Below are positions 1 through 64,000 of a DNA stretch of 64,000 bases, in pieces; position 1 is the first letter of the stretch; every line of letters starts with the position of its first letter. The stretch covers positions 1-64,000 of the forward strand of contig NZ_QFGA01000003.1 in the NCBI RefSeq assembly GCF_004369205.1, written 5' to 3'. The notes under the pieces were generated by a model. The model made no database searches and was not told where the DNA came from. It saw nothing but the letters and a program-made list of their open reading frames with translations. The position numbers and the translations under genes are program-made. The DNA comes from Pelotomaculum schinkii (GTDB lineage Bacteria; Bacillota; Desulfotomaculia; Desulfotomaculales; Pelotomaculaceae).

Positions 1-127
1 TTCCAACTCCCCCTGCTTCCAACTCCCCCTGCTTCCAACTCCCCCTGCTTCCAACTCCCCCTGCTTCCAACTCCCCCTGCTTCCAACTCCCCCTGCTTCC
101 AACTCCCCCTGCTTCCAACTCCCCCTG
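1..127. repeat. 16-bp tandem repeat, about 8 copies
   Basis: The unit TTCCAACTCCCCCTGC is repeated seven times exactly (1-112), followed by a 15-base eighth copy that diverges at 128. The array runs into the window edge, so its full copy number is unknown. The period is not a multiple of three and no gene covers it. It lies just downstream of the ABC-F gene that ends at 142. Confidence 0.95.
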
Positions 128-141
128 TTCCCGCTGATGTC

Positions 142-2061
142 TTAACCTTCCACCAGGCTGAGCCATTTTTCCATATGGTCGTTAAGCTGCCTGCGGGCTT
201 CTTCGATCTCTTCCTGTCTCTTCCGGCAGGCCTGGTAGTCCTGATAGACTTCAGGCAGGAACAGTTCCGCCTCAAGGCGCGAAATGTTCTCTTCGAGGTC
301 GGCGATTGCCTGCTCAAGGTCCTCAACCCGGCGGCGGCGCATGCGTTTTTGCCGCTCTTCTTCCTTCTTCTGGAGATATTGTTTTTTTTCAGCGCTTTCT
401 TCTCTGGCCGGTTCAGCCGAGGTACACCTGTTTTCGTTTTCTAGCTGTTCCCGCTCTGATTTTTTAAAGAGATAATAATCGTAGTTCCCAAGGTAGCTGG
501 ACAGGCCGTCAGTTGTGAGTTCCAGCACCCTGGTTGCCGTTTTGTTGATAAAGTACCGGTCGTGTGACACAAACAGGATAGCGCCGGGGTAGCCGTCAAG
601 AGCCTCCTCCAGTACTTCCTTGGCAGGCAGATCGAGGTGGTTGGTCGGCTCGTCCAGAAGCAATAAGTTGGCCTTCTGCAGCATTAAGGCTGCCAGGGTG
701 AGCCGGGATTTTTCACCGCCGCTTAAGTCTCTCACGTACTTTTTGACCTCGTCGCCGCGGAACAGAAATCTTCCAAGCACCGTGCGGATATCCACCTCGT
801 CCAGGCTGGGATACCGGTCCCAGAGCTCGTGGAGGACCTGCTTGTCCCCGCTCAACCCTTGCTGCTCCTGGTCGTAATAGCCGATCTGAACATGGCTGCC
901 CAGTGTTACCTGCCCTTCCAGAGAAGGGAGCAGGCCGGCAATGGTTTTGAGCAGGGTGGATTTGCCGATCCCGTTGGGGCCGACCAGGGCTACCCGCTCG
1001 CCCCTGTTGATTTGAAAATCCAGGCCATGGGCCAGGGTGAGATCCGTATAACCGACGCCGAGGTTTTGAACCTTCAGCACCTCCATGCCGCTGGGCCGCA
1101 CAACGTTAAAGGATAGGGCTACCCGGCGCTCCTGGCCCGGGCGTTCCAGACGCTCCATCTTTTCCAGCGACTTGAGGCGGCTCTGAGCCCTTTTGGTGGT
1201 ATCCTTGGCGGCCATATTGCGCCGGATGAACTCCTCCTGGCGGGCAATTTCACTCTGCTGCCGGGTATAGTTTTTTAGCTGCTGCTCAAGCAAAACGGCT
1301 TTTTGTTGAATAAACGCGCTGTAGTTGCCGGTATAGCGGGTTAGCCCGGCAGGGGTTAGTTCATATATAACTTTAGCCAGGGCATCGAGGAAGTAGCGGT
1401 CGTGAGATACCACCAGCACCGCTCCCCTGTAGGACTGCAGGTACTGCTCCAACCAGGCCAGGTTGTCCATGTCCAGGTAATTAGTGGGCTCGTCCAATAT
1501 TAATAAATCTGGTTCCCCCAGCAGGCAGCGGGCAAGGGCCAGCCGGGTCTTTTGCCCGCCGCTCAGCGTGTTGACCGGAGTAGCCAGGTCCATATCGGAA
1601 AATTTGAGCCCGCTTAAGACCGAGCGGATGCTGGCCTCATAGGTGAAACCTCCCCGGCTCTTATAAAGCGCCGAGAGGTTGTCGTAGTTCTCCAGTAGTT
1701 GCCGGTTGACGCTTTCATCAACCGGTGAGGCGTCCTCCATCTGTTTTTCCATATCCCTGATTTGTTTTTCCATGTCAATAAGGGGTGTGAAAACAGTCAG
1801 CATCTCGTTCCAAATGCTTTTTTCCGAATCCAGACCGCCACCTTGGGCCAGGTAGGACAACGACAAATCCCTGACTCTGGTCACTTCCCCCGTGTCCGGC
1901 GCCAGGTGGCCGGTTAATATCTTTAAAAGGGTTGATTTGCCTGCTCCGTTGACTCCGACAATACCGGCCTTCTCGCCTTCCTGTACGGTAAGGCTGAGAC
2001 CGGAAAAGACCTTATGAGCGCCGAAAGATTTTGCTATTTGTACCGCCTGCAACAGGACCAA
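142..2061 (-). CDS. ABC-F family ATPase (ribosome-associated type)
   Basis: A cytoplasmic duplicated ATPase without membrane segments. The first nucleotide-binding domain has Walker A GVNGAGKST (residues 36-44), LSGGQ (about 168) and LLILDEPTNYLD. The second has GPNGIGKST (about 360), LSGGE (about 446) and LLLLDEPTNHLD. Between the domains is a basic linker rich in K, R and Q, the P-site tRNA interaction motif of the family. The last roughly 95 residues form a charged coiled coil, as in Uup/YdiF-type members. ABC-F proteins act on the ribosome as translation factors or antibiotic-resistance factors. No resistance role can be assigned here. The start is TTG, behind AAAGGGGAG at good spacing. 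At 639 residues the length is normal for the family. Confidence 0.93.
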   Translation of the reverse strand: MVLLQAVQIAKSFGAHKVFSGLSLTVQEGEKAGIVGVNGAGKSTLLKILTGHLAPDTGEVTRVRDLSLSYLAQGGGLDSEKSIWNEMLTVFTPLIDMEKQIRDMEKQMEDASPVDESVNRQLLENYDNLSALYKSRGGFTYEASIRSVLSGLKFSDMDLATPVNTLSGGQKTRLALARCLLGEPDLLILDEPTNYLDMDNLAWLEQYLQSYRGAVLVVSHDRYFLDALAKVIYELTPAGLTRYTGNYSAFIQQKAVLLEQQLKNYTRQQSEIARQEEFIRRNMAAKDTTKRAQSRLKSLEKMERLERPGQERRVALSFNVVRPSGMEVLKVQNLGVGYTDLTLAHGLDFQINRGERVALVGPNGIGKSTLLKTIAGLLPSLEGQVTLGSHVQIGYYDQEQQGLSGDKQVLHELWDRYPSLDEVDIRTVLGRFLFRGDEVKKYVRDLSGGEKSRLTLAALMLQKANLLLLDEPTNHLDLPAKEVLEEALDGYPGAILFVSHDRYFINKTATRVLELTTDGLSSYLGNYDYYLFKKSEREQLENENRCTSAEPAREESAEKKQYLQKKEEERQKRMRRRRVEDLEQAIADLEENISRLEAELFLPEVYQDYQACRKRQEEIEEARRQLNDHMEKWLSLVEG

Positions 2062-2149
2062 TGTTGCTCTCCCCTTTCAACTATCAAGTTTACAACAGCC
2101 GGCCGGGTTGGACAAGCCCATAGGCTGCTCCGGTGGGGGAGGTGCAAGA

Positions 2150-2179
2150 TTAAAAATCAGCGCCGGTAAACCGGCGCCT
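2150..2179 (-). terminator. Intrinsic terminator after the 49-aa gene
   Basis: On the minus strand an 8-bp GC-rich stem (GCGCCGGT at 2160-2167 pairs with ACCGGCGC at 2170-2177) is followed by TGATTTTTAA. It ends the small gene at 2202-2351, and possibly the NlpC gene upstream of it. Confidence 0.75.
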
Positions 2180-2201
2180 TGGGGGACTTGGTAAGGTGCT
2201 T

Positions 2202-2351
2202 CTAACTTGGATCCACTTCGTCATAGGACAGAGTGGTCACCCGGGTGTAATTGCCTGTTTGGATTTCTTCTTTACTGGCGCTCTTTTCAAGGGCTTCCTT
2301 GTTGCCGGGGGCAAGGGACGGTCTAATTCGTTTTCTTTTCAGCTTTTTCAT
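2202..2351 (-). CDS. Small basic/acidic protein, 49 aa, unknown
   Basis: Not recognised. The frame opens with ATG behind a textbook GGAGG at 8-base spacing and ends at TAG, just before an intrinsic terminator. The product begins with a strongly basic run (MKKLKRKRIRPS) and ends with an acidic, Thr/Asp-containing tail (SYDEVDPS). It has no cysteine and no membrane segment. It lies about 80 bases downstream of the NlpC/P60 gene and in the same direction, so it may share its transcript. Its good ribosome site and private terminator are the reasons for calling it a gene. The function is open. Confidence 0.65.
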   Translation of the reverse strand: MKKLKRKRIRPSLAPGNKEALEKSASKEEIQTGNYTRVTTLSYDEVDPS

Positions 2352-2435
2352 GCCTAACGCCTCCAGAATAATCGCCGGGGTCAGTCCGGCTGCTTTTTTG
2401 GCTCAAAACCAGTGCGGAGAATGCCTTACAAACCG

Positions 2436-3491
2436 CTATGGCGAGTAACGGCGAGCTCCCCAGTATTCATCCCCATAAGGACCACTGTCCATAGCTTCTA
2501 CCCGTACCGTCGAAGTGCTGTTGGGCGAGTGAATCATCATGCCGTCGCCGATGTACATACCCACGTGGTGAATTTGTCCCACGCCGCCCTTGGCAGCGAA
2601 GAAGAGCAGAGCACCCGGCAGCAGGTCCTGCCTGGCAACGGCTGTCCCTGCAAGCGCTTGCTCGTCGGCGTCCCGCGGTATGGTTATGCCCTGTGACTGG
2701 TACAGCCGCATGGTAAAGCCGGAACAATCAAACCCGTAAGAGGCGGTACCGGCCCAAAGATAGGGGAGCCCTAAGAATTTCCTGGCCTCACTGACGATAC
2801 CGGAGCGGGAAAAGGTCAAAGCAGATTCCGCTTTGACGTCTTCTCCGGCCAGGTACCCGTTCCCGCCGTTGGGAAGGCGGACCTCTACGAACCCGCTATT
2901 CTCTCGCAACAGGGGCAGCCTGGTCTGGTAAGGCGCTTCACCGGCAGCCTGGGTAAGCGCCTCGTCCAGGTAAATCGGAGCTGTTTTTTTAACCACAACA
3001 ATTCTGGGAAGATTCTTCAGAGCATCAAGGTAGGCAGGGCTGTTGACAATATGCGCAGCCGGCGCCCAGCCGGGGTAACCTTGTCCGTTAAGCCTGGTTT
3101 TTTGTTCAACTGCTGCAACTTTAAGCCATGCGCCATGGCGTTCCAGGATGACTACCGGCTCGCCATAAAGCGCCATTGTATCTGCCTTACCGACGAGCCA
3201 GAGGCGCAGCGCCGGGTCCATACCGGCAGACCAGCCGGCCGGGTCGTTGTTCTCCCGTAAAATCAGTTCGTCATAGTCCCGCAACTTGCCTGGTGCGGAC
3301 CAGAGTACTGTGGCAGGCGCGTTAACCGCTCCCCAGTTGGTATCCGGCATGGCAGACCCTCCTTTTTCAACGGAAAGCTCCCTGTTTTCAGCGGGAGGCT
3401 GGTTGAAGTGGCCCCGAAACTGACAGCCTGATAGGAATACTATTGCCGTTAGAGCAACTACGAGAGCAAGGTTTCCGGTTGCTTTTATCAT
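2436..3491 (-). CDS. NlpC/P60 (C40) cell-wall peptidase lipoprotein
   Basis: A predicted exported lipoprotein: a basic N-terminus, a hydrophobic stretch and the lipobox LSGC with Cys23. Residues about 55-220 look like SH3-type wall-binding repeats. The C-terminal third is an NlpC/P60 domain with the nucleophile in FDCSGF (Cys256) and the catalytic histidine in QIHHVGMYIGDG (His308-309). Family members cleave peptide cross-links or stems of peptidoglycan. At 351 residues the protein is complete. It would act outside the membrane, possibly in wall turnover or sporulation. The sequence does not say which bond is cut. Confidence 0.92.
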   Translation of the reverse strand: MIKATGNLALVVALTAIVFLSGCQFRGHFNQPPAENRELSVEKGGSAMPDTNWGAVNAPATVLWSAPGKLRDYDELILRENNDPAGWSAGMDPALRLWLVGKADTMALYGEPVVILERHGAWLKVAAVEQKTRLNGQGYPGWAPAAHIVNSPAYLDALKNLPRIVVVKKTAPIYLDEALTQAAGEAPYQTRLPLLRENSGFVEVRLPNGGNGYLAGEDVKAESALTFSRSGIVSEARKFLGLPYLWAGTASYGFDCSGFTMRLYQSQGITIPRDADEQALAGTAVARQDLLPGALLFFAAKGGVGQIHHVGMYIGDGMMIHSPNSTSTVRVEAMDSGPYGDEYWGARRYSP

Positions 3492-3558
3492 ATCGGTTAT
3501 AAGTTCTTTCTTAAGTAGATTATATTCGTAGGATATCCATCCATATGCGCGGCATACC

Positions 3559-3702
3559 TTACCTTTTTCTCAGCTTGAAAAAAAGGTAAGCCAGGAGCAT
3601 GGCTGTCAGCGTACTGACCAACAGCCCCGTATTTTCATTCAGGTTGAACTTAAAAGCCCACAGCCAGTAAACTCCCACCGAGCCTAAAACAGTTAAAATC
3701 AT
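3559..3702 (-). CDS. Small membrane protein, 47 aa
   Basis: Not recognised. The frame encodes a 47-residue protein with two hydrophobic stretches (about residues 2-16 and 28-42) separated by a polar loop (FNLNENTG), ending in a basic tail (KLRKR). This is a typical layout for a small two-span membrane protein. ATG is preceded by AGAGGG at nine bases. It lies between the 103-aa cysteine-rich gene and the NlpC gene in the same orientation. Support is the ORF, the ribosome site and the sensible amphipathic layout only. Confidence 0.5.
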   Translation of the reverse strand: MILTVLGSVGVYWLWAFKFNLNENTGLLVSTLTAMLLAYLFFKLRKR

Positions 3703-3771
3703 GTACGGGAACCCTCTACTCAACTGGTACCACTACCTTTTAATTAGAGTGCTGTTAGTATTGACAATAAT

Positions 3772-4083
3772 CTAATTGTTGTCATCATACATTTCACTGA
3801 TGGTGCAGGGAACTGAACCAGATACCAGCCTGCCGTCGCCAAGTACCACGTAAATCAACCTTCCCGCGGGGTTGTCAATAACCAGCTTCGGATCAATCCA
3901 CACTTGTTTGCACTTCGCCAGGTCGCAACCGGTGTAGCCGGGGCAGTGGCCGCAGCAGATATAACCACAAGTCTTGTTGTTATTAAAGTGATCCGCGCAT
4001 TTGGGGATCGCCGTCCCTTCCTCCAGGTAGAGATTGAGGCAGTAGTTTGCCCTTTCCGGCAGTGTCATCCCGGTAAAATCCAT
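3772..4083 (-). CDS. Cysteine-rich protein, 103 aa, unknown
   Basis: Not assigned to a family. The protein has nine cysteines. Six of them cluster within about 22 residues (CGYICCGHC then CDLAKC), which suggests a metal or iron-sulfur site. The C-terminal part (residues 62-103) looks like a small beta domain. There is no signal peptide. The start ATG has GGAAGGG at about eight bases. The gene is followed 70 bases downstream by the small membrane protein gene in the same direction. No role can be inferred from its neighbours. Confidence 0.7.
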   Translation of the reverse strand: MDFTGMTLPERANYCLNLYLEEGTAIPKCADHFNNNKTCGYICCGHCPGYTGCDLAKCKQVWIDPKLVIDNPAGRLIYVVLGDGRLVSGSVPCTISEMYDDNN

Positions 4084-4385
4084 AATTCAACCCTTCCTTC
4101 ATTAAATATACCCAGAATAAAAGCTCCAGAAAAACCGGACAAAAACGATGCCTTTACTTCACGTATGCTGGAAATATTCTAAGTCAACCAGGTAATTTCC
4201 TTGTTTACATGATAGTTCCAAGTTTCTGGCGTGGTGCGCTTTTCCATCCCTTTTATCGTGTTATTGAGGCTTGCCATGGGCTTGAGAGTCTGGTTCATCC
4301 CTTTATCGCTGGGCGCCGCGGTTGCCGGCCAGTTGGTAGGCGGTGTCTCATACTCCAGCAGCAGGGAAGAGGGCTGAAATTTAAT
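4084..4385. other. Intergenic stretch, no gene seen
   Basis: About 300 bases between the cysteine-rich gene and the thrC terminator. Short frames exist on both strands (for example 4179-4403 minus and 4209-4427 plus), but they overlap the terminator hairpin, lack ribosome sites and have no recognisable protein character. Confidence 0.6.
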
Positions 4386-4416
4386 AAACAAAAACCCGGG
4401 CATGTCCCGGGTTTTT
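4386..4416 (-). terminator. thrC terminator (bidirectional-looking)
   Basis: The stem AAAACCCGGG (4391-4400) pairs with CCCGGGTTTT (4406-4415). A T-rich run follows on the minus strand, just after the thrC stop codon. The plus-strand side also ends in TTTTT. Confidence 0.85.
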
Positions 4417-4432
4417 CAGATCGGTAAACAGG

Positions 4433-5932
4433 TCAAACACTGAGTATCTTTCGTACAAATGCCTTCATCTGTCCTTTGGCTGCAGCTTCCTTAAAAAGCA
4501 CCGGTTTTTGATCCAGGCCCCTCAGACCGCCGGGGATAGCCACCCCGCTAGTTTCCCCGAGTGCTTGCAGCAGCTCAAATTCATCTTTCCCCTTTACAGC
4601 TTCCTCACCCAGAATTGCCCTGGCTACACTTTCATTGAACTTGAACGGGCTGGCAGTTGAAGCTACGACTGTCCTGGCAACGTCGCCGGTCGCAGCTGCG
4701 TATTTCTGGTAGACTGACAGGCCTACCGCCGTGTGAGTGTCAACGAGATAACCGTAACGCTGGTAAACCGAGCGGATGGTTTCCAGAGTCTCCTGGTCGT
4801 TCGAGTAGGCGGACCAGAACATACGGTCGATCCCGGCGCGGGTATCTTTGTCGATGTTGTAAACTCCCTTTTGGTTTAAGTCGGACATCCAGCCGCGGAC
4901 CCTGGCCGGGTCACGGTTGCAAAGATGATAGAGCAGGCGTTCCAGGTTGCTGGAAATCAGTATGTCCATCGAGGGCGAAAGGGTCTTTTTGAAGTCTCTG
5001 TCCCGGTTGTAAATGCCGGTGTGAATGAAGTCGGTGAGGACATTGTTGGCATTGGAGGCGCAGACCAGTCTATTGACCGGCAAACCCATTTGACTTGCGT
5101 AATAGGCTGCCAGAATGTTGCCGAAGTTGCCGGTCGGCACCACAAAATTTATTTTCTCATCCTGTTTAATGCAGCCCCTGGCCAACAGATCCAGGTAGGC
5201 AGAAAAATAATAGACGATTTGGGGGACCAGCCGGCCCCAGTTGATGGAATTAGCCGAGGAGAGCGAGTAGTTTTGCCGGCTCAGTTCCAGGTTGAACTGT
5301 TTGTCCCCGAAGATGCTTTTAACTCCGGTCTGGGCGTCGTCGAAATTTCCCTGTACGGCGACCACGGCCACGTTGGAGCCTTCCTGGGTCACCATCTGGA
5401 GTTTTTGCATCCGGCTGACGCCCTCTTGCGGGTAGAACACAATGATTTTTGTGCCCGGCACGTCCCTGAAACCTTCCAGGGCGGCCTTCCCGGTATCGCC
5501 GGAAGTGGCGACCAGGATGACGATGGTTGACTTCTCCCCGGTTTTGGCTGCAGCCCTGGTCATCAAGTGGGGCAGGATCTGCAGGGCCATGTCTTTAAAT
5601 GCGCTGGTTGGTCCGTGCCACAGTTCCAGGACATGAAGAGAACTGTCAAGTTGGCGCAGCGGGGCAATTTCCGGTACGTCGAACCTGGCATGCCCATAGC
5701 CTTTAGAAACGCACTCTCTGATCTCTTCCTCCGTGAAATCGCTCAAGTAATCTTTTAATATAATGCCAGCTTTATCTTGATAGGTTGAGCCGGTCATTTC
5801 AGCCAGCTTACTAGCGGAAATTTTTTTGATTTCACTGGGGACGAATAAGCCCCCGTCCGGAGCTATGCCGAGCTTAATCGCTTCCGCGGACGAAACCTTT
5901 CTGAACTCCCCCCTGGTACTTTCGTACAACAT
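4433..5932 (-). CDS. thrC: Threonine synthase
   Basis: A PLP enzyme that converts O-phospho-L-homoserine to threonine in the cytoplasm. The N-terminus (YESTRGEFRKVSSAEAI, then APDGGLFVP) is characteristic of the long-form family. The PLP lysine lies in GPTSAFKDMALQ (Lys113), and the phosphate-binding glycine-rich region ATSGDTGKAA follows. I place the start at 5932, where ATG follows AGGAGG at six bases. The open frame extends 27 codons further upstream, but that stretch is hydrophobic and has no family match. This gives 499 residues, normal for the family. It is transcribed divergently from the gene at 6088, with a terminator immediately downstream. Confidence 0.95.
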   Translation of the reverse strand: MLYESTRGEFRKVSSAEAIKLGIAPDGGLFVPSEIKKISASKLAEMTGSTYQDKAGIILKDYLSDFTEEEIRECVSKGYGHARFDVPEIAPLRQLDSSLHVLELWHGPTSAFKDMALQILPHLMTRAAAKTGEKSTIVILVATSGDTGKAALEGFRDVPGTKIIVFYPQEGVSRMQKLQMVTQEGSNVAVVAVQGNFDDAQTGVKSIFGDKQFNLELSRQNYSLSSANSINWGRLVPQIVYYFSAYLDLLARGCIKQDEKINFVVPTGNFGNILAAYYASQMGLPVNRLVCASNANNVLTDFIHTGIYNRDRDFKKTLSPSMDILISSNLERLLYHLCNRDPARVRGWMSDLNQKGVYNIDKDTRAGIDRMFWSAYSNDQETLETIRSVYQRYGYLVDTHTAVGLSVYQKYAAATGDVARTVVASTASPFKFNESVARAILGEEAVKGKDEFELLQALGETSGVAIPGGLRGLDQKPVLFKEAAAKGQMKAFVRKILSV

Positions 5933-6087
5933 GGTAGTCCTCCTGTGCAAATGAAATAATACTAATATTAAACAACATAAAATCCCGTACGTAAAGTAAA
6001 ACAAAAGATACATGCCTAATTAAAGGGCGGCATGAAATATTTTCCTTTATTATGGGCAAAATCAATAGTAGACAGGAGGTTTTGCAT

Positions 6088-7134
6088 ATGAATTTCAAGG
6101 TCCGTGAGTTAATCAAACTGCGTGGCGCCAAATTGTTCCTTGGGCTCAGAAAAAGGCGTGAAGGCTTGCATAAAAGCAATCCGGCAAAGTTTTACCTGAA
6201 ACCAAAGGAAGATACCAGGAGCGCTTTAGGCAGAAGGTTGGATATGCTTGTGGGGTTGCTGGTCAGCGGGCTGGTCGCTTTCTTCCTGCTGGTCAACATT
6301 ACCGGGCAGCCTGCCAATGCTGCCGTCTTCTCCCTGCTGCTGCTGGTTTTAGAAGCTTTGCTGCTGAAAAAGGCGCTGCATTTAAAGGAACGCAGGCGCC
6401 GGCTCCAGAAGCAGCTCTACCTGGCAGGTGAAAAATTTTCTGAAGACATTGTTAATATGGAACCGAAAAGTCAGTTTCCTTTATACGTATGTGATATCCT
6501 GACCAGACTGCCTGGATTTCAGTTAAGGGCCAAAGCGAAAAAAGAGGATCCTGCCGGGGATAACCAGGGTTTTGACCTGGAAGGAACTTATAAAGGGGTC
6601 CCGTTGGGGGTTTGGTGCCTGCACCAGGTGGGAGGAGAAGTTACCCCGGCTGATGTAAGGGCGTTTGCCGGGGCGCTGCATCTGGCCGGTTACAACAATG
6701 GTCTCCTGGTGACAACCGGTGATTTTGCCCCAGGTGTCAGGCGTGTCGTAGGTGAAGCAGCCCGCAAGGGGATTAAGATCAAAGCAGTAACAAGGTACGG
6801 TTTGGCCGAATTGGCCCGGCAAGCCGGGTGCAGCGTCTTTCAAAGTACGGAAGCTGGGCCGGAGGTTGTCCCACGCACTGTCCCAAAGAAGCCGTCAATG
6901 GTGCTGGCTGCCCTCCAGGATTCAGTCTTCAGTTCCAGGAAAAAGGCTAAGGGTTATTTCATATATGGTTTACTCCTTCTAGCCGGCTATTTCCTTTTAA
7001 AAGGTACGAGCGCTCTCAGCCTGGTCTACCTCTTTTTTGCCGTACTCAACCTCCTTCTGGGAGCAGGAAGTCTCTACTATGGCAGAAGCGTGGAGGAACT
7101 GGACCCTTTGGAAGGTTTTAACCCGGAGAAATAG
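6088..7134 (+). CDS. Membrane protein with degenerate Mrr-type nuclease-like domain
   Basis: The start is ATG behind AGGAGG at eight bases (an in-frame ATG 36 bases upstream has no such site). The 348-residue product has two membrane segments at about residues 52-95, a soluble domain at about 125-265, and two more hydrophobic segments at about 292-333. The soluble domain resembles the Mrr/restriction-endonuclease-like fold: GFDLEGTYKGVPLGVWCL, a helix with ADVRAFAGALHLAG, then GLLVTTGDFAPGVRR. The usual Q-x-K (or E-x-K) catalytic pair on the second strand is replaced by VWC/LHQ, so nuclease activity is doubtful. The role is unknown. It may have become a binding or sensor module at the membrane. 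Confidence 0.75.
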   Translation: MNFKVRELIKLRGAKLFLGLRKRREGLHKSNPAKFYLKPKEDTRSALGRRLDMLVGLLVSGLVAFFLLVNITGQPANAAVFSLLLLVLEALLLKKALHLKERRRRLQKQLYLAGEKFSEDIVNMEPKSQFPLYVCDILTRLPGFQLRAKAKKEDPAGDNQGFDLEGTYKGVPLGVWCLHQVGGEVTPADVRAFAGALHLAGYNNGLLVTTGDFAPGVRRVVGEAARKGIKIKAVTRYGLAELARQAGCSVFQSTEAGPEVVPRTVPKKPSMVLAALQDSVFSSRKKAKGYFIYGLLLLAGYFLLKGTSALSLVYLFFAVLNLLLGAGSLYYGRSVEELDPLEGFNPEK

Positions 7135-7160
7135 TCCGGCATACCCTTCTCAGCTACTCT

Positions 7161-7198
7161 AACCCGCCATGTAAGGCTATGGGCGGGTTATTTGTTTT
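7161..7198 (+). terminator. Intrinsic terminator
   Basis: AACCCGCC (7161-7168) pairs with GGCGGGTT (7182-7189), followed by ATTTGTTTT. It ends the transcript of the Mrr-like membrane protein gene. Confidence 0.85.
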
Positions 7199-7312
7199 GC
7201 TTCTCAGCGGGTGTAGTTTATTGATATATCATTAAATGGAAGGCTTGCAGGTGGAAAAACAAGTACTTTAATTGCTTTTTTCTGCATAAGATAATGGGCG
7301 GGAGGGCTTGAA

Positions 7313-7543
7313 ATGCCGCTGCATAACAAAATCAGGTACTGGAGGCTGCAAACAGGCATCTGGGACCTGAAAGAATTTGCCGAGATCATTGGTTTTTCTG
7401 CCTGGTTGGTGGAAAGGTGGGAAGAGCAGAAGATCCAGCCTACTCTGGAGGCCCTCTGCCGGGTCAGGGAGAGGCTGCTCACCTACCAACCTGGCATTAC
7501 TCTTGACGACCTGATTGATTATATGGAGCCCCCTGAAAATTAA
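7313..7543 (+). CDS. Small XRE-like helix-turn-helix protein, 76 aa
   Basis: The 76-residue product reads as one HTH domain: KIRYWRLQTGIWDLKEFAEIIGFSAWLVERWEEQKIQPTLEAL has the helix spacing of Cro/XRE proteins (LKEFAEIIG, turn, SAWLVERWE), followed by a short acidic tail. The ATG has GGGAGGG at six bases, and an intrinsic terminator follows directly. It is probably a DNA-binding regulator, but no target is apparent. The first codons overlap an AT-rich region with no obvious shared promoter. Confidence 0.8.
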   Translation: MPLHNKIRYWRLQTGIWDLKEFAEIIGFSAWLVERWEEQKIQPTLEALCRVRERLLTYQPGITLDDLIDYMEPPEN

Positions 7544-7553
7544 TTTCCTTCAT

Positions 7554-7583
7554 ATTCCCGGTGTCTTGCCGGGAATTTTTTTT
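7554..7583 (+). terminator. Intrinsic terminator
   Basis: ATTCCCGG (7554-7561) pairs with CCGGGAAT (7569-7576), followed by a run of eight T. It terminates the small HTH gene. Confidence 0.92.
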
Positions 7584-7820
7584 ATCCCGGAACTTGTTCA
7601 TGATATTATCCCAATAATGAATTTAAAATAGTTTTGCGCAGGTAAATATTTTGAATAATCTGTTAGTTATTAGAATAAACTCCGGGCTTTAAGCCTGAAA
7701 AAATGTAAATATTGCTTACCGTCCTTTGATAAAGTAAAAAGCAAGAACTATTCTTGTTTTATAGGGTAATTAAAGTTTTGATGATAAATTTAGACTCAAG
7801 TTGAGGATATTAATTAGTAC

Positions 7821-7883
7821 AACTTATTAATATAATCGTAAACATATATTTCACTTTATTTACTTGTGAATGGTAAGATAAAA
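7821..7883 (+). promoter_or_regulatory. 63-bp shared promoter element, copy A
   Basis: First of four copies that align without gaps over 63 bases. It starts AACTTATTAATATAATCG, has TTCACT as a -35-like box (7850-7855), an 18-base spacer and TAAGAT as a -10-like box (7874-7879), and ends in AAAA. It lies 46 bases before the PadR-type regulator gene and so would also drive the MoxR and VWA genes. Conservation upstream of the -35 box suggests an activator-binding site. That reading is inferred. Confidence 0.8.
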
Positions 7884-7929
7884 TTAAAATAATGGTCTGG
7901 ATTTTTAATGCATTCTATAATTTGACGAA

Positions 7930-8526
7930 ATGGTGTTTGAAATGGTGCAAATATTATCAAATTTAGAAGTGATACTGCTCTACATAGTAAATGAAAAACC
8001 TTCCTATGCCTATGAAATTAATAAGGCAATCGACTCCCGGAATATAAGGATGTGGGTTAGGGTCGGATTAGCCTCTATCTACCAGGTATTAAGGAGGTTA
8101 GAGAAAAAAAAGCTGGTCTATTCGCAAGAAGAAAAAGAAGGTAAAATGCCGGACAGAATAAGATACTATATTACAGAATCCGGTAAGTCGGCGCTAAAAG
8201 AGGCTTCAAAAAGGCTTCTGTCTGGTATAGAGTGGTATTACCTGGATCTGAACGTTGGTTTGGAAGCGTCTGATGCTCTAACACCTAGGGAGAAAGCCGA
8301 ATCTTTAATAAATAGGCTAAACAAAGTAAAATCAAACATAAAAAGAATGAAAGAAATCGTTGCATATGACAGCGACGTGCGATTTAAGAAAAAAGCCCTT
8401 ATCAAAAATTTAATTTATATGCGTGAATCAGAGGAGGCTTACTTGCAAGAAGTTTTAAGAGATATGTCAATAGGTATATATGATAATGTAAGAGACTTGA
8501 AAAGTGGCTTTCTTAATGGGATGTGA
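7930..8526 (+). CDS. PadR-family transcriptional regulator
   Basis: 198 residues. The N-terminal 85 form the PadR winged helix: LEVILLYIVNEKPSYAYEINKAID, then ASIYQVLRRLEKKKLVYSQEE and the wing RIRYYITESGKSAL. The C-terminal half is a long helical domain (about residues 95-195) typical of the larger PadR subgroup and used for dimerisation or ligand binding. PadR proteins often repress phenolic-acid and other stress or catabolic genes. The gene follows element A by 46 bases and precedes the MoxR/VWA pair, so it may be autoregulated. The start is uncertain: ATG codons at 7930 and 7942 both lack a strong ribosome site. Confidence 0.85.
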   Translation: MVFEMVQILSNLEVILLYIVNEKPSYAYEINKAIDSRNIRMWVRVGLASIYQVLRRLEKKKLVYSQEEKEGKMPDRIRYYITESGKSALKEASKRLLSGIEWYYLDLNVGLEASDALTPREKAESLINRLNKVKSNIKRMKEIVAYDSDVRFKKKALIKNLIYMRESEEAYLQEVLRDMSIGIYDNVRDLKSGFLNGM

Positions 8527-8572
8527 CCCAACTTAGTGTTTATTTAATTTTATTATAGAGGAGAATGTTATC

Positions 8573-9409
8573 ATGACTGAAAAATTTTTTCAATTTCATG
8601 GCACAGATGACTATATAGCTTCGGAAGAATTGAAAAACAGTGTTAATATCGCTATTGCCCTGGGACGGCCACTTTTGGTCAAAGGTGAGCCCGGCACAGG
8701 CAAGACCTTGCTGGCAAAAAGTGCTGCTGAGAGCCTTGGTTTGAAGTTCATCGTTTGGAATATCAAGTCGACGACCAAGGCTCAGGAGGGGCTGTATATG
8801 TATGATACGGTGCAGCGTCTTTACGACAGCCAGTTCGGTGACCGGGACGTGTCCGATATCAAGCAATATATCAGGCTCGGCAAGCTTGGAGAGGCTTTTA
8901 CCTCTGATAAGCAGGTAGTGCTATTAATTGACGAAATAGACAAGGCTGACCTTGAATTTCCCAACGACCTCCTATGGGAACTGGACATTATGAATTTCTA
9001 TATCCCGGAAACCGGGGAAACCATCAATGCAAAAAACAGGCCTATTGTGATCATCACCAGCAACGCTGAAAAGGAACTGCCGGATGCTTTCCTGCGACGC
9101 TGCATCTTCCACTATATCGACTTTCCGGATAAGAACATGATGGCAAGAATTATTAGAGTGCATCATCCCGACCTGGAGGACCGTCTAATTCGGGAAGCGA
9201 CGGAGGCGTTTTACAAATTACGTAACGTCAGCGGTCTTCTCAAAAAGCCAAGCACCAGTGAACTGTTAGACTGGGTACAAGCTCTGGCGTTGGGAGGGAT
9301 CAAACCGGAGAGGCTAGGACTGGAGTTGCCCTTCCTCGGGGTGTTGCTTAAAAAGAACGAGGATTTCGATAAGGTAATGCGTCAACAGCACGATTGGGGC
9401 CGTAGGTAA
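8573..9409 (+). CDS. MoxR-family AAA+ ATPase (CoxD-like)
   Basis: A 278-residue AAA+ ATPase with Walker A GEPGTGKT (residues 38-45), Walker B VVLLIDEIDKAD (about 118-128), sensor-1 (IVIITSNAEKELPDAFLRRC) and an arginine-finger region. The opening FHGTDDYIASEELKNSVNIA is like that of CoxD, the ATPase that assists metal-site assembly of CO dehydrogenase and related molybdenum hydroxylases. The start ATG has GAGGAG at about seven bases. The next gene encodes a VWA protein, the usual MoxR partner. It probably matures the molybdenum hydroxylase encoded at 20.1-23.9 kb. This link is inferred from family, shared promoter element and linkage. Confidence 0.88.
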   Translation: MTEKFFQFHGTDDYIASEELKNSVNIAIALGRPLLVKGEPGTGKTLLAKSAAESLGLKFIVWNIKSTTKAQEGLYMYDTVQRLYDSQFGDRDVSDIKQYIRLGKLGEAFTSDKQVVLLIDEIDKADLEFPNDLLWELDIMNFYIPETGETINAKNRPIVIITSNAEKELPDAFLRRCIFHYIDFPDKNMMARIIRVHHPDLEDRLIREATEAFYKLRNVSGLLKKPSTSELLDWVQALALGGIKPERLGLELPFLGVLLKKNEDFDKVMRQQHDWGRR

Positions 9410-9458
9410 GGGGTCTTTTTTTCTACAGTACAGTTAAAGTTTAGGAAGGTGCTGGCTT

Positions 9459-10649
9459 TTGTTTATCAATTTTTTCGACCAGCTAAAAAATGAAGGAGTC
9501 CCCGTTTCTTTAAATGAATGGTTGACCTTGATGGAAGCGCTGGCCAAGGGCCTTTCTTTCTCCAGTCTGACCGGTTTTTACTACCTGGCGCGGGCGGTGC
9601 TAATAAAGAACGAGGCGCATTACGATCGCTATGACCTGGCTTTTGCCAAGTATTTTCAAGGGTTAGAAACCAAAGAGGATGTTATCGAACAAGCTTTGGA
9701 ATTGCTTGAATCCCTGCCAGACGAGCAACCGGCTCCCGGGAATCGCTCTCCAATAGCACGCTTGGACGTGGGAGCGCTGCGACGGGAGTTGGAGATTAGT
9801 TTAAAAAAAGAAGATAATGAACAACCGGGTCCGAAATGGGCAGCCACACTCGGCATGTCACCAGTAGGCCATGCCGGTTTTTACCCTGGAGGTACAAGAA
9901 CGGAGGGCACATCATTAAACTATTCAGCCGCAAGGGTGGCTGTGAGACGTAAATACCGGGATTTCCGGGAAGATAGTATCACCGGTGTACGCAATTTTGA
10001 GGTAGCGCTGCGCAGGTTGCGGCAGTTAAGTACCAAGACTGAGGGACCAAAGGACGAACTTGACCTGAACGGCACCATAGATGCCACCTGCAGAAATGCC
10101 GGGTGGTTAAAACTGGTATGGGAACGCCCGCGTCGCAATAAGATTAAGGTAATTCTCATGATGGACTCGGGAGGCTCGATGGATAGACATATGCGGATTT
10201 GCACCCGTCTTTTTAAAGCAGCCCATAGCGCTACTCACTTCAAGGATATAAAGTTTTATTACTTTCATAACTGCGTCTATGAAAACGTATACACCGCACC
10301 TGCAATAGACGATAAGGACGCTGTACAAACGGAAAAAATATTACGTACTCTGAACTCTGATTACCGTTTGATTATTGTCGGTGACGCCTGTATGGCGCCG
10401 GTAGAGTTCACTGATCCTGGCGGCGCCACCTTTGCCTACGTTGAGGGTATTAAAAATGAACCGGGACAAACCTGGTTGAAGCGCCTGTTCAGACGCTTTC
10501 CACGCTCGGTCTGGATAAACCCATACCCAGCCTCTTCATGGGAAACAATACACGGCGCGGAGACAATTTCTCTCATCAGGAAAATCTTTCCTATGTTTGA
10601 ACTTACCCCTAAAGGGCTGGAGCTGGCGATAAAAAAAATTAAAAGGTAA
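9459..10649 (+). CDS. VWA-domain protein (CoxE-like)
   Basis: 396 residues. The N-terminal region (FFDQLKNEGVPVSLNEWLTLMEAL) is characteristic of CoxE-type proteins. The C-terminal half is a von Willebrand A domain with the metal site MMDSGGSMD (Asp236 and Ser240; the middle position of the usual DxSxS is Gly). The start is TTG behind AGGAAGG at seven to eight bases; no ATG fits. It lies 50 bases after the MoxR gene. The MoxR-VWA pair acts as a chaperone-like machine that inserts or activates metal cofactors. In the cox operons the target is a molybdenum hydroxylase. Confidence 0.88.
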   Translation: MFINFFDQLKNEGVPVSLNEWLTLMEALAKGLSFSSLTGFYYLARAVLIKNEAHYDRYDLAFAKYFQGLETKEDVIEQALELLESLPDEQPAPGNRSPIARLDVGALRRELEISLKKEDNEQPGPKWAATLGMSPVGHAGFYPGGTRTEGTSLNYSAARVAVRRKYRDFREDSITGVRNFEVALRRLRQLSTKTEGPKDELDLNGTIDATCRNAGWLKLVWERPRRNKIKVILMMDSGGSMDRHMRICTRLFKAAHSATHFKDIKFYYFHNCVYENVYTAPAIDDKDAVQTEKILRTLNSDYRLIIVGDACMAPVEFTDPGGATFAYVEGIKNEPGQTWLKRLFRRFPRSVWINPYPASSWETIHGAETISLIRKIFPMFELTPKGLELAIKKIKR

Positions 10650-10668
10650 AAAGCGAAGGGATAACGAG

Positions 10669-11484
10669 TTGTCATCAACTAACCAAATTATCCTGGCCTG
10701 CGCTATTTTCCTTGCAACTTACGTGCTTTTAATCGCAGATAAAATCCACCGTACCATTGTGGGTGCGGTGGTTATACTTTTGGTCGGGATCATCACCCAG
10801 AATCGGGCGGTTGAGGCCATTGACTTCAACACTATAGGACTTTTGATTGGTATGATGGTAATCGTAGGGGTTACCCGGCAAACAGGAGTCTTTGAGTACC
10901 TTGCCATCCTGGCGGCCAAGTGGGCCAAGGGCGAACCAGTGAAGATAATGCTTTACTTGGCTACTGTCATAGCGTGGTATCAGCATTTTTGGATAACGCC
11001 ACCACCGTGCTGCTGATTGTTCCGGTTACATTCGCCATCGCCAGGTAGCTGAAAATTAGCCCGATACATCCTGATTGCAGAGGTTGTCGCCTCAAATATC
11101 GGCGGTACTGCCACCTGATCGGTGACCTCCAAACATTATGATCGGCAGCGCTGCGGGCCTGGGTTTCATGGGTTTTGTCATTGCCCTGACCCCCGTGATT
11201 ATCGTGGGGCACATTGCCAACATGATCTGGCTTAAAGTACTTACAGAAAGCAGTTGGTGAGTGACCCGGATTTACAGAAGAATATCATGAACATGAACGA
11301 GAAGGAAGAAATAAGGATCGGGTCAAGCTGAAAAAATGTCTTTGGATTATTGGTTTAACCGTCCTGGGCTTTATTCTTCACCAGTACCTGCACCTGGAAT
11401 CGGCCACCATTGCTCTCTCAGGCGCGGCCTTCCTTTTTTTTAGAGTTTATGGGCGGCGTTGGATTTGCAACGAGTTTGAAATAA
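10669..11484 (+). pseudogene. Decayed ArsB/NhaD-type anion permease
   Basis: The first 103 codons (TTG start after GAAGGG) read as an ArsB/CitT-superfamily permease (VGIITQNRAVEAIDFNTIGL, then MMVIVGVTRQTG). The frame then shifts near 10976 into VSAFLDNATTVLLIVPVTFA, stops at 11046, and resumes in other frames as EVVASNIGGTAT and PNIMIGSAAGLGFM (to about 11260) and as ESATIALSGAAFLF (about 11400-11440). At least four frameshifts or stops are visible. The internal half of the gene (roughly 200 codons) is missing. All pieces keep the family order, so this is a recent pseudogene of a gene that belonged with the MoxR/VWA cluster. Confidence 0.85.
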
Positions 11485-11526
11485 GTTTAGGTTTTGTGAC
11501 GGGAAATTGAATAATTGGGATAATTT

Positions 11527-12417
11527 CTAGCAATTATGTGAATCAATCCATTGTAAGGTAAACTTTATAAATACTTTAAGCGCTGGAGGTAAATTAGCAT
11601 TATTTAGTGTCGTTAAATAAAGATTTTGTTTGATTATTGGCGTTAGTGATATGGTTCTTATACCGCGCTCCCAATCCATGGCTGCAACATCAGATGATAG
11701 TACTGCAATTCCAAGTTCCTCACGGACAAAACCTAAGATTGTTTTTACGGAAGAGCAGGTAATTAGTATATTTGGTTCAAAGCCTGCAGACCGGCAGGCG
11801 TTACAAAAATCAATATGGTGTCCGGACGAGGGAGGAGGCAGAATAATATTTTCATATTTTAAATTTTTTAAGGCTACTGATTTACAGCCAGCAAAAGGAT
11901 GGTGTTCGCTAGTTACAACAACCATTTGGTCGGTTACTATGGGATATAATTTGAGCCGGGAATCCGTCACGGCATGATGAACAAAAGCTGCATCAATTTT
12001 GGAGGAACGTAACATACCATATAGTTCGTCATCCTGATCTTCCAGAAGACTCAGTGTTACTCTGGGAAAATTTTTTTTAAAAGACGCCATCAGGTTCGGG
12101 ATGCGGTAATGGCCAATTATGGGGATGATTCCAAGTAAAAGATGCCCTTTTTCAAAAGAAGCATATTCACTTATACAACGCTGGGCTTCATTTATTGTCG
12201 ACATTATTTGCCTGGCGTGAGTGATAAACTCTTTTCCTGCCGGGGTAAGTTGCACAGAACGGGTTGTTCTCGCGAATAAACTAACGCCTAATTCGTTCTC
12301 TAACTTACTAATCTGCTGGGAAAGCGAGGACTGAGATGTCTTAATCTCTTCTGCAGCACGTGTAAAGCCATTGTATTTTGCTACAGCCAATACATATTCC
12401 AACTGATGTAATTCCAT
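11527..12417 (-). CDS. LysR-family transcriptional regulator
   Basis: 296 residues. The N-terminal winged helix is classic (MELHQLEYVLAVAKYNGFTR, then ASQSSLSQQISKLENELG-type helices, VQLTPAGKEF). Residues about 90-290 form the periplasmic-binding-like effector domain, with HHPFAGCKSV and LGIAVLSSD. I start at 12417, matching the usual M-E-L-x-Q-L opening. The frame extends five codons upstream to another ATG, and a run of eight G lies between the two. The gene is surrounded by the catabolic genes that carry the 63-bp element and is the best candidate activator for it, by inference. There is no divergent gene within 800 bases. Confidence 0.9.
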   Translation of the reverse strand: MELHQLEYVLAVAKYNGFTRAAEEIKTSQSSLSQQISKLENELGVSLFARTTRSVQLTPAGKEFITHARQIMSTINEAQRCISEYASFEKGHLLLGIIPIIGHYRIPNLMASFKKNFPRVTLSLLEDQDDELYGMLRSSKIDAAFVHHAVTDSRLKLYPIVTDQMVVVTSEHHPFAGCKSVALKNLKYENIILPPPSSGHHIDFCNACRSAGFEPNILITCSSVKTILGFVREELGIAVLSSDVAAMDWERGIRTISLTPIIKQNLYLTTLNNANLPPALKVFIKFTLQWIDSHNC

Positions 12418-12432
12418 AATAGCCCCCCCCAT

Positions 12433-13110
12433 AAACCTTGATTAAAAAATTGGGATATGGCAAAAATTCCATAATATGTAGGATTGGCTACTGATAATCA
12501 CGTAGTTTTTCATATGGCTTTGACCTTTTATACTAGTAGCTTATTATAAATTTATAAGTGCATCATTAATTCCCCCTTATAAATAATGAAAGTGTTTCCC
12601 AATTTTATCCTGTAACATATATAGATAATAACAAATATGGCTTAATTCTTTAAAAACATTTTCTTAAGAAAAGCAGTGTAATATTTTTTGGGATTAATTT
12701 AGTGAATTTTTGAACATAACTACTTAACAATATGATACCTGGTTTTTAATTTAAGGGCAAGAAATCATTGTGCTAATACTATGATTTTTATTATTGATCA
12801 AAGACTTTAATCATATATCGCAGTTGCATAAATGCCTACTTTATTTAATAGTACTGTAAACAATACCATTTCAATTTATAATACTTCATACGATAGTACT
12901 TTCGATTCATTATATTTAACTTGATTTTACCATGTGAAAATTACCAAGTTAAATATGGGTTTGTGATTATATTTATAATTTTAACTAATTAATTTACTCC
13001 AGCTATAAGTACTTTTTTCTATAGTATGCATTAAAACTAGTAAAACTCATAATGCAAATAGGGCAGCATTATTTTAGTAGTCGTAAACTTGGAAATAATT
13101 TTAAATAATA
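12433..13110. other. Long AT-rich intergenic region, no gene seen
   Basis: About 680 bases, very AT-rich, between the start of the LysR gene and the AOR terminator. No frame with a ribosome site was found. A promoter-like pair (TTGACC, 17 bases, ATTATA) reads rightward at about 12529-12557 but leads to no gene. Confidence 0.6.
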
Positions 13111-13151
13111 CATAAAAGAAAAAGCGTTAGAGTTATAAGTTCTAACGCTTT
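13111..13151 (-). terminator. AOR operon terminator
   Basis: A perfect 11-bp stem, AAAGCGTTAGA (13121-13131) with TCTAACGCTTT (13141-13151). On the minus strand it is followed by TTTTTCTTTT. It lies about 110 bases after the AOR stop. Confidence 0.88.
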
Positions 13152-13257
13152 ATGCTTTGACTGCGTGAATCTTGGAGTTAATAATTGTTTTGCCCTTGAA
13201 CCTTCATGCCAAAGCCCTGCTAAAATATTCAAGTCAATTTAAAAAAATATTAACCAG

Positions 13258-15126
13258 TCATAGATATAAATCCTCTTCTGCATAGTCCCACTTGCGTGCT
13301 TTGAAATAACGATGTACTACTTCATTAATTATATCACGTGGCAATTGGGCTTTGGTTCCCGATTGAATAGTTAGCGATTCTTCATAAAAGCGGTCCGGGA
13401 AAGCAAAATCTTCTAATTTTTCACCAGCCAGTACATTGAATTGATGTTGCAGGTCCCAGATAATGGCGGCAATTTTCATAACATCTTGTTCTGTGTAAGG
13501 GTGACCGGTTACCGCTGTTAGCGCCCTTGCATAAAAGTCTGTTCCAAGTGCTCTGTGGACGGGCGGCCTAATACAAAGGCCCGTAGAATTAATAATAGTA
13601 ATCAAGTCTTCGGAGTATCTGGCCATCTTAGGGATATCAACTTTAAAAGGCGGTTCACCAAATATTTCTTTCTTTAAAAAATTTGGCATGTCCAATTTAT
13701 TAATCGTATCTTCTGAAACAGCAGTTTCTTCCTCAAAATAATTACGTTCCTTCCCATACAAATTATCAACGGGTGACCTGGTCCGCAGACTATCTCCGCC
13801 TCTTGTATTGGTAAGGTACCCCAACGTCCATACATCCCACTTTGCCCGGGGATCTCGAACAGGAATTTCCACTCCCTTGATATGCATGGCAAATTGTTTG
13901 CTGCCTGGAATATTTTCAGAAGCTCTCTTAATACCTTCAGCGAGCAAATCACCAATGCCTTTTCTTTGCCCGATATTCTCCAAAAGCTTTAAAATACCTA
14001 AAAAATCGCCCCATACACTTGGTACTTCCATGCTTAAATTACCCAGCAAGCCATTTTGGTTTGCTTCAATAGCAAAGGCTATTACTCCTGAGGCAGAAAC
14101 CACGTCCATACCATATAAATTGCATACCTCTGCGCATTTTAATATTTCGGCAATTTCTTTAATCCCCAGCTTGGCGCCAAATTCTAAAACGAAGCTTACC
14201 TCCAAACCTTTATTACCATAACCTTTGTATATTCCGTTTTTTACCTTTGTCCAATGGGCGCAGGCAACCGGGCAAGAAAAGCATGCCAAATCCTTTTCTT
14301 TATACTTTCTCTCAAAAACTCCCCGGCCTCTGGTGTCTACCCAGTCTTCAAAGTACCCGCGAGTAAAATTGTATCCTGGAAGGGCGCCAATTTTATTGTA
14401 AGGGTCAGCAACCACCATGCTGCCGTAGCGATGTGTGTAACCAAAGGACTCATGGTTAATGACCTTTTTAAATGCTTCAGTCATAATTCTGGCAAAGGAG
14501 CGTCTATCCGCTACCTTGACTTTGCCATTTCCACGGACTGCAATCGCCTTTAAATTTTTACTGCCCATTACTGCGCCCATGCCGGTCCTGCCCCAAGCGC
14601 CGTGGTAATTATTTTGTACTGAGGCAAAACGGACAAGCTTTTCTCCAGCCGGGCCAATGCTGGCAACTTGATAGTCCTTCCCTCTTTCTCGTCTAATCCA
14701 GTCCATGGTTGCGCAGGTATTTAAACCCCAAAGGTGAGTCGCGTCTTCGATTTTTATTTGGTCATTATCTATGGTTATATAAACGGGAGTAGGACTCTTT
14801 CCTGTCAACACAATATGGCTGTAGCCTGCAAATTTCAATGCTGCTCCCCAAAGCCCGCCGCTATTACTGGTGCCAAAACGGTTGCTGAGAGGGGATTTGG
14901 CAGTGAGTTCAGTACGGGCGGCAGTAGGCAACAGGGTTCCTACAAAAGTACCCGCTCCAAAGATTAAGTTATTGTCCGGTCCCAATGGGTCTGCACCTGG
15001 TGGTGTAAGCTCAACAAGCAGTTTGGTGTTTACCCCAAGCCCTCCTAAGAAATCGCGCTGGAGTTCAGTCGTATCTTCAATAGATACTTTCTTGTCGGTT
15101 AAATCTATTTTTATTAACTTAATCAT
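13258..15126 (-). CDS. Aldehyde:ferredoxin oxidoreductase family tungsten/molybdenum enzyme
   Basis: 622 residues, the usual length. The N-terminal pterin domain has LGGLGVNTKLL, AARTELTAKSPLSNRFGTSNSGGLWG and AWGRTGMGAVMGSKNLKAI. The 4Fe-4S cluster ligands are Cys282, Cys285 and Cys289 in CFSCPVAC, with a distal Cys518 in TGLC. The pterin contact region RDPRAKWD is present. Such enzymes oxidise aldehydes to acids with ferredoxin, or reduce acids in reverse. Some relatives (BamB) act in benzoyl-CoA reduction. The adjoining upstream ferredoxin gene, six bases away, matches the AorA-AorB arrangement. The substrate is unknown. Confidence 0.9.
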   Translation of the reverse strand: MIKLIKIDLTDKKVSIEDTTELQRDFLGGLGVNTKLLVELTPPGADPLGPDNNLIFGAGTFVGTLLPTAARTELTAKSPLSNRFGTSNSGGLWGAALKFAGYSHIVLTGKSPTPVYITIDNDQIKIEDATHLWGLNTCATMDWIRRERGKDYQVASIGPAGEKLVRFASVQNNYHGAWGRTGMGAVMGSKNLKAIAVRGNGKVKVADRRSFARIMTEAFKKVINHESFGYTHRYGSMVVADPYNKIGALPGYNFTRGYFEDWVDTRGRGVFERKYKEKDLACFSCPVACAHWTKVKNGIYKGYGNKGLEVSFVLEFGAKLGIKEIAEILKCAEVCNLYGMDVVSASGVIAFAIEANQNGLLGNLSMEVPSVWGDFLGILKLLENIGQRKGIGDLLAEGIKRASENIPGSKQFAMHIKGVEIPVRDPRAKWDVWTLGYLTNTRGGDSLRTRSPVDNLYGKERNYFEEETAVSEDTINKLDMPNFLKKEIFGEPPFKVDIPKMARYSEDLITIINSTGLCIRPPVHRALGTDFYARALTAVTGHPYTEQDVMKIAAIIWDLQHQFNVLAGEKLEDFAFPDRFYEESLTIQSGTKAQLPRDIINEVVHRYFKARKWDYAEEDLYL

Positions 15127-15131
15127 CCCAG

Positions 15132-15362
15132 CTACCTCTTTTCATTTAATAAAGCTTTGCTGGTACAGTAGCTAGCGCACAGGCCACAGTTATTACAGTT
15201 ATTGTCCAATTCAATTCTAAAATGAGCGTCATTTTCATCATTTTGAACTTTTATTAGGGAATGAGATGGATAAAAACAACCATCGTTGGCCAAGGAGCAT
15301 ATCATCTGGCAAATAAGGCAACCTGTGCAGTGTTCCTCGTGAATATTTATTTTCCACTTCAA
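15132..15362 (-). CDS. Dicluster ferredoxin subunit of the AOR-type enzyme
   Basis: 76 residues with two 4Fe-4S motifs: CTGCLICQMIC (first three spacings C-x2-C-x2-C-x3-C) and CNNCGLCASYC. Six bases separate its stop from the AOR start, so the two are almost certainly co-translated. It probably passes electrons between the AOR catalytic subunit and a soluble carrier, like AorA of aromatic-degrading bacteria. There is no membrane segment. The ATG is preceded by AAGAGGTG at about ten bases. The promoter lies somewhere in the long intergenic region to the right; none is clear. Confidence 0.88.
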   Translation of the reverse strand: MKWKINIHEEHCTGCLICQMICSLANDGCFYPSHSLIKVQNDENDAHFRIELDNNCNNCGLCASYCTSKALLNEKR

Positions 15363-15779
15363 ATTTTAAACACCTCTTCAATAATATGCTTTACTAGTAA
15401 GTATGTAAAGATTATTTCCTAAGTACTGATGTAAGTTCAAAAATTAAAGGGAAGGTTATTAACAAACTCATAAACTAACTGGTTATTGTCGACATCCTTT
15501 ATTTATTATCTCCATTAGCTTTGTCAATTCAAGGTAGTGCAGGGGTGTTGACGAGAGTTTTTTGGGCTTTGTTTACTTATTTTGCTGTCAATATTCTGCC
15601 ATATGCAGAGTGGTAATTCAAGTTGTATTTTAGGTAGCTATTAGGTGTATTTAATATATTGCCTCCCTCCATTAGAAAATGATTACCCTGTTTAAATAGG
15701 CCACAGGACTAGGGTTAAGCATTTTTTTAGCTATTTCAGTAAACTCATCATGATGTATCTAAGACATATTAATAAGCAG
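15363..15779. other. Intergenic region, divergent, no gene seen
   Basis: About 420 AT-rich bases between the start of the ferredoxin-AOR operon and element B. A minus-strand TTGACA at about 15521-15526 could be a -35 box for that operon, but no well-spaced -10 accompanies it. Confidence 0.5.
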
Positions 15780-15842
15780 AACTAATTAATGCAATCGCAA
15801 ACGCATATTTCACTTTAATCATTTATGGATGGTAAGATAAAA
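15780..15842 (+). promoter_or_regulatory. 63-bp shared promoter element, copy B
   Basis: Second copy: AACTAATTAATGCAATCGCA at its left end, TTCACT at the -35 position, an 18-base spacer, TAAGAT, then AAAA. Copies B and C also share the preceding ATTAATAAGCAG. It lies about 540 bases before the first SLC13-type transporter gene, leaving a long leader. Confidence 0.8.
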
Positions 15843-16253
15843 TCAATAAGTTAGATGTATTAATATGGAAAGCATTACAATGCTATGTACTCGAATCTAT
15901 CACACTAAAACAAGCTATTTAATAAATTCTTAAACCTAAAAACAGGTAATCCGTTTTTATTAGGGGCAAGTTATTAAGGTTTATTATTCAAGGTATTGAA
16001 ATTACTGTTTCCGAAATAATCAAATATCGGTTTCGAGGTTCTTGCATTGTTGCAAATTGCTGTAGGCGTGGTCAGATTAGATTATTTAATCGTGTATATT
16101 ACGTCTATTAAGCATGTCTATATTAGTTCAACAAGGTTCAAACTTTGATATCCATTTGCTTTTCGATAAAAGATTTTGTGTCTGTACATTTCTGGTGCTC
16201 TCTTTGTTGTGGGAAAAATTATGTGAGCAGCTGGAATCCGCAGATTATAGATG

Positions 16254-16283
16254 GGAGAGGCGGGCGTTCGTCTCTTTTTATAA
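16254..16283 (+). promoter_or_regulatory. Terminator-like hairpin in transporter leader
   Basis: AGAGGCG and CGTCTCT can form a 7-bp stem with one G-U pair, followed by TTTTTATAATAAG. It sits about 100 bases before the transporter start and about 410 bases after element B, where an attenuator would be. The regulatory role is inferred. Confidence 0.4.
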
Positions 16284-16385
16284 TAAGGGAGGGTGGTGAT
16301 CAACCTAGTACTGGCGGGATACATCGGGTAGCTTTATTCCTATTTTCCATTACTTCCTGAAAATCAGAAACGAAAGGAGAAACCA

Positions 16386-17813
16386 ATGCAGTCAGAAACA
16401 AAAGCAAGTACTGTAGGTATTGTTACCAGGAAAAGGGCTATTTGGTTAATTGCAATAGTAGTCATATATTTTGTTTTAATCAATTTACCTACTCCAAATG
16501 GTCTCTCCCTCGTAGGACAAAAAGCCTTGGCATTAATGCTTATTGTAGTAATTACCTGGGTAACTGGAATTATCCCGATAGGCATAGCATCATTGTTGTT
16601 TGTATTCCTCCAGTCCGTGATTGGTATTGCAGACGTGGGCACGGCAGTAGGGAACTTTGCCAATCCAACCCTGCTCTTTGTTCTTTCCTCATTTTTCCTG
16701 GCAATTGCTTTGGATGTGAGCGGTCTAAACAATCGAATCTCTTTGAAATTGACGGTCCTTTCAGGAGGTAGTCCTAAGAAAGCGTTGTTCTACTTAATGG
16801 CAGCCACCGCTGTGTTGTCAATGGTTATTTCCGACGTCCCGGCATGTGCGGCATTTTACTCCATCGGACTGGCCCTTTTGCGGAAAAACAATTGTAAAGT
16901 GGGCTCCAGTAATTTAGGCAAGGCTATGATGATTGGTATTCCCGTAGCCTCCTTAATTGGCGGGGCTGCAACACCGGCAGGATCTTCATTGAATGTATTG
17001 GCGCTGTCCCTGATGAAGTCCACAGCGAATATAGACATCACATTCCTTCAATGGGCGGCCATCGGTATTCCCATCGTTATTATAGCGCTGCCCCTCACCT
17101 GGAAGATTATGACTTTCGTATTCCCACCGGAGTTGGAGCGTCTGATTGGTATAGAAGATATCCAAAAAGATTATCAGGCTTTGGGTCACATTTCAGCAAA
17201 AGAAATCAAGTTTATAGTGATCTTTGCACTTTTGCTGATTACCTGGTTCACAGAATCGATTCATAAAATACCCCTGCCGGCTTCGGCCACGTTTGGTGCG
17301 GTACTTTTCTTCCTGCCAGGGATAGATTTACTGAGCTGGGAAAATACGAAACATAGGATAGGTTGGGATATTATCCTACTTATCGGTGCAGCCAGCTCAT
17401 TAGGTACGGCCTTTTGGAAATCTGGTGCAGCCACCTGGATGGCTAATGGCGCATTGAGCTGGACACAAGGCGTCTCTCTGGTTGTGGTTGTTCTTGTTGT
17501 GGTTATCTTTACAACCCTGATCCACCTTCTGTTACCTGTCAACCCTGCCATTATCTCCATCATGGTACCGGCCCTGGTGGGTTATGCCGCCACTATAGGC
17601 ATGGGTTCGCCTTTAGCACTGGTTATTCCCATGGCTCAAGCCGTGCACTCAGCTTTTCTGTTGCCACTTGATTCCGTACCTCTCATTACCTATGCATCGG
17701 GCTATTATACTATGGTGGATTTCTTTAAATCTGGATGGATCATCTCTATCCTTTGGTGCATTGTAATAACCGCTGTGATCATGGTGATCGCCCCTGCCAT
17801 AGGTTTGTTTTAA
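16386..17813 (+). CDS. SLC13/DASS-type carboxylate transporter, paralog 1
   Basis: A 475-residue integral membrane protein with about 11-12 hydrophobic segments. The paired family signatures are present: SDVPACAAF plus GGAATPAGSSLN near residue 200, and PVNPAIISIMVPALVG near 400, which line the substrate and sodium sites in divalent-anion:Na+ symporters. The start ATG has AAAGGAG at six bases. It is a close paralog of the transporter at 24072, sharing long identical stretches. With the CoA-transferase downstream it probably imports the carboxylate substrate of the region. The substrate is unknown. Confidence 0.9.
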   Translation: MQSETKASTVGIVTRKRAIWLIAIVVIYFVLINLPTPNGLSLVGQKALALMLIVVITWVTGIIPIGIASLLFVFLQSVIGIADVGTAVGNFANPTLLFVLSSFFLAIALDVSGLNNRISLKLTVLSGGSPKKALFYLMAATAVLSMVISDVPACAAFYSIGLALLRKNNCKVGSSNLGKAMMIGIPVASLIGGAATPAGSSLNVLALSLMKSTANIDITFLQWAAIGIPIVIIALPLTWKIMTFVFPPELERLIGIEDIQKDYQALGHISAKEIKFIVIFALLLITWFTESIHKIPLPASATFGAVLFFLPGIDLLSWENTKHRIGWDIILLIGAASSLGTAFWKSGAATWMANGALSWTQGVSLVVVVLVVVIFTTLIHLLLPVNPAIISIMVPALVGYAATIGMGSPLALVIPMAQAVHSAFLLPLDSVPLITYASGYYTMVDFFKSGWIISILWCIVITAVIMVIAPAIGLF

Positions 17814-18087
17814 GAAAATAATTTATACGTGCCTCTCTATATTGCTAACAAATCATATAGTGTAAAGAGTGTTGTGCTTTATTCCGTGTTGATGTCCAAT
17901 GTTGTAAAATTTCGGAGTTTATGCCCATAGCACAATGATTTATAGACCGTTAAACCGGTATGGTTGAACTTTGCGTGCAAATAGTAGTTTTTATTGCTTT
18001 AGCTAGTTAAAATTGGGGATAATATAGGCTTTTAAGGATTAAAGTTGAAGCGAAAACTGCATTTTGTATCCGTTTATTAATAAGCAG
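17814..18087. other. Intergenic, no gene seen
   Basis: AT-rich, between the first transporter and element C. No convincing terminator was found after the transporter, so read-through into the next operon is possible. Confidence 0.5.
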
Positions 18088-18150
18088 AACTAATTAGTGC
18101 AATTACTAACAGATATTTCACTTTGTTTAATAGTGGATGGTAAGATAAAA
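18088..18150 (+). promoter_or_regulatory. 63-bp shared promoter element, copy C
   Basis: Third copy: AACTAATTAGTGCAAT at the left, TTCACT, an 18-base spacer with TAGTGGATGG, then TAAGATAAAA. It lies 217 bases upstream of the CoA-transferase gene and heads the molybdenum-hydroxylase operon. Confidence 0.82.
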
Positions 18151-18271
18151 ACATAATAACTAGTTGTAATGTTTCGGTGTAGCTAAAGATTGCTTTATCT
18201 AAAAATATTACGACAAATGAATGCGTGAGAAATAATTTATTTGGATTTATTAGGTTGATGTGGAGTAAAGC

Positions 18272-18312
18272 TGACTTAAGTCAACCACATATAAAGTGAG
18301 GTGGTTTTTAAG
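18272..18312 (+). promoter_or_regulatory. Palindrome and terminator-like hairpin in leader
   Basis: A perfect 12-base palindrome TGACTTAAGTCA (18272-18283) is followed by AACCAC...GTGGTTTTTAAG, a 6-bp stem with a short T run. It lies between element C and the CoA-transferase. It could be an operator plus attenuator. Weak evidence. Confidence 0.35.
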
Positions 18313-18367
18313 ATCGCTAAATTTATATAAGCTATTTTTTGATTAAATTTGGAGAGGAGAAAGATCA

Positions 18368-19924
18368 ATGTCCAAAGTTGTTACTCCTGAGCAGGCCGCG
18401 GCGGCAATTCCAGATGGTGCATGCGTAGCATGGACTACAGCCGGGTTATGCTGCTTTGCCGAAGAAGTGGCAATTGCCATGCAGAAACGCTTCCTTGAGA
18501 CCGGACATCCAAGAGATCTTTGGATTACTCACAGCTGCGGCTGCGGCGACCATAAGGAAAGAGGATTTAACCATTTTGGCTACGAGGGTATGGTCAGAAA
18601 GCACGTGGGGGGGCATATAGGCGAGTCTCCCAAGTTGGGTGCGTTGGTTCTTGACAATAAGGTTGAATGCCACCTGATTCCGCAGGGAGTCATGACCCAC
18701 CTGTGGCGGCAAATAGCCGGGAAGAAACCGGGTGTGCTCACAAAAGTGGGATTGGGTACTTATGTCGATCCCCGTTTAGAGGGCGGCAAGGTTAATGAAA
18801 TCACCAAGGATGATATGGTGAAACTGATTGAATTTGAAGGGGAAGAGTATTTGTACTATAAGCCCTTCAAAATTGATGTAGCCGTTATCCGGGGCACCAC
18901 CTGCGACGAAAACGGCAATTTTACGATGGATAAAGAATGTTTGTTTTTGGAATCCCTGCAATTAGCCATGGCGGCAAAAGCATGCGGCGGAATCGTCATT
19001 GCCCAGGTGCAATACGTGAGCAAACCCGGCACGCTTCATCCTAAGACCGTAAAGGTGCCTGGGGTTCTTGTGGATTATATTGTTGTTTCCAAACCGGAAA
19101 ATCACCTGCAAACGAAACAAACCTACCTTAATCCCGCTCTTTGTGGAGATATCAGGACACCTTTGGGCAGTGTACCCCCTCTTCCGCTTGATGAACGCAA
19201 GATTATTGGCCGCAGGGCGGCTATGGAACTGCGGCCCGGGGCTGTTGTCAACATGGGCATCGGAATGCCTGACGGAGTTGCCAGTGTGGCCGCAGAGGAA
19301 GGCGTAACTGACGTGATGACACTCACCACAGAGTTGGGTAACTTTGGCGGGATGCCAGCTAAAGGTGATGATTTCCCGTCAACCTGGAACTCGGAATGTA
19401 CCATTGAGCATCCGAGTATGTTTGATTTTTATGACGGCGGAGGGCTTGATATATGCTTCCTGGGGTCTGCCCAAACAGATAAAGAGGGCAACATCAACGT
19501 CAGTAAGTTTGGGACCAGGGTAGTTGGGCCGGGCGGCTTTGTTAATATCTCGTCAACCTCCAAGAAAGTGGTTTTCGTCGGCACCATGACCGCCGGTGCG
19601 GAATATGAGGTAAAGGACGGCACGATCCATATTGTCAAAGAAGGCAATATCAAAAAATTCGTGCCGAGAGTTACCCAGGTTACCTTCAGCGGCAAGTACT
19701 CACAGCAAAACGGACAAAAAGTGTTATATGTCACTGAGCGTGCTGTCTTTGCCCTGGAAGATGGTGAGGTAACCCTGATTGAAATTGCGCCTGGTCTTGA
19801 TGTGGAAAAAGACGTTATTGCCGCTATGGAATTCAGGCCTAGAATATCTCCCAACTTAAAAGAGATGCCCCAGGAGATATTTGAGCCTAAATGGGGGAAA
19901 CTCAAGGAAATTATAGGAGCGTAA
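18368..19924 (+). CDS. Family I CoA-transferase (fused alpha-beta, Pct/YdiF type)
   Basis: 518 residues, combining the alpha and beta halves found as separate proteins in AtoD/AtoA. The alpha half occupies about residues 1-260. The beta half starts at RRAAMELRPGAVVNMGIGMP. The catalytic glutamate is Glu322 in TLTTELGNFGG, which forms the glutamyl-CoA intermediate. Such enzymes move CoA from acetyl-CoA or another donor to a carboxylic acid. The start ATG has GGAGAGGAG at about nine bases. Between two carboxylate transporters and ahead of a molybdenum hydroxylase, it probably activates the imported acid. Acceptor unknown. Confidence 0.92.
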   Translation: MSKVVTPEQAAAAIPDGACVAWTTAGLCCFAEEVAIAMQKRFLETGHPRDLWITHSCGCGDHKERGFNHFGYEGMVRKHVGGHIGESPKLGALVLDNKVECHLIPQGVMTHLWRQIAGKKPGVLTKVGLGTYVDPRLEGGKVNEITKDDMVKLIEFEGEEYLYYKPFKIDVAVIRGTTCDENGNFTMDKECLFLESLQLAMAAKACGGIVIAQVQYVSKPGTLHPKTVKVPGVLVDYIVVSKPENHLQTKQTYLNPALCGDIRTPLGSVPPLPLDERKIIGRRAAMELRPGAVVNMGIGMPDGVASVAAEEGVTDVMTLTTELGNFGGMPAKGDDFPSTWNSECTIEHPSMFDFYDGGGLDICFLGSAQTDKEGNINVSKFGTRVVGPGGFVNISSTSKKVVFVGTMTAGAEYEVKDGTIHIVKEGNIKKFVPRVTQVTFSGKYSQQNGQKVLYVTERAVFALEDGEVTLIEIAPGLDVEKDVIAAMEFRPRISPNLKEMPQEIFEPKWGKLKEIIGA

Positions 19925-19930
19925 AATAAA

Positions 19931-19960
19931 CTAGCTAATCTTATTATTATTAGCTTTTAA
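19931..19960 (+). terminator. Weak terminator-like hairpin
   Basis: AGCTAAT (19933-19939) pairs with ATTAGCT (19949-19955), followed by TTTTAA. A short stem; it may only partly stop transcription before the hydroxylase genes. Confidence 0.45.
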
Positions 19961-20110
19961 TGGGTGCGGATAATGAGGTTTTTGATAGTTATCTAATCAG
20001 GAAATATGCGATGTGTATTTTAAAGGGAGGGTGATGCAGAAAAATTATAGCGGCGAAAATGATGTATAGCAAAACTTGTTACTATTAATTTAAAGAGAGG
20101 TGGAGAGATA

Positions 20111-20980
20111 GTGTACTTGCCAGATTTTGAATATTACTCACCGGATAGTCTAGCTGAGGTTTGCCAGCTGCTCTCGCAGTTTGGTTCTCGTGCTAAACTG
20201 ATTTCCGGTGGTACCGACGTTATTGTCAAAATGAAAAATGAGTTATTAGCGCCGGAAGTTCTTGTTTCAATAAAGAACATGGATCAACTAAAGAAAATTG
20301 AATACGTACCCGGCAAAGGTGTTGTGATTGGGGCCAGAGCAACGCATAATGATTTGGTTTATTCCGAATTGCTAGCTGAAAAGTTTCCATCCATACCGGG
20401 AGCGGCCAAGCAAATGGCGCAAAACCAGGTACGCAATGCTGGTACTGTTGGCGGCAATATCTGTAACGCCGTTCCTTCCGCCGACCTGCCGCCCATTCTG
20501 ATCGCCCTTGGCGCAACTGTTAATGTGATAGGTGTTAATGGAGAGCGCAGTTTAGCGCTGGAAGACGTCTTTACGGGTCCCAATACGACTTGTTTGGCTC
20601 CGGACGAAGTCATCACCGAAGTGGTTATCCCTGATCAAAAAACGACCGGCAGCACCTACATTAAGTTTGGGCTCCGCGCGGCAGGCGCTTTAGCAGTTGC
20701 CGGGGTGGCTTCTGCTGTATGCGTTGAAAATGGTGTTATCAAGGATGCTCGCGTAGTCTTAAGCGCAGTTGCTCCAACGCCTATGCGGGCTAAAAAAGCC
20801 GAAGCCTTCCTGAAAGGGAAGAAGATTACTGATGAACTGTTAGCTGAAGCCGGCAGTATAGCCGCTGAGGAGTGCAAGCCGATTTCCGACTACCGGGCAT
20901 CTGCTGAGTACCGCCGCAACCTGGTAGGTGTCTTTACCAAGCGATCATTACGAAAAGCTATCAATGAGGGGCACGTATAA
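20111..20980 (+). CDS. Molybdenum hydroxylase, FAD subunit (CoxM-like)
   Basis: 289 residues with the FAD-binding motifs of the xanthine-dehydrogenase family: AKLISGGTDVIVKMKNE (pyrophosphate loop) and QVRNAGTVGGNICNAVPSAD, then the C-terminal domain (LRAAGALAVAGVASAVCVENG and YRASAEYRRNL). It carries electrons from the iron-sulfur subunit to the acceptor. It lacks the roughly 40-residue 4Fe-4S insertion of 4-hydroxybenzoyl-CoA reductase, so the enzyme is not a strict member of that group. The start is GTG behind GAGGTGGAGA. It is the first of a three-subunit operon. Confidence 0.92.
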   Translation: MYLPDFEYYSPDSLAEVCQLLSQFGSRAKLISGGTDVIVKMKNELLAPEVLVSIKNMDQLKKIEYVPGKGVVIGARATHNDLVYSELLAEKFPSIPGAAKQMAQNQVRNAGTVGGNICNAVPSADLPPILIALGATVNVIGVNGERSLALEDVFTGPNTTCLAPDEVITEVVIPDQKTTGSTYIKFGLRAAGALAVAGVASAVCVENGVIKDARVVLSAVAPTPMRAKKAEAFLKGKKITDELLAEAGSIAAEECKPISDYRASAEYRRNLVGVFTKRSLRKAINEGHV

Positions 20981-20997
20981 AGAAAGGAGGGATAAAT

Positions 20998-21534
20998 ATG
21001 TCAAATGTTGTTATAGACAAACAAGGAAGAAAGAACTATCTGATAACTATCAAGGTTAACGGTGACGAATATACAAGGTTAGTTAAAGCCAACACTCTGC
21101 TGGTTAACTTCCTGCGGGACGACCTGGACCTTACTGGTACCAAAAGAGGCTGCGAACTGGGCGACTGCGGCTCGTGCACCGTACTGAAGAATGGAAAACC
21201 GGTTAACTCCTGCCTTTTGTTGGCCGTTGAAGCAGATGGACAAGAATTTACCACTATTGAAGGGGTCGCCTCCACCAACAAGCTTGACATCGTTCAGGAG
21301 AAATTTATTGAATACGGGGCTTTCCAGTGCGGTTACTGTGCCCCCGGCATGATCCTCTCGGCCAAAGCATTGCTTACAAGAAACCCCAAGCCCACCGAAC
21401 ACGAAGTACGTGAGGCCATTGCCGGCAACCTGTGCCGCTGCACTGGTTACGTCAATATCGTTAAGGCCATCTTGGCCGCTTCCGGACAAGATGTACCGTT
21501 ACTTGATAATAAAGGGGTGAGCATTGATGAGTAA
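20998..21534 (+). CDS. Molybdenum hydroxylase, [2Fe-2S] subunit (CoxS-like)
   Basis: 178 residues with two [2Fe-2S] clusters. The plant-type cluster uses Cys52, Cys57, Cys60 and Cys72 (CELGDCGSC...C). The helical cluster uses Cys111, Cys114, Cys146 and Cys148 (CGYCAPGM, CRCTGY). The N-terminus is some 15 residues longer than usual. The start ATG follows AAAGGAGGG at about eight bases. It relays electrons from the molybdenum centre to the FAD subunit. The last eight bases overlap the start of the large subunit gene, implying translational coupling. Confidence 0.94.
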   Translation: MSNVVIDKQGRKNYLITIKVNGDEYTRLVKANTLLVNFLRDDLDLTGTKRGCELGDCGSCTVLKNGKPVNSCLLLAVEADGQEFTTIEGVASTNKLDIVQEKFIEYGAFQCGYCAPGMILSAKALLTRNPKPTEHEVREAIAGNLCRCTGYVNIVKAILAASGQDVPLLDNKGVSIDE

Positions 21535-23908
21535 CGAAACTAATGTTAGCAAATACCAGTTCACATTAGACAACAAAAAACTACACTTTGATATGAAACC
21601 GGAGTATGCCGTTGTCGGAAAATCAAAACCCAGACTTGACGGTGTGGAAAAGGCTACCGGAGCTGCCAAATATGCCGGGGATCTCAAATTCCCCAATATG
21701 CTATACGGCAAAATTTTATATAGCCCGCACGCCCATGCCAAGATTCTGAGCATTGACACTTCCGAGGCCGAAAAAATCCCCGGTGTTAAGGCAGTAATCA
21801 CTTCTAAGGATGTACCTGATTTAAAATACGGGATTAGCCCGGCCCGTTGGGATGAAAACATCTTATGCATTGACAAAGTCAGGTATGTTGGCGATAAAGT
21901 TGCCGCTGTCGCCTGTGTCGATGAAGAAACCTGTTACAAGGCAATGAAAGCGATCAAGGTTGAATACGAAGTCCTGCCTGCGGTGCTTGACTACAGGCAC
22001 GCCATGGATGAGGGTATGCCTTTGGTCCATGAAAATTATCCACGTAATATAAACACTGAAATCCACCAGGAGTTCGGAGACCTTGAGAAAGCCTTTAAAG
22101 AGGCCTATCATGTACGCAAAGATGTGTTTTCTGGCGTGCGAGCTTACCAGTGTCCTATTGAACGCCATTCCGCCATGTGTATCTGGAAGGAAGACAAGAT
22201 CACCATATACCCGAGCACTCAGTCAGCTCACTACTTCCAGTACTATGTAGCCCGTGAATTCGGGTTAAAAATGGGCCAGGTGCGGATAGTTATGCCTTAT
22301 GTCGGCGGGGGTTTTGGCGGCAAGCTTGAACCTACCGGTTTGGAATTTTGCGGGTCGGTGCTTTCAAAAGTCACGGGCCGTCCGGTATTGATGTCCTATG
22401 ACCGCCTGGAAATGTTCCAGCATAACCGCGGCCGTCACCAGGGTACCTATGAAATCACTACCGGAGTGGACAAAAACGGCAAAATCCTCGGCTGTCACAC
22501 CAATTTCCTGCTGGACGGCGGGGCTTACACCAGTTTGGGGATTGCTACCGCATACTATGCCGGGGCTCTGCTCCCGCTGACCTACGAATTCGATAACTAC
22601 AAATTCGATTGCTACCGGATGTATACCAACATGCCGGCCTGCGGCGCCCACCGCGGGCACGGAGCTCCCCAGCCCAAATATGCTTTTGAAAGCCATTTGG
22701 ACAACATAGCCAAAGATTTGGGCATTGACCCTGTGGATATCCGCCTGATCAACGCGCGGAAGCCTAATACCACCACCGTCAATGGCTTCGGGATCCAGTC
22801 TTGTGAATTGACGGCTTGTCTGGAAAAAGCCGCCGAAATGATGAACTGGCGGGAGAAAAAGAAAAATGGCTTGCCGAAAGGCAGAGGGATTGGCATTGCC
22901 ACCGGTTCCTTCGTAACCGGAGCGGGGTATCCCATCTACCGTAATGACTGGCCTTCAGCTTCCTGCATGATCAGAGTAAACGAAGACGGCACTTCAGCCA
23001 CGCTTTATACGATGTCAGCCGAGATCGGCCAGGGTTCCAACACCGTCCTGTGCCAAATGGCGGCTGAAGCCATGGGCTACCGTTATGAAAACATGAAAAT
23101 AGTGGCCGGTGATACCGAAACCACGCCACTCGATTTCGGGGCTTATTCCAGTCGGCAGACCCTGTTTTCAGGGTGGGCCGTCAAACGGGCGGGAGAGAAA
23201 ATCAAGGCTGCAATTCTCGAGACGGCCGCCTTCATGATGAACCTGCCTAACGAAGATATGGATATCGATTGTGTTGAAGGTGTCATTTTCTCCAAGTCCC
23301 GTCCCAAAGTTCCAACGCTTACCTTTGAAGAAGTGGCCAGCCGTTACTTCAAACTGAAAGGACCACTGGTTGCGACCGGCGTTTACACAGTGCACCGTAC
23401 AGGCGGCTATCACAAGGGAGCTGCTGTCGGTACATCACCGGCTTACAGTTTCAACGTCCAGGGCGCTGAAGTGGAAATCGATGAAGAAACCGGCAAGATT
23501 GATTGCAAAGAATTCTGGGATGTCCATGACTGCGGCAAGGTGATGAACCCGGTACTGATGGAAGGTCAGGTTCACGGCTCCCTGTATATGGGCGTGGGTG
23601 AAACAATTTGGGAGCAAGTCCAGTTTGACGAAAATGGCAAGATCGTTAATGGCAGCCTGGGTGGATATCTTATGCCGACGGCTCTGGATATGCCCCATGT
23701 AAACACCTTCCGGGTCCCAAGTTATGAGCCGGTCGCGCCATGGGGCGTCAAAGAAGTGGGCGAAGGCTCGACGAACCCGACCATGGGTTGTTTCAGAAAC
23801 GCGATTGTTGACGCTGTTGGCGCAAGTGTTAATAAGTTACCACTAAATTATGAACATGTATGGCGAGCCATACAGGAAAAGAAGAAAAAAGAAGCAGAAG
23901 GTAAATAA
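21527..23908 (+). CDS. Molybdenum hydroxylase, catalytic Moco subunit (CoxL/XdhA-like)
   Basis: 793 residues from ATG at 21527 (a TTG just before it is in frame). The molybdopterin-cytosine-dinucleotide family motifs are present: VGGGFGGKLEP (about 265), AHRGHGAPQPKYAFE (about 380), AEIGQGSNTVL (about 505) and GVKEVGEGS, where Glu746 corresponds to the catalytic glutamate of the family. It hydroxylates or reduces a ring or CoA-thioester substrate. Neighbouring xdhC, yqeB and a MoeA-like gene suggest a labile selenium ligand on molybdenum. The substrate could be an aromatic or N-heterocyclic acid or its CoA ester; the sequence does not decide. Confidence 0.93.
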   Translation: MSNETNVSKYQFTLDNKKLHFDMKPEYAVVGKSKPRLDGVEKATGAAKYAGDLKFPNMLYGKILYSPHAHAKILSIDTSEAEKIPGVKAVITSKDVPDLKYGISPARWDENILCIDKVRYVGDKVAAVACVDEETCYKAMKAIKVEYEVLPAVLDYRHAMDEGMPLVHENYPRNINTEIHQEFGDLEKAFKEAYHVRKDVFSGVRAYQCPIERHSAMCIWKEDKITIYPSTQSAHYFQYYVAREFGLKMGQVRIVMPYVGGGFGGKLEPTGLEFCGSVLSKVTGRPVLMSYDRLEMFQHNRGRHQGTYEITTGVDKNGKILGCHTNFLLDGGAYTSLGIATAYYAGALLPLTYEFDNYKFDCYRMYTNMPACGAHRGHGAPQPKYAFESHLDNIAKDLGIDPVDIRLINARKPNTTTVNGFGIQSCELTACLEKAAEMMNWREKKKNGLPKGRGIGIATGSFVTGAGYPIYRNDWPSASCMIRVNEDGTSATLYTMSAEIGQGSNTVLCQMAAEAMGYRYENMKIVAGDTETTPLDFGAYSSRQTLFSGWAVKRAGEKIKAAILETAAFMMNLPNEDMDIDCVEGVIFSKSRPKVPTLTFEEVASRYFKLKGPLVATGVYTVHRTGGYHKGAAVGTSPAYSFNVQGAEVEIDEETGKIDCKEFWDVHDCGKVMNPVLMEGQVHGSLYMGVGETIWEQVQFDENGKIVNGSLGGYLMPTALDMPHVNTFRVPSYEPVAPWGVKEVGEGSTNPTMGCFRNAIVDAVGASVNKLPLNYEHVWRAIQEKKKKEAEGK

Positions 23909-23916
23909 ATTATAAG

Positions 23917-23959
23917 AATCACGATATGAGAGATGTTCTTTGTCTCTCATATCGTGATT
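23917..23959 (+). other. Perfect 17-bp-stem hairpin between operon genes
   Basis: A 17-base arm (23917-23933) pairs perfectly with 23943-23959 around a nine-base loop. The plus strand continues with AAAATTATT, so it is not a classical terminator. It could be a processing or stabilising hairpin that sets expression of the transporter downstream relative to the hydroxylase. Confidence 0.75.
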
Positions 23960-24071
23960 AAAATTATTATTTAAATGAGAGGGGTGAAAGTACAAGTTCA
24001 ATATTTAACAAGGATTTATAAAATATATTGTTGCATTAAAAATTAGGACAAAACAGATAGGAGGAAAAACA

Positions 24072-25469
24072 ATGGATAAAACTCAAAAGCAGGTTATTTG
24101 GGTTATAGGCTTAATTATTTTGTATTTTATCCTATCTAGCCTACCCTGCCCTGCCGGGCTAGAGCCTATAGGTCTTAAAGCGATAGCGTTAATGGTTGTT
24201 GTGGTCATTACCTGGATAACTGAAGTTGTACCGATAGCCATGTCAGCTTTGTTGTTTGTATTCCTTCAGGCCTTGATTGGTATTACAGATGTGAACACCG
24301 CTGTAGCGAACTTTGCTACACCTACCCTGCTTTTTGTCCTTTCATCGTTCTTCCTGGCATTTGCTTTGGAGTTTAGCGGACTTAGTAATAGAATATCCAT
24401 GAAATTAACTGTCCTATCCGGTGGCAATCCTAAAAAGGCGCTTTTATACTTAATGGTGGCCACCGCTTTAGTATCAACAGTTATTTCCGACGTTCCGGCA
24501 TGCGCGGCATTCTTCCCCATCGGGCTGGCCCTGCTGAAGAAAAACAATTGTTTAGCCGGCTCCAGTAATTTTGGTAAGAGTATGATGATTGGTATTCCAT
24601 TCGCTTCCTTAATCGGCGGTGTTGCAACACCGGCAGGTTCTTCATTGAACGTGCTGGCCATAGGACTGCTTAAGTCATCAGTAAATATTGATGTAACGTT
24701 TACCCAGTGGTCTGGCTTGGGTATCCCCTTTGTTATTGTTACCCTGCCGCTTACCTGGTTAATTTTGAGCTGGGTATTCAAACCGGAAATAGAACACCTT
24801 GAAGGCATAGCGGAAATAGAACAAGATTATAAGGCACTAGGTCCCATTACAGCAAAAGAAGTTAAGTTTATTGTTATTTTCTTGATTCTTCTTGTTACGT
24901 GGTTTACTGAAGGGAAACTTCATAGCGTTCCTATTGCTGCTTCGACCACAATTGGTGCGGTACTATTTTTCCTGCCAGGGATAGATCTGCTGACCTGGGA
25001 TGGTACGAAAAACAAGATTGGTTGGAATACTATTCTTCTTATCGGCGCCGCTAGCTCCCTTGGAACGGCCTTGTGGAAGTCGGGAGCAGCTGCCTGGCTG
25101 GCACAATCAGCACTGCAAGGTATAGCAGGCGCTTCCATGTTAGTAGTTGTGCTTTTTGTAGTTATCTTTACAATCTTGATCCACCTGTTGGTACCTGTCA
25201 ACCCGGCCATTGTTTCAATCATGGTACCCTCACTTGCGGCTTTTGCTGCCACCTCCGGTATGAGTCCGGCATTACTGATTGTACCCATGGCTTTCACCGT
25301 TTCTTCAGCAATGCTGATACCACTTGATCCAGTCCCTCTTATCACCTATCCATCTGGTTATTACAACATGAAAGACTTCTTTAAAGGCGGATGTCCTGCC
25401 AGTATACTGTGGGCAATATTAATGACAATTGCGATTTTGGTGCTTGCAGGTCCCGTGGGCCTGATCTAA
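24072..25469 (+). CDS. SLC13/DASS-type carboxylate transporter, paralog 2
   Basis: A 465-residue polytopic membrane protein, collinear with the one at 16386-17813 (same SDVPACAAF, GGVATPAGSSLN and PVNPAIVSIMVPSL signatures). The start ATG has GGAGGAAAAAC before it. The two paralogs bracket the CoA-transferase and molybdenum-hydroxylase genes, so this is probably an ancient duplication with different substrates or affinities. Sodium-coupled uptake of a di- or monocarboxylate is the family function. No 63-bp element precedes this copy; it probably shares the operon transcript from element C. Confidence 0.9.
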   Translation: MDKTQKQVIWVIGLIILYFILSSLPCPAGLEPIGLKAIALMVVVVITWITEVVPIAMSALLFVFLQALIGITDVNTAVANFATPTLLFVLSSFFLAFALEFSGLSNRISMKLTVLSGGNPKKALLYLMVATALVSTVISDVPACAAFFPIGLALLKKNNCLAGSSNFGKSMMIGIPFASLIGGVATPAGSSLNVLAIGLLKSSVNIDVTFTQWSGLGIPFVIVTLPLTWLILSWVFKPEIEHLEGIAEIEQDYKALGPITAKEVKFIVIFLILLVTWFTEGKLHSVPIAASTTIGAVLFFLPGIDLLTWDGTKNKIGWNTILLIGAASSLGTALWKSGAAAWLAQSALQGIAGASMLVVVLFVVIFTILIHLLVPVNPAIVSIMVPSLAAFAATSGMSPALLIVPMAFTVSSAMLIPLDPVPLITYPSGYYNMKDFFKGGCPASILWAILMTIAILVLAGPVGLI

Positions 25470-25490
25470 TTGAGCTTCTGATCTGAACAT

Positions 25491-25542
25491 TGGGGGTGGA
25501 CCGGAATAACAAGGGCTATCCCAGTCCACCCCCACTATATTT
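25491..25542 (+). terminator. Terminator after second transporter
   Basis: TGGGGGTGGAC (25491-25501) pairs perfectly with GTCCACCCCCA (25524-25534), followed by CTATATTTT. It is the likely end of the element C operon. Confidence 0.75.
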
Positions 25543-25650
25543 TCCTGACAGGGGAGTATGTGTGATACCTAATGAATTTACAGCATAAAAGTTTTAATTG
25601 TTGAATACTGTTCCACCAGTGCAATGAAGATATGGTTGGAGTTGGTTAAA

Positions 25651-26631
25651 ATGATTGAAGAAATTTATCCTGACATTTATAGAATAGAAATTCCCCTCCC
25701 CAGGAATCCCCTAAAGTATTTAAACTCTTACCTTATTAAAGGAAGGGAGCGCAACCTGCTTATAGATACCGGCTTCAATCAAGAGGAATGCAGAAAGGCA
25801 ATGTATGAAGGGCTTAAAAAGCTGGAAGTTGATTTAAATAAAACGGATCTCTTTATTACCCACCTGCATGCTGATCATTCCGGTCTTGTAGCATTTTTAG
25901 CTACAGATAAATCTAAGGTCTATTGCAGCGGTATAGATGCTGAACTCATTAACTATGGTGTATCAGGTGTTTTCCTATCTGAAATGCATGAATTACTAAG
26001 CAAACAAGGATTTCCGTTAGAGGAGCTTGAGTGTGCTATCGAAGAACATCCAGCCAGAAAATATCACTTGGGCAGAAAGCAAGTTTTTAATACTGTTAAA
26101 GAAAATGACACAATACAAGTAGACGATTACATTTTTAAATGTATAGCAACTCCCGGACACAGTCCGGGACATATGTGTCTTTATGAAGCAAACAAGAAAA
26201 TTCTATTTTCCGGTGATCATGTGCTGGACGAAATTACTCCTGCCATAAATATTATAAAATGGTCCTCAAATCCACTAAGAGATTATTTGAACAGCCTCGT
26301 TAGAATTGATCAATTAGAAACAAACCTAACTTTACCTGCACACAGGAAGATTATTAATAACGTCCATAAAAGAATAAATGAGATAAGGCAGCATCATGAT
26401 ATTAGGCTTATTGAGATATTAAATATTTTATACAAAGGTAAAATGAATGCTTATCAGGTGGCCAGTCAAATGACATGGGAAGTAACATACTCTTCCTGGG
26501 AGCAGTTCCCGGTAACCCAAAAATATTTTGCTACAACTGAAGCAATAAGCCATCTAAACTATTTGTGCAAAAAAAATATGGTAAGGCAAATTAACAACAA
26601 TGAAGAAAAGTTATTTGAACTTATCAATTAA
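25651..26631 (+). CDS. Metallo-beta-lactamase-fold hydrolase
   Basis: 326 residues from the ATG at 25651, which has GGAGTTGG five bases upstream. An earlier ATG at 25624 adds nine unlikely residues. The metal motif is THLHADHSG (His71, His73, Asp75, His76). Further ligands are the HSPGHMCLYE histidine and SGDHVLDE. Residues about 245-326 form a separate helical, winged-helix-like tail (DIRLIEILNILYKGKMNAYQ, then EAISHLNYLCKKNMVRQ), typical of one MBL subgroup. The reaction could be thioester or lactone hydrolysis. Set between transporter and cofactor genes, it may serve the same catabolic pathway. Confidence 0.88.
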   Translation: MIEEIYPDIYRIEIPLPRNPLKYLNSYLIKGRERNLLIDTGFNQEECRKAMYEGLKKLEVDLNKTDLFITHLHADHSGLVAFLATDKSKVYCSGIDAELINYGVSGVFLSEMHELLSKQGFPLEELECAIEEHPARKYHLGRKQVFNTVKENDTIQVDDYIFKCIATPGHSPGHMCLYEANKKILFSGDHVLDEITPAINIIKWSSNPLRDYLNSLVRIDQLETNLTLPAHRKIINNVHKRINEIRQHHDIRLIEILNILYKGKMNAYQVASQMTWEVTYSSWEQFPVTQKYFATTEAISHLNYLCKKNMVRQINNNEEKLFELIN

Positions 26632-26691
26632 AAGCATTATGAGCTCAGGCTTAATTGCATATGCTGAAGGTACTCTCAAGGGGTGAAATAG

Positions 26692-27726
26692 ATGAAGCTG
26701 CAGGCGATTAAGGTGGAAGAAGCTGTAGGAAAGGTGCTCAGCCATGATATCACCAAAATTGTGAAAGGGGAATCAAAGGGAGCTCTTTATAAAAAAGGGC
26801 ACATCATAAAGCAAGAAGACGTACCGGAGCTGTTAAAGCTGGGTAAGGAAAACATCTATATCTTAGATCTTGAAAACAGCGATATTCATGAAGATGAAGC
26901 CGGGATCCGTCTGGGAAAAGCTGTCTCCGGTGACTGCGTAACCTGGCAGGGCCCCAAGGAAAGCCGCGTTAATATGTATGCCGCTTCCGGCGGGCTTTTA
27001 AAAATCAATATCCCCGCCCTGGAAGCGATTAACGAACTGCCCGACGTCATTTTATCAACCCTGCCTGACAATACAGTAGTCAAAGAGGGTGAAATGCTGG
27101 CAGGGACCAAGGTAATACCTCTGGTGGTACCGGAAAAAACAGTTTTAACGGCTGAGAACATCTGCCGGCAGGCCGGCTGGGTAATTAAAGTGCTGCCCTT
27201 TCGAAAATTAAAAGTAGGCGCGGTCATTACCGGGAGCGAAGTATATAAAAAGCGCATCCGGGATGGTTTCGGCCCGGTCATTACCGAGAAAGTGGAAGCA
27301 TTCGGTTCAGAAATATTAGGGATAGATTTTGCTCCTGACAACGCAGAAATAATAGCCGCCAAGATCAACAAAATGGCCTCGGACGGGGCGGATATCATCT
27401 TTGTAACGGGGGGCATGTCTGTCGATCCCGACGATGTTACCCCGCATGCCATTCGGCTGGTGGGAGCCAAAGTGGAAAAATACGGCGCCGCCGCGCTGCC
27501 CGGTGCGATGTTTATGCTGGCCTACCTGGGAGATATCCCCGTCATGGGGGTACCGGCCTGCGGCATGTTTTTTAAAGTGACCATCGTAGATTTAATGCTG
27601 CCGCGCCTGTTGGCAGGCGAACGGGTAACCCGCAAGGACATCGTGGCGCTGGCCTGCGGCGGGCTCTGCCGGGCTTGTCCCGAGTGCAGGTATCCCAACT
27701 GCACCTTCGGCAAGGGATCGCACTGA
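26692..27726 (+). CDS. MoeA/MogA-like molybdopterin-binding protein
   Basis: 344 residues. The N-terminal part resembles the MoeA linker region (VEEAVGKVLSHDITKI). Residues about 175-310 are the MogA-type molybdopterin domain with GAVITGSEVYKKRIRDGFGP and FVTGGMSVDPDDVTP. The C-terminus ends in a cysteine cluster (CGGLCRACPECRYPNCTFG) unlike classical MoeA. The start ATG has AAGGGGTGAAA before it. MoeA inserts molybdate into adenylylated molybdopterin. This shorter variant, commonly next to XdhC and molybdenum hydroxylases, is probably a dedicated cofactor-handling protein for them. Confidence 0.88.
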   Translation: MKLQAIKVEEAVGKVLSHDITKIVKGESKGALYKKGHIIKQEDVPELLKLGKENIYILDLENSDIHEDEAGIRLGKAVSGDCVTWQGPKESRVNMYAASGGLLKINIPALEAINELPDVILSTLPDNTVVKEGEMLAGTKVIPLVVPEKTVLTAENICRQAGWVIKVLPFRKLKVGAVITGSEVYKKRIRDGFGPVITEKVEAFGSEILGIDFAPDNAEIIAAKINKMASDGADIIFVTGGMSVDPDDVTPHAIRLVGAKVEKYGAAALPGAMFMLAYLGDIPVMGVPACGMFFKVTIVDLMLPRLLAGERVTRKDIVALACGGLCRACPECRYPNCTFGKGSH

Positions 27727-27791
27727 CCTGAAATAACTTTTTGCACGATAATTCTAAGATAAAGCCACTCTTGCTACCCCGCTAAATGCAG

Positions 27792-27809
27792 GTGCGAATT
27801 TATTCGCAC
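27792..27809. promoter_or_regulatory. Perfect 18-bp palindrome, site 1
   Basis: GTGCGAAT TT ATTCGCAC, two perfect 8-base arms. The same outer GTGCGA...TCGCAC half-sites recur exactly 60 bases later. Probably a paired operator for a dimeric regulator controlling xdhC and yqeB. Confidence 0.6.
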
Positions 27810-27851
27810 AAATGTTACATTAAACCACACAAGTCCGGCGCTAACCGCCGG

Positions 27852-27869
27852 GTGCGATTAAAATCGCAC
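27852..27869. promoter_or_regulatory. Perfect 18-bp palindrome, site 2
   Basis: GTGCGATT AA AATCGCAC, two perfect 8-base arms. The centre is 60 bases from site 1, about six helical turns, placing both sites on one DNA face. A GC-rich hairpin (CCGGCG, five bases, CGCCGG) lies between them. Confidence 0.6.
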
Positions 27870-27961
27870 TCACATCGTTTAGTTTTCATCTTCTTCTGGC
27901 GTCGTGAGAGCGGCATGCATTTCTAAAATAAAAATAAACCTGGGGAGGGGGTAATTTAATA

Positions 27962-29104
27962 ATGGAAATAAACCTGCAGCAGGGGATAGCCGTTGTAACC
28001 GTCATAGGCAAGGAAAACCTTCCCGGCAGCCTCCTGGGGCGAAAGGGAATATTCAAATATACAGGTGAAGGAACAAAAGGAGACCTGGGGTTACCATGGC
28101 TGGAAGAACAAGTGGCGGAAATACTTCAAAATAACCAGTCCAACGGGATGTTTAAGCTGGCCACCCTGTCCAATCCGGCCAAACCGGAACAAAGCGCAAC
28201 AGTTATGATCGACCCCTACCTGCCGCCGCATGAACTGATAATCTTAGGCGGCGGGCATATAGCCGTCCCTTTGGTAACTATCGGAAAAATATTGGGTTAC
28301 CAGGTAACAGTAGTTGATGACCGGCATGACTTTGCTCACAAAGAGCGCTTTCCCGAAGCCGACAGAGTAATTTGCTGCGATTTTAGCGATATAGAAAAGC
28401 GCCTGGCCTTCGGACCTGGAAGCAGTGTGGTAATCATCACCAGGGGCCACCAGCACGACCAGGAGTGCCTGCGCCGGTTGATAAAATATCCTCTTGCTTA
28501 CCTGGGCATGATCGGCAGCAGAAGAAAGATTAACATCGTAAGGCAGCAGTTGCTCGAAGAAGGTATAGACGCCGAAAAACTGGAGCAGGTGCACATGCCG
28601 GTAGGTTTGGACGTAGGGGCGCAGACACCCGGAGAGGTGGCCGTAAGTATTGCCGCGGAATTACTCAGGGAGTGCCGGGGAGGAAGCGCCCATTCCTTAA
28701 AAGACCACAGCCCCAAAAGGGTCGCCGTCGTGGGCGACGTGGAAATGCTCTCTGCTGTGGACAGGGAAGTATTACAAAAAACGCTTACGGGAGATGAAAC
28801 ACCTGCTGCGGTCGCCACAATAGTAAAAACACGGGGCTCTACCCCACGCAAGGCAGGCGCCAGAATGCTGGTATACGCTGACGGTCGGATACTGGGAACA
28901 ATTGGCGGAGGTTGCGGGGAATCGGAAGTCCGGCTGGCCGCCCTGGGTGTTATTGACGAAAATTTGCCGCGAATTTATCAAGTGTCCCTGAGCGCAGACA
29001 CAGCAGCGGTAGAAGGTATGGTCTGCGGCGGCGCGATGGAAGTGTATATTGAACCGGTAGAAGCATATAAAAAGGTTTTCTATGGGGGTGAAAGCAATGA
29101 TTAA
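27962..29104 (+). CDS. xdhC: XdhC/CoxI-family maturation factor, domains in swapped order
   Basis: 380 residues. XdhC binds the molybdenum cofactor of xanthine-dehydrogenase-type enzymes and assists its sulfuration or selenation. Here the Rossmann domain comes first (LIILGGGHIAVPL near residue 93, VVDDRHDFAHKERFPEA, MIGSRRK). The XdhC/CoxI domain comes last (VKTRGSTPRKAGARMLV near 287, GTIGGGCGESEVR near 314, GMVCGGAMEVYIEP). The usual order is the reverse. The N-terminal 85 residues are extra. The start ATG follows GGGGAGGGGG. The end overlaps the start of yqeB by eight bases. It is probably controlled through the paired palindromes upstream. Confidence 0.88.
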   Translation: MEINLQQGIAVVTVIGKENLPGSLLGRKGIFKYTGEGTKGDLGLPWLEEQVAEILQNNQSNGMFKLATLSNPAKPEQSATVMIDPYLPPHELIILGGGHIAVPLVTIGKILGYQVTVVDDRHDFAHKERFPEADRVICCDFSDIEKRLAFGPGSSVVIITRGHQHDQECLRRLIKYPLAYLGMIGSRRKINIVRQQLLEEGIDAEKLEQVHMPVGLDVGAQTPGEVAVSIAAELLRECRGGSAHSLKDHSPKRVAVVGDVEMLSAVDREVLQKTLTGDETPAAVATIVKTRGSTPRKAGARMLVYADGRILGTIGGGCGESEVRLAALGVIDENLPRIYQVSLSADTAAVEGMVCGGAMEVYIEPVEAYKKVFYGGESND

Positions 29105-29936
29105 AAATAAACCACTGGTAGTAATAAGAGGAGCCGGCGACCTCGCCTCAGGAGTAGCTTACCGTCTATATAACAGCGGTCTGGACGTGATCATGACCGA
29201 AATAGAACGCCCGCTGGTAGTTAGAAGGACAGTGTCGTTTGCCGAGGCGGTATACGCGGGCAGGGTTACCATAGAAGGAATAGACGCCTGCCTGGCCGGT
29301 TCGGTGGAAGAAGCCCTGTCTTTGTTGGAAAAAAGGATCATCCCGGTGCTGGTAGACCCCGAAGCAGTCGTAGTAAAGCTAGCTCGTCCCGCAGTGGTAG
29401 TGGACGCGATAATGGCAAAGCGTAATCTCAATACCGCTATTGAGGATGCTCCACTGGTCATCGGCCTGGGGCCGGGCTTTACAGCCGGCGTTGATGTTCA
29501 CGCGGTTATTGAAACCTGCAGGGGACACCGCCTGGGGCGGGTTATCTACAGCGGCAGCGCTATTCCAGATACAGGCTCTCCGGGCGCTGTTGACGGCTAT
29601 ACCCTGGAGAGGCTGTTGCGGGCGCCGGTGGACGGGGTTGTGACGCCGCGCCGGAATATTGGGGAGCAGGTGGAAAAGGGTGATGTAGTAGCTATGGTGG
29701 AGATAACTCCGGTATATGCAAAATTGACTGGATTGCTCAGGGGCATGCTCAAGGAAGGCACCCGGGTACCCAAGGGGACCAAGATCGGTGACATAGACCC
29801 TCGTAAAAACGCTGAATATGACACCATCTCCGATAAAGCGTTGGCTGTTGGCGGTGGGGTTTTGGAAGCGGTATATTATTATCTTAGCAGTAACGAGTTA
29901 ACACATTGGAATTTCACAAAGGAACATGATTTGTGA
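29097..29936 (+). CDS. yqeB: YqeB-type selenium-dependent molybdenum hydroxylase accessory protein
   Basis: 279 residues from the ATG at 29097, with GGGGGTGAAA before it. An ATG at 29082 is also in frame. It begins with a nucleotide-binding glycine loop (VVIRGAGDLASGVAYRLYNSG) and shows VLVDPEAVVVKLARPAVVVDAIMAKRN-type and LGPGFTAGVDVHAVIET signatures. This is the family named for selenium-dependent molybdenum hydroxylases (YqeB/EF2563 type). Members occur in genomes that use selenium as a labile cofactor. Coupled to xdhC, it points to a selenium ligand in the hydroxylase encoded upstream. The biochemical activity of the family is not established. Confidence 0.87.
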   Translation: MIKNKPLVVIRGAGDLASGVAYRLYNSGLDVIMTEIERPLVVRRTVSFAEAVYAGRVTIEGIDACLAGSVEEALSLLEKRIIPVLVDPEAVVVKLARPAVVVDAIMAKRNLNTAIEDAPLVIGLGPGFTAGVDVHAVIETCRGHRLGRVIYSGSAIPDTGSPGAVDGYTLERLLRAPVDGVVTPRRNIGEQVEKGDVVAMVEITPVYAKLTGLLRGMLKEGTRVPKGTKIGDIDPRKNAEYDTISDKALAVGGGVLEAVYYYLSSNELTHWNFTKEHDL

Positions 29937-30235
29937 TGAAAGTTGCCAAAGTTGTATATGTTGAGCAATTAATGAAAACTACTTATGTGTATTGTTGGGT
30001 GCCGGTGGCAATATTTGAAAGAGTGTAATAATTTAAAAGTTTTCTGATAATAAAACGTTTTGTTGATCAGGGCATTGATAAAATAAGGAATCTGATAATT
30101 AGTTTCAGCTGTAATAGATAATTATGTTTTTTTAAATTAACTGGCACCAAGCTATGATAGCAAGAGGTAAGATGCCTCAGGTATTATATAAATCAATAGT
30201 ATATTGCAGCTTACATATCATATATTCATTATTAT

Positions 30236-30298
30236 AACTTATCGGTATAATCGTAAAGATATATTTTACTTTGTTGACTAAAAGGTGCTAAGATAAAC
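30236..30298 (+). promoter_or_regulatory. 63-bp shared promoter element, copy D
   Basis: Fourth and most divergent copy. AACTTATCGGTATAATCGTA begins the block. TTTACT is the -35-like box, then an 18-base spacer, TAAGAT and AAAC. It lies 130 bases before the CoA-ligase gene, with a possible leader peptide between. Confidence 0.75.
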
Positions 30299-30340
30299 TT
30301 ACAATAACGAATTGCTTATCTACTAATAGGGGGGCAATTT

Positions 30341-30397
30341 ATGCAGTTTAAACCTTTTGCATTAAGAAGCAGAGGAATCCGAAACATAGCCGTATAA
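30341..30397 (+). CDS. Possible 18-residue leader peptide
   Basis: A tiny frame, MQFKPFALRSRGIRNIAV, whose ATG has GGGGGG six bases upstream, better than many real genes here. It starts about 40 bases after element D and ends 30 bases before the CoA-ligase start. It could be an attenuation peptide or a translational coupler. No run of a single regulated amino acid is present. Three of its residues are arginine. Confidence 0.35.
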   Translation: MQFKPFALRSRGIRNIAV

Positions 30398-30427
30398 TTC
30401 TCTTATGAGGAAAGGAGAATTTGATAA

Positions 30428-31780
30428 ATGTTAATGACAGGGGTTCGACAAACTACTGATATTAATTATAAGTATTGGTCTCCAGCGGAAGTTATGCCAC
30501 ATAGTGAACTAAAAAAACTTCAATTTGAGAGATTGTTAGAACAAATCAATTATCTTTGGAAGAAAAGTCCTTTTTATCGTTCGAAATGGGAAAATAGTGG
30601 TTTTTATCCTGGTAAATTAAAGACGCTTGAGGATATAAGATATATACCCTTATTAGTTAAAGAAGAAATACGAGTAAGCCAGGAAAAAAATCCTCCTTAC
30701 GGAATGATGCAGGTTCCCGGCAGCGGGCCATTCATTCGTGTAGGTATGACATCAGGGACTACCGGTAAACCTGTTCTTATTCCACTTACCGAGGAAGATT
30801 ATTTCGGTGTTTTTTGTGAAGGGCATGTACGAGTTGTCTGGGCGGCAGGGGTAAGGAAGGGAGATATTGTTCATGTCGCTTTCGGTTTTACTCCCTTTTT
30901 AGGACTTGCCGCAGCTTATGACTCTTGTGAGCATTTAATTGGCTCTTTGGTAGTGCCAGGTGGAGCATGGAACAGCTTGATGCGTCTTTCAATGATTGAA
31001 AAACTCGGAGTAACGGTATTAATGGGAACTCCTTCTTATATTTTACATTTGGCCAGTGTTGCCCAAGAACATGACATTGATCCCAGGTCACTGGGAATAA
31101 GAGTTATATGTACTGCTGGTGAACCCGGTGCTATGTCTGCTCCAAATACCGGTTTGCGGTTGGAAAAAGCATGGGGAAGTAAAGTTTATGATTATTGCGG
31201 AACTCAAGAAACAAATTGTATAGCGTGGACGTGCGAAGAAGGAGCAGCACATTTAAACGAAGATTTATTATATTATGAAGTATTAGATCCAGAGACTAAC
31301 GAGCCTGTTAAACCAGGCCAACCCGGAAAATTAGTGGTTACCGATTTAGTACAAAAAACACATCCCTGTATCAGGTTTGAAACTGGCGATATTGTTAATG
31401 GCATAGAAACAGATACTGGATGCAGTTGTGGAAGGACACTACGCAAATTTAAAGGCTTCAAAGGACGGGTAGGAGATATTATAAAAATCAGGGGAGTATG
31501 CGTATCTGTAACGGGAATTGAGAATGTGATACGGGGAATTGAGGAATGTTCTAACAATTATGAGTATCACGCCTTAAAAGATAAAAATGGGATGGATAAA
31601 ATAAAGGTGCGGATAGAACCACAAAAGAGTATAGATTCAAGTCTATGGAATGATGTCCGTCAAAAAGTGGCAGAGTCCCTGTATATTGCTTTTATGATTA
31701 ACATGGATGTGGAAGTATTACCCCCGGGGACACTTCCTGTATTTAATTTGAAAGCAAAACGCTTCCGTGATCTTAGATAA
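30428..31780 (+). CDS. PaaK-like AMP-forming CoA ligase
   Basis: 450 residues, the length of phenylacetate-CoA ligases. The P-loop is TSGTTGKPVL (Thr108-). Other motifs are YDYCGTQETN (acyl/AMP contact), TGDI in the conserved aspartate region, and GRVGDIIKIRGVCV, the hinge to the C-terminal lid domain. It would activate an aromatic or other carboxylic acid to its CoA thioester with ATP. The start ATG has AAAGGAGAA at about seven bases. It is under the fourth 63-bp element, so it belongs to the same candidate regulon as the CoA-transferase and hydroxylase. Close PaaK relatives use phenylacetate or hydroxybenzoates, but the substrate here is open. Confidence 0.9.
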   Translation: MLMTGVRQTTDINYKYWSPAEVMPHSELKKLQFERLLEQINYLWKKSPFYRSKWENSGFYPGKLKTLEDIRYIPLLVKEEIRVSQEKNPPYGMMQVPGSGPFIRVGMTSGTTGKPVLIPLTEEDYFGVFCEGHVRVVWAAGVRKGDIVHVAFGFTPFLGLAAAYDSCEHLIGSLVVPGGAWNSLMRLSMIEKLGVTVLMGTPSYILHLASVAQEHDIDPRSLGIRVICTAGEPGAMSAPNTGLRLEKAWGSKVYDYCGTQETNCIAWTCEEGAAHLNEDLLYYEVLDPETNEPVKPGQPGKLVVTDLVQKTHPCIRFETGDIVNGIETDTGCSCGRTLRKFKGFKGRVGDIIKIRGVCVSVTGIENVIRGIEECSNNYEYHALKDKNGMDKIKVRIEPQKSIDSSLWNDVRQKVAESLYIAFMINMDVEVLPPGTLPVFNLKAKRFRDLR

Positions 31781-31871
31781 TAGAGAACCACGTCAAAGTT
31801 AACTAAAAATTTAACGTATTAGTTCCTATGTGCTTCAATACTCCAGCTGAGTTTAAGCAAGGTGGATTAAG

Positions 31872-32308
31872 GTGAAAGGCTATCGTTTTAAACATAGATT
31901 AAGAGTTCGTTATTCCGAAGTTGATACCCAACAGATTGTATTTAACTCAAACTACCTCAAGTGTATTAATATTGCTGCAAGCGAGTATTTTTGTGAAGTG
32001 CTTCAAATTGATCTATTTGAGCTTGAGCAGAGTGAAATAATTGATCGTGTGTTATCAAAAAGGCAACCCTGGAGTACAATAAACCTGCATCATTGTATGA
32101 TTGGCTAAATATCTGGAGCAGAACAGTGAAAATAGGGAATACAAGCTTGGTTATGGAGCTTATTATTACTAGGGACGAAGAAGAGGGTGTATTACTCACA
32201 GCAGGAATTCTTTACGTAAGCTATAACCCAAAGATATGAGCAATAAAGCCTATTCCTGACGTCCTTCGCCAAACCATTGAAAGGTATGAACATGGAGATA
32301 GTTACTAA
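31872..32308 (+). pseudogene. Broken hotdog-fold acyl-CoA thioesterase (4HBT type)
   Basis: The start (GTG after GGTGGATTAAG) reads KHRLRVRYSEVDTQQIVFNS, the catalytic-aspartate region of 4-hydroxybenzoyl-CoA thioesterase-type proteins. The frame then stops at 32106. The matching continuation, YNKPASLYDWLNIWSRTVKI, lies in the next frame from about 32075 and runs to 32308, but with an in-frame TGA at 32237 followed by IKPIPDVLRQTIERYE. One frameshift plus one nonsense codon make it a pseudogene or two sequence errors. It would have followed the CoA ligase in the same operon. Confidence 0.8.
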
Positions 32309-32398
32309 AAAATTTTTTAATATTGTTAGATAAAGGGAAACTCCCATTTTTAGAAGTCTGTCATTGTAGATAACTTTACCCGGAAAGTAGGAGAATTA

Positions 32399-32830
32399 TT
32401 GGAGAAAGGAAATAACACAAAACGCTCAGCTAATTCACAAATAAGCCATGACAACATGGTTAGATATATTGCTAATGATTTAGTTTCAAGGGGATATAGC
32501 GTGCATGCTGATCATATTAATTGGCCAAAAGGGTCCTTTCTTGAACTTAACGGCTATGTACCAGATGTAACTGCTATAGATAACAATAGTTCTCTAGTAT
32601 TTGAAATTGAAACATGCTTAACTTGTAATAGTGAGCATGCAAAGGAAAAACTTACGGCTTTTGATAAAAAGGCTGGAACATATATCATTGTTCCACCTGT
32701 TTGCTCTAGGGATAACAATAACTATGATCCAGTTGCAGAAGTAAAACAAGTTCTTAAAAATTGGGGATTATTTTTAGTAAGGGTAGGAACTTGTGATCCC
32801 TTCACAGGAATAATAAATTACAACCCTTAG
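32399..32830 (+). CDS. Unknown protein, 143 aa, possible nuclease-like fold
   Basis: Not recognised with confidence. TTG start behind AGGAG at six bases. The central segment GYVPDVTAIDNNSSLVFEIET resembles the PD...(D/E)x-type core of restriction-like nucleases, with beta strands around Pro-Asp and Glu. The lysine after the Glu is replaced by Glu-Thr, so activity is doubtful. The C-terminal half (KKAGTYIIVPPVC, NWGLFLVRVG) fits the alternating alpha/beta core. Base use is more AT-rich than its surroundings. It stands alone; the next genes face the other way. Confidence 0.55.
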   Translation: MEKGNNTKRSANSQISHDNMVRYIANDLVSRGYSVHADHINWPKGSFLELNGYVPDVTAIDNNSSLVFEIETCLTCNSEHAKEKLTAFDKKAGTYIIVPPVCSRDNNNYDPVAEVKQVLKNWGLFLVRVGTCDPFTGIINYNP

Positions 32831-32949
32831 TTAATCGAAGTAATTTAGCCGGAGTCTGTAAAATAATTTGTTTAAACTTCTTGAGTGTATATATTAAAAT
32901 GCTTTTAACGAGGTCTGTTTTAAAAGAAGGAAACAAGGCGGTAACAGTG

Positions 32950-32986
32950 GAAGCCATCTCTTGCAAAAAATTCAGGAGATGGCTTC
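32950..32986. other. Perfect 11-bp-stem hairpin
   Basis: GAAGCCATCTC (32950-32960) and GAGATGGCTTC (32976-32986). It lies between convergent genes and is followed by TTCATCAT, so it may be a weak terminator for the gene ending at 32830. Confidence 0.6.
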
Positions 32987-33039
32987 TTCATCATATTGCG
33001 GCATAGGAAGAAACAGGGTCTACTTTTTGATACCTGGCT

Positions 33040-33387
33040 TTATAATTTTAAAAGATTATCTATATCTTCTTCGGTTAATAGCTTGTAGCCTTCCATGCCG
33101 TTGGTGAATTCATATTTCATTTCTTGGCCGTCAGTAATACGGACCTCCCAGACTTGTTCATCATATACATAAATCTTTGCTTGTAAAACTTTAAGGCTTT
33201 TATCGTAATGTAAATCTTTAGGTGTTATGACCAATTCCCCAAAAATTAACTGGGCGGAAGTTTTGAAGTCACCCAAATCCGCCATTGGACAATAATATCC
33301 CGTTTTCCAAGCTTTTTTCAAGTATTCGCGAAAAGGTGTTAGAATAACTTCAAAAGGTTCACTCTCTAATCGACACAACTCTTCCAT
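33040..33387 (-). CDS. Unknown soluble protein, 115 aa
   Basis: Not recognised. An acidic protein of mixed alpha/beta character, no cysteine cluster, no membrane segment. The N-terminal helix (EELCRLESEPFEVILTPFRE) and a C-terminal beta-rich half (IYVYDEQVWEVRITDG) with a final acidic helix are visible. The start ATG has AGAGGAGA at ten bases. It is in the same direction as the DUF3795-type gene to its right, 108 bases apart. No function is inferred. Confidence 0.6.
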   Translation of the reverse strand: MEELCRLESEPFEVILTPFREYLKKAWKTGYYCPMADLGDFKTSAQLIFGELVITPKDLHYDKSLKVLQAKIYVYDEQVWEVRITDGQEMKYEFTNGMEGYKLLTEEDIDNLLKL

Positions 33388-33494
33388 CCGTTCCAGTCTC
33401 CTCTCTACATTTATAACTAATAGTTTAGAGTATTAGCTAGCGTTGTATAAAAACTGACGGCTCATGTAAACAACGCTTGGGACACGTCTCCGGA

Positions 33495-33827
33495 TCATTC
33501 CTTCAATAGGTCCTGCATTTGCTTTATGGCAAAAGCCTCATCTAACATTTCCTCCAATATATTACACGGGAATTCTTCACATTCAGAGCAATTGTTCAGG
33601 TTTTTTACCATATTACAGCCTCTAACTTTGCACTTTACGCAATTAAAGAAAATAACATCTGACTTGCACCCGAGACAGTTTATTTCATCAGCTTCAATAC
33701 GCGTGCCATATATCTTGCTCCAGTTTTCGGCGGTTTGCTTTCTCAGCATGTTGTCACTATTTACCGTGGCCGTGTACGCGTCGCAATCATTGCACATCAA
33801 TCCACAGTGTGACATCATTTTATTCAT
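33495..33827 (-). CDS. DUF3795-type cysteine-rich protein
   Basis: 110 residues. The opening SHCGLMCNDCDAYTATV is typical of DUF3795 proteins, followed by C-x2-C and C-x2-C-x4-C pairs (NCLGCKSD, FNCVKCKVRGC) and SECEEFPC. Twelve cysteines suggest one or more metal sites. The start ATG has AGGAGG nine bases upstream. Members are small soluble proteins of anaerobes with unknown role. Confidence 0.82.
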   Translation of the reverse strand: MNKMMSHCGLMCNDCDAYTATVNSDNMLRKQTAENWSKIYGTRIEADEINCLGCKSDVIFFNCVKCKVRGCNMVKNLNNCSECEEFPCNILEEMLDEAFAIKQMQDLLKE

Positions 33828-33916
33828 ATAATTAAGCCTCCTGATATTGTTAAACTAATTATACAAATAATATAGAGATTTTACTAGGAGTTATTGATTC
33901 TAAGTATGAATAGGAG

Positions 33917-34272
33917 CTATTGAGTCCAATTATAAATAACAAGAAGATGCTTTCTTGTTAAAGTCGAAAAGATAACCGTAGGTTTCGTTGCCAATCCAAG
34001 ATATATCGGCCGTATCTGGGCTAACAGCCGGTCGACTTCATTTAATCTCATAATTACAGACGGGTCTAATTCTTTACTCTGCGCGTCAATTTGTTTTTCC
34101 AGTGCCCTGAGCTTTCAACGGCCCCAATGACATATCATGCTGCTCTTGAAAACCGTGAATCAACGGCTCCAAAAACTGGATAGTCTGTTTTCCCTTGTAG
34201 TGATGAACTTCATAACATAGAATTATAAGAGGCGTTTCAAACACTGTTGATGGTCCTAAAGGACAGTTTTCT
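33917..34272 (-). pseudogene. Decayed coding remnant, unknown family
   Basis: On the minus strand, protein-like sequence runs from about 34272 (CPLGPSTVFETPLIILCYEV, then GKQTIQFLEPLIHGFQEQHD) to about 34115, and resumes in a shifted frame (LRALEKQIDAQSKELDPS, VDRLLAQIRPIYLGL) to a stop at 33917. It has no start codon and at least one frameshift. I cannot name the family. The helical, charged second part may be a coiled coil. Confidence 0.4.
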
Positions 34273-34395
34273 TAAAATCTTACAATACCTGAAATTATAT
34301 TGAAGTTTATTGACAAGTTATGGCCGCTCTTCCCTCGTCTTTAAAAGGCCGGCTTCAGCAGTAGTTGTTCTGAGAAAGTTGAGTTATTAATTATC

Positions 34396-34426
34396 AGTCC
34401 CGGTGATTTACCGGGACTTGTTTTTG
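34396..34426 (+). terminator. Intrinsic terminator
   Basis: AGTCCCGGT (34396-34404) pairs with ACCGGGACT (34410-34418), followed by TGTTTTTG. No intact plus-strand gene precedes it within 500 bases, so it may be left over from a lost gene or end a small RNA. Confidence 0.7.
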
Positions 34427-34586
34427 TCCGGTTAGGTGTTTATGATATTACTAAAAATAAGATTTACAACTAATTAATGGGACTAACCCCAGCACGCCAA
34501 GCAACCTGTAGCCCGAATCCTGCAGGAGGGAGCAAAGCACGTTCCCGGCATTATAGCGTTAGGGGGAAGAAAGCGAGGCAAAAAGA

Positions 34587-35336
34587 ATGACCTACGAGGA
34601 AAAAATAAGATCCCTGGCCGAGTATCTAAAAAAGCCCGGGCATAATTTTGCCTTTACCGGAGCTGGCGTCAGCACTGAAAGCGGCATCCCCGATTTTCGC
34701 AGCCGTGGTTCCGGCCTCTGGGAAAGGGTAGACCCGATGAAAGCGGCGTCACTGTCGGCGCTCCGGCGGGAGCCGGCTCAATTTTACAAGTTTTTCATGG
34801 GGGTCCGGGAATCGTTTGCCGGCGCCGAACCAAATGCCGCCCATTATGCGCTGGCCCGCCTGGAGGAAGAAAAACTGCTGGCAGGGGTGATCACGCAGAA
34901 TATCGACGGGCTGCACCGGGCGGCGGGCTCGCAAAAAGTTTGGGAGGTACACGGCCACATGCGCTCCTGCCGCTGCCTGGATTGTTCCAAACCCTACCCC
35001 TTTAACGTTTTGCTCGACCAGTATCGCTCCGGTACCAACCCTCCCCGCTGCAGCCAGTGCGGCGGTATGCTGCGGCCGGATGTGGTGCTGTTTGAAGACG
35101 CCATGGGAGAAGACTTTTATAAGGCTTACCATGCCCTCTCAGGCTGTCAGTTGCTTATAGTAGTAGGCAGCAGCCTGCAGGTGTACCCGGCTGCCTCCCT
35201 GCCGGAATTGGCAAAAAGGCTGGTTATCGTCAACCGGGAGCCGACTCCCTGGGATTCACGGGCCAGCCTTGTTATTAATGAAACAATGGCCGGCCAGGTC
35301 TTCACCGACCTGATGGCCGTATTGGGTTTGGATTAG
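34587..35336 (+). CDS. cobB: NAD-dependent protein deacylase, Sir2 family
   Basis: 249 residues. NAD-binding signatures are GAGVSTESGIPDFRS and TQNIDGLHRAAG. The catalytic histidine is His122 in VHGH, and the zinc site uses CRCLDC-type and CSQCGG pairs. VVLFEDAMGE and VVGSSLQVYPAASLP complete the family pattern. It removes acetyl or other acyl groups from protein lysines using NAD+, often activating acyl-CoA synthetases such as those in catabolic pathways. The start ATG lacks a strong ribosome site (GCGAGGC nearby). The gene appears to stand alone. Confidence 0.94.
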   Translation: MTYEEKIRSLAEYLKKPGHNFAFTGAGVSTESGIPDFRSRGSGLWERVDPMKAASLSALRREPAQFYKFFMGVRESFAGAEPNAAHYALARLEEEKLLAGVITQNIDGLHRAAGSQKVWEVHGHMRSCRCLDCSKPYPFNVLLDQYRSGTNPPRCSQCGGMLRPDVVLFEDAMGEDFYKAYHALSGCQLLIVVGSSLQVYPAASLPELAKRLVIVNREPTPWDSRASLVINETMAGQVFTDLMAVLGLD

Positions 35337-35344
35337 GGGTCGGC

Positions 35345-35492
35345 CGTAGGCCGTAAGGCGTAAGGCGTAAAACTTGGAATTGAGACGTGAGACGTGAGAC
35401 GTGGGAATGCATGATATTCTTAAGGTCTAAAAAATGACCCGATAAGAAAGCAGGATAAGTTACGCCCTACGCCTTACGCCTTACGCCCTACG
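35345..35492. repeat. Long imperfect inverted repeat with internal short repeats
   Basis: The left arm (35345-35370) consists of GTAAGGC-type units. The right arm (35460-35492) is its near-complement, built from TTACGCC and CTACGCC units; about 25 bases pair with one mismatch. Between them, GAGACGT occurs three times in tandem (about 35382-35402). GACCTTTTG is duplicated just after the right arm. This resembles dispersed palindromic intergenic repeats of Desulfotomaculum-type genomes. Confidence 0.8.
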
Positions 35493-35618
35493 ACCTTTTG
35501 GACCTTTTGGTATGTGGCGTCCCTGACGGGGGAATGTTAAAAAACGTGCAACAGATTAGGGGAGTCTAAGGAAAAAGCAGAATAGTATGAAATAAGAATG
35601 GAATAAGGAGGGGTTACC

Positions 35619-36284
35619 ATAATACCCTTAAGAGACAATATCCCTTCCAGCACTTTTCCCATCGTAAATGTCCTTCTGATTATCATAAACCTGCTTGTGT
35701 TTGGATTCGAACTATCACTTGGGCGAGACCTGGACTATTTCATCATAACCCATGCTGTAATCCCGTCTCAGCTTGTGGAAGTGGGTTTGACCTTAGAGCA
35801 GCTGGTGCGGCTGACGACCACCATGTTCCTGCACGGGGGTTGGCTTCATGTCCTTAGCAACATGCTCTACCTGTGGATTTTTGGTGATAATGTTGAGGAC
35901 CGCATGGGACATTTTAATTACCTGGTGTTCTATCTTATCAGTGGTTACTTGGCTTCCCTTGTTCATATTTTCGTGGACCCGGTTTCCAATTCCCCTTTGA
36001 TCGGCGCCAGCGGCGCTATTGCGGGAATATTGGGAGCTTACTTGCTCCTTTACCCGCGCGCCAGGGTGCTGACACTGGTTTTCATAGTTTTCTTTATCCA
36101 GATTATACCTATTCCGGCAGTAATTTTCCTGGGGCTCTGGTTTTTCCTGCAGCTTATGAGCGGAACAGCCGGCTTGTCTGCTCAGGCCGTCCAGGGCGTA
36201 GCTTTCTGGGCTCATATCGGTGGTTTTGTCGCCGGAGTGGCGCTGGTTAAGTTTTTTGCGGGGGGAGAGCGCGTGAGATATTAA
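35619..36284 (+). CDS. Rhomboid-family intramembrane serine protease
   Basis: A polytopic membrane protein with HVLSNMLYLWIFG (His77, Asn81 of the oxyanion region), GASGAIAG (nucleophile Ser131) and AHIGGFVAG (His199), forming the rhomboid catalytic dyad. It cleaves membrane-embedded segments of other proteins. Its first canonical start codon in frame is GTG at 35697, which would remove most of the first membrane segment. The frame continues upstream as IPLRDNIPSSTFPIVNVLL, the usual N-terminus. It can only begin at ATA 35619, five bases after AGGAGGGG. An in-frame TAA at 35604 excludes an earlier start. The protein is 221 residues from there. Confidence 0.88.
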   Translation: MIPLRDNIPSSTFPIVNVLLIIINLLVFGFELSLGRDLDYFIITHAVIPSQLVEVGLTLEQLVRLTTTMFLHGGWLHVLSNMLYLWIFGDNVEDRMGHFNYLVFYLISGYLASLVHIFVDPVSNSPLIGASGAIAGILGAYLLLYPRARVLTLVFIVFFIQIIPIPAVIFLGLWFFLQLMSGTAGLSAQAVQGVAFWAHIGGFVAGVALVKFFAGGERVRY

Positions 36285-36416
36285 ATGCAATAGGTAAATC
36301 TATCCTTTATCAGCGCTGGCTTCCAGGAAATCCGCAAGGCCTCAGAGCAGGCTTCATTTACCTGAAGGATTGCCTCCTCTGCTGTCGAATCTTCACCATG
36401 AGGCGGAGGTGATATA

Positions 36417-36584
36417 ATGATCAAATATCAGTGCGACTGCGGCAATGAGGACCCGGGCGGTTTTGATGTTTATGTATCACAGAGTGAACTATGTGATATC
36501 CTTACGGTTGTCTGCAAATACTGTGGTGATATCAGAGAAGAATTAGTGGCCAGCAATAAGGACTCTATTATGCTGAAAATATAA
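36417..36584 (+). CDS. Small zinc-ribbon-like protein, 55 aa
   Basis: Not in a family I can name. ATG follows GGCGGAGGTGAT, a near-perfect match to the 16S tail, at five bases. The product starts MIKYQCDCG and has a second pair in VCKYCGD, so CxC plus CxxC could bind zinc. It ends shortly before a strong terminator. It is likely a genuine small gene of unknown function, transcribed rightward and convergent with the DUF3243 gene. Confidence 0.75.
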   Translation: MIKYQCDCGNEDPGGFDVYVSQSELCDILTVVCKYCGDIREELVASNKDSIMLKI

Positions 36585-36600
36585 ATTGTTTTATGATATT

Positions 36601-36642
36601 AGCTGAACCACCCAACAGATGGGTGGTTCAGCTGTTTTCTTA
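36601..36642. terminator. Shared terminator between convergent genes
   Basis: A 14-bp perfect stem, AGCTGAACCACCCA (36601-36614) with TGGGTGGTTCAGCT (36620-36633), followed by GTTTTCTT on the plus strand. It sits between the zinc-ribbon gene (plus) and the DUF3243 gene (minus) and overlaps the latter's stop region. Confidence 0.85.
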
Positions 36643-36897
36643 TGATACAAGCCGGGTCATAAGGGTTGCCAGGACCTTTCTTTCTTCAGGTCCTGCCACG
36701 TCCCACAATTCTTTTATCGCTTTCTGCTCCGGGTTTGCGGGGGGTACACTTTCGGCCAACAAATCTCCCGCCTGTTGGGCCAGGGAGCTTATTTTTTGTT
36801 TGGAAATCCCGAGCCCTTCGGCAAATTCCACAGCCTGTCCCAAAGTCTTTTTCCAGGTATCCCAGTCGGTGTTCGATAAGTTTACAGGGTTCAACAT
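36640..36897 (-). CDS. DUF3243-type protein
   Basis: 85 residues from the ATG at 36897, preceded by AAGGAG at eight bases. An upstream TTG in frame is less likely. The pattern DWDTWKKTLGQAVEFAEGLG and the tail PEQKAIKELWDVAGPEERKVLATLMTRLV match the DUF3243 family of short helical proteins found across Firmicutes. The function of the family is unknown. No membrane segment or cysteine. Confidence 0.85.
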   Translation of the reverse strand: MLNPVNLSNTDWDTWKKTLGQAVEFAEGLGISKQKISSLAQQAGDLLAESVPPANPEQKAIKELWDVAGPEERKVLATLMTRLVS

Positions 36898-37120
36898 AAA
36901 CAACACTCCTTTACTTTCTATTTAAAAGTTATTTTTCACCGCAGGCTCCTTTTTATTCATTTTCTGGAATACAGGCGGCGCAATACTGTAATTTCCTTAA
37001 AAGATTTAGCGTCATGCCGGAGGACGGCCTGCTGTAAGACCATCCTTGTGTTATAATACAGGAAATAAAAGGCGAAAATATGAGAAGCTAAACACTTCTT
37101 GTTTGGAGCGTGTAACTTAT

Positions 37121-38176
37121 ATGAGTGTTTTTATCCTGGCTTTGGAGACATCCTGTGATGAAACATCGGCATCGGTTGTGGCAGATGGTACGGAGGTCTT
37201 GTCTAATATCATCTCCTCTCAGATAGATGTGCACCGTAAATTTGGCGGGGTTGTTCCTGAAGTGGCTTCACGCAAGCACCTGGAGCTGCTCAACCAGGTA
37301 GTGGGGGAGGCGCTTACCGCCGCCGGCCTCACGCTTGACGCTCTGGGAGCCGTGGCCGTGACATATGGACCCGGGCTGGTCGGAGCTCTTCTGGTCGGGG
37401 TTTCTGCCGCCAAGGCCATAGCCTACGGGCTGAATATACCGCTAGTGGGAGTCAATCACCTGGAAGGGCATATTTATGCCAATTTCCTGTGTGAGCCGGG
37501 GCTCGACTTCCCTCTTCTGTGCCTGATCGTTTCGGGCGGCCATACCGACCTGGTTTACATGGCCAAACACGGTGATTGCCGCGTGATCGGCAGGACCAGG
37601 GATGATGCCGCGGGTGAAGCGTTTGACAAGGTCGCCCGGGTCATCGGTCTTGGTTACCCGGGCGGTCCTTTGATCGACCGCCTGGCACGGGAAGGTAACC
37701 CTAAAGCCATAAGCTTGCCCAGAGCTTATCTGGAGGAAGGCAGCTTGGACTTCAGCTTTAGCGGTCTCAAATCAGCTGTTATTTACACTCTTCAGCGTGC
37801 AGAGCAGAGGGGGGAAGAGATTAACAAAGCTGACCTGGCGGCGTCTTTCCAGGAAGCCTTAATCGACGTGCTGGTAGACAAAACCTTTACTGCGGCGCAA
37901 GATACAGGCGTTTCTACAATTCTCCTGGCCGGAGGGGTGTCCGCCAATTCCAGATTGCGGCTCGCCATCACCGAAAGGGCCGCCGGCAGTAATTACCGCA
38001 TGGTGGTACCTCCTCCTGTACTCTGTACGGACAACGCCGCCATGGTCGCCTGCGCCGGTTATTATAAATTGCTGAGAGGCGCCACAGCGCCTCTTACCCT
38101 TAACGCTGTGCCCGACTTGAAACTCGGAGAGGAAAGGTACGAGGGTAATTTTAAGGGGAAAATACTTCATGGTTAG
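37121..38176 (+). CDS. tsaD: tRNA N6-threonylcarbamoyladenosine synthase subunit TsaD
   Basis: 351 residues from ATG 37121; the frame is open another 25 codons upstream but without a family-like sequence. The opening is LALETSCDETSASVV. The metal-binding HxxxH is in NHLEGHIYANF, and ASKH-fold ATPase motifs follow (LIVSGGHTDLVYM, GEAFDKVARVIGLGYPGGP, LAGGVSANSRLR). TsaD, with TsaB, TsaE and TsaC elsewhere, transfers threonylcarbamoyl to A37 of ANN-decoding tRNAs. The ribosome site is modest (GGAG at 12 bases). Confidence 0.96.
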   Translation: MSVFILALETSCDETSASVVADGTEVLSNIISSQIDVHRKFGGVVPEVASRKHLELLNQVVGEALTAAGLTLDALGAVAVTYGPGLVGALLVGVSAAKAIAYGLNIPLVGVNHLEGHIYANFLCEPGLDFPLLCLIVSGGHTDLVYMAKHGDCRVIGRTRDDAAGEAFDKVARVIGLGYPGGPLIDRLAREGNPKAISLPRAYLEEGSLDFSFSGLKSAVIYTLQRAEQRGEEINKADLAASFQEALIDVLVDKTFTAAQDTGVSTILLAGGVSANSRLRLAITERAAGSNYRMVVPPPVLCTDNAAMVACAGYYKLLRGATAPLTLNAVPDLKLGEERYEGNFKGKILHG

Positions 38177-38294
38177 ATCGAAAAACATAGAAAATTTGGG
38201 ACGTTTGTCCTAAAAACAGGGGTTCTGTGGATGACTTATTCTGTGGATAATGTGCATAAGTCTGTTAATAACTTATAATACAAGGGGTCTTCTT

Positions 38295-39653
38295 GTGGGT
38301 GAAATAAATTCGGCAGAAAACTCCATCAGGGACTGCGTTGTTGATGGAAATATTTTACCTCTTACCTCAACGTGCAACACGCGCTGTGTTTTTTGCTCGC
38401 ACCGCTTTAATCCGCCTGAGGTCAGGGTGTACCGTATTCCGCCCAGAACCCTTGCCTCCATAAAAAATGCGCTGCCTTTTATTGACCCGGCGCGGCCGAT
38501 TGTTATCGGGGAGTCGGTTACCCGGATTATTGAAGGTGAACCTTTTACACACCCGGAGATAGCCGGAATCCTTCGTTTGCTTCGCTCGGCTTTCCCCCGC
38601 ACGCCCGTCCGCCTTACCACCAACGGCATTCTCCTCGATGAGGACATGGCGCATCTATTGCGGCGCCTGGGGAATATTACGCTCAACCTTTCTCTGAATT
38701 GTATGGGAGAGCGCAACAGGAATTTCTTATTAGGGGACAATCAGGCCGGAGCCGCGGTCAACAGCGTGAAATTGCTTAAGAAATACGGCATTCCATTTCA
38801 CGGCAGTGTTGTTGCAATGCCTCACTTGACTGGTTGGGATGATCTGGAGAACACCATCAGATATCTCTCCTGGCATGAAGCAGAGACACTGCGGGTCTTC
38901 GAGCCCGGATTTTCCAGGTTCGCGCCGCCGGAACTGCAATTTAGCCGGACGCTCAGGGCTGAACTGGAAAGTTTTATCTCCCGCCTGCGTAGGATAATAA
39001 ATATACCCATTATCTCCGAGCCGCCTTTTATTGGCAGCCTGGAGGCGGAAGTAGCGGGGGTGATCGCCGGTTCACCTGCTGCCGGGGCCGGCTTAAAGCC
39101 GGGGGATGTGATCACGGAGGTTAACGGTTCCGGTGTCAACTCCAGGGTCCAGGCCTTTGGGAGGATCCTCAAGGCTGCGAACCCTGAAGTGGCTGTAAAG
39201 AGGGGAAGTGAGCCGCCCATGGCTTTTTGCATCCGCAAAGGCCGTGGTGAAAGGTCAGGGCTGGTCATGCACTATGACCTCGACCCGGGGTTGATCGATG
39301 ATATGGCCAGGGTGGCCCGGCGGCGCAGGGCCCGGACCGTTCTGCTGCTAACCTCACCACTGGCCGCTCCGGTATTGCGGCAGGGTCTGGAGCGATTCTG
39401 GGAAGAAGGGGCCGATGTCGAAACGCTCGAGGTGGAAAACCATTTCTTTGGAGGCTCGATCCGGGCGGCAGGGTTGCTTACGGTTGGCGATATGGGTGAT
39501 TGTTTAGGAAAATACCTGGCCGCAAGTACCACCGGCAAGCCTGATTTAGTCCTGCTCCCCGGTTTGGCCTTCGACCGGACCGGCAGTGACCTGACCGCAA
39601 CGCCTTACACCAGGCTTGAAGAGGAGTTCGGGATTCCAATGGAGGCAATATGA
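38295..39653 (+). CDS. Radical-SAM protein with PDZ domain (DUF512 type)
   Basis: 452 residues from a GTG at 38295, preceded by AAGGGG. The radical-SAM cluster motif is CNTRCVFC (C-x3-C-x2-C). PVRLTTNGILL and a central barrel follow. A PDZ segment lies at about residues 250-310 (AGVIAGSPAAGAGLKPGDVITEVNG). The final third is the DUF512 C-terminal part with EVENHFFGGSIRAAGLLTVGD. DUF512 proteins are conserved in Firmicutes and are proposed iron-sulfur enzymes of unknown substrate. The order in the usual family is PDZ first, then SAM, so the arrangement here (SAM first, PDZ internal) is worth checking. Confidence 0.8.
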   Translation: MGEINSAENSIRDCVVDGNILPLTSTCNTRCVFCSHRFNPPEVRVYRIPPRTLASIKNALPFIDPARPIVIGESVTRIIEGEPFTHPEIAGILRLLRSAFPRTPVRLTTNGILLDEDMAHLLRRLGNITLNLSLNCMGERNRNFLLGDNQAGAAVNSVKLLKKYGIPFHGSVVAMPHLTGWDDLENTIRYLSWHEAETLRVFEPGFSRFAPPELQFSRTLRAELESFISRLRRIINIPIISEPPFIGSLEAEVAGVIAGSPAAGAGLKPGDVITEVNGSGVNSRVQAFGRILKAANPEVAVKRGSEPPMAFCIRKGRGERSGLVMHYDLDPGLIDDMARVARRRRARTVLLLTSPLAAPVLRQGLERFWEEGADVETLEVENHFFGGSIRAAGLLTVGDMGDCLGKYLAASTTGKPDLVLLPGLAFDRTGSDLTATPYTRLEEEFGIPMEAI

Positions 39654-39742
39654 GGTGTTTTTTTGTGTCAGTGACACTACCCGGCAGGGAACTGAAACCC
39701 TTCTGTTGAATACTAAAATACTATTAAAAGGGGGTAGAGGGT

Positions 39743-40174
39743 ATGAAAGTCAGGCAAATATCCATCTTTCTGGAAAATAAATTCGGTCGCCTGGCCCAAG
39801 TAACCAGGGTGTTGGGGGAAAATGGCATTAATATTAGGGCTCTGTCAATTGCTGATACTACCGATTTCGGCATCCTCAGGTTAATCGTGAACGAACCGGA
39901 AAAGGCATACGGAGTACTTAAGGACGCGGGGTTCACTGTCAGCGCCACCGATGTGATCGCCGTAGAAGTAGCTGATACGCCCGGCGGCTTGGCCGTAGCG
40001 CTTGAGGCTCTGGAGAAGACGGGAATAAATATCGAGTACCTGTATGCCTTTGTACAAAAGGCCTCCAGCGCCGCCCTGGTAGTTTTCCGGGTAGAACAGG
40101 TTGACGAGGCCATTAAAGTACTCCAGCAAAGCGGTACCCGTATCCTAAGCGAAGACGAGGTTTATCAACTGTAA
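39743..40174 (+). CDS. Tandem ACT-domain protein
   Basis: 143 residues made of two ACT domains: [20 protein letters not shown] with [12 protein letters not shown], then [34 protein letters not shown] domains bind small ligands such as amino acids. The tandem form is often encoded next to phenylacetate-CoA ligases in anaerobes. No such ligase neighbours it here (the nearest is at 30.4 kb). The start ATG has AGAGGGT before it. It is likely a regulatory ligand sensor. Confidence 0.9.
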
Positions 40175-40249
40175 TGTTTCCCCAATTATCGGCGCCGGTC
40201 CAAAAGAGGTTATGTTAAATAGAATAATTAATGTCGAGGAGCAGTGCGG

Positions 40250-40828
40250 GTGTTAAAAAGCATAATTAGAGGAGACTTGCTGAAACGCAGGCGTGCTTTG
40301 ACCCCCGGCGAGGTTGCCAAAAGAAGCAAAATGGTCATCGAGCGGCTGCTGGAGATGGAAGAGTACCGGAAAGCGTCAACTATAATGACCTATCTGCATT
40401 TTCGTAACGAGGTCGAAACTGACGGGTTGATCCGTCAGGCTATGGCGGACGGCAAGAGAGTCGTTGTCCCGGCAACTGACGCATCCCACCGGCGTATAAT
40501 ACCGTCACTCTTGGTGAAATATCCGGAAGACCTTGCGCCCGGGCCGTTGCAGATCATGGAACCTAAGGCGAGCTCCCTGCGGCTTTGCAACCCGGCATTA
40601 ATCGATCTTGTAATAGTCCCCGGCGTGGCGTTCGACCTGGAAGGAAACCGGTTGGGTTATGGCGGCGGATTTTATGACCGTTTTTTGCTTTTGATCAAAC
40701 CTGAAGCCGTATCCGTTGGCCTTTCATTTGAGCTTCAGGTGCTAACCCGGCTGGAACGCAGTCCTCATGATGTACCCGTGAACTATTTGCTGACAGAAGA
40801 CCGGGTGATTGAAATCAGGCGCTCTTAA
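40250..40828 (+). CDS. 5-formyltetrahydrofolate cyclo-ligase family protein
   Basis: 192 residues from the GTG at 40250, which has GAGGAG at eight bases; an earlier GTG at 40244 is too close to it. The family signature VPGVAFDLEGNRLGYGGGFYDRFL is intact, with the N-terminal RGDLLKRRRAL and the substrate-side TYLHFRNEVETD. It converts 5-formyl-THF to 5,10-methenyl-THF with ATP. This is consistent with folate one-carbon metabolism near a formate dehydrogenase, though the two are separate operons. Confidence 0.93.
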   Translation: MLKSIIRGDLLKRRRALTPGEVAKRSKMVIERLLEMEEYRKASTIMTYLHFRNEVETDGLIRQAMADGKRVVVPATDASHRRIIPSLLVKYPEDLAPGPLQIMEPKASSLRLCNPALIDLVIVPGVAFDLEGNRLGYGGGFYDRFLLLIKPEAVSVGLSFELQVLTRLERSPHDVPVNYLLTEDRVIEIRRS

Positions 40829-40965
40829 GGTTGAACTAACTAGAATAATATTGTCTTAATTAATGAATAATCTAAACCATAATGAACAAAAAACAATATT
40901 GGGGATGAAGGTTCATCGTCAATGCTGTAGAGTTGTATTGTTGACATAACACCAAGACTGTGGAT
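40829..40965. other. Intergenic, no gene seen
   Basis: AT-rich; part of the 660-base gap between the folate gene and the formate channel gene. A second TTGACA at 40941 lacks a matched -10. Confidence 0.5.
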
Positions 40966-41096
40966 TTGACATTTATACATTAATATGCTACCATAGTTTA
41001 AAATTATTTAAATATTTTAAAAAAGAAGCAGCTGAATCGAACAACGATAGGCTGGCAATTTTTTGCGTGTGCAATTAATTGCCGGCTTTTCTATTT
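40966..41096 (+). promoter_or_regulatory. Promoter and early hairpin upstream of the formate genes
   Basis: TTGACA (40966-40971), a 17-base spacer and TACCAT (40989-40994) make a good promoter. About 50 bases further, GGCTGGCAATT pairs with AATTGCCGGCT (41050-41087), followed by TTTTCTATTT. The transcript may end here, leaving a short RNA, or this is an attenuator for the downstream operon. The remaining 390 bases to the channel gene hold only tiny frames. Confidence 0.5.
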
Positions 41097-41487
41097 ATAC
41101 CCTTTAACTTTAAATAGTTTAATATAGGTTCACCCCCTTGTTAAGGAATCGTGATGGAAGTGTTTTTGTGTTTTTCCGCTTACAATTCAAGGCATTCATG
41201 GGGTATAAATCCAACCATGGGTCTTTCAGCTAAAGGAGCTTGTTTTTAGTTGATGGCTAAGAAAGGTGGTGGTTAAGGTTTTCATATGGATTACCGGGAG
41301 GAGGTGAAGCGCGCAGGGAAAGTTTAAGGGTTTCTTTCCAGTATGTTTGAGTGTCCTTATCTCTACAAGTTTAATGTTGTTTCAAGGGGAGTTGGTAGAG
41401 TACACCGGCGCAAGTCTATGTCGATCTTGTCAATGGTGGAGAGTAGCTCGTTTTTTTAACCTAATATTATTATAAGGGGGTTCATCT

Positions 41488-42405
41488 ATGGCTAATCCTC
41501 CAGCAGTTACAGTCTGCCTGGCGGGTAACGTCGGCAGATACAAATCATCTTTACCGGTTGGACAGCTCTTGTTGCGCGGCATCATGGCCGGCGCTTATAT
41601 CGCGGTCGGGGCCGCGTTGTGTACGGTTGCCGGAACCGGAGTCGCTCCTTTACTGGGCGCAGGATTCGCAAAATTCATCGGGGGCGCAGTCTTCCCGGTA
41701 GGCCTGATTGCCATCGTGCTCACCGGTATGGAGCTCTTTACCGGCGACGCGATGTTAGGGCCTTTGTCTGTATTGCAGGGCAAGATCGGCTGGGGCAAGG
41801 TTTTAAATAACTGGCTCTGGGTTTATATCGGCAACTTAATCGGCTCACTGGCTTACGCTTATATCATGGTTTGGGGTCCCTTTACCCAGGGCGCATTGGG
41901 CGCCGCCGAGCCCAATGCTTTCGGGCTCAACGCGGTAGCAATCGCAGTGGGTAAAACTCTGGCCTACAAGTCGGTCGGCAGTATCGGCCTGTGGTCATGT
42001 TTCCTGGCGGCTATTGGTTGTAACTTCCTGGTTAACGTAGCCATCATGCTGGGTATTACCGCCAAGGAGTTCATCGGCAAATTCTTCGGCATCTGGTTCC
42101 CGATCATGGCCTTCGTTGCCACCGGCTTTGAGCACTGTGTGGCCAACATGTATTTCCTGCCCACCGGTCTCTGGATCACGCAGTTGTTCCCCAGCCTCGT
42201 TGACAAATCAACGAAAGCGGCTGACGGAACGGTTACTTACTGGAGTCCCCTCCTGCACAAATTTGGTGGGCTGACCTGGGGTGATGTGTGGCTTTGGAAC
42301 ATCATTCCCGCCACCCTTGGAAACATCGTGGGCGGCATGATTTTCGTCGGTTTCGTGTATTATTTCGCCTTCCGTAACGAATTCCCGGAAGATCTTATGA
42401 AATAG
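41488..42405 (+). CDS. fdhC: Formate/nitrite transporter (FNT) family channel
   Basis: 305 residues with six to eight hydrophobic segments. Conserved FNT elements are ALFTGDAML-type (LFTGDAMLGPLSVLQGK), GCNFLVNVAIML and FEHCVANMYFLPTGL, containing the pore histidine. At the start, PVGQLLLRGIMAGAYIAVGAAL forms the first span. It moves formate across the membrane. It lies directly before the formate dehydrogenase operon, so formate is the probable cargo. The start ATG has AAGGGGG at about seven bases. A strong hairpin (TTGCAGGCGC with GCGCCTGCAA, 42414-42442) follows the stop but has no T run. Confidence 0.92.
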   Translation: MANPPAVTVCLAGNVGRYKSSLPVGQLLLRGIMAGAYIAVGAALCTVAGTGVAPLLGAGFAKFIGGAVFPVGLIAIVLTGMELFTGDAMLGPLSVLQGKIGWGKVLNNWLWVYIGNLIGSLAYAYIMVWGPFTQGALGAAEPNAFGLNAVAIAVGKTLAYKSVGSIGLWSCFLAAIGCNFLVNVAIMLGITAKEFIGKFFGIWFPIMAFVATGFEHCVANMYFLPTGLWITQLFPSLVDKSTKAADGTVTYWSPLLHKFGGLTWGDVWLWNIIPATLGNIVGGMIFVGFVYYFAFRNEFPEDLMK

Positions 42406-42588
42406 GTATTATGGTTGCAGGCGCTTATATCCAGCGCCTGCAACTGAAGTTAGAAGGCTTAAATGTTTGACATAAGGGCGGTTTTAAACTGCATGGCGGC
42501 AATATCCTGCATTTTGAAACAGCTTTTCCCGGTTAAACAGCTTTTATTAATTGAATAACTTTTATTTACTCGGAAAGGAGTATTCTCA

Positions 42589-43053
42589 ATGCGGATGTCC
42601 GTACCTGCCTGGATCAGCTTGGGTTTGGCTACGGTCCTGGTTTTATTTTCGTATGCGGTTAATCCCGATCCGGCCCTCCTCCGCACAGCGCTGCCGATGC
42701 TCGTTTTGTTGGCGGCTATTCCGTTAATTCTGAATCAAATGAACATGCGCCAGGCAGACCGGGTGGATATGCGGGATTTCAAACTATACCCGATCGGGGA
42801 CTTAACAAAATTAGGCGCGGGAACTCCGGTTCGCCTGCAAGGCACCGTGGAGGCGACTGCGCTAAAATGGTTAAACCGCCCAAATTTCCAGCTTAACGAC
42901 AAAAGTGGTAAAATTAAGGTCTTTATGTTTGCGGCGCCGCGTGAGAATATCAAGATAGGGGACCGGGTGGAAGCGGCAGGAAACCTGCGTTCCTTTGGAA
43001 GAAAAAAGGAAAAGATCGTTTGGGGTGTCAAGATTCAGAAATTAAACCGTTAA
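42589..43053 (+). CDS. Membrane-anchored OB-fold protein, 154 aa
   Basis: Two hydrophobic segments occupy about residues 5-25 and 32-50. A soluble domain follows (about 62-154) with GTPVRLQGTVEATALKWL, FQLNDKSGKIKVFMF and IKIGDRVEAAGNLRSFG, which reads as an OB fold of the nucleic-acid-binding (tRNA_anti) type. The start ATG has AAAGGAG seven bases upstream. It overlaps nothing but runs into the HymA gene with 26 bases between. It could be an assembly or anchoring factor for the formate dehydrogenase; this is speculative. Confidence 0.75.
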   Translation: MRMSVPAWISLGLATVLVLFSYAVNPDPALLRTALPMLVLLAAIPLILNQMNMRQADRVDMRDFKLYPIGDLTKLGAGTPVRLQGTVEATALKWLNRPNFQLNDKSGKIKVFMFAAPRENIKIGDRVEAAGNLRSFGRKKEKIVWGVKIQKLNR

Positions 43054-43079
43054 AAGCGAACCGAAAGGGGGAACAGCTA

Positions 43080-43568
43080 TTGTCAGCCTGCGCCTGTGGT
43101 GAAAAAGTGGTATTAAGCCACGAGGAAGCGTTTCTGAAATTGTTGGACAAGTACCGTGATTATAAAGGGGGTCTCATTCCGGTACTGCAGGGGGCCCAAG
43201 ACATATATGGATATCTACCGAAAGACGTGCTGCAGACAATCGCCAAGGAACTGAATATGCCGTTCAGTAAAGTGTACGGGGTGGTTACTTTTTATGCCCA
43301 GTTCCACCTCAAGCCGCGCGGCCGCAACATAATCCGCATTTGTCTCGGCACGGCCTGTCACGTACGGGGCGGCGCTAAAATACTTCAAGCCGTAGAGGAG
43401 CACCTGGGAATTAAACACGGGGAAACAACAGAAGACCTTCGTTTTACCTTGGAGACCGTGGCCTGTATCGGCGCCTGCGGCCTGTCGCCTTGTATGATGG
43501 TTAACGACAATACGCATGGTCGTCTGGATCCCAAGGCTGTTGGGGCAATCCTGGATACTTATGAATAA
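43080..43568 (+). CDS. hymA: HymA/NuoE-type [2Fe-2S] subunit
   Basis: 162 residues from TTG 43080, behind AAAGGGGGAA. The thioredoxin-like [2Fe-2S] ligands are CLGTACHVRGG and CIGACGLSPC. LIPVLQGAQDIYGYLPKDVL and VYGVVTFYAQFHLKPRG are NuoE signatures. It is the small subunit of the NADH-type module that links formate oxidation to NAD(P)H and possibly ferredoxin. The unusual N-terminal SACACGEK adds two cysteines. Next gene 15 bases downstream. Confidence 0.93.
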   Translation: MSACACGEKVVLSHEEAFLKLLDKYRDYKGGLIPVLQGAQDIYGYLPKDVLQTIAKELNMPFSKVYGVVTFYAQFHLKPRGRNIIRICLGTACHVRGGAKILQAVEEHLGIKHGETTEDLRFTLETVACIGACGLSPCMMVNDNTHGRLDPKAVGAILDTYE

Positions 43569-43582
43569 GGGGGTGGAAGAGT

Positions 43583-45436
43583 ATGAATAATTTAAACGAT
43601 TTGCGTGCGAAGTTTCAAGAAGAGTACAAACAGAAGCTCACCCGTCCCCGTATTGTTGTGGGTTTGGGGACGTGCGGCATCGCCTCCGGCGGTGGTAAGG
43701 TTATGGAGGCCATTAAAGAAGAGGTCGCAGCCCGTGGCCTTGATATAGATATTGACTTCACCAGCTGCATTGGGATGTGTTACCGTGAACCGATGGTTGA
43801 AATAGCCCTGCCGGGCGCTGCCAGTGTTGTGTACGGGGATATTTTCCCTGATAAAGTTGCTCAGCTGCTTGATAGCCACGTCATAAACAAGACGCCGGTG
43901 TATGAGTGGGCGGCCATCCAGATTCCCGGCGAGGCCACCCCTTACGAAGGCATTGACATTATGGAACAATCCCCTTATTACGAGAAGCAGGTCCGTTCAG
44001 TTACCTCCCGTCTTGGCCGGACAAACCCTGAAAACATTGGTGAATACATTGCCACCGGCGGTTACGAGGGCCTCGAAAAAGCTCTCGGCATGGAACGCCA
44101 GGCGGTTATTGATGAAGTTAAGAAATCCGGTTTAAGAGGCCGTGGCGGCGGCGGGTTCTCCACCGGCATGAAGTGGCAATTTGTATATAATGCCCAGGGG
44201 GATAAGAAATATGCCGTGTGTAACGCTGACGAGGGCGACCCGGGCGCGTTCATGGACCGCAGCGTGCTCGAGGGTGATCCGCACGCGATCCTGGAAGGAA
44301 TGATGATCGCCGGTTACGCGATCGGCGCCGATGAGGGGTGCATCTACTGCCGGGCTGAATATCCGCTGGCCATCCGCCGGCTCAACCTGGCCATCGCCCA
44401 GGCTGAAGAGCTCGGCATATTGGGTGAAAACATCCTGGATTCCGGCTTCAACTTCCATATTAGAATCAAGGCCGGCGCCGGCGCCTTCGTCTGCGGCGAA
44501 GAGACCGCCCTTTTGAATTCCATCGAGGGCAAGCGCGGGATGCCGCGTGTCCGCCCGCCTTTCCCCGCCAATTCGGGTTTGTGGGAGAAGCCGACCTGTC
44601 TTAACAACGTGGAAACTTACGCCAACGTACCCTTCATCCTCAGGAAAGGCGCCGACTGGTATGCGGCTATGGGTACCGAGAAGAGCAAGGGCAGTAAAGT
44701 CTTTTGCCTGACCGGTAAAATAAATAAAACTGGTTTGTGCGAAGTCCCCATGGGCATTACCTTGAGAGAAGTTATCTTCAATGTTGCCGGCGGTATCCAG
44801 GGCGGCGGGAAGTTCAAGGCCGTGCAGAGCGGCGGGCCTTCAGGCGGCTGCCTCCCCGAATCAAAACTGGACCTTAAGATTGATTATGAATCGCTGACTG
44901 AGGCAGGTTCCATGATGGGTTCCGGCGGCTTGGTGGTCATGGACCAAACCACCTGTATGGTTGACGTGGCCAAGTTCTTCTTGAACTTTACCCAGAACGA
45001 GTCCTGCGGCAAATGTACTCCCTGCCGCGAGGGGACCAAAAGGATGCTCGAGATCTTGCAAAAAATCTGCGACGGTAAAGGTGAAATGGAGGACCTCGAC
45101 ACCCTGGATCGGCTGTCAAGGGTGATTAAAAATTCAGCATTATGCGGTCTTGGACAAACCTGTCCGAACCCGATTATAAGTACCCTGGAATACTTCCGTG
45201 ATGAATATGTAGCGCACATCGTCGATAAACGTTGCCCGGCCGGAGTCTGCGCAGCCCTTCTGGTTTATACGATCGATGCGGAGAAGTGCACAGGCTGCGG
45301 CGCATGCTTGAGAGCCTGCCCGGCCGGGGCCATAACCGGCGAGAAGAAACAGCCTCACTCAATTGATCCGGCTGTATGTATCAAGTGCGGCGCCTGCATT
45401 AGCAAGTGTAAATTTAACGCCATATACAAAGCGTAG
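43583..45436 (+). CDS. hymB: HymB/NuoF-type FMN, NADH-binding subunit
   Basis: 617 residues. An N-terminal thioredoxin-like [2Fe-2S] domain (VGLGTCGIASGG, CIGMC) precedes the NuoF core with SGLRGRGGGGFSTGMKW (NADH/FMN site), CNADEGDPGAFMDR and the 4Fe-4S motif ESCGKCTPCREGT. The C-terminus adds two 4Fe-4S clusters (CTGCGACLRACPAGA, CIKCGACISKCKFNA), as in HymB and electron-bifurcating enzymes. It forms the electron-input or -output module of the formate dehydrogenase. ATG after GGGGGTGGAAGAGT. Co-transcribed with the genes on both sides. Confidence 0.95.
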   Translation: MNNLNDLRAKFQEEYKQKLTRPRIVVGLGTCGIASGGGKVMEAIKEEVAARGLDIDIDFTSCIGMCYREPMVEIALPGAASVVYGDIFPDKVAQLLDSHVINKTPVYEWAAIQIPGEATPYEGIDIMEQSPYYEKQVRSVTSRLGRTNPENIGEYIATGGYEGLEKALGMERQAVIDEVKKSGLRGRGGGGFSTGMKWQFVYNAQGDKKYAVCNADEGDPGAFMDRSVLEGDPHAILEGMMIAGYAIGADEGCIYCRAEYPLAIRRLNLAIAQAEELGILGENILDSGFNFHIRIKAGAGAFVCGEETALLNSIEGKRGMPRVRPPFPANSGLWEKPTCLNNVETYANVPFILRKGADWYAAMGTEKSKGSKVFCLTGKINKTGLCEVPMGITLREVIFNVAGGIQGGGKFKAVQSGGPSGGCLPESKLDLKIDYESLTEAGSMMGSGGLVVMDQTTCMVDVAKFFLNFTQNESCGKCTPCREGTKRMLEILQKICDGKGEMEDLDTLDRLSRVIKNSALCGLGQTCPNPIISTLEYFRDEYVAHIVDKRCPAGVCAALLVYTIDAEKCTGCGACLRACPAGAITGEKKQPHSIDPAVCIKCGACISKCKFNAIYKA

Positions 45437-45450
45437 GGGGAGGGTGAAAA

Positions 45451-46380
45451 TTGGCTAATGTAACCCTTACCATCAACGGCAAAGAAGTGACTGTCCCGGC
45501 TGGGACCAGGGTACTGGACGCAGCCAGGGAAGCTGGTTTCTTCATCCCCACCTTCTGCCATGATCCGGAAAATCCCGGTTATGGCGGCTGCCGCATATGT
45601 GTTGTTAATATTAAAGGAGCGCGGACGTTGATGGCTTCCTGTGTTACGGAAGCTACCAACGGCATGGTGGTTGAGACGGAGTCACCCGACGTGGTGGAAG
45701 CTCGCAAGACCATTATCGAACTCTTGTTGGCCAACCATCCGGCTGATTGCCTGACCTGTGACAAGAACGGGGACTGCCGGCTGCAGGACTACGCTTACCG
45801 CTATGGGATACGGGAATCAGGCTTTAAAGGTGAAAAGCATAGCTATCCCATTGATAATTCCAACCCGTATATCACCCGTGACCTGAACAAGTGCATCCTG
45901 TGCGGCAGGTGTGTCCGTACCTGTGCTCAAGTTCAGGAACGCCAGGTCATTGACTTTGCCTACCGGGGCTTCCAGACCAGGGTGGCGCCGGCTATGGATA
46001 CCAACCTGGCCGAATCTGACTGTGTATCCTGCGCCCGCTGCGTGGCTGTGTGCCCTGTTGGCGCCCTGAACTACGCCAACCTGGCCGGTAAGGGCCGGAC
46101 CTATGAAATTGCGAAAAAACAGGTCACCTGCTCCTTCTGTGATGCCGGCTGCCAGTTTGACCTCAATTACAAGGGTGACAAGGTTGTCGGCGTGTCAGCA
46201 AAGGCGCCGGGCCAGGGCCGCCCGCTCTGCCTGAAAGGACGGCTCGGCATGGAGCTGCGTTACAGCGACCAGCCTCTTACCCCAATGCTCAAGAAAGACG
46301 GAGAGTTTGTTGAAGTATCCTGGCCGGAAGCGCTGGAGCTGGAAGATGTGCTGTCCAAGCTCAAAGAGCTGGAGAAATAA
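45451..46380 (+). CDS. NuoG/FdhA-like iron-sulfur subunit without catalytic domain
   Basis: 309 residues, TTG start after GGGGGAGGG. It has a plant-type [2Fe-2S] domain (CRICVV), the NuoG His/Cys cluster HPADCLTCDKNGDCRLQD, two 4Fe-4S motifs (CILCGRCVRTC, CVSCARCVAVC) and the start of a molybdopterin-type Fe4S4 fold (CSFCDAGCQFDL, LCLKGRLG). It then ends, so it is a truncated copy of the FdhA N-terminal half. It is collinear with residues 1-310 of the next gene. It is probably an electron-relay subunit between HymB and FdhA, as in HylA/HytD-like architectures. Confidence 0.87.
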   Translation: MANVTLTINGKEVTVPAGTRVLDAAREAGFFIPTFCHDPENPGYGGCRICVVNIKGARTLMASCVTEATNGMVVETESPDVVEARKTIIELLLANHPADCLTCDKNGDCRLQDYAYRYGIRESGFKGEKHSYPIDNSNPYITRDLNKCILCGRCVRTCAQVQERQVIDFAYRGFQTRVAPAMDTNLAESDCVSCARCVAVCPVGALNYANLAGKGRTYEIAKKQVTCSFCDAGCQFDLNYKGDKVVGVSAKAPGQGRPLCLKGRLGMELRYSDQPLTPMLKKDGEFVEVSWPEALELEDVLSKLKELEK

Positions 46381-46526
46381 AACCACTTATTGTTTAACTA
46401 TATAAATGAACTCCGAGCCATACTGTCTAAACCACAGGGCATGATAGCTGGCCGATAGGGTTCAGTGGGAAACTGCTGCGCCTCCCGCAATTTGGAAAGG
46501 AGTGAAGTTTTTAAGGGAGGTTTTAA

Positions 46527-49223
46527 ATGGTGGCAACCGTTACGCTTACCATAGACGGTGTCCAGGTCACGGCGCCGAAAGGTTCCACGGTCCTGGAAGC
46601 AGCGGAGAGTGTGGGTATCTTCATCCCCACCTTCTGCCATGACCCGGAACTCAGCAAACCTGGCGCCTGCCGCATTTGTGTGGTGGAAATACCGGGCGCC
46701 CGCAACCTGCCGGCCTCCTGTGTGACCGAGGCTACCGAGGGCATGGTTGTATACACTGCCTCAGAGGCGGTATTAGAAGCGCGCAAGACCAACCTGGAAC
46801 TCCTGTTGGCCAACCACCCCGAGGACTGCCTTACCTGTAACAAGAACGGCGAATGCAAACTGCAGGAATACGCCTACTATTACGGAGTCAAGGCCGGCGC
46901 TTTTCCGGGTGAAAAACACAGCTACCCGATCGAAGAAGACAACCCGTTTATCGTACGGGATATGAACAAGTGCATCCTGTGCGGCAAGTGCGTCCGGATG
47001 TGCCAGGAAATCCAGGGCAACAACGTAATCGATTTTGCTTTCCGCGGTTTTAACTCCATTGTCACCCCTGCCATGGGCTCGCCCTATAGCGACACGGATA
47101 TATCCAACTGTGTCTTTTGCGGCAACTGCGTATCAGTTTGCCCGGTCGGCGCCCTGAGCGAAAAAGGGATGCTCGGCAAAGCCCGCAAGTGGGAAATAGA
47201 AAAAGTAACCACTACCTGTCCTTACTGCGGTGTAGGCTGCTCTTTCGACCTTAATGTCAAGGACGGCAAAGTCATCGGGGTCACCTCGACCGAAGGCGAT
47301 GTCAATGGACGCGCCCTGTGCGTCAAAGGCCGCTTTGGCTACGGGTTTATCAACCACCCGGACCGTCTGAAGAAGCCTCTGATTAAGAAGGACGGTAAGT
47401 TTGAGGAAGCTACCTGGGATGAAGCTATCGCTTTGGTGAAGGAGAAGTTTGGCGCGGTTAAGGACAGCTACGGTCCGGAAGCCATTGCCATCCTTTCCTC
47501 CGCCCGCTGCACCAACGAAGAAAACTATTTAATGAACAAACTGGCACGCGCAGCGCTCGGTACCAACAGTATCGACCACTGCGCCCGTCTCTGACACGCT
47601 CCTACTGTCGCCGGTCTGGCGGCAGCGTTTGGAAGCGGCGCTATGACCAACAGCATCCAGGAAATTGCCGATGCTGACTTTATCCTTACCACCGGGACCA
47701 ATACCACCGAAGGACACCCCGTCATCGGCATACAGGTCAAAAAAGCCTTGCGTAAAGGGGCCACCCTGGCTGTGGTTGACCCCCGTAAGACTGAAATAGC
47801 CGGCTTGGCCAATTACCACCTCCGGATTAATTCCGGATCTGATATTGCCCTGTTAAACGGCCTGGCCAACGTGATTATTGCCGAGGGTCTCTGGAACAAG
47901 GAATTTGTAACAGAGCGCACCGAGGATTTTGAAGCGTTAAGAGAAACAGTTGCCAAGTATACGCCTGATTATGTTTCGGAAATAACCGGCGTGCCGGCGG
48001 AAACCATCAAGGAAGTGGCCAGGGGCTACGCCAAGGCCAAAAACGCCACTATCCTCTACACCATGGGCCTGACCCAGCATATCTGCGGTACGCACAACGT
48101 CTTTGCCGTGGCCAACCTGACCATGCTCTGCGGCCAGATCGGCAAGGAGTCCAGCGGGGTTAACCCGCTGCGCGGCCAGAACAACGTCCAGGGCGCCTGC
48201 GACATGGGCGCGCTGCCGGCCTTCTTCCCCGCCTACCAGCCGGTGGCTCTTGAGGCGAACCGGACCAAGTTCTCGTCCGCCTGGGGTGTTGACGAGCTCC
48301 CGTCCAAGCCGGGCTTAACTGTCGGTGAAATTATCGACGAAGCAGGTAAATCTGTAAAAGCTATCTACATCATGGGCGAGAACCCGGTCCTGTCGGATCC
48401 TGACGCCAACCATGCCGCGCACAACCTGGAGTCGCTTGATTTCCTGGTAGTGCAGGACATCTTCCTGACTGAGACGGCGCAGCTGGCCGATGTGGTCCTG
48501 CCCGCGGCAAGCTTTGCCGAGAAGGACGGCACCTTCAGCAATACCGAGCGGCGTGTCCAGCGCGTACGCAAGGCAGTCGAGCCGCCGGGAGAGGCCAAGC
48601 CCGACTGGGAAATTATCTGCATGGTTTCTAATGCGCTTGGATATCCCATGAATTACGGCTCAGCCAGTGAGATTATGGAAGAGATAGCCAAAGTCACCCC
48701 GTCCTACGGCGGCATCAACTACGCCAGGCTGGAACAGGGCAGCCTGCAGTGGCCCTGCCCGACACCCGAGCACCCCGGCACCAAGTTCCTCCACGCCGGC
48801 AAATTCGGTCGCGGGCTGGGCAAGTTCCACCCGGTGGAGTATATTCCGCCCAACGAAATGCCCGATGAGGAGTACCCGCTCATCCTCAGCACCGGACGCA
48901 GGAGATACCACTACCACACCGGTACCATGACCCAGCGGACCGGCGCCCTGGAGGTATTCTACCCGACGGAATACCTTGAGATTAACTGCATTGACGCTGC
49001 CAAGCTGGGGATCGCGGAAGGCGACAAGGTCAAGGTTACCTCCCGCCGCGGTGAAGTGGAACTGGCTGCCAAAATTACTGAAATTGTAATGCCGGGTATG
49101 GTGTTTACCTCGTTCCAATACCCGGATGTGCCGATCAACAAGTTAACTAACGCGGCGCGCGACCCGATCTCCAAGATTCCCGAATACAAGGTCTGCGCGG
49201 TGAAGGTAGAGAAGGCAAGTTAA
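46527..49223 (+). CDS. fdhA: Formate dehydrogenase catalytic subunit, selenocysteine-containing
   Basis: 898 residues when the TGA at 47592-47594 is read as selenocysteine (Sec356). The context DHCARL-Sec-HAPTVAGL is the active-site sequence of Sec formate dehydrogenases. The N-terminal third repeats the NuoG-like [2Fe-2S], His-Cys and 4Fe-4S clusters. A bis-molybdopterin domain follows (CPYCGVGCSFDL; LCVKGRFGYGF) and a C-terminal molydopterin-binding domain (STGRRRYHYHTGTMT). Mo or W is at the active site. It oxidises formate or reduces CO2. Gene callers would split it at the TGA. ATG after GGGAGG at six bases. Confidence 0.95.
47605..47625 (+). promoter_or_regulatory. Bacterial SECIS hairpin
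   Basis: CTGTCGCC (47605-47612) pairs with GGCGGCAG (47618-47625) around a five-base loop, GGTCT, ten bases after the UGA. Its size and place suit recognition by SelB. One G-U pair is included. Confidence 0.8.
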
Positions 49224-49235
49224 GTATTACTTGAA

Positions 49236-49276
49236 GAAACCGGCTCCCATATAATACGGGAGCCGGTTTCTTTTTA
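49236..49276 (+). terminator. Formate dehydrogenase operon terminator
   Basis: GAAACCGGCTCCC (49236-49248) pairs with GGGAGCCGGTTTC (49258-49270), followed by TTTTTAG. Confidence 0.95.
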
Positions 49277-49432
49277 GATTTAGAGATCTCATAGTGTGTT
49301 TGGCGGTAAACAATGTTTGAAGTTAGCAATTGTTCTGCTAATAGTAACTGTTGAAGGAAATATTCTTTCTTTCAGAATGGTTAAATGTAATAATATGTCG
49401 ATAAACAAACTTTTAACTTAGGAGGAGAAAAA

Positions 49433-49648
49433 ATGATTAGAATTCCGGTTGAATCAAGTAATTTAGCATCAGTAGGATATGAGAGTGAAACATTAACTCT
49501 TGAAATCGAGTTTATTAAGAGTGGTATTTACCAGTATTTTGGTGTACCGGAAGAAGTTTATAATGAATTGATGAATGCAGGCTCCAAAGGTAGTTATTGT
49601 AATCAATATATTAAAAAGGCAGGTTATTCTTATATGAAAGTTAGTTGA
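49433..49648 (+). CDS. KTSC-domain protein, 71 aa
   Basis: 71 residues with the KTSC pattern: IPVESSNLASVGYESETLTL, the aromatic GIYQYFGVPEEVYNELMNAGSKGSY and a final K-A-G-Y. KTSC domains are short, found alone or fused to nucleases and phage proteins, and are of unknown role. The start ATG has GGAGGAG at five bases. It sits between the formate operon and the restriction-modification pair and has base use like the latter. Confidence 0.82.
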   Translation: MIRIPVESSNLASVGYESETLTLEIEFIKSGIYQYFGVPEEVYNELMNAGSKGSYCNQYIKKAGYSYMKVS

Positions 49649-49843
49649 TTAAATAAGAGTTATTTTATAATATTTCCTTTTGGGTAAGATTTATCTAACA
49701 TAATAATCTACTGGAATCAGTCCTAATTTTAGGAATCAGAAAGTTTCAATAAAGGGCATACAGCAACTGAAAAAACTTTTGCAGGAAAGCTGGTTTAGGT
49801 TAGCGAATAAGACAAGGACAAGTAAGGATTTCTGAGGGAAATA

Positions 49844-52054
49844 ATGATTGAGAAAGATTTTGACATCCCATTTATTTCTGATTTAGCCCTTTATGAAAAA
49901 CAAATCCAACAGAATTATCGCCCAATTATTGCAGTACATAAATGGTTTGCCAGACGCCCCGGCACCTTATTCCGGGGGCTTTTGTTGTCTGAGTTTGTTG
50001 AAGGTGCTTTAAAGGATAATTTTTATAAGGCACACACCTTAAAAGGTATTAAAATAGCTGATCCGTTTATGGGTGGGGGGACACCGCTAATTGAAGCCAA
50101 TCGGCTTGGGTGCGATATTACCGGCTACGATATTAATCCAATGGCGTATTGGATCGTTCGCCAGGAGATTGAACATCTTGACCTTGAGTCATATCGTAAG
50201 GCGGCAGTTGATCTTCAACAACGACTGGAAAATGAAGTTGGCTCCTTTTATAGAACTATTTGCATGGAGTGCGGTTCTCCAAATGCTCATGTCAAGTATT
50301 TCATCTGGGTAAAAACACTAAAATGTGATGAGTGCGGGAGCATTTATGATTTGTTGCCTGGGTTTTTGCTTGCAGGGAATCAGCGCCATCCAAAAAATGT
50401 GATCATTTGTTCTGCTTGCGGGGAATTGAATGAGGTGGAGGATAGGAAACAACCTGGTTTTTGTCATGCTTGTGGTGTGGTATTAAAAATTAACGGGCCG
50501 GCCACTCGCAACCGTTGCGAGTGCCCTCATTGTGGGAAAATAAATATCTACCCTAAGCCTTTAGATGGCGCTCCTCAACATCGTATGATAGCAATAGAGT
50601 ATCACTGTCCTTTATGTAAGCCCAACCATCAGGGCAGGTTCTTCAAAAAACCGGACCGGGAAGATCTAGAGAAATATGAGATAGCTTCTGAAACTTGGAG
50701 ACGATTAAACCCTAGCTTTGTTCCTGACGATGAGATCCCGCCTGGTGATGAAACCGACCGCCTTCTAAGATGGGGTTACCGGAGATACCGTGAGATGTTT
50801 AATGAGCGGCAGTTGTTAGGTTTGGAATTAAGCTGCCAGGCTATTTCTGGACATTCTGAGGAAAAGATTCGAAATGCATTAGCAACAAATCTTTCTGATC
50901 TGCTTCGCTACCAGAACATGCTCTGCCGTTACGATTCTATGGCACTGAAATCACTTGATATATTTTCAATACATGGCTTTCCAGTTGGACTGATGCAGTG
51001 TGAGTCCAATCTGCTCGGTATCCCGAACGGTGAAAAAGGATCAAACATTGGAAGCGGTGGTTGGTCTAATATTATTCTTAAGTATGATCATGCTAAAGCC
51101 TACTGTGCTAATCCCTTTGAAATTCGGCATCAAGGCGGGAGAAAAGTTCAAGTAGCGATCAGAGGAGAATGGATTGGAGAACACCGTAACACTTCCATGT
51201 CACCGGAAGATAGAAATGTTGCGCTTCATTGCTGCAGTTCAACCTTCATTGATTTACCCCCCGAGTCTCTTGATGCTGTAATAACCGATCCACCTTATTT
51301 TGCCAATGTACAATATGCTGAATTGATGGACTTTTGTTATGTATGGCTGCGCCGGTTAGCTATAGATACTAGTGGAGTATTTAATAAATCTTCCACAAGG
51401 GACATAGAAGAATTAACCGGCAATATTACGATGGAACGGGGACTTTCACATTTCACCGAAGGAATGGCAGCCATTTTTGCAAAAGTGGCGTGTTCGTTAA
51501 AAGAGGGGGCACCTTTAGTCTTTACCTACCATCACAATAAAATTGAAGCATATTTACCTGTTGCAGTTGCAATCCTTGATGCTGGACTGACTTGTTCTGC
51601 CTCAATCCCCTGTCCGGCAGAGATGGGTGCTTCTATTCACATTAACGGGACAGGTTCATCAATAATTGATACGGTTTTTGTCTGCCGCTCAACTGGTACA
51701 GTCCCACGGCGTACCATAGTATCCAAGTCCCAAGAAATAGCTGAATTGGTTAGGGAAGATTTGGAGCTTATTCTAAAAGGTAACGTCAAGTTAACGCATG
51801 GTGATATACGCTGCATAGCTTACGGTCATCTTATCCGTTTAGCTGTTTGGAACTTACGCAAGAATTGGGATATAGATGTGTCAGCATCAGAGAAGATGAA
51901 GGTGGTGGCACAGGCTATAAATAAACTCGGGGGTTGGCCTTCTATTGAAAGATTTTTGTCAGATGTCTTGGCAAACGCTCCCTGTTATCAAAGTTTAATA
52001 GCTCATGAAAAACAAGAATCTTATGGAGGAGAAGAAGATGAAATATCCTTTTGA
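49844..52054 (+). CDS. DNA methyltransferase with zinc-ribbon insert (DUF1156-like)
   Basis: 736 residues. The N-terminus has KWFARRPGTLFRG, the W-x-ARRP pattern seen in DUF1156 methylases. Motif I is DPFMGGGTPLIEANRLG (Asp73 on) and motif IV is ITDPPYFANVQY (Asp482). The order motif I, long insert, motif IV is alpha-class-like. Between them are CxxC pairs (CMECG, CDECG, CSACG, CHACG, CPHCG, CPLC), several zinc ribbons that may be the target-recognition region. DPPY predicts N6-adenine or N4-cytosine methylation. Start ATG after GAGGG. Its end overlaps the next gene by 17 bases. Confidence 0.85.
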   Translation: MIEKDFDIPFISDLALYEKQIQQNYRPIIAVHKWFARRPGTLFRGLLLSEFVEGALKDNFYKAHTLKGIKIADPFMGGGTPLIEANRLGCDITGYDINPMAYWIVRQEIEHLDLESYRKAAVDLQQRLENEVGSFYRTICMECGSPNAHVKYFIWVKTLKCDECGSIYDLLPGFLLAGNQRHPKNVIICSACGELNEVEDRKQPGFCHACGVVLKINGPATRNRCECPHCGKINIYPKPLDGAPQHRMIAIEYHCPLCKPNHQGRFFKKPDREDLEKYEIASETWRRLNPSFVPDDEIPPGDETDRLLRWGYRRYREMFNERQLLGLELSCQAISGHSEEKIRNALATNLSDLLRYQNMLCRYDSMALKSLDIFSIHGFPVGLMQCESNLLGIPNGEKGSNIGSGGWSNIILKYDHAKAYCANPFEIRHQGGRKVQVAIRGEWIGEHRNTSMSPEDRNVALHCCSSTFIDLPPESLDAVITDPPYFANVQYAELMDFCYVWLRRLAIDTSGVFNKSSTRDIEELTGNITMERGLSHFTEGMAAIFAKVACSLKEGAPLVFTYHHNKIEAYLPVAVAILDAGLTCSASIPCPAEMGASIHINGTGSSIIDTVFVCRSTGTVPRRTIVSKSQEIAELVREDLELILKGNVKLTHGDIRCIAYGHLIRLAVWNLRKNWDIDVSASEKMKVVAQAINKLGGWPSIERFLSDVLANAPCYQSLIAHEKQESYGGEEDEISF

Positions 52055-53063
52055 AGTGCCGTTCACCTTTATTGAAGCCAATCCAGATGTATACATTTCC
52101 GCTGTCTTCTCCTGCCTTGAATCAGAGTTCCTGGTACTGCCTAAAGGCAATGGGTTTATCGACTATACTGTATTTGAGACAGGTTATGAAGTATTAAAGC
52201 GGGTAACAAACGGGTTCCAAAATATCGAGCCGGTCCCTATAACAAGGGCTGCTTTTCAAAATCCGATGATTATTATCGTATTAAGGGCAATGCTTGGATT
52301 TACTCCCCCGGAATGGGCTTATGTAACTACACAACGTACAGGTATCGAAATAAATCAGGGTTTCGTTCGAACTTTAGACAGAAATATTCGCATGGCGCCT
52401 TTGACACCCTTAGGTAGCGGTCTCATTAAAAAAGAACGAGTGGAAGCTTTAATAGAAACTGCTTGCCAGTTACTTAACTCGCCGGTTCCGGAAGTTGAAT
52501 CGGATAAAATTCATAGATTAGATAAGGCAGATACAAGCGCTGGCCCATCTGCTATAAGAACGATGTCAAGTATGGGGGTACCTTATGCCATGCTTTTATA
52601 TGAACGATTCTTGGGGCGACCTTTTGCCGGACACAGGGACTCAGTTTCCGAATTGATTGGCGATAGTCTTGAATCGGCCATTGAAGAGGTATTAACCAAG
52701 GCCGGTGTTAGTTACAGGAAAACAAAGAGGGCGGAACGGATTGCAGGATTTGACCAGGCCCCGGATTTTATAATACCGAGTGAATTTAATCCTCAGGTAG
52801 TTATCGAGGCTAAGATTACTGAAGATGACGGTACGGCGCGTGATAAAGTTACTCGTGTGCAACATCTTGCCTCTATTAGTTTAGCAGGAAATCCAAGAAC
52901 CCCTAAGTTTGAAGTTATTGCTTGTATCGGTGGGCGTGGGTTCGGTGTCCGTCGTGAGGATATGAAAAAGTTATTGATTGCTACAAGAGGTAAGGTTTTT
53001 ACACTAAAAACACTGGACGCCCTTGTGGAATTTACAAGGTTGAGCGAATTTAAAACAAAATAA
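52038..53063 (+). CDS. PD-(D/E)XK restriction-endonuclease-like protein
   Basis: 341 residues from the ATG at 52038, preceded by GGAGGAG; an earlier in-frame ATG at 52005 would overlap more of the methylase. The C-terminal third holds APDFIIPSEFNPQVVIEAKI: Asp, then Glu-x-Lys, the metal-binding and catalytic triad of the PD-(D/E)XK fold. DSVSELIGDSLESAIEEVL before it is the usual helix with the conserved Glu. Helical N-terminal part. The two genes, overlapping and AT-rich, look like a restriction-modification pair. I do not recognise a characterised type. Whether it cuts modified or unmodified DNA is open. Confidence 0.78.
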   Translation: MKYPFEVPFTFIEANPDVYISAVFSCLESEFLVLPKGNGFIDYTVFETGYEVLKRVTNGFQNIEPVPITRAAFQNPMIIIVLRAMLGFTPPEWAYVTTQRTGIEINQGFVRTLDRNIRMAPLTPLGSGLIKKERVEALIETACQLLNSPVPEVESDKIHRLDKADTSAGPSAIRTMSSMGVPYAMLLYERFLGRPFAGHRDSVSELIGDSLESAIEEVLTKAGVSYRKTKRAERIAGFDQAPDFIIPSEFNPQVVIEAKITEDDGTARDKVTRVQHLASISLAGNPRTPKFEVIACIGGRGFGVRREDMKKLLIATRGKVFTLKTLDALVEFTRLSEFKTK

Positions 53064-53137
53064 CCTGACCAGTTTTATTTTTTTGTTAATGGAAGGGAAT
53101 TAACAATTATTGTTGAAATTGAATATCATCCCAGCCG

Positions 53138-53168
53138 CCAGGCTTAAGCAAAGCCTGGTCTTCTTATG
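53138..53168 (+). terminator. Terminator after restriction pair
   Basis: CCAGGCTT (53138-53145) pairs with AAGCCTGG (53151-53158), followed by TCTTCTTATG. The rest of the gap to 53400 shows no gene. Confidence 0.6.
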
Positions 53169-53399
53169 TGTATGGAGAGTGGGGATATGTTACATTGAAT
53201 ACATTACCTGGCAAGGATGATATTGATTTATTCCTAATAAAAGTATCAGTTGTATTACACCAGCAACAGTTTATGCTTTAGCTATATTATAAGGTGTGGG
53301 TGTGTAAAATAAATCAGCGGGGATTATGGACAGCCTTTTCACAAGCTGGTTATGGTTTGGTGTAACTTCCAGATTAAAAATGGTAAGGGAAATTTGTAA

Positions 53400-54239
53400 A
53401 TGGGAAAAGACGAGCTTCGCCAATTGCTGGATGATGTAAAGAATAATAAGGTTGAAGTGGGAGAGGCTTTAAACATTCTTAAAGACCTACCTTATGAAGA
53501 CCTGGGATTTGCCATGTTAGACCACCATCGTGCTCTGCGCAAGGGCTTTCCTGAAGTTGTTTTCTGCCAGGGCAAGACCGTGGACCAGGTCGCGCGGATT
53601 TTTGATGCCCTCTGTGGGGGGCGCCGGAGCATCCTGGGTACCCGCGCCACCAAAGAAGCTTTTGAAGCGGTGCAGGGAGTTTATCCTGACGCCGTCTATC
53701 ATGAACTGTCGCGTACCATCGTCGTACACCGCGGCGAGCCCCCGGTAAAGAAAGGCAACATCCTGCTCATGAGCGCCGGAACAGCTGATATTCCAGTGGC
53801 CGAAGAGGCTGCCGTTACCGCTGAAATAATGGGCAACCACGTGGAGCGCGCTTATGATGTCGGCGTTGCCGGTATTCACAGGCTCCTCGATAAACTGGAC
53901 TTGATCCGCTGGGCAGATGTAATCATAGTTGTCGCGGGTATGGAGGGCGCCCTGGCCAGCGTGGTGGGTGGGCTGGCTGACCAGCCCATTATTGCAGTGC
54001 CAACCAGTGTTGGGTATGGAGCCAGCTTTAACGGGCTTGCCGCGCTTTTATGTATGCTTAACAGTTGCGCCACTGGTGTGTCCGTGGTAAATATTGATAA
54101 CGGTTTTGGCGCAGCCGCTATGGCCAATGCCATTACCCGGATGATTGAACAAAAAGTTGGCGCGGCCCTCATGGAGGTTGAGGAAAGTAATTCCCCATCC
54201 GGTACCGGGCTGCGTGACATAAAGAGGGCGAACGTATGA
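53400..54239 (+). CDS. larB: LarB, pyridinium-3,5-biscarboxylate synthase
   Basis: 279 residues, a PurE-related carboxylase: GTRATKEAFEAVQGVYPDAVYHE, then the NCAIR-mutase-like core (LLMSAGTADIPVAEEAAVTAEIMGNHVERAYDVGVAGIHRL in pieces, AGMEGALASVVGGLADQP, VPTSVGYGASFNGLAALLCML). LarB carboxylates and hydrolyses nicotinic-acid-adenine-dinucleotide to start the nickel-pincer (NPN) cofactor of LarA-type racemases. The stop overlaps the larC start. ATG after AAGGGA. No larA or larE is in view. Confidence 0.93.
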   Translation: MGKDELRQLLDDVKNNKVEVGEALNILKDLPYEDLGFAMLDHHRALRKGFPEVVFCQGKTVDQVARIFDALCGGRRSILGTRATKEAFEAVQGVYPDAVYHELSRTIVVHRGEPPVKKGNILLMSAGTADIPVAEEAAVTAEIMGNHVERAYDVGVAGIHRLLDKLDLIRWADVIIVVAGMEGALASVVGGLADQPIIAVPTSVGYGASFNGLAALLCMLNSCATGVSVVNIDNGFGAAAMANAITRMIEQKVGAALMEVEESNSPSGTGLRDIKRANV

Positions 54240-55033
54240 AGATAGCCTATTTTGACTGTTTCTCAGGGATTAGCGGGGATATGTGCCTGGGCGCCTTAAT
54301 CAGCGCCGGGGTTGATTTTGATATTTTAAAAGAGGAGTTAACCAAGCTTTCTGTGCAGGGATATGTCCTGCGTTGTGAAAAGGTCAGGCGCAGTGGTATA
54401 ACAGCGGCTAATATCTTTGTGGATATGCTGGATGAGCCACAGCCGGAAAGGCGTCTTGCAGACATCAAGCAGGTTATCGACAATAGCGAACTGCCTGAAA
54501 GGGTAAAGGGAAAAAGTAAAGCCGTCTTTGACCGCCTGGCTATAGCGGAGGCGACTGTGCACGATACCGCGCCGGAGCAAGTCCAATTCCATGAAGTAGG
54601 CGCCGTAGACGCTATTGTGGATGTTGTAGGTACGGTGCTTGGTCTTAGCTTGCTTGGGGTGCAGCGGGTATATGCTTCACCACTGCCCATGGGCAAAGGT
54701 TTTATCAGATGCATGCACGGGATAATCCCCTCACCAGCCCCTGCAACCCTTGAAATTTTGCATGACGTCCCTATATATGGGGCAGGTATTGAAGGCGAAC
54801 TGGTCACTCCAACCGGGGCCGCCCTCATTTCCACCCTGGCGGAAGCTTTTATTGATATGCCGGCGCTTGTAGTGAAAAAGGTGGGCTATGGGTCCGGCAA
54901 AAAAGTGATGGAGCGCCCAAATATATTGAGGTTGATTGTTGGTGATAAACATGACCAGCAGCATCATCACCCTCATGAACACAAGCATGGTGAGAGCAGC
55001 CACCCGCACCAGCACGGGCATTTACACACGTAG
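54236..55033 (+). CDS. larC: LarC-like nickel insertase, N-terminal domain only
   Basis: 265 residues. It matches the N-terminal domain of LarC (AYFDCFSGISGDMCLGALISAG, VQFHEVGAVDAIVDVVGT, ASPLPMGKGFIRCMHGIIPSPAPATLEIL in pieces, GELVTPTGAALI). LarC inserts nickel into the pincer. The usual C-terminal domain (about 130-150 residues) is absent. The frame ends in a histidine-rich tail (HQQHHHPHEHKHGESSHPHQ), a plausible nickel store, and no frame following the stop matches LarC2. In some bacteria larC is two frames joined by ribosomal frameshift; none is visible here. Probably a larC1-only form. Confidence 0.82.
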   Translation: MKIAYFDCFSGISGDMCLGALISAGVDFDILKEELTKLSVQGYVLRCEKVRRSGITAANIFVDMLDEPQPERRLADIKQVIDNSELPERVKGKSKAVFDRLAIAEATVHDTAPEQVQFHEVGAVDAIVDVVGTVLGLSLLGVQRVYASPLPMGKGFIRCMHGIIPSPAPATLEILHDVPIYGAGIEGELVTPTGAALISTLAEAFIDMPALVVKKVGYGSGKKVMERPNILRLIVGDKHDQQHHHPHEHKHGESSHPHQHGHLHT

Positions 55034-55097
55034 CCCCGTGCCCAAGACAGTCAAAAAATATATGTCAAGGGACCTATTATCAGGTTATTCCGGTTTC

Positions 55098-55140
55098 TTG
55101 GACGCGCTGTCCATTAAAGAACAGCGCGTCCAAATTTCCT
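55098..55140 (+). terminator. larBC terminator
   Basis: TTGGACGCGCTGT (55098-55110) pairs with ACAGCGCGTCCAA (55121-55133), a 13-bp perfect stem, followed by ATTTCCTTTTT. Confidence 0.88.
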
Positions 55141-55216
55141 TTTTATGCATAAATATTCCCACATTGTAAATAATAGCTGCGAATAATATGGAAACAATTT
55201 ATCAGGAGGGAACACC

Positions 55217-55420
55217 ATGGAACTCAGTGCTCGTAACAATCTAAAGGGCCGCATCAAGGACATTAAAACAAATGAAATTAATGCCGAAGTGCTCCTTGAT
55301 ATAGGCGGACAGGAAATGTGTTCAACAATTACAGCTGGTTCAGTGAAAAGGATGAACTTAAAGGTTGGTGACGAAGTAAGCGCGCTAGTCAAAGCAAGTT
55401 CTGTAGTAATTGGTAAATAG
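55217..55420 (+). CDS. mop: Molybdopterin-type oxyanion-binding protein (molbindin, Mop)
   Basis: 67 residues, a single TOBE/Mop domain: SARNNLKGRIKDIKTNEINAEV, then ITAGSVKRMNLKVGDEVSALVKASSVVIGK. It binds molybdate or tungstate as a hexamer and acts as an intracellular store or carrier. ATG after AGGAGGG at six bases. It stands apart with a terminator on each side. Its free-standing domain may compensate for the TOBE-less ModC at 60402. Confidence 0.94.
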   Translation: MELSARNNLKGRIKDIKTNEINAEVLLDIGGQEMCSTITAGSVKRMNLKVGDEVSALVKASSVVIGK

Positions 55421-55440
55421 ATTCCTTCTTAAACATCCCA

Positions 55441-55480
55441 AAAGCCCTTCATTTGACCTATATTAAATGAAGGGCTTTTG
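55441..55480 (+). terminator. mop terminator
   Basis: AAAGCCCTTCATTT (55441-55454) pairs with AAATGAAGGGCTTT (55465-55478), followed by TGT. A perfect 14-bp stem. Confidence 0.88.
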
Positions 55481-55621
55481 TATACCGCGTTCATCCTGTA
55501 ATAAAGGGGAATCGACTCATTCTGCAAGCGCTGATGGTATGTTTGGCGCCGCTTCAGTTTAACACTGGAATACCGGGAGGCGGCGGCGCGCACAAGGGGT
55601 TATTAAATATTGATGCTTTGG

Positions 55622-57190
55622 TCATAGCGGCAATTTTAGGCTTGTAGTGGACTTCATATTTAATTCCTGTGTCAAATGGTCAATTTCATGTTTCACTGAG
55701 CGAAATTTGTGTAAAAGCTCCTGTGCGAGTGGCGTTAGTCTGGTTCCTTCGCCTACCTGTGTGTGGATCAGCAGGATTCTCCAGCTGTCTTCCACCGTCT
55801 TAATTTTACCCAGGGCCGAGCGATAGGATATCCCCAATTCCCTTGCAGTCTGGACCATCGAGCCGGAGAAGTCAATGTGCGTCAATATAGTATAAAGGAC
55901 TTCATCGAAAACTACCCCATTTTTTTCCAGACAAAGCTTACTGCCGGTTTTGGAACCAGAGTTTGCTTTGTTGGATAAATCCTGTAAACGGGTATACTTG
56001 TGTTCAGCTGGACGGCTTGCCGCCTTTGTGTTGTCTGGTAACGCAGTATTGGGTTTAATTGAGTCTATCAGCTTAATAGTATCTATTGGGCGGCCTATTT
56101 TTGTTTCAACTTTCTTTTTGATCAACTCAGCTTGCTTCAGTTTGCGAAGTATGGCACGGCGGGTCTTCCTGTCGCGGCCGTGCTTTTTGAGTAGTGTAGT
56201 AAAATATTCGCTGATGGAAATAATTTGCTGGTTCATCACCATTTTGTCCGCTAGAAAAATCACGTCTGATTCTGAAAGCGGTTTGCTTTTAGAAACCTCT
56301 TTGCTCAAATTGACAGCAGAAATCTCAGCGACCTGGGGATAACTCATGTCTGCAAGAAGCAGCGAATTAGCCAGGGCGCGCTCCTTATGACAGTGGACAA
56401 CATCATGCAGCAAGGCTCCGGCAAGAACTGTATCAACATCCAGAAATGCGCCTGCTTTATTCAAATGATTAGTCAATGCCAGAGCAAGACCTGCTACTAG
56501 ATAGCAATGTGCCTGAAAATACGGATTGACTCTAATTGTTTGTAAAATTTGACAACATGAATCAAAGGTGATAGCTGCTCGATTGTTCAGGTGGTTCAAA
56601 AGGAAACGGCGATCTTCCTGTGTGTTCATGTCCAGCCGAACGGCTACGTCCGTAACCTCCACATCTACAGCATCATGTTCCAAATTTTTTAATAGTCCCT
56701 TTAAACCATCAGGGTAAGAAGTATTCACGATCGTATTTATGTACTTAGCTGAAATAAGTTTCGGGTGTCCCCGCAGGCTATTTATAGCTGGATATATAAT
56801 GCCCGGTTTACCTGCTGAGTGGTAACGGGCAAGTATTTTATTCACTGTGGAAGCACGGACGAGGGGGTTATCCGCAGGCAGGATAAAGAAAGCCCGTACC
56901 TCCGCTTCCAGAGTCTTAACTCCTTCCTGCACCGAGGAGTACATACCCTCATTGAAATGGTTATTAATAATTATCCTGACGTCGTAGTTTTTTAACGCGT
57001 CTATAACTTCAAGCGCCCGGTAGCCTACCACTACCCTTACATCGGAGATCCCGGCCTGAAAAAAACACCGTACGGCATGTTCGACAGCAGTAAAATCTCC
57101 GAGTTTTAATAAAGGTTTGAATTCCCTCATCTGAAAAGAATAACCTGCAGCGAGTATTATGGCTGCAATTCCGTCAGCATCACAAATCAC
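55622..57190 (-). CDS. Three-domain fusion: MocA-like nucleotidyltransferase, HD domain, ModE-like HTH
   Basis: 522 residues. Residues 1-190 are a MobA/MocA-type nucleotidyltransferase (IAAIILAAGYSFQMREFKPLL, ILPADNPLVRASTV, RGHPKLIS), expected to transfer CMP or GMP to molybdopterin. In the signature the usual R-M-G is Q-M-R, so activity needs checking. Residues about 210-330 are an HD domain (LLHDVVH, His262-Asp263). Residues about 425-505 form the ModE winged helix (IDFSGSMVQTARELGISYRSALGKI). There is no molybdate-binding TOBE. It may couple cofactor synthesis to transcription of Mo genes. CATAACATAACATAACG lies before its start. Confidence 0.8.
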   Translation of the reverse strand: MICDADGIAAIILAAGYSFQMREFKPLLKLGDFTAVEHAVRCFFQAGISDVRVVVGYRALEVIDALKNYDVRIIINNHFNEGMYSSVQEGVKTLEAEVRAFFILPADNPLVRASTVNKILARYHSAGKPGIIYPAINSLRGHPKLISAKYINTIVNTSYPDGLKGLLKNLEHDAVDVEVTDVAVRLDMNTQEDRRFLLNHLNNRAAITFDSCCQILQTIRVNPYFQAHCYLVAGLALALTNHLNKAGAFLDVDTVLAGALLHDVVHCHKERALANSLLLADMSYPQVAEISAVNLSKEVSKSKPLSESDVIFLADKMVMNQQIISISEYFTTLLKKHGRDRKTRRAILRKLKQAELIKKKVETKIGRPIDTIKLIDSIKPNTALPDNTKAASRPAEHKYTRLQDLSNKANSGSKTGSKLCLEKNGVVFDEVLYTILTHIDFSGSMVQTARELGISYRSALGKIKTVEDSWRILLIHTQVGEGTRLTPLAQELLHKFRSVKHEIDHLTQELNMKSTTSLKLPL

Positions 57191-57243
57191 GGCTATTTCG
57201 CCACCTTATATTTAAAACAATGGACAGTTCTAATGGAAAAGAC

Positions 57244-57260
57244 ACATAACATAACATAAC
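57244..57260. promoter_or_regulatory. Direct repeat upstream of the fusion gene
   Basis: CATAACATAACATAACG, three tandem ATAAC units. On the minus strand this reads CGTTATG three times in part, similar to ModE half-sites (CGTTAT...). Possible autoregulatory site; weak. Confidence 0.35.
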
Positions 57261-57419
57261 GCTAAATGACGTGATATAAATATAATAAGATATAATTTGG
57301 TTGCTGTCAATCTACTCGGTAAGCTGTGCGATGAATATAAGTTATAGGTGATTTTTTTATGCGTGAAATAGCCAGGACATTGTGTATTTTGTCAAATCGA
57401 CCAGACTTTACAGTCAATA

Positions 57420-57446
57420 AAAAAGACCGGTCAACCGGCCTTTAAG
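57420..57446 (-). terminator. Terminator of the HTH-binding-protein gene
   Basis: AAAGGCCGGT with ACCGGTCTTT (minus strand), followed by TTTTATT. It lies just after the stop of the gene at 57469. Confidence 0.6.
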
Positions 57447-57468
57447 TAACTATTTTACTTGATTTGAA

Positions 57469-58431
57469 TTATACTTCAGCTACAATTTTGCCTGTTTCGG
57501 TCACATCATAATCCCCCAGTCCCAGGAGTTCTTTTTTGAACTCATGGGACTGTATTATTTCAAGTACAGCTTGGAACTGGGGCTTGTCCGCATCTTCTTT
57601 CTTCATCACCAGTTCATAGCGTTCTTTTTGCAAGGGCACAAAATCGATCCCGCGAGCTTGCAGGGACACCTTTTCGATGCCCAGGCCCACATCGGCTTCC
57701 CCCCGTGCGACAGCGCTCGCCACGGTAAGGTGGGATAACTCTTCTGTTTCATAGCCGTTAATTTGGCTGCTGTCCAATCCCAGGAGCCGGAACTGCTCGT
57801 TTAATAGGACCCGGGTGCCGCTGCCCTTTTCCCGGTTTATGAAACGTATTCCTGGACGGGTTAAATCTTGCCAGCTCTTGATCCCTTTGGGATTGCCCTT
57901 GGCCACATAAAATCCCTGCATCCGGCAGGCTAAATGTACTATTAACGTTGGAATACCGGGAAGCAGGCGGCGGACGTAGGGGATATTGTACAGATCCCTT
58001 TCCCCGGCCCAAAGATGGACTGCGGTCATGTGGACCTTTCCCTGGTAAAGAGCCAAAAGGCCGTTAAAGCTTCCCACATGGTGTCTGAGAGCGCCGACTC
58101 CATTTGGATGCCGCTCCAGGTGGCGGGCCAAAATGTCAAGAAGGACGTCCTGGCCGCAGATTACGATTCTTTGCAGATTAGAGGACGGTTCCTCAATATC
58201 CGGCGCTGTTGCAGGAAGTGAACGGGCAGCGGCGGAGTATGGCGCCGCCGTTGACTCCAGCTTTTTCCCCAGGTTTTTATAGGCTTCAACATCTTTCTGA
58301 TCAACCCGAATCTTACGGCCAACACGGTAAGCCGCCAATTCTCCCCGTTTTATCAATTCATATACTGTATTCTTGGCAATTTTTAGTGTGCTTGCTACTT
58401 CTTCGGGAGTTAAAGAAGAATCTTCTTTCAC
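57469..58431 (-). CDS. HTH regulator with periplasmic-binding-protein-like sensor
   Basis: 320 residues. Residues about 5-55 are an excisionase/MerR-like HTH (SLTPEEVASTLKIAKNTVYELIKRGELAAYRVGRKIRV in pieces). Residues about 90-315 are a molybdate/tungstate-type substrate-binding domain (IVICGQDVLLDILARHLERH, GVGALRHHVGSFNGLLAL, INREKGSGTRVLLNEQF, ARGEADVGLGIEKV). There is no signal peptide, so the binding domain is inside the cell. It probably senses molybdate, tungstate or a related ligand and controls the divergent modABC operon and itself. ATG with AGGAATACC-type weak site. Confidence 0.87.
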   Translation of the reverse strand: MKEDSSLTPEEVASTLKIAKNTVYELIKRGELAAYRVGRKIRVDQKDVEAYKNLGKKLESTAAPYSAAARSLPATAPDIEEPSSNLQRIVICGQDVLLDILARHLERHPNGVGALRHHVGSFNGLLALYQGKVHMTAVHLWAGERDLYNIPYVRRLLPGIPTLIVHLACRMQGFYVAKGNPKGIKSWQDLTRPGIRFINREKGSGTRVLLNEQFRLLGLDSSQINGYETEELSHLTVASAVARGEADVGLGIEKVSLQARGIDFVPLQKERYELVMKKEDADKPQFQAVLEIIQSHEFKKELLGLGDYDVTETGKIVAEV

Positions 58432-58828
58432 AGGTATTCCTCCACCAGCTATTCTGCTATTTATTATATCTTATTTTTATTAATTTGATAATTATTTTTT
58501 GTAGTGTCAAATTTGTTTTTACGGGGTGGTAAACAGTTATTTAGCAAGAAATTTCCTTAATGTTAATAAACTGAGCTTATAAACGAGATTTCCTAATACT
58601 GGCTTTAAGATAAAGAGTGTTCTTTGTAAGGGGCTGAATTATTAAAAATTAATGATACGTAATTTAGCTAGCCATATTGACAAGCACTACGGATTATTTT
58701 ATTATTTGGTAGTAGCATTATGTTTAGTATTGTATGGTGTCATACGGTATTGTAATGATTACAGAGGGGAGTGTATTAACTAGCTAAAAAATGATTGATA
58801 AAAAAGTGAGCCGCATTTCATGTTGTGT

Positions 58829-58858
58829 CATGTTATGATGTTTTTAACATAATACATG
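58829..58858. promoter_or_regulatory. Imperfect palindrome before modA
   Basis: CATGTTATG...AACATAATACATG, centred near 58844 in the divergent promoter region of modA and the HTH regulator. GTTATG recurs in the upstream repeat of the fusion gene at 57244. A candidate operator for either regulator. A second dyad, GTATG GTGT CATAC, is near 58733-58746. The 490-base gap has no gene. Confidence 0.45.
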
Positions 58859-58928
58859 CATCCCTGTTTGGAGTAGGTAATTATAATCTTTAGTATAACA
58901 AAATTTACATATTAGGAGAGAAGAAGCC

Positions 58929-59702
58929 ATGAAAAAAATATTAATTTTTTTAGCGCTCATGTTATTTGTTGTAGCAGCTGTTACGGGGTGCGGCGGAGAA
59001 AAAGAACAACCGAAAACTGAATTAAACGTTTCGGCGGCTGCCAGCCTGACGGATGCTGCGGGAGAATTAAAGACAATCTATGAAAAACAACATTCAGATG
59101 TGACTATTACTTATAATCTAGCCGCCTCCGGCACCTTGCAAAAGCAGATTGAGGAGGGCGCCCCGGCAGATTTATTTATATCCGCAGGCAAGTCCCAAAT
59201 GGATGCCCTGGCCCAAAAAGGCCTGATTGTGGATGCTTCCCGTAAAGACCTGCTGGGGAACGAACTGGTACTGATAGCCGGGAAAGACAGCAAGCTTACA
59301 GAGTTTAACGGAATGACCGACGCGAGCGTTGAAAAGATCAGTATCGGTACACCTGAAACGGTACCTGCCGGCAAGTATGCAAAAGATACTTTAACTGCTC
59401 TTAAGCTCTGGGAGCAGCTTGAACCCAAAATGGTTCTTGCAAAGGATGTGCGCCAGGTCCTTACCTATGTGGAAACCGGCAATGTGGATGCAGGGCTGGT
59501 TTACCGCACCGATGCAGCAACCAGCAACAACGTTAAAATTGTAGCCGCTGCTCCTGCCGGCTCCAGTGCGCCTGTAGTTTATCCCATGGCGGTAATCAAA
59601 AGCACCAAGCACCAGAAAGAGGCCGAGGCATTTGCAGCATTTCTGACGAGTGACGACGCAGTTAAGGTTTTCGAAAAATATGGATTCAAAGTCCTCAAGT
59701 AG
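58929..59702 (+). CDS. modA: Molybdate-binding lipoprotein ModA
   Basis: 257 residues. A lipoprotein signal with lipobox VTGC (MKKILIFLALMLFVVAAVTG), then ELNVSAAASLTDAAGELKTIYE, YNLAASGTLQKQIEEGAPADLF, VGTP-like KISIGTPETVPAGKYAKDTL, and DVRQVLTYVETGNVDAGLVYRTDA, all ModA signatures. It captures molybdate (or tungstate) outside the membrane for ModB and ModC. ATG after AGGAGAGAAGAAG. First gene of an operon; six bases separate it from modB. Confidence 0.95.
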   Translation: MKKILIFLALMLFVVAAVTGCGGEKEQPKTELNVSAAASLTDAAGELKTIYEKQHSDVTITYNLAASGTLQKQIEEGAPADLFISAGKSQMDALAQKGLIVDASRKDLLGNELVLIAGKDSKLTEFNGMTDASVEKISIGTPETVPAGKYAKDTLTALKLWEQLEPKMVLAKDVRQVLTYVETGNVDAGLVYRTDAATSNNVKIVAAAPAGSSAPVVYPMAVIKSTKHQKEAEAFAAFLTSDDAVKVFEKYGFKVLK

Positions 59703-59708
59703 TAATTT

Positions 59709-60383
59709 ATGATGTTCTTGCAGCAAATCGACTGGCACCCGGTAATTCTTTCTATTCGGGTGGCAATAATCGCAACGATTGTCGTTACATGTCTTGGATT
59801 GCCTCTAACCCGGTTGCTGGCTCGCAGAGAGTTTTATGGCAAGGATGTACTAGAGGCGGCGATAACGCTGCCCCTGGTGCTGCCGCCATCAGTCGTTGGC
59901 TACGGCTTGTTGCTGCTAATCGGCAAAAACGGCCTGTTGGGCAAAGCTCTGGCTGATGTGGGCATTACTTTCGTATTTACCTGGTGGGCGGCCGTCCTTG
60001 CTTCCACCGCGGTGGCTTTCCCGCTGATGTACCAGAGCGCCAAAGCAGCTTTTATGAGCGTGGACGTTAACTTTGAGAAAGTGGCCAGGACCCTGGGTGC
60101 AAGTGAACTGAGAATATTTTTTACGATTACGCTCCCACTGGCCTGGCCGGGTATTCTTGCGGGCCTGGTGCTGACCTTTGCCCGCGCCCTGGGTGAATTC
60201 GGCGCCACTTTGATGGTTGCCGGCAACATACCGGGCCAGACCCAGACTATTCCAACAGCCATATATTTTGCAGTGGAATCGGGAAATAATGTCATGGCCA
60301 GAACTCTGGTCGGAATCATTACTATATTCAGCTTTCTTGTTATATTCTGGGTAAATCGCTGGGCTAAAAAGCAGAATTATTAA
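59709..60383 (+). CDS. modB: Molybdate ABC permease ModB
   Basis: 224 residues, five to six membrane segments. LPLVLPPSVVGYGLLLLIG and the EAA loop (KVARTLGASELRIFFTITLPLAWPGILAG in pieces, ARALGEFGATLMVAGNIPGQTQTIPTAIY) identify ModB. No strong ribosome site, but it follows modA by six bases and is likely coupled. It forms the membrane channel with ModC. Confidence 0.95.
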   Translation: MMFLQQIDWHPVILSIRVAIIATIVVTCLGLPLTRLLARREFYGKDVLEAAITLPLVLPPSVVGYGLLLLIGKNGLLGKALADVGITFVFTWWAAVLASTAVAFPLMYQSAKAAFMSVDVNFEKVARTLGASELRIFFTITLPLAWPGILAGLVLTFARALGEFGATLMVAGNIPGQTQTIPTAIYFAVESGNNVMARTLVGIITIFSFLVIFWVNRWAKKQNY

Positions 60384-60401
60384 GGTATTAAAGGTGATTA
60401 T

Positions 60402-61073
60402 ATGTTAGAAGCCAGCCTGACCAAAAAATTGTGGCATTTTACCCTGGATGTGCAATTGAAAGTTGACAACCAAATTCTTATTCTTCTGGGACCTTCCGGT
60501 TCGGGAAAGACCACCATTTTACACCTGTTGGCAGGTCTTTCGAAACCAAATGAGGGGCTCATCAAAATAAATGATCGGGTCTTATATTCCTCGGAAGAAA
60601 AGCTTAATATCTCTCCGCAATCCAGGAACGTTGGCTACCTGTTCCAGGACTACGCCCTCTTCCCCCATATGACTGTCAGACACAATGTTTTTTATGGCCT
60701 GAAAAGCAAAAATTGCAAGCAGGACAGAGCAGCTATGGACCCGGTGGAACTTTTAAATTCCTTTGGCGTCGGGCATCTTATCGACCGGTATCCCAGCCAG
60801 CTTTCCGGTGGGGAGAAGCAGCGGGTTGCTCTGGCCAGGGCTCTGGTCGTCCGTCCCCAACTACTGTTGCTTGACGAGCCGTTCAGCGCCCTGGATAAGA
60901 ATACCAGGATAAGTCTCAGGCATGAAGTGAAAAAACTGCACAGCCATTGGCAGATACCGTTTATTTTGGTTACGCATGACGAAGAAGACGCACAATTCTT
61001 AGGGGATATAACTGTATCCCTAGAAAAAGGGAAGTCCATGGACAGTTCGCTGAATGCGGTATCGTGTAATTAA
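60402..61073 (+). CDS. modC: Molybdate ABC ATPase ModC, short form
   Basis: 223 residues: Walker A GPSGSGKTT, Q-loop YLFQDYALFPHMTV, signature LSGGEKQRVALARAL, Walker B LLLDEPFSALD, switch VTHDEEDA. ModC normally has about 350 residues with a C-terminal TOBE (Mop-like) domain that binds molybdate and inhibits the transporter. Here it ends after the ATPase domain. The free Mop at 55217 may take over some of that function. The first ABC transporter of the tandem pair ends here. Confidence 0.93.
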   Translation: MLEASLTKKLWHFTLDVQLKVDNQILILLGPSGSGKTTILHLLAGLSKPNEGLIKINDRVLYSSEEKLNISPQSRNVGYLFQDYALFPHMTVRHNVFYGLKSKNCKQDRAAMDPVELLNSFGVGHLIDRYPSQLSGGEKQRVALARALVVRPQLLLLDEPFSALDKNTRISLRHEVKKLHSHWQIPFILVTHDEEDAQFLGDITVSLEKGKSMDSSLNAVSCN

Positions 61074-61114
61074 CGCGAAAGAATTATTTTTGTTACACTA
61101 AGGAGATGGATGGT

Positions 61115-61933
61115 TTGGTGAAAAGGTTAGTGCAGGTTCTTGCAACAATGTTTCTATCCTTGCTTATGGCTGCGCTGGTTACCGGGTGCGGCAAGCCTTC
61201 CGGCCCGTCTGCAGGAGGAGAAGGGAGTACTTCGCAGGCGCAGGGGAAAGCGTCGTTATTTGCCTATGTTGGAGCCAACCTTAAAGATCCTGTAAGTGAG
61301 CTGGCGCAAACTTATGAGCAAAAAACAGGTGTCAAGGTAGAATTAACTTTTAATAATTCAGGGGCGTTGTTGAACCAGCTGGAAACAATGAAAAAAGGTG
61401 ATGTTTATATGCCCGGGGGCATGCCTTTTGTAGAAGCCGCCCAGAAAAAAGGCTACATTGAAGAGATTGCTGGGCCGATTGCCTATCACACCCCGGTAAT
61501 TGTTACACCTAAAGGAAATCCGGCGAAAATCAGCAAAGTCCAGGATCTGGGCCGTTCAGGCTTAAAGCTTGTTATACCGGATAAAGAGGCTACCGCCATA
61601 GGTAAAACTGTTTTTAAGACCTTTGACAAGCTGGGAATTACTGAAAGCGTCGAGAAAAATTCACCTACCTATGTGGAGAGCCCCGCCAAGGTAGTGGCTG
61701 CGATTTTAATGGGCCAGGGGGACGCAGGTATTGTTGAATATAGCAACACGTATAAAAATCTGGAAAAGCTTGATGTGGTAGAAATCGATTCTGCCGTAAA
61801 TATTGTTGATCAAATTCCTTGCGCCACGCTTAATTACAGCAATCAGAAAGATCAGGCCAGGGATTTTCTTGAGTTCATGAAAAAAGAAGGTCCCGCAGTT
61901 TTTGAAAAATATGGCTTTAAGACAAAAATTTAA
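61115..61933 (+). CDS. Second oxyanion-binding lipoprotein (ModA-like, possibly tungstate)
   Basis: A lipoprotein: VQVLATMFLSLLMAALVTGC, then a Gly/Ser-rich linker. The ModA-type fold follows: LFAYVGANLKDPVSELAQTYEQ, VELTFNNSGALLNQLETMKKGDVYMPG, VIPDKEATAIGKTVFKTFDKL, AAILMGQGDAGIVEYSNTY. Sequence differs from ModA at 58929, so the pair may be specialised for molybdate versus tungstate. TTG at 61115 (or GTG 61118) suits the AGGAG at 61101; the ATG at 61106 abuts that AGGAG. About 272 residues. The specificity is inferred only. Confidence 0.88.
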   Translation: MVKRLVQVLATMFLSLLMAALVTGCGKPSGPSAGGEGSTSQAQGKASLFAYVGANLKDPVSELAQTYEQKTGVKVELTFNNSGALLNQLETMKKGDVYMPGGMPFVEAAQKKGYIEEIAGPIAYHTPVIVTPKGNPAKISKVQDLGRSGLKLVIPDKEATAIGKTVFKTFDKLGITESVEKNSPTYVESPAKVVAAILMGQGDAGIVEYSNTYKNLEKLDVVEIDSAVNIVDQIPCATLNYSNQKDQARDFLEFMKKEGPAVFEKYGFKTKI

Positions 61934-62024
61934 TACTGTTTTGAAAGTATATTCAAAAAAACCTGACTTGCATAACCACTGCCTAAAGGTTTTTGAACAA
62001 TATTTTTAGCACGGGTAAATTTAT

Positions 62025-62819
62025 ATGGTAAAGCTGCGTATAGGTTTTTTTCAGGGAATTTTCTGGCTGGTTTTTATTCTGATTACAATTTTTATGGTGG
62101 TAATGGTAGGCGGCCTGTTGTTTTATGGGGAATGGGCCGCTTTTCTTTCCGTAATTCGGAATCCGGAATTTCATTTCGCAGTCGTGTTCACGCTGTGGAC
62201 GTCGCTTCTCGCCACCGTGCTGGCTGCTGCTGTTGCTGTTCCCTGTGGTTTTATTCTTTCCCGCTATCATTTCCAGGGGAAAGCCTTAATCGATGCGCTG
62301 ATGGATATTCCGATCGTGTTACCGCCGCTGGTCAGCGGGTTGGCGTTGCTGATCCTGTTTGGCCCCGTTTTAGGAAATACACTTGACCGCCTTGGTCTGG
62401 ACGTTGTATTTTCCGCCCGTGGTGTTGTTGTTGCCCAGTGGTTTATTGCCACGCCTTTTGCCATTAAAACATTTAAGCAAGCTTTTGATGCCATTGATCC
62501 CCGGTTGGAAAATGTGGCGCGCACACTTGGCTGTTCTCCAGCGGATGTATTCTTAAGGGTGACTATGCCTCTGGCAAAAGGCGGTGTCCTGGGTGGTTTG
62601 ACGATGGCATGGGCCAGGGCTCTGGGCGAGTTCGGAGCAACTGCCATGCTGGCCGGCATAACCCGGATGAAAACAGAAACTTTGTCCGTGGCCATATTCT
62701 TAAATATGACCATTGGCGACATGCAGTTTGCCATCGCAACTGCCGTCATAATGTTGCTCGTGGCGCTGATCTTGATGAGTGTATTCAAAGTCGTTACCGG
62801 AACAGGAGTGCGATTATGA
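62025..62819 (+). CDS. Second molybdate/tungstate ABC permease (ModB-like)
   Basis: 264 residues with about six membrane segments, ModB/CysTW fold: LMDIPIVLPPLVSGLALLILFG, the EAA loop ENVARTLGCSPADVFLRVTMPL and MAWARALGEFGATAMLAGITRMKTETL. It has a longer N-terminal first span than the other ModB. The end overlaps the ATPase start by four bases (ATGA). Ribosome site weak. Confidence 0.92.
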   Translation: MVKLRIGFFQGIFWLVFILITIFMVVMVGGLLFYGEWAAFLSVIRNPEFHFAVVFTLWTSLLATVLAAAVAVPCGFILSRYHFQGKALIDALMDIPIVLPPLVSGLALLILFGPVLGNTLDRLGLDVVFSARGVVVAQWFIATPFAIKTFKQAFDAIDPRLENVARTLGCSPADVFLRVTMPLAKGGVLGGLTMAWARALGEFGATAMLAGITRMKTETLSVAIFLNMTIGDMQFAIATAVIMLLVALILMSVFKVVTGTGVRL

Positions 62820-63913
62820 GCCAGGACCTGCTTGAAGTTTATAACCTGACCGTCAATGTCGGCAAGTTCTCGCTAAAAGATATCAACTTTTCAATGGGAC
62901 CAGGTGACTATGTCATTATTTTAGGGCCGACCGGATGCGGCAAGACTATTTTCCTCGAGTCCATCGCCGGACTTAGGGCGCTGAATAAGGGCGCTTTGTT
63001 TTTGAACGGCAAAGAAATCACTCATTTGCCGCCGGAGCATAGATACCTGGGGTTTGCTTATCAGGACAGCCTGCTATATCCGTTTATGTCTGTGAAGGAA
63101 AACATTTTATTCGGCGCAAAGGCCAGGAAGATGGCCGGTGGTCCTGAAATATTGCGCCGGATGGAGCAGTTGGCTGCAGCAATGAATATTACCCATCTCC
63201 TTGACCGTTATCCAAGGTTTTTAAGCGGGGGAGAAAGGCAGCGCGTTTCACTGGCCAGGGCCATTCTGACCCGGCCTCCGCTCTTGTTGCTGGATGAGCC
63301 GCTTTCCGCGCTTGACCAGCAGACTCGTCATGCCATGCAGGAACTGCTGAGAGAAATACATCACACGGAAGGCATCGGCATTATTCACGTGACGCACGAC
63401 TTTTCGGAAGCTTTGCAGCTTGGCAAGCGTATGCTCGTGCTGCATGACGGGCAGGTTGAACAGGAAGGAGAGCCGCTGGAAATCTTTTATCACCCGGCGA
63501 CTGAATTTGTAGCAAAGTTTTTGCACGGGGAAAATCTGATTCCCGGCAGAGTCCTCAGGCAGGGTGGTGAACAGTGGTTTGAATACGGCGACGGTGATTT
63601 TCTGCTGGGGCCATTGCCAAAAAACTGCCTGACGGAAGGCTTAAGCGAGTCCGGCAAGCTTTCAACTTTATTGATCAGGTCAGGCAGCATTCGACTTAGC
63701 CGGGCTGCTGAAGGACCTGCTGCTGCAAACTGCTGGACTGCGCGAATCAAAAGCGTTATGATTGGTTCGACCCATGTTGATGTTTACTGCAACGGGAATG
63801 GCCGCTGGCAGGCCAGCCTGTCCCTGGCCGAATGGCAGGGACTTGACTTGCGCAGGGGGGAACAGGTTAGTCTGTCGGTTAGTCCGGAACATCTTCATGT
63901 CATTGCCCAATAA
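62816..63913 (+). CDS. Second molybdate/tungstate ABC ATPase with TOBE domain
   Basis: 365 residues from ATG 62816 (AGGAG at seven bases; the open frame starts further upstream but inside the permease). Walker A GPTGCGKT, Q-loop AYQDSLLYPFMSV, signature LSGGERQRVSLARAI, Walker B LLLDEPLSALD, switch VTHDFSEA. Residues about 285-365 form a TOBE domain (VDVYCNGNGRWQASLSLAEWQG, VSLSVSPEHLHVIAQ), so unlike ModC it keeps the oxyanion-sensing tail. Confidence 0.94.
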   Translation: MSQDLLEVYNLTVNVGKFSLKDINFSMGPGDYVIILGPTGCGKTIFLESIAGLRALNKGALFLNGKEITHLPPEHRYLGFAYQDSLLYPFMSVKENILFGAKARKMAGGPEILRRMEQLAAAMNITHLLDRYPRFLSGGERQRVSLARAILTRPPLLLLDEPLSALDQQTRHAMQELLREIHHTEGIGIIHVTHDFSEALQLGKRMLVLHDGQVEQEGEPLEIFYHPATEFVAKFLHGENLIPGRVLRQGGEQWFEYGDGDFLLGPLPKNCLTEGLSESGKLSTLLIRSGSIRLSRAAEGPAAANCWTARIKSVMIGSTHVDVYCNGNGRWQASLSLAEWQGLDLRRGEQVSLSVSPEHLHVIAQ

Positions 63914-63945
63914 CAAAGTTATTAAATAATTAGGGGGTTTTGGTG

Positions 63946-64000
63946 ATGGAAGAGGGTAGAACAGGTTCTTTTTTTAGCCGCTTACAAAGAGAGTTTGCTC
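63946..64000 (+). CDS. Start of a next gene, cut by the window edge
   Basis: ATG at 63946 after AGGGGGTTTTGGTG, reading MEEGRTGSFFSRLQREFA to the edge. Thirty-two bases after the second ATPase, so probably in the same operon. Family not recognisable from 18 residues. Confidence 0.5.
   Translation, partial: MEEGRTGSFFSRLQREFA

Follow-up and report, generated by a model that had tools for sequence, protein, structure and literature searches.

The 64,000-nucleotide stretch of Pelotomaculum schinkii DNA analysed here (the window; GCF_004369205.1, contig NZ_QFGA01000003.1, positions 1-64,000 of the forward strand) encodes a 522-residue protein in which a MocA-like nucleotidyltransferase domain, an HD domain and a ModE-type winged helix are joined in this order. 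The best-supported reading, to which we assign a probability of about 0.55, is that this fusion is a regulator of molybdenum and tungsten homeostasis built from a retired cofactor enzyme. The gene is a single complete frame, as originally described, and a possible ribosome-binding site (AAGGTGG, 57201-57207) was found by sequence inspection. The features of the locus are collected in Table 1.

Table 1. Features of the fusion gene and its surroundings, in window coordinates.
Feature	Position	Strand	Basis
larB and larC (nickel pincer cofactor genes)	53400..55033	+	NCBIfam LarB and LarC, over cutoff
67-aa Mop-like TOBE protein (mop)	55217..55420	+	Pfam TOBE, E 3.3e-16
Fusion gene, complete, 522 aa, GTG start	55622..57190	-	ORF list; three-domain homologue in L034
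ModE-type winged helix, residues about 413-508	55667..55954	-	TIGR00637; model match 1b9m
Shortened glycine-rich wing, 4 residues fewer than in stand-alone homologues	55745..55756	-	Alignment; both fusion copies
Linker, residues 373-412, low pLDDT, conserved between two species	55955..56074	-	dN/dS 0.206
HD domain, residues 201-372	56075..56590	-	Pfam HD over cutoff; family alignment
Asn294 (family His, 35/36)	56309..56311	-	Family alignment
Arg271 (family His, 36/36)	56378..56380	-	Family alignment
MocA-like nucleotidyltransferase domain, residues 1-200	56591..57190	-	Pfam NTP_transf_3; TIGR03310 below cutoff; fold
Gln20 codon, replacing the signature Arg of LAAGxSxRM	57131..57133	-	Alignment with 56 relatives
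Candidate operator, tandem GTTATGTTATGTTATG, just downstream of the promoter-like site	57245..57260	-	Repeat of ATGTTATG near mod genes
Promoter-like site of the fusion gene, TTGACA-N17-TATTAT	57282..57310	-	11/12 consensus positions
Terminator-like hairpin between upstream regulator gene and fusion gene	57422..57443	-	Sequence
Excisionase-type HTH joined to PBP-like (molybdate-type) domain	57469..58431	-	Pfam HTH_17 and PBP_like
modABC-type transporter, then a second ABC set to 63913	58929..61073	+	Pfam SBP_bac_11; kept beside relatives' mod-locus mocA

The three domains named in the original prediction were recovered in agreement by profile searches and AlphaFold models. The MobA-like NTP transferase profile of Pfam covers residues 10-170 (E 1.2e-26), and structurally this part resembles Rv0371c, IspD and GlmU (Z scores of about 21-24). 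The Pfam HD profile covers residues 227-271 (E 3.5e-6; 27.7 bits, cutoff 22); the HD assignment is based on this match, the family alignment and the predicted helices, the PDB match list of the model being filled by the MocA domain. The ModE_repress profile TIGR00637 aligns with residues 431-511 (E 3.7e-11), its 42.9 bits lying below the curated cutoff of 98.5. In the full-length model, pLDDT is about 90 or more for most of residues 1-380 and under 50 across residues 385-445. A model of the C-terminal part reaches about 96 in the winged-helix core and has E. coli ModE (1b9m) as its best PDB match; the single-domain ModE-like protein 2ijl was also matched. Compared with ModE, the winged helix of the fusion stands behind MocA and HD domains, its wing is shortened and the Mop/TOBE half is missing. 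This absence of the molybdate-binding part had been predicted as well: neither Pfam nor NCBIfam gives a TOBE/Mop match in the fusion protein, and the chain stops about 14 residues past the winged helix.

The first two domains follow a known arrangement. NCBIfam NF045665, the DVU_1551 family of NTP transferases, matches residues 8-365, that is, MocA and HD together, with 347.7 bits (cutoff 315), so the MocA-HD pairing, initially taken to be unusual, is already known and the ModE extension is what is new. The equivalog profile for CTP:molybdopterin cytidylyltransferase (MocA, TIGR03310) is not reached (117.3, cutoff 186.45), but a DVU_1551 member with an intact signature also scores just 118.4, and the shortfall by itself is therefore not decisive. 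DVU_1551 proteins have the same domain order as the fusion. They differ in that the winged helix is missing, the R-M-G signature and both dinuclear histidines are intact, and the gene belongs to an aldehyde-oxidoreductase maturation operon, whereas the fusion lies at a larBC-mop-mod locus. In relatives, this operon also encodes a dicluster protein, the DVU_1556 methyltransferase, the DVU_1555 C-GCAxxG-C-C protein, the radical-SAM protein TrsS, the DVU_1553 ligase and XdhC_rel_AOR, often together with an alpha-ribazole-type histidine phosphatase.

In a maximum-likelihood tree of 58 MocA domains, the two known fusion copies form a clade (support 100/99) with four MocA proteins that stand alone (G047, G058, G071 and G079), and the clade is nested within the DVU_1551 MocA-HD proteins. 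All four stand-alone genes are located at a molybdate-transport locus, and in two cases (G071 and G079) a homologue of the window's HTH-PBP regulator is their neighbour. The nesting of the clade and the location of its stand-alone members at the mod locus make a duplication of a DVU_1551-type gene to this locus the most likely history. The HD domain is present in the fusion and missing in the four stand-alone proteins.

The nucleotidyltransferase site of the fusion is partly eroded. Its signature, LAAGYSFQMREFK, reads Gln20-Met21-Arg22 where Arg-Met-Gly is expected, as had been noticed from the sequence. The signature Arg is present in 54 of the 56 aligned relatives, ordinary MocA included, and both fusion copies carry Gln. 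The two exceptions are mod-locus paralogues, with Gln (L040) and Pro (L012); the other two of the four mod-locus paralogues retain the Arg, and its loss is thus no rule of the clade. The fusion and all four mod-locus proteins share LDMN (Asn189) where most others have LDMD, and GHPK (Lys144) is unique to the fusion, GHPP being found elsewhere in the alignment. The core residues Lys25, metal-binding Asp107, Gly141-His142-Pro143 of the RGHP motif and Asp187 are kept. Since Asp107, Lys25 and the RGHP motif persist here and the H...HD...D set persists in the HD domain, residual catalysis is possible in either domain.

The retained residues bring up the leading alternative, a bifunctional enzyme-regulator of the NadR/BirA type, in which the MocA domain, and perhaps the HD domain, would still be catalytic and provide MCD for an aldehyde oxidoreductase or a molybdenum hydroxylase, and regulation would fall to the winged helix. 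NadR is the textbook precedent for tying a cofactor nucleotidyltransferase to transcription; in NadR and BirA, a cofactor nucleotidyltransferase or ligase is joined to a DNA-binding domain and cofactor status sets transcription. This precedent, together with MocA-ModE fusions without HD in other Bacillota, tells against the suggestion that such a coupling of cofactor nucleotide chemistry to transcription was uncharacterised. The kept K25, D107, G141-H142-P143, D187 and H/HD/D residues and the score over the NF045665 cutoff accord with a working enzyme, as does the genomic setting. On C1 lies a DVU_1551-type operon (L164 1-11769) with genes for AOR, dicluster protein, CGA, MTase, TrsS and AMP ligase; neither MocA-HD nor XdhC_rel was found near it, and an active fusion could serve it. 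A second DVU_1551-type aldehyde-oxidoreductase copy on C3 (L165 6474-14000, about 502-510 kb) is decaying: its TrsS is broken, its AMP ligase is truncated, and what is left of its MocA runs into a fragment of XdhC. The C1 operon being without a MocA-HD gene and the C3 MocA being a fragment, the fusion is the last MocA-HD protein in the genome. Nevertheless, the signature Gln, Lys144 in GHPP, Asn189 and the loss of both dinuclear histidines are common to both species, a separate canonical MocA is encoded at C2:1081801, and the fusion gene is placed at mod, not at AOR. Full bifunctionality is therefore unlikely, even as the strongest competitor of the regulator reading. NadR and BirA further differ from the fusion in handling NAD or biotin, in their active enzyme domains and in belonging to unrelated domain families; the fusion is most likely analogous to them in logic, but with eroded enzyme sites.

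The HD domain shows a similar mixture of kept and lost residues. The mononuclear set H...HD...D is intact (H228, H262, D263 and D315), and Arg271 and Asn294 replace two family histidines in both fusion copies. According to a review (PMC8177086), the six residues H...HD...H...H...D are diagnostic of a dinuclear HD site; the fusion domain does not contain this motif. The description of the domain as intact, with LLHDVVH, accordingly holds for the HD core motif and not for positions 271 and 294. A main output through this domain, as a hydrolase of a nucleotide signal (Ap4A-like or other) tuned by the MocA or winged-helix domain, is quite improbable. The kept residues form the mononuclear motif of several phosphatases, and the core is shared with YqeK-type HD phosphohydrolases, but the fusion has lost the two second-metal histidines, and alanine at such a histidine strongly reduces Ap4A cleavage by S. 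pyogenes YqeK (PMC11857287). By this comparison, the substitutions would impair the fusion protein. The stand-alone mod-locus paralogues are also without HD, which argues that the domain is dispensable in that clade.

The fusion is maintained as one unit. Pelotomaculum sp. UBA10960 (L034), a congener with an independent assembly, contains the same three-domain frame, 90% identical, next to the same larC-larB neighbours. Between the two copies, dN/dS is 0.186 overall, with 0.18 in MocA, 0.16 in HD and 0.28 in the winged helix; the adjoining larC gives 0.17 in the same two species (dS about 0.24). The fusion frame and its linker are thus under purifying selection between the two species. A chance fusion, whose winged helix and enzyme parts drift without joint function, has a correspondingly low probability: conserved residues are gone in all three domains and the fusion is confined to one genus, but every domain and the linker show ratios comparable to that of LarC, and the larBC neighbours are kept in both species. 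A sequencing or assembly error joining separate genes, a possibility raised beforehand, is practically negligible, as no support for it was found, the joins are identical in both assemblies, the linker is under selection (dN/dS 0.21), the N-run of the UBA10960 copy lies near residue 62 within the MocA part rather than at a domain join, and no in-frame start codon occurs at residues 357-435. The missing internal start also means that a separately made winged helix is not obvious.

The winged helix appears to have a recognizable source. A stand-alone ModE winged helix occurs in nearly all relatives, most being 38-48% identical to the fused one, usually in the gene order MoaD-like protein, winged helix, TupB-like permease and MoaA, and often near larBC. 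In the window genome, MoaA comes directly after MoaD, with neither winged helix nor TupB between them, and both fusion genomes are without a stand-alone winged helix of the relatives' type, having just a more distant paralogue. The moaD-moaA gap of the window genome contains a 16-nt exact match to the winged-helix gene of a relative. The protein-level score of this putative remnant was reached by 82 of 1000 shuffles and is not significant, for which reason the match is suggestive of a winged-helix remnant only. A search for the junction in two congeners, run without a positive control, returned no match. Both fused copies have FDEV for FGxG and AL for AW in the alignment; with these family residues and part of the wing lost, DNA binding by the winged helix could be weakened.

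The gene neighbourhood points to molybdenum uptake. The fusion gene is located between larBC-mop, on its downstream side, and the HTH-PBP regulator and modABC, on its upstream side. The core ATGTTATG of the tandem element recurs upstream of modA in the window (58830); in L074, L081, L088, L089 and L034 it precedes modA, mocA, the PBP regulator gene or the fusion gene. These elements are a candidate operator, which could belong to the neighbouring HTH-PBP regulator. The latter is conserved next to modABC in relatives and is itself a candidate molybdate regulator, the second at this locus. E. coli-type ModE boxes were rejected, the window containing one match with 3 mismatches, inside a gene and at chance level. 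An Rfam search of 52-64 kb gave no match. Elsewhere in the window and beyond it, MoCF-domain and XdhC-type proteins occur as repeated copies that are 84-89% identical (window 26692-29936, L084 760-3817 and L086 10972-13370); two of the three sets also include a YqeB-type protein, and one set lies immediately downstream of the mod operon, just beyond the window. A DNA-methylase-like protein and a partner, possibly a restriction-modification pair, are encoded at 49844-53063, between formate-dehydrogenase-type genes and larB.

The three-domain fusion was found only in the window genome and one congener among 113 genomes of the order, and a sample of 398 genomes of the phylum added no further genome. 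Five other genomes of the phylum (L129, L133, L137, L138 and L141) encode simpler MocA-ModE fusions that lack HD. These proteins resemble the three-domain fusion in having a MocA-like domain followed by a ModE winged helix, and differ from it in the missing HD domain and in MocA parts that score far under the NF045665 cutoff. The MocA signature is degenerate in two of the five. These signatures (L141 1636-2574, LIITGGDTDKEK; L133 2178-3395, LAAGSALDPN) are strongly altered, and the two proteins are possible parallel cases of an enzyme turned sensor. The ModE winged helix is also fused to YqeC, by NCBIfam in L121 and L123 and by likeness in L125 and L126, and to TupA-like binding domains in L122 and others among the 398 phylum genomes. 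The YqeC of these fusions is a selenium-cofactor protein. The MocA-ModE carriers are only distantly related, which makes independent fusions probable, and the joining of an enzyme to ModE in Moco maturation probably happened repeatedly. No description of MocA-ModE fusions was found in the open-access literature. A wider proposal, made tentatively and with the odds somewhat against it, is that Bacillota have a class of Moco sensors in which Moco-maturation enzymes (MocA and YqeC) were joined several times independently to a ModE winged helix and some then decayed into ligand sensors; the window protein would be its three-domain member, reading the finished or precursor cofactor and not molybdate.

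The moonlighting regulator of the original prediction thus survives as the most likely reading, in the form of a protein of the molybdenum-uptake locus whose enzyme part seems to have lost full catalytic capacity; the MocA clade, the lost residues, the neighbourhood, the missing stand-alone winged helix and the selection on the linker all argue for it. Most likely, a DVU_1551-type MocA-HD gene was duplicated to the molybdate-uptake locus; the MocA site lost the signature arginine and the HD site both second-metal histidines, and in Pelotomaculum the protein was joined to a ModE-type winged helix that is a separate gene in relatives. The analysis establishes the anatomy of the protein, its descent and the selection on it; for the ligand, the DNA targets and the direction of regulation, we infer the following scheme. 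The ligand of the MocA pocket, which has kept Asp107 and Lys25, may be CTP, molybdopterin or the finished cytosine dinucleotide, bound but not turned over efficiently, and the HD pocket, at most mononuclear now, may act as a second ligand site or as a weak hydrolase. Ligand occupancy would shift the seating of paired winged helices on DNA, with the fusion's own promoter and modABC as presumed targets and the ATGTTATG elements as possible sites.

The fusion bears on the sensing of molybdenum or Moco in bacteria that have no full-length ModE. If the regulator reads the cytosine-dinucleotide branch, molybdate uptake would be coupled to the state of the cofactor pool and not to the oxyanion. If true, the fusion would also show cleanly how an enzyme becomes a regulator, with the intermediate stages all still found in relatives: the intact MocA-HD protein, the mod-locus MocA with and without the signature Arg, and the stand-alone winged helix.
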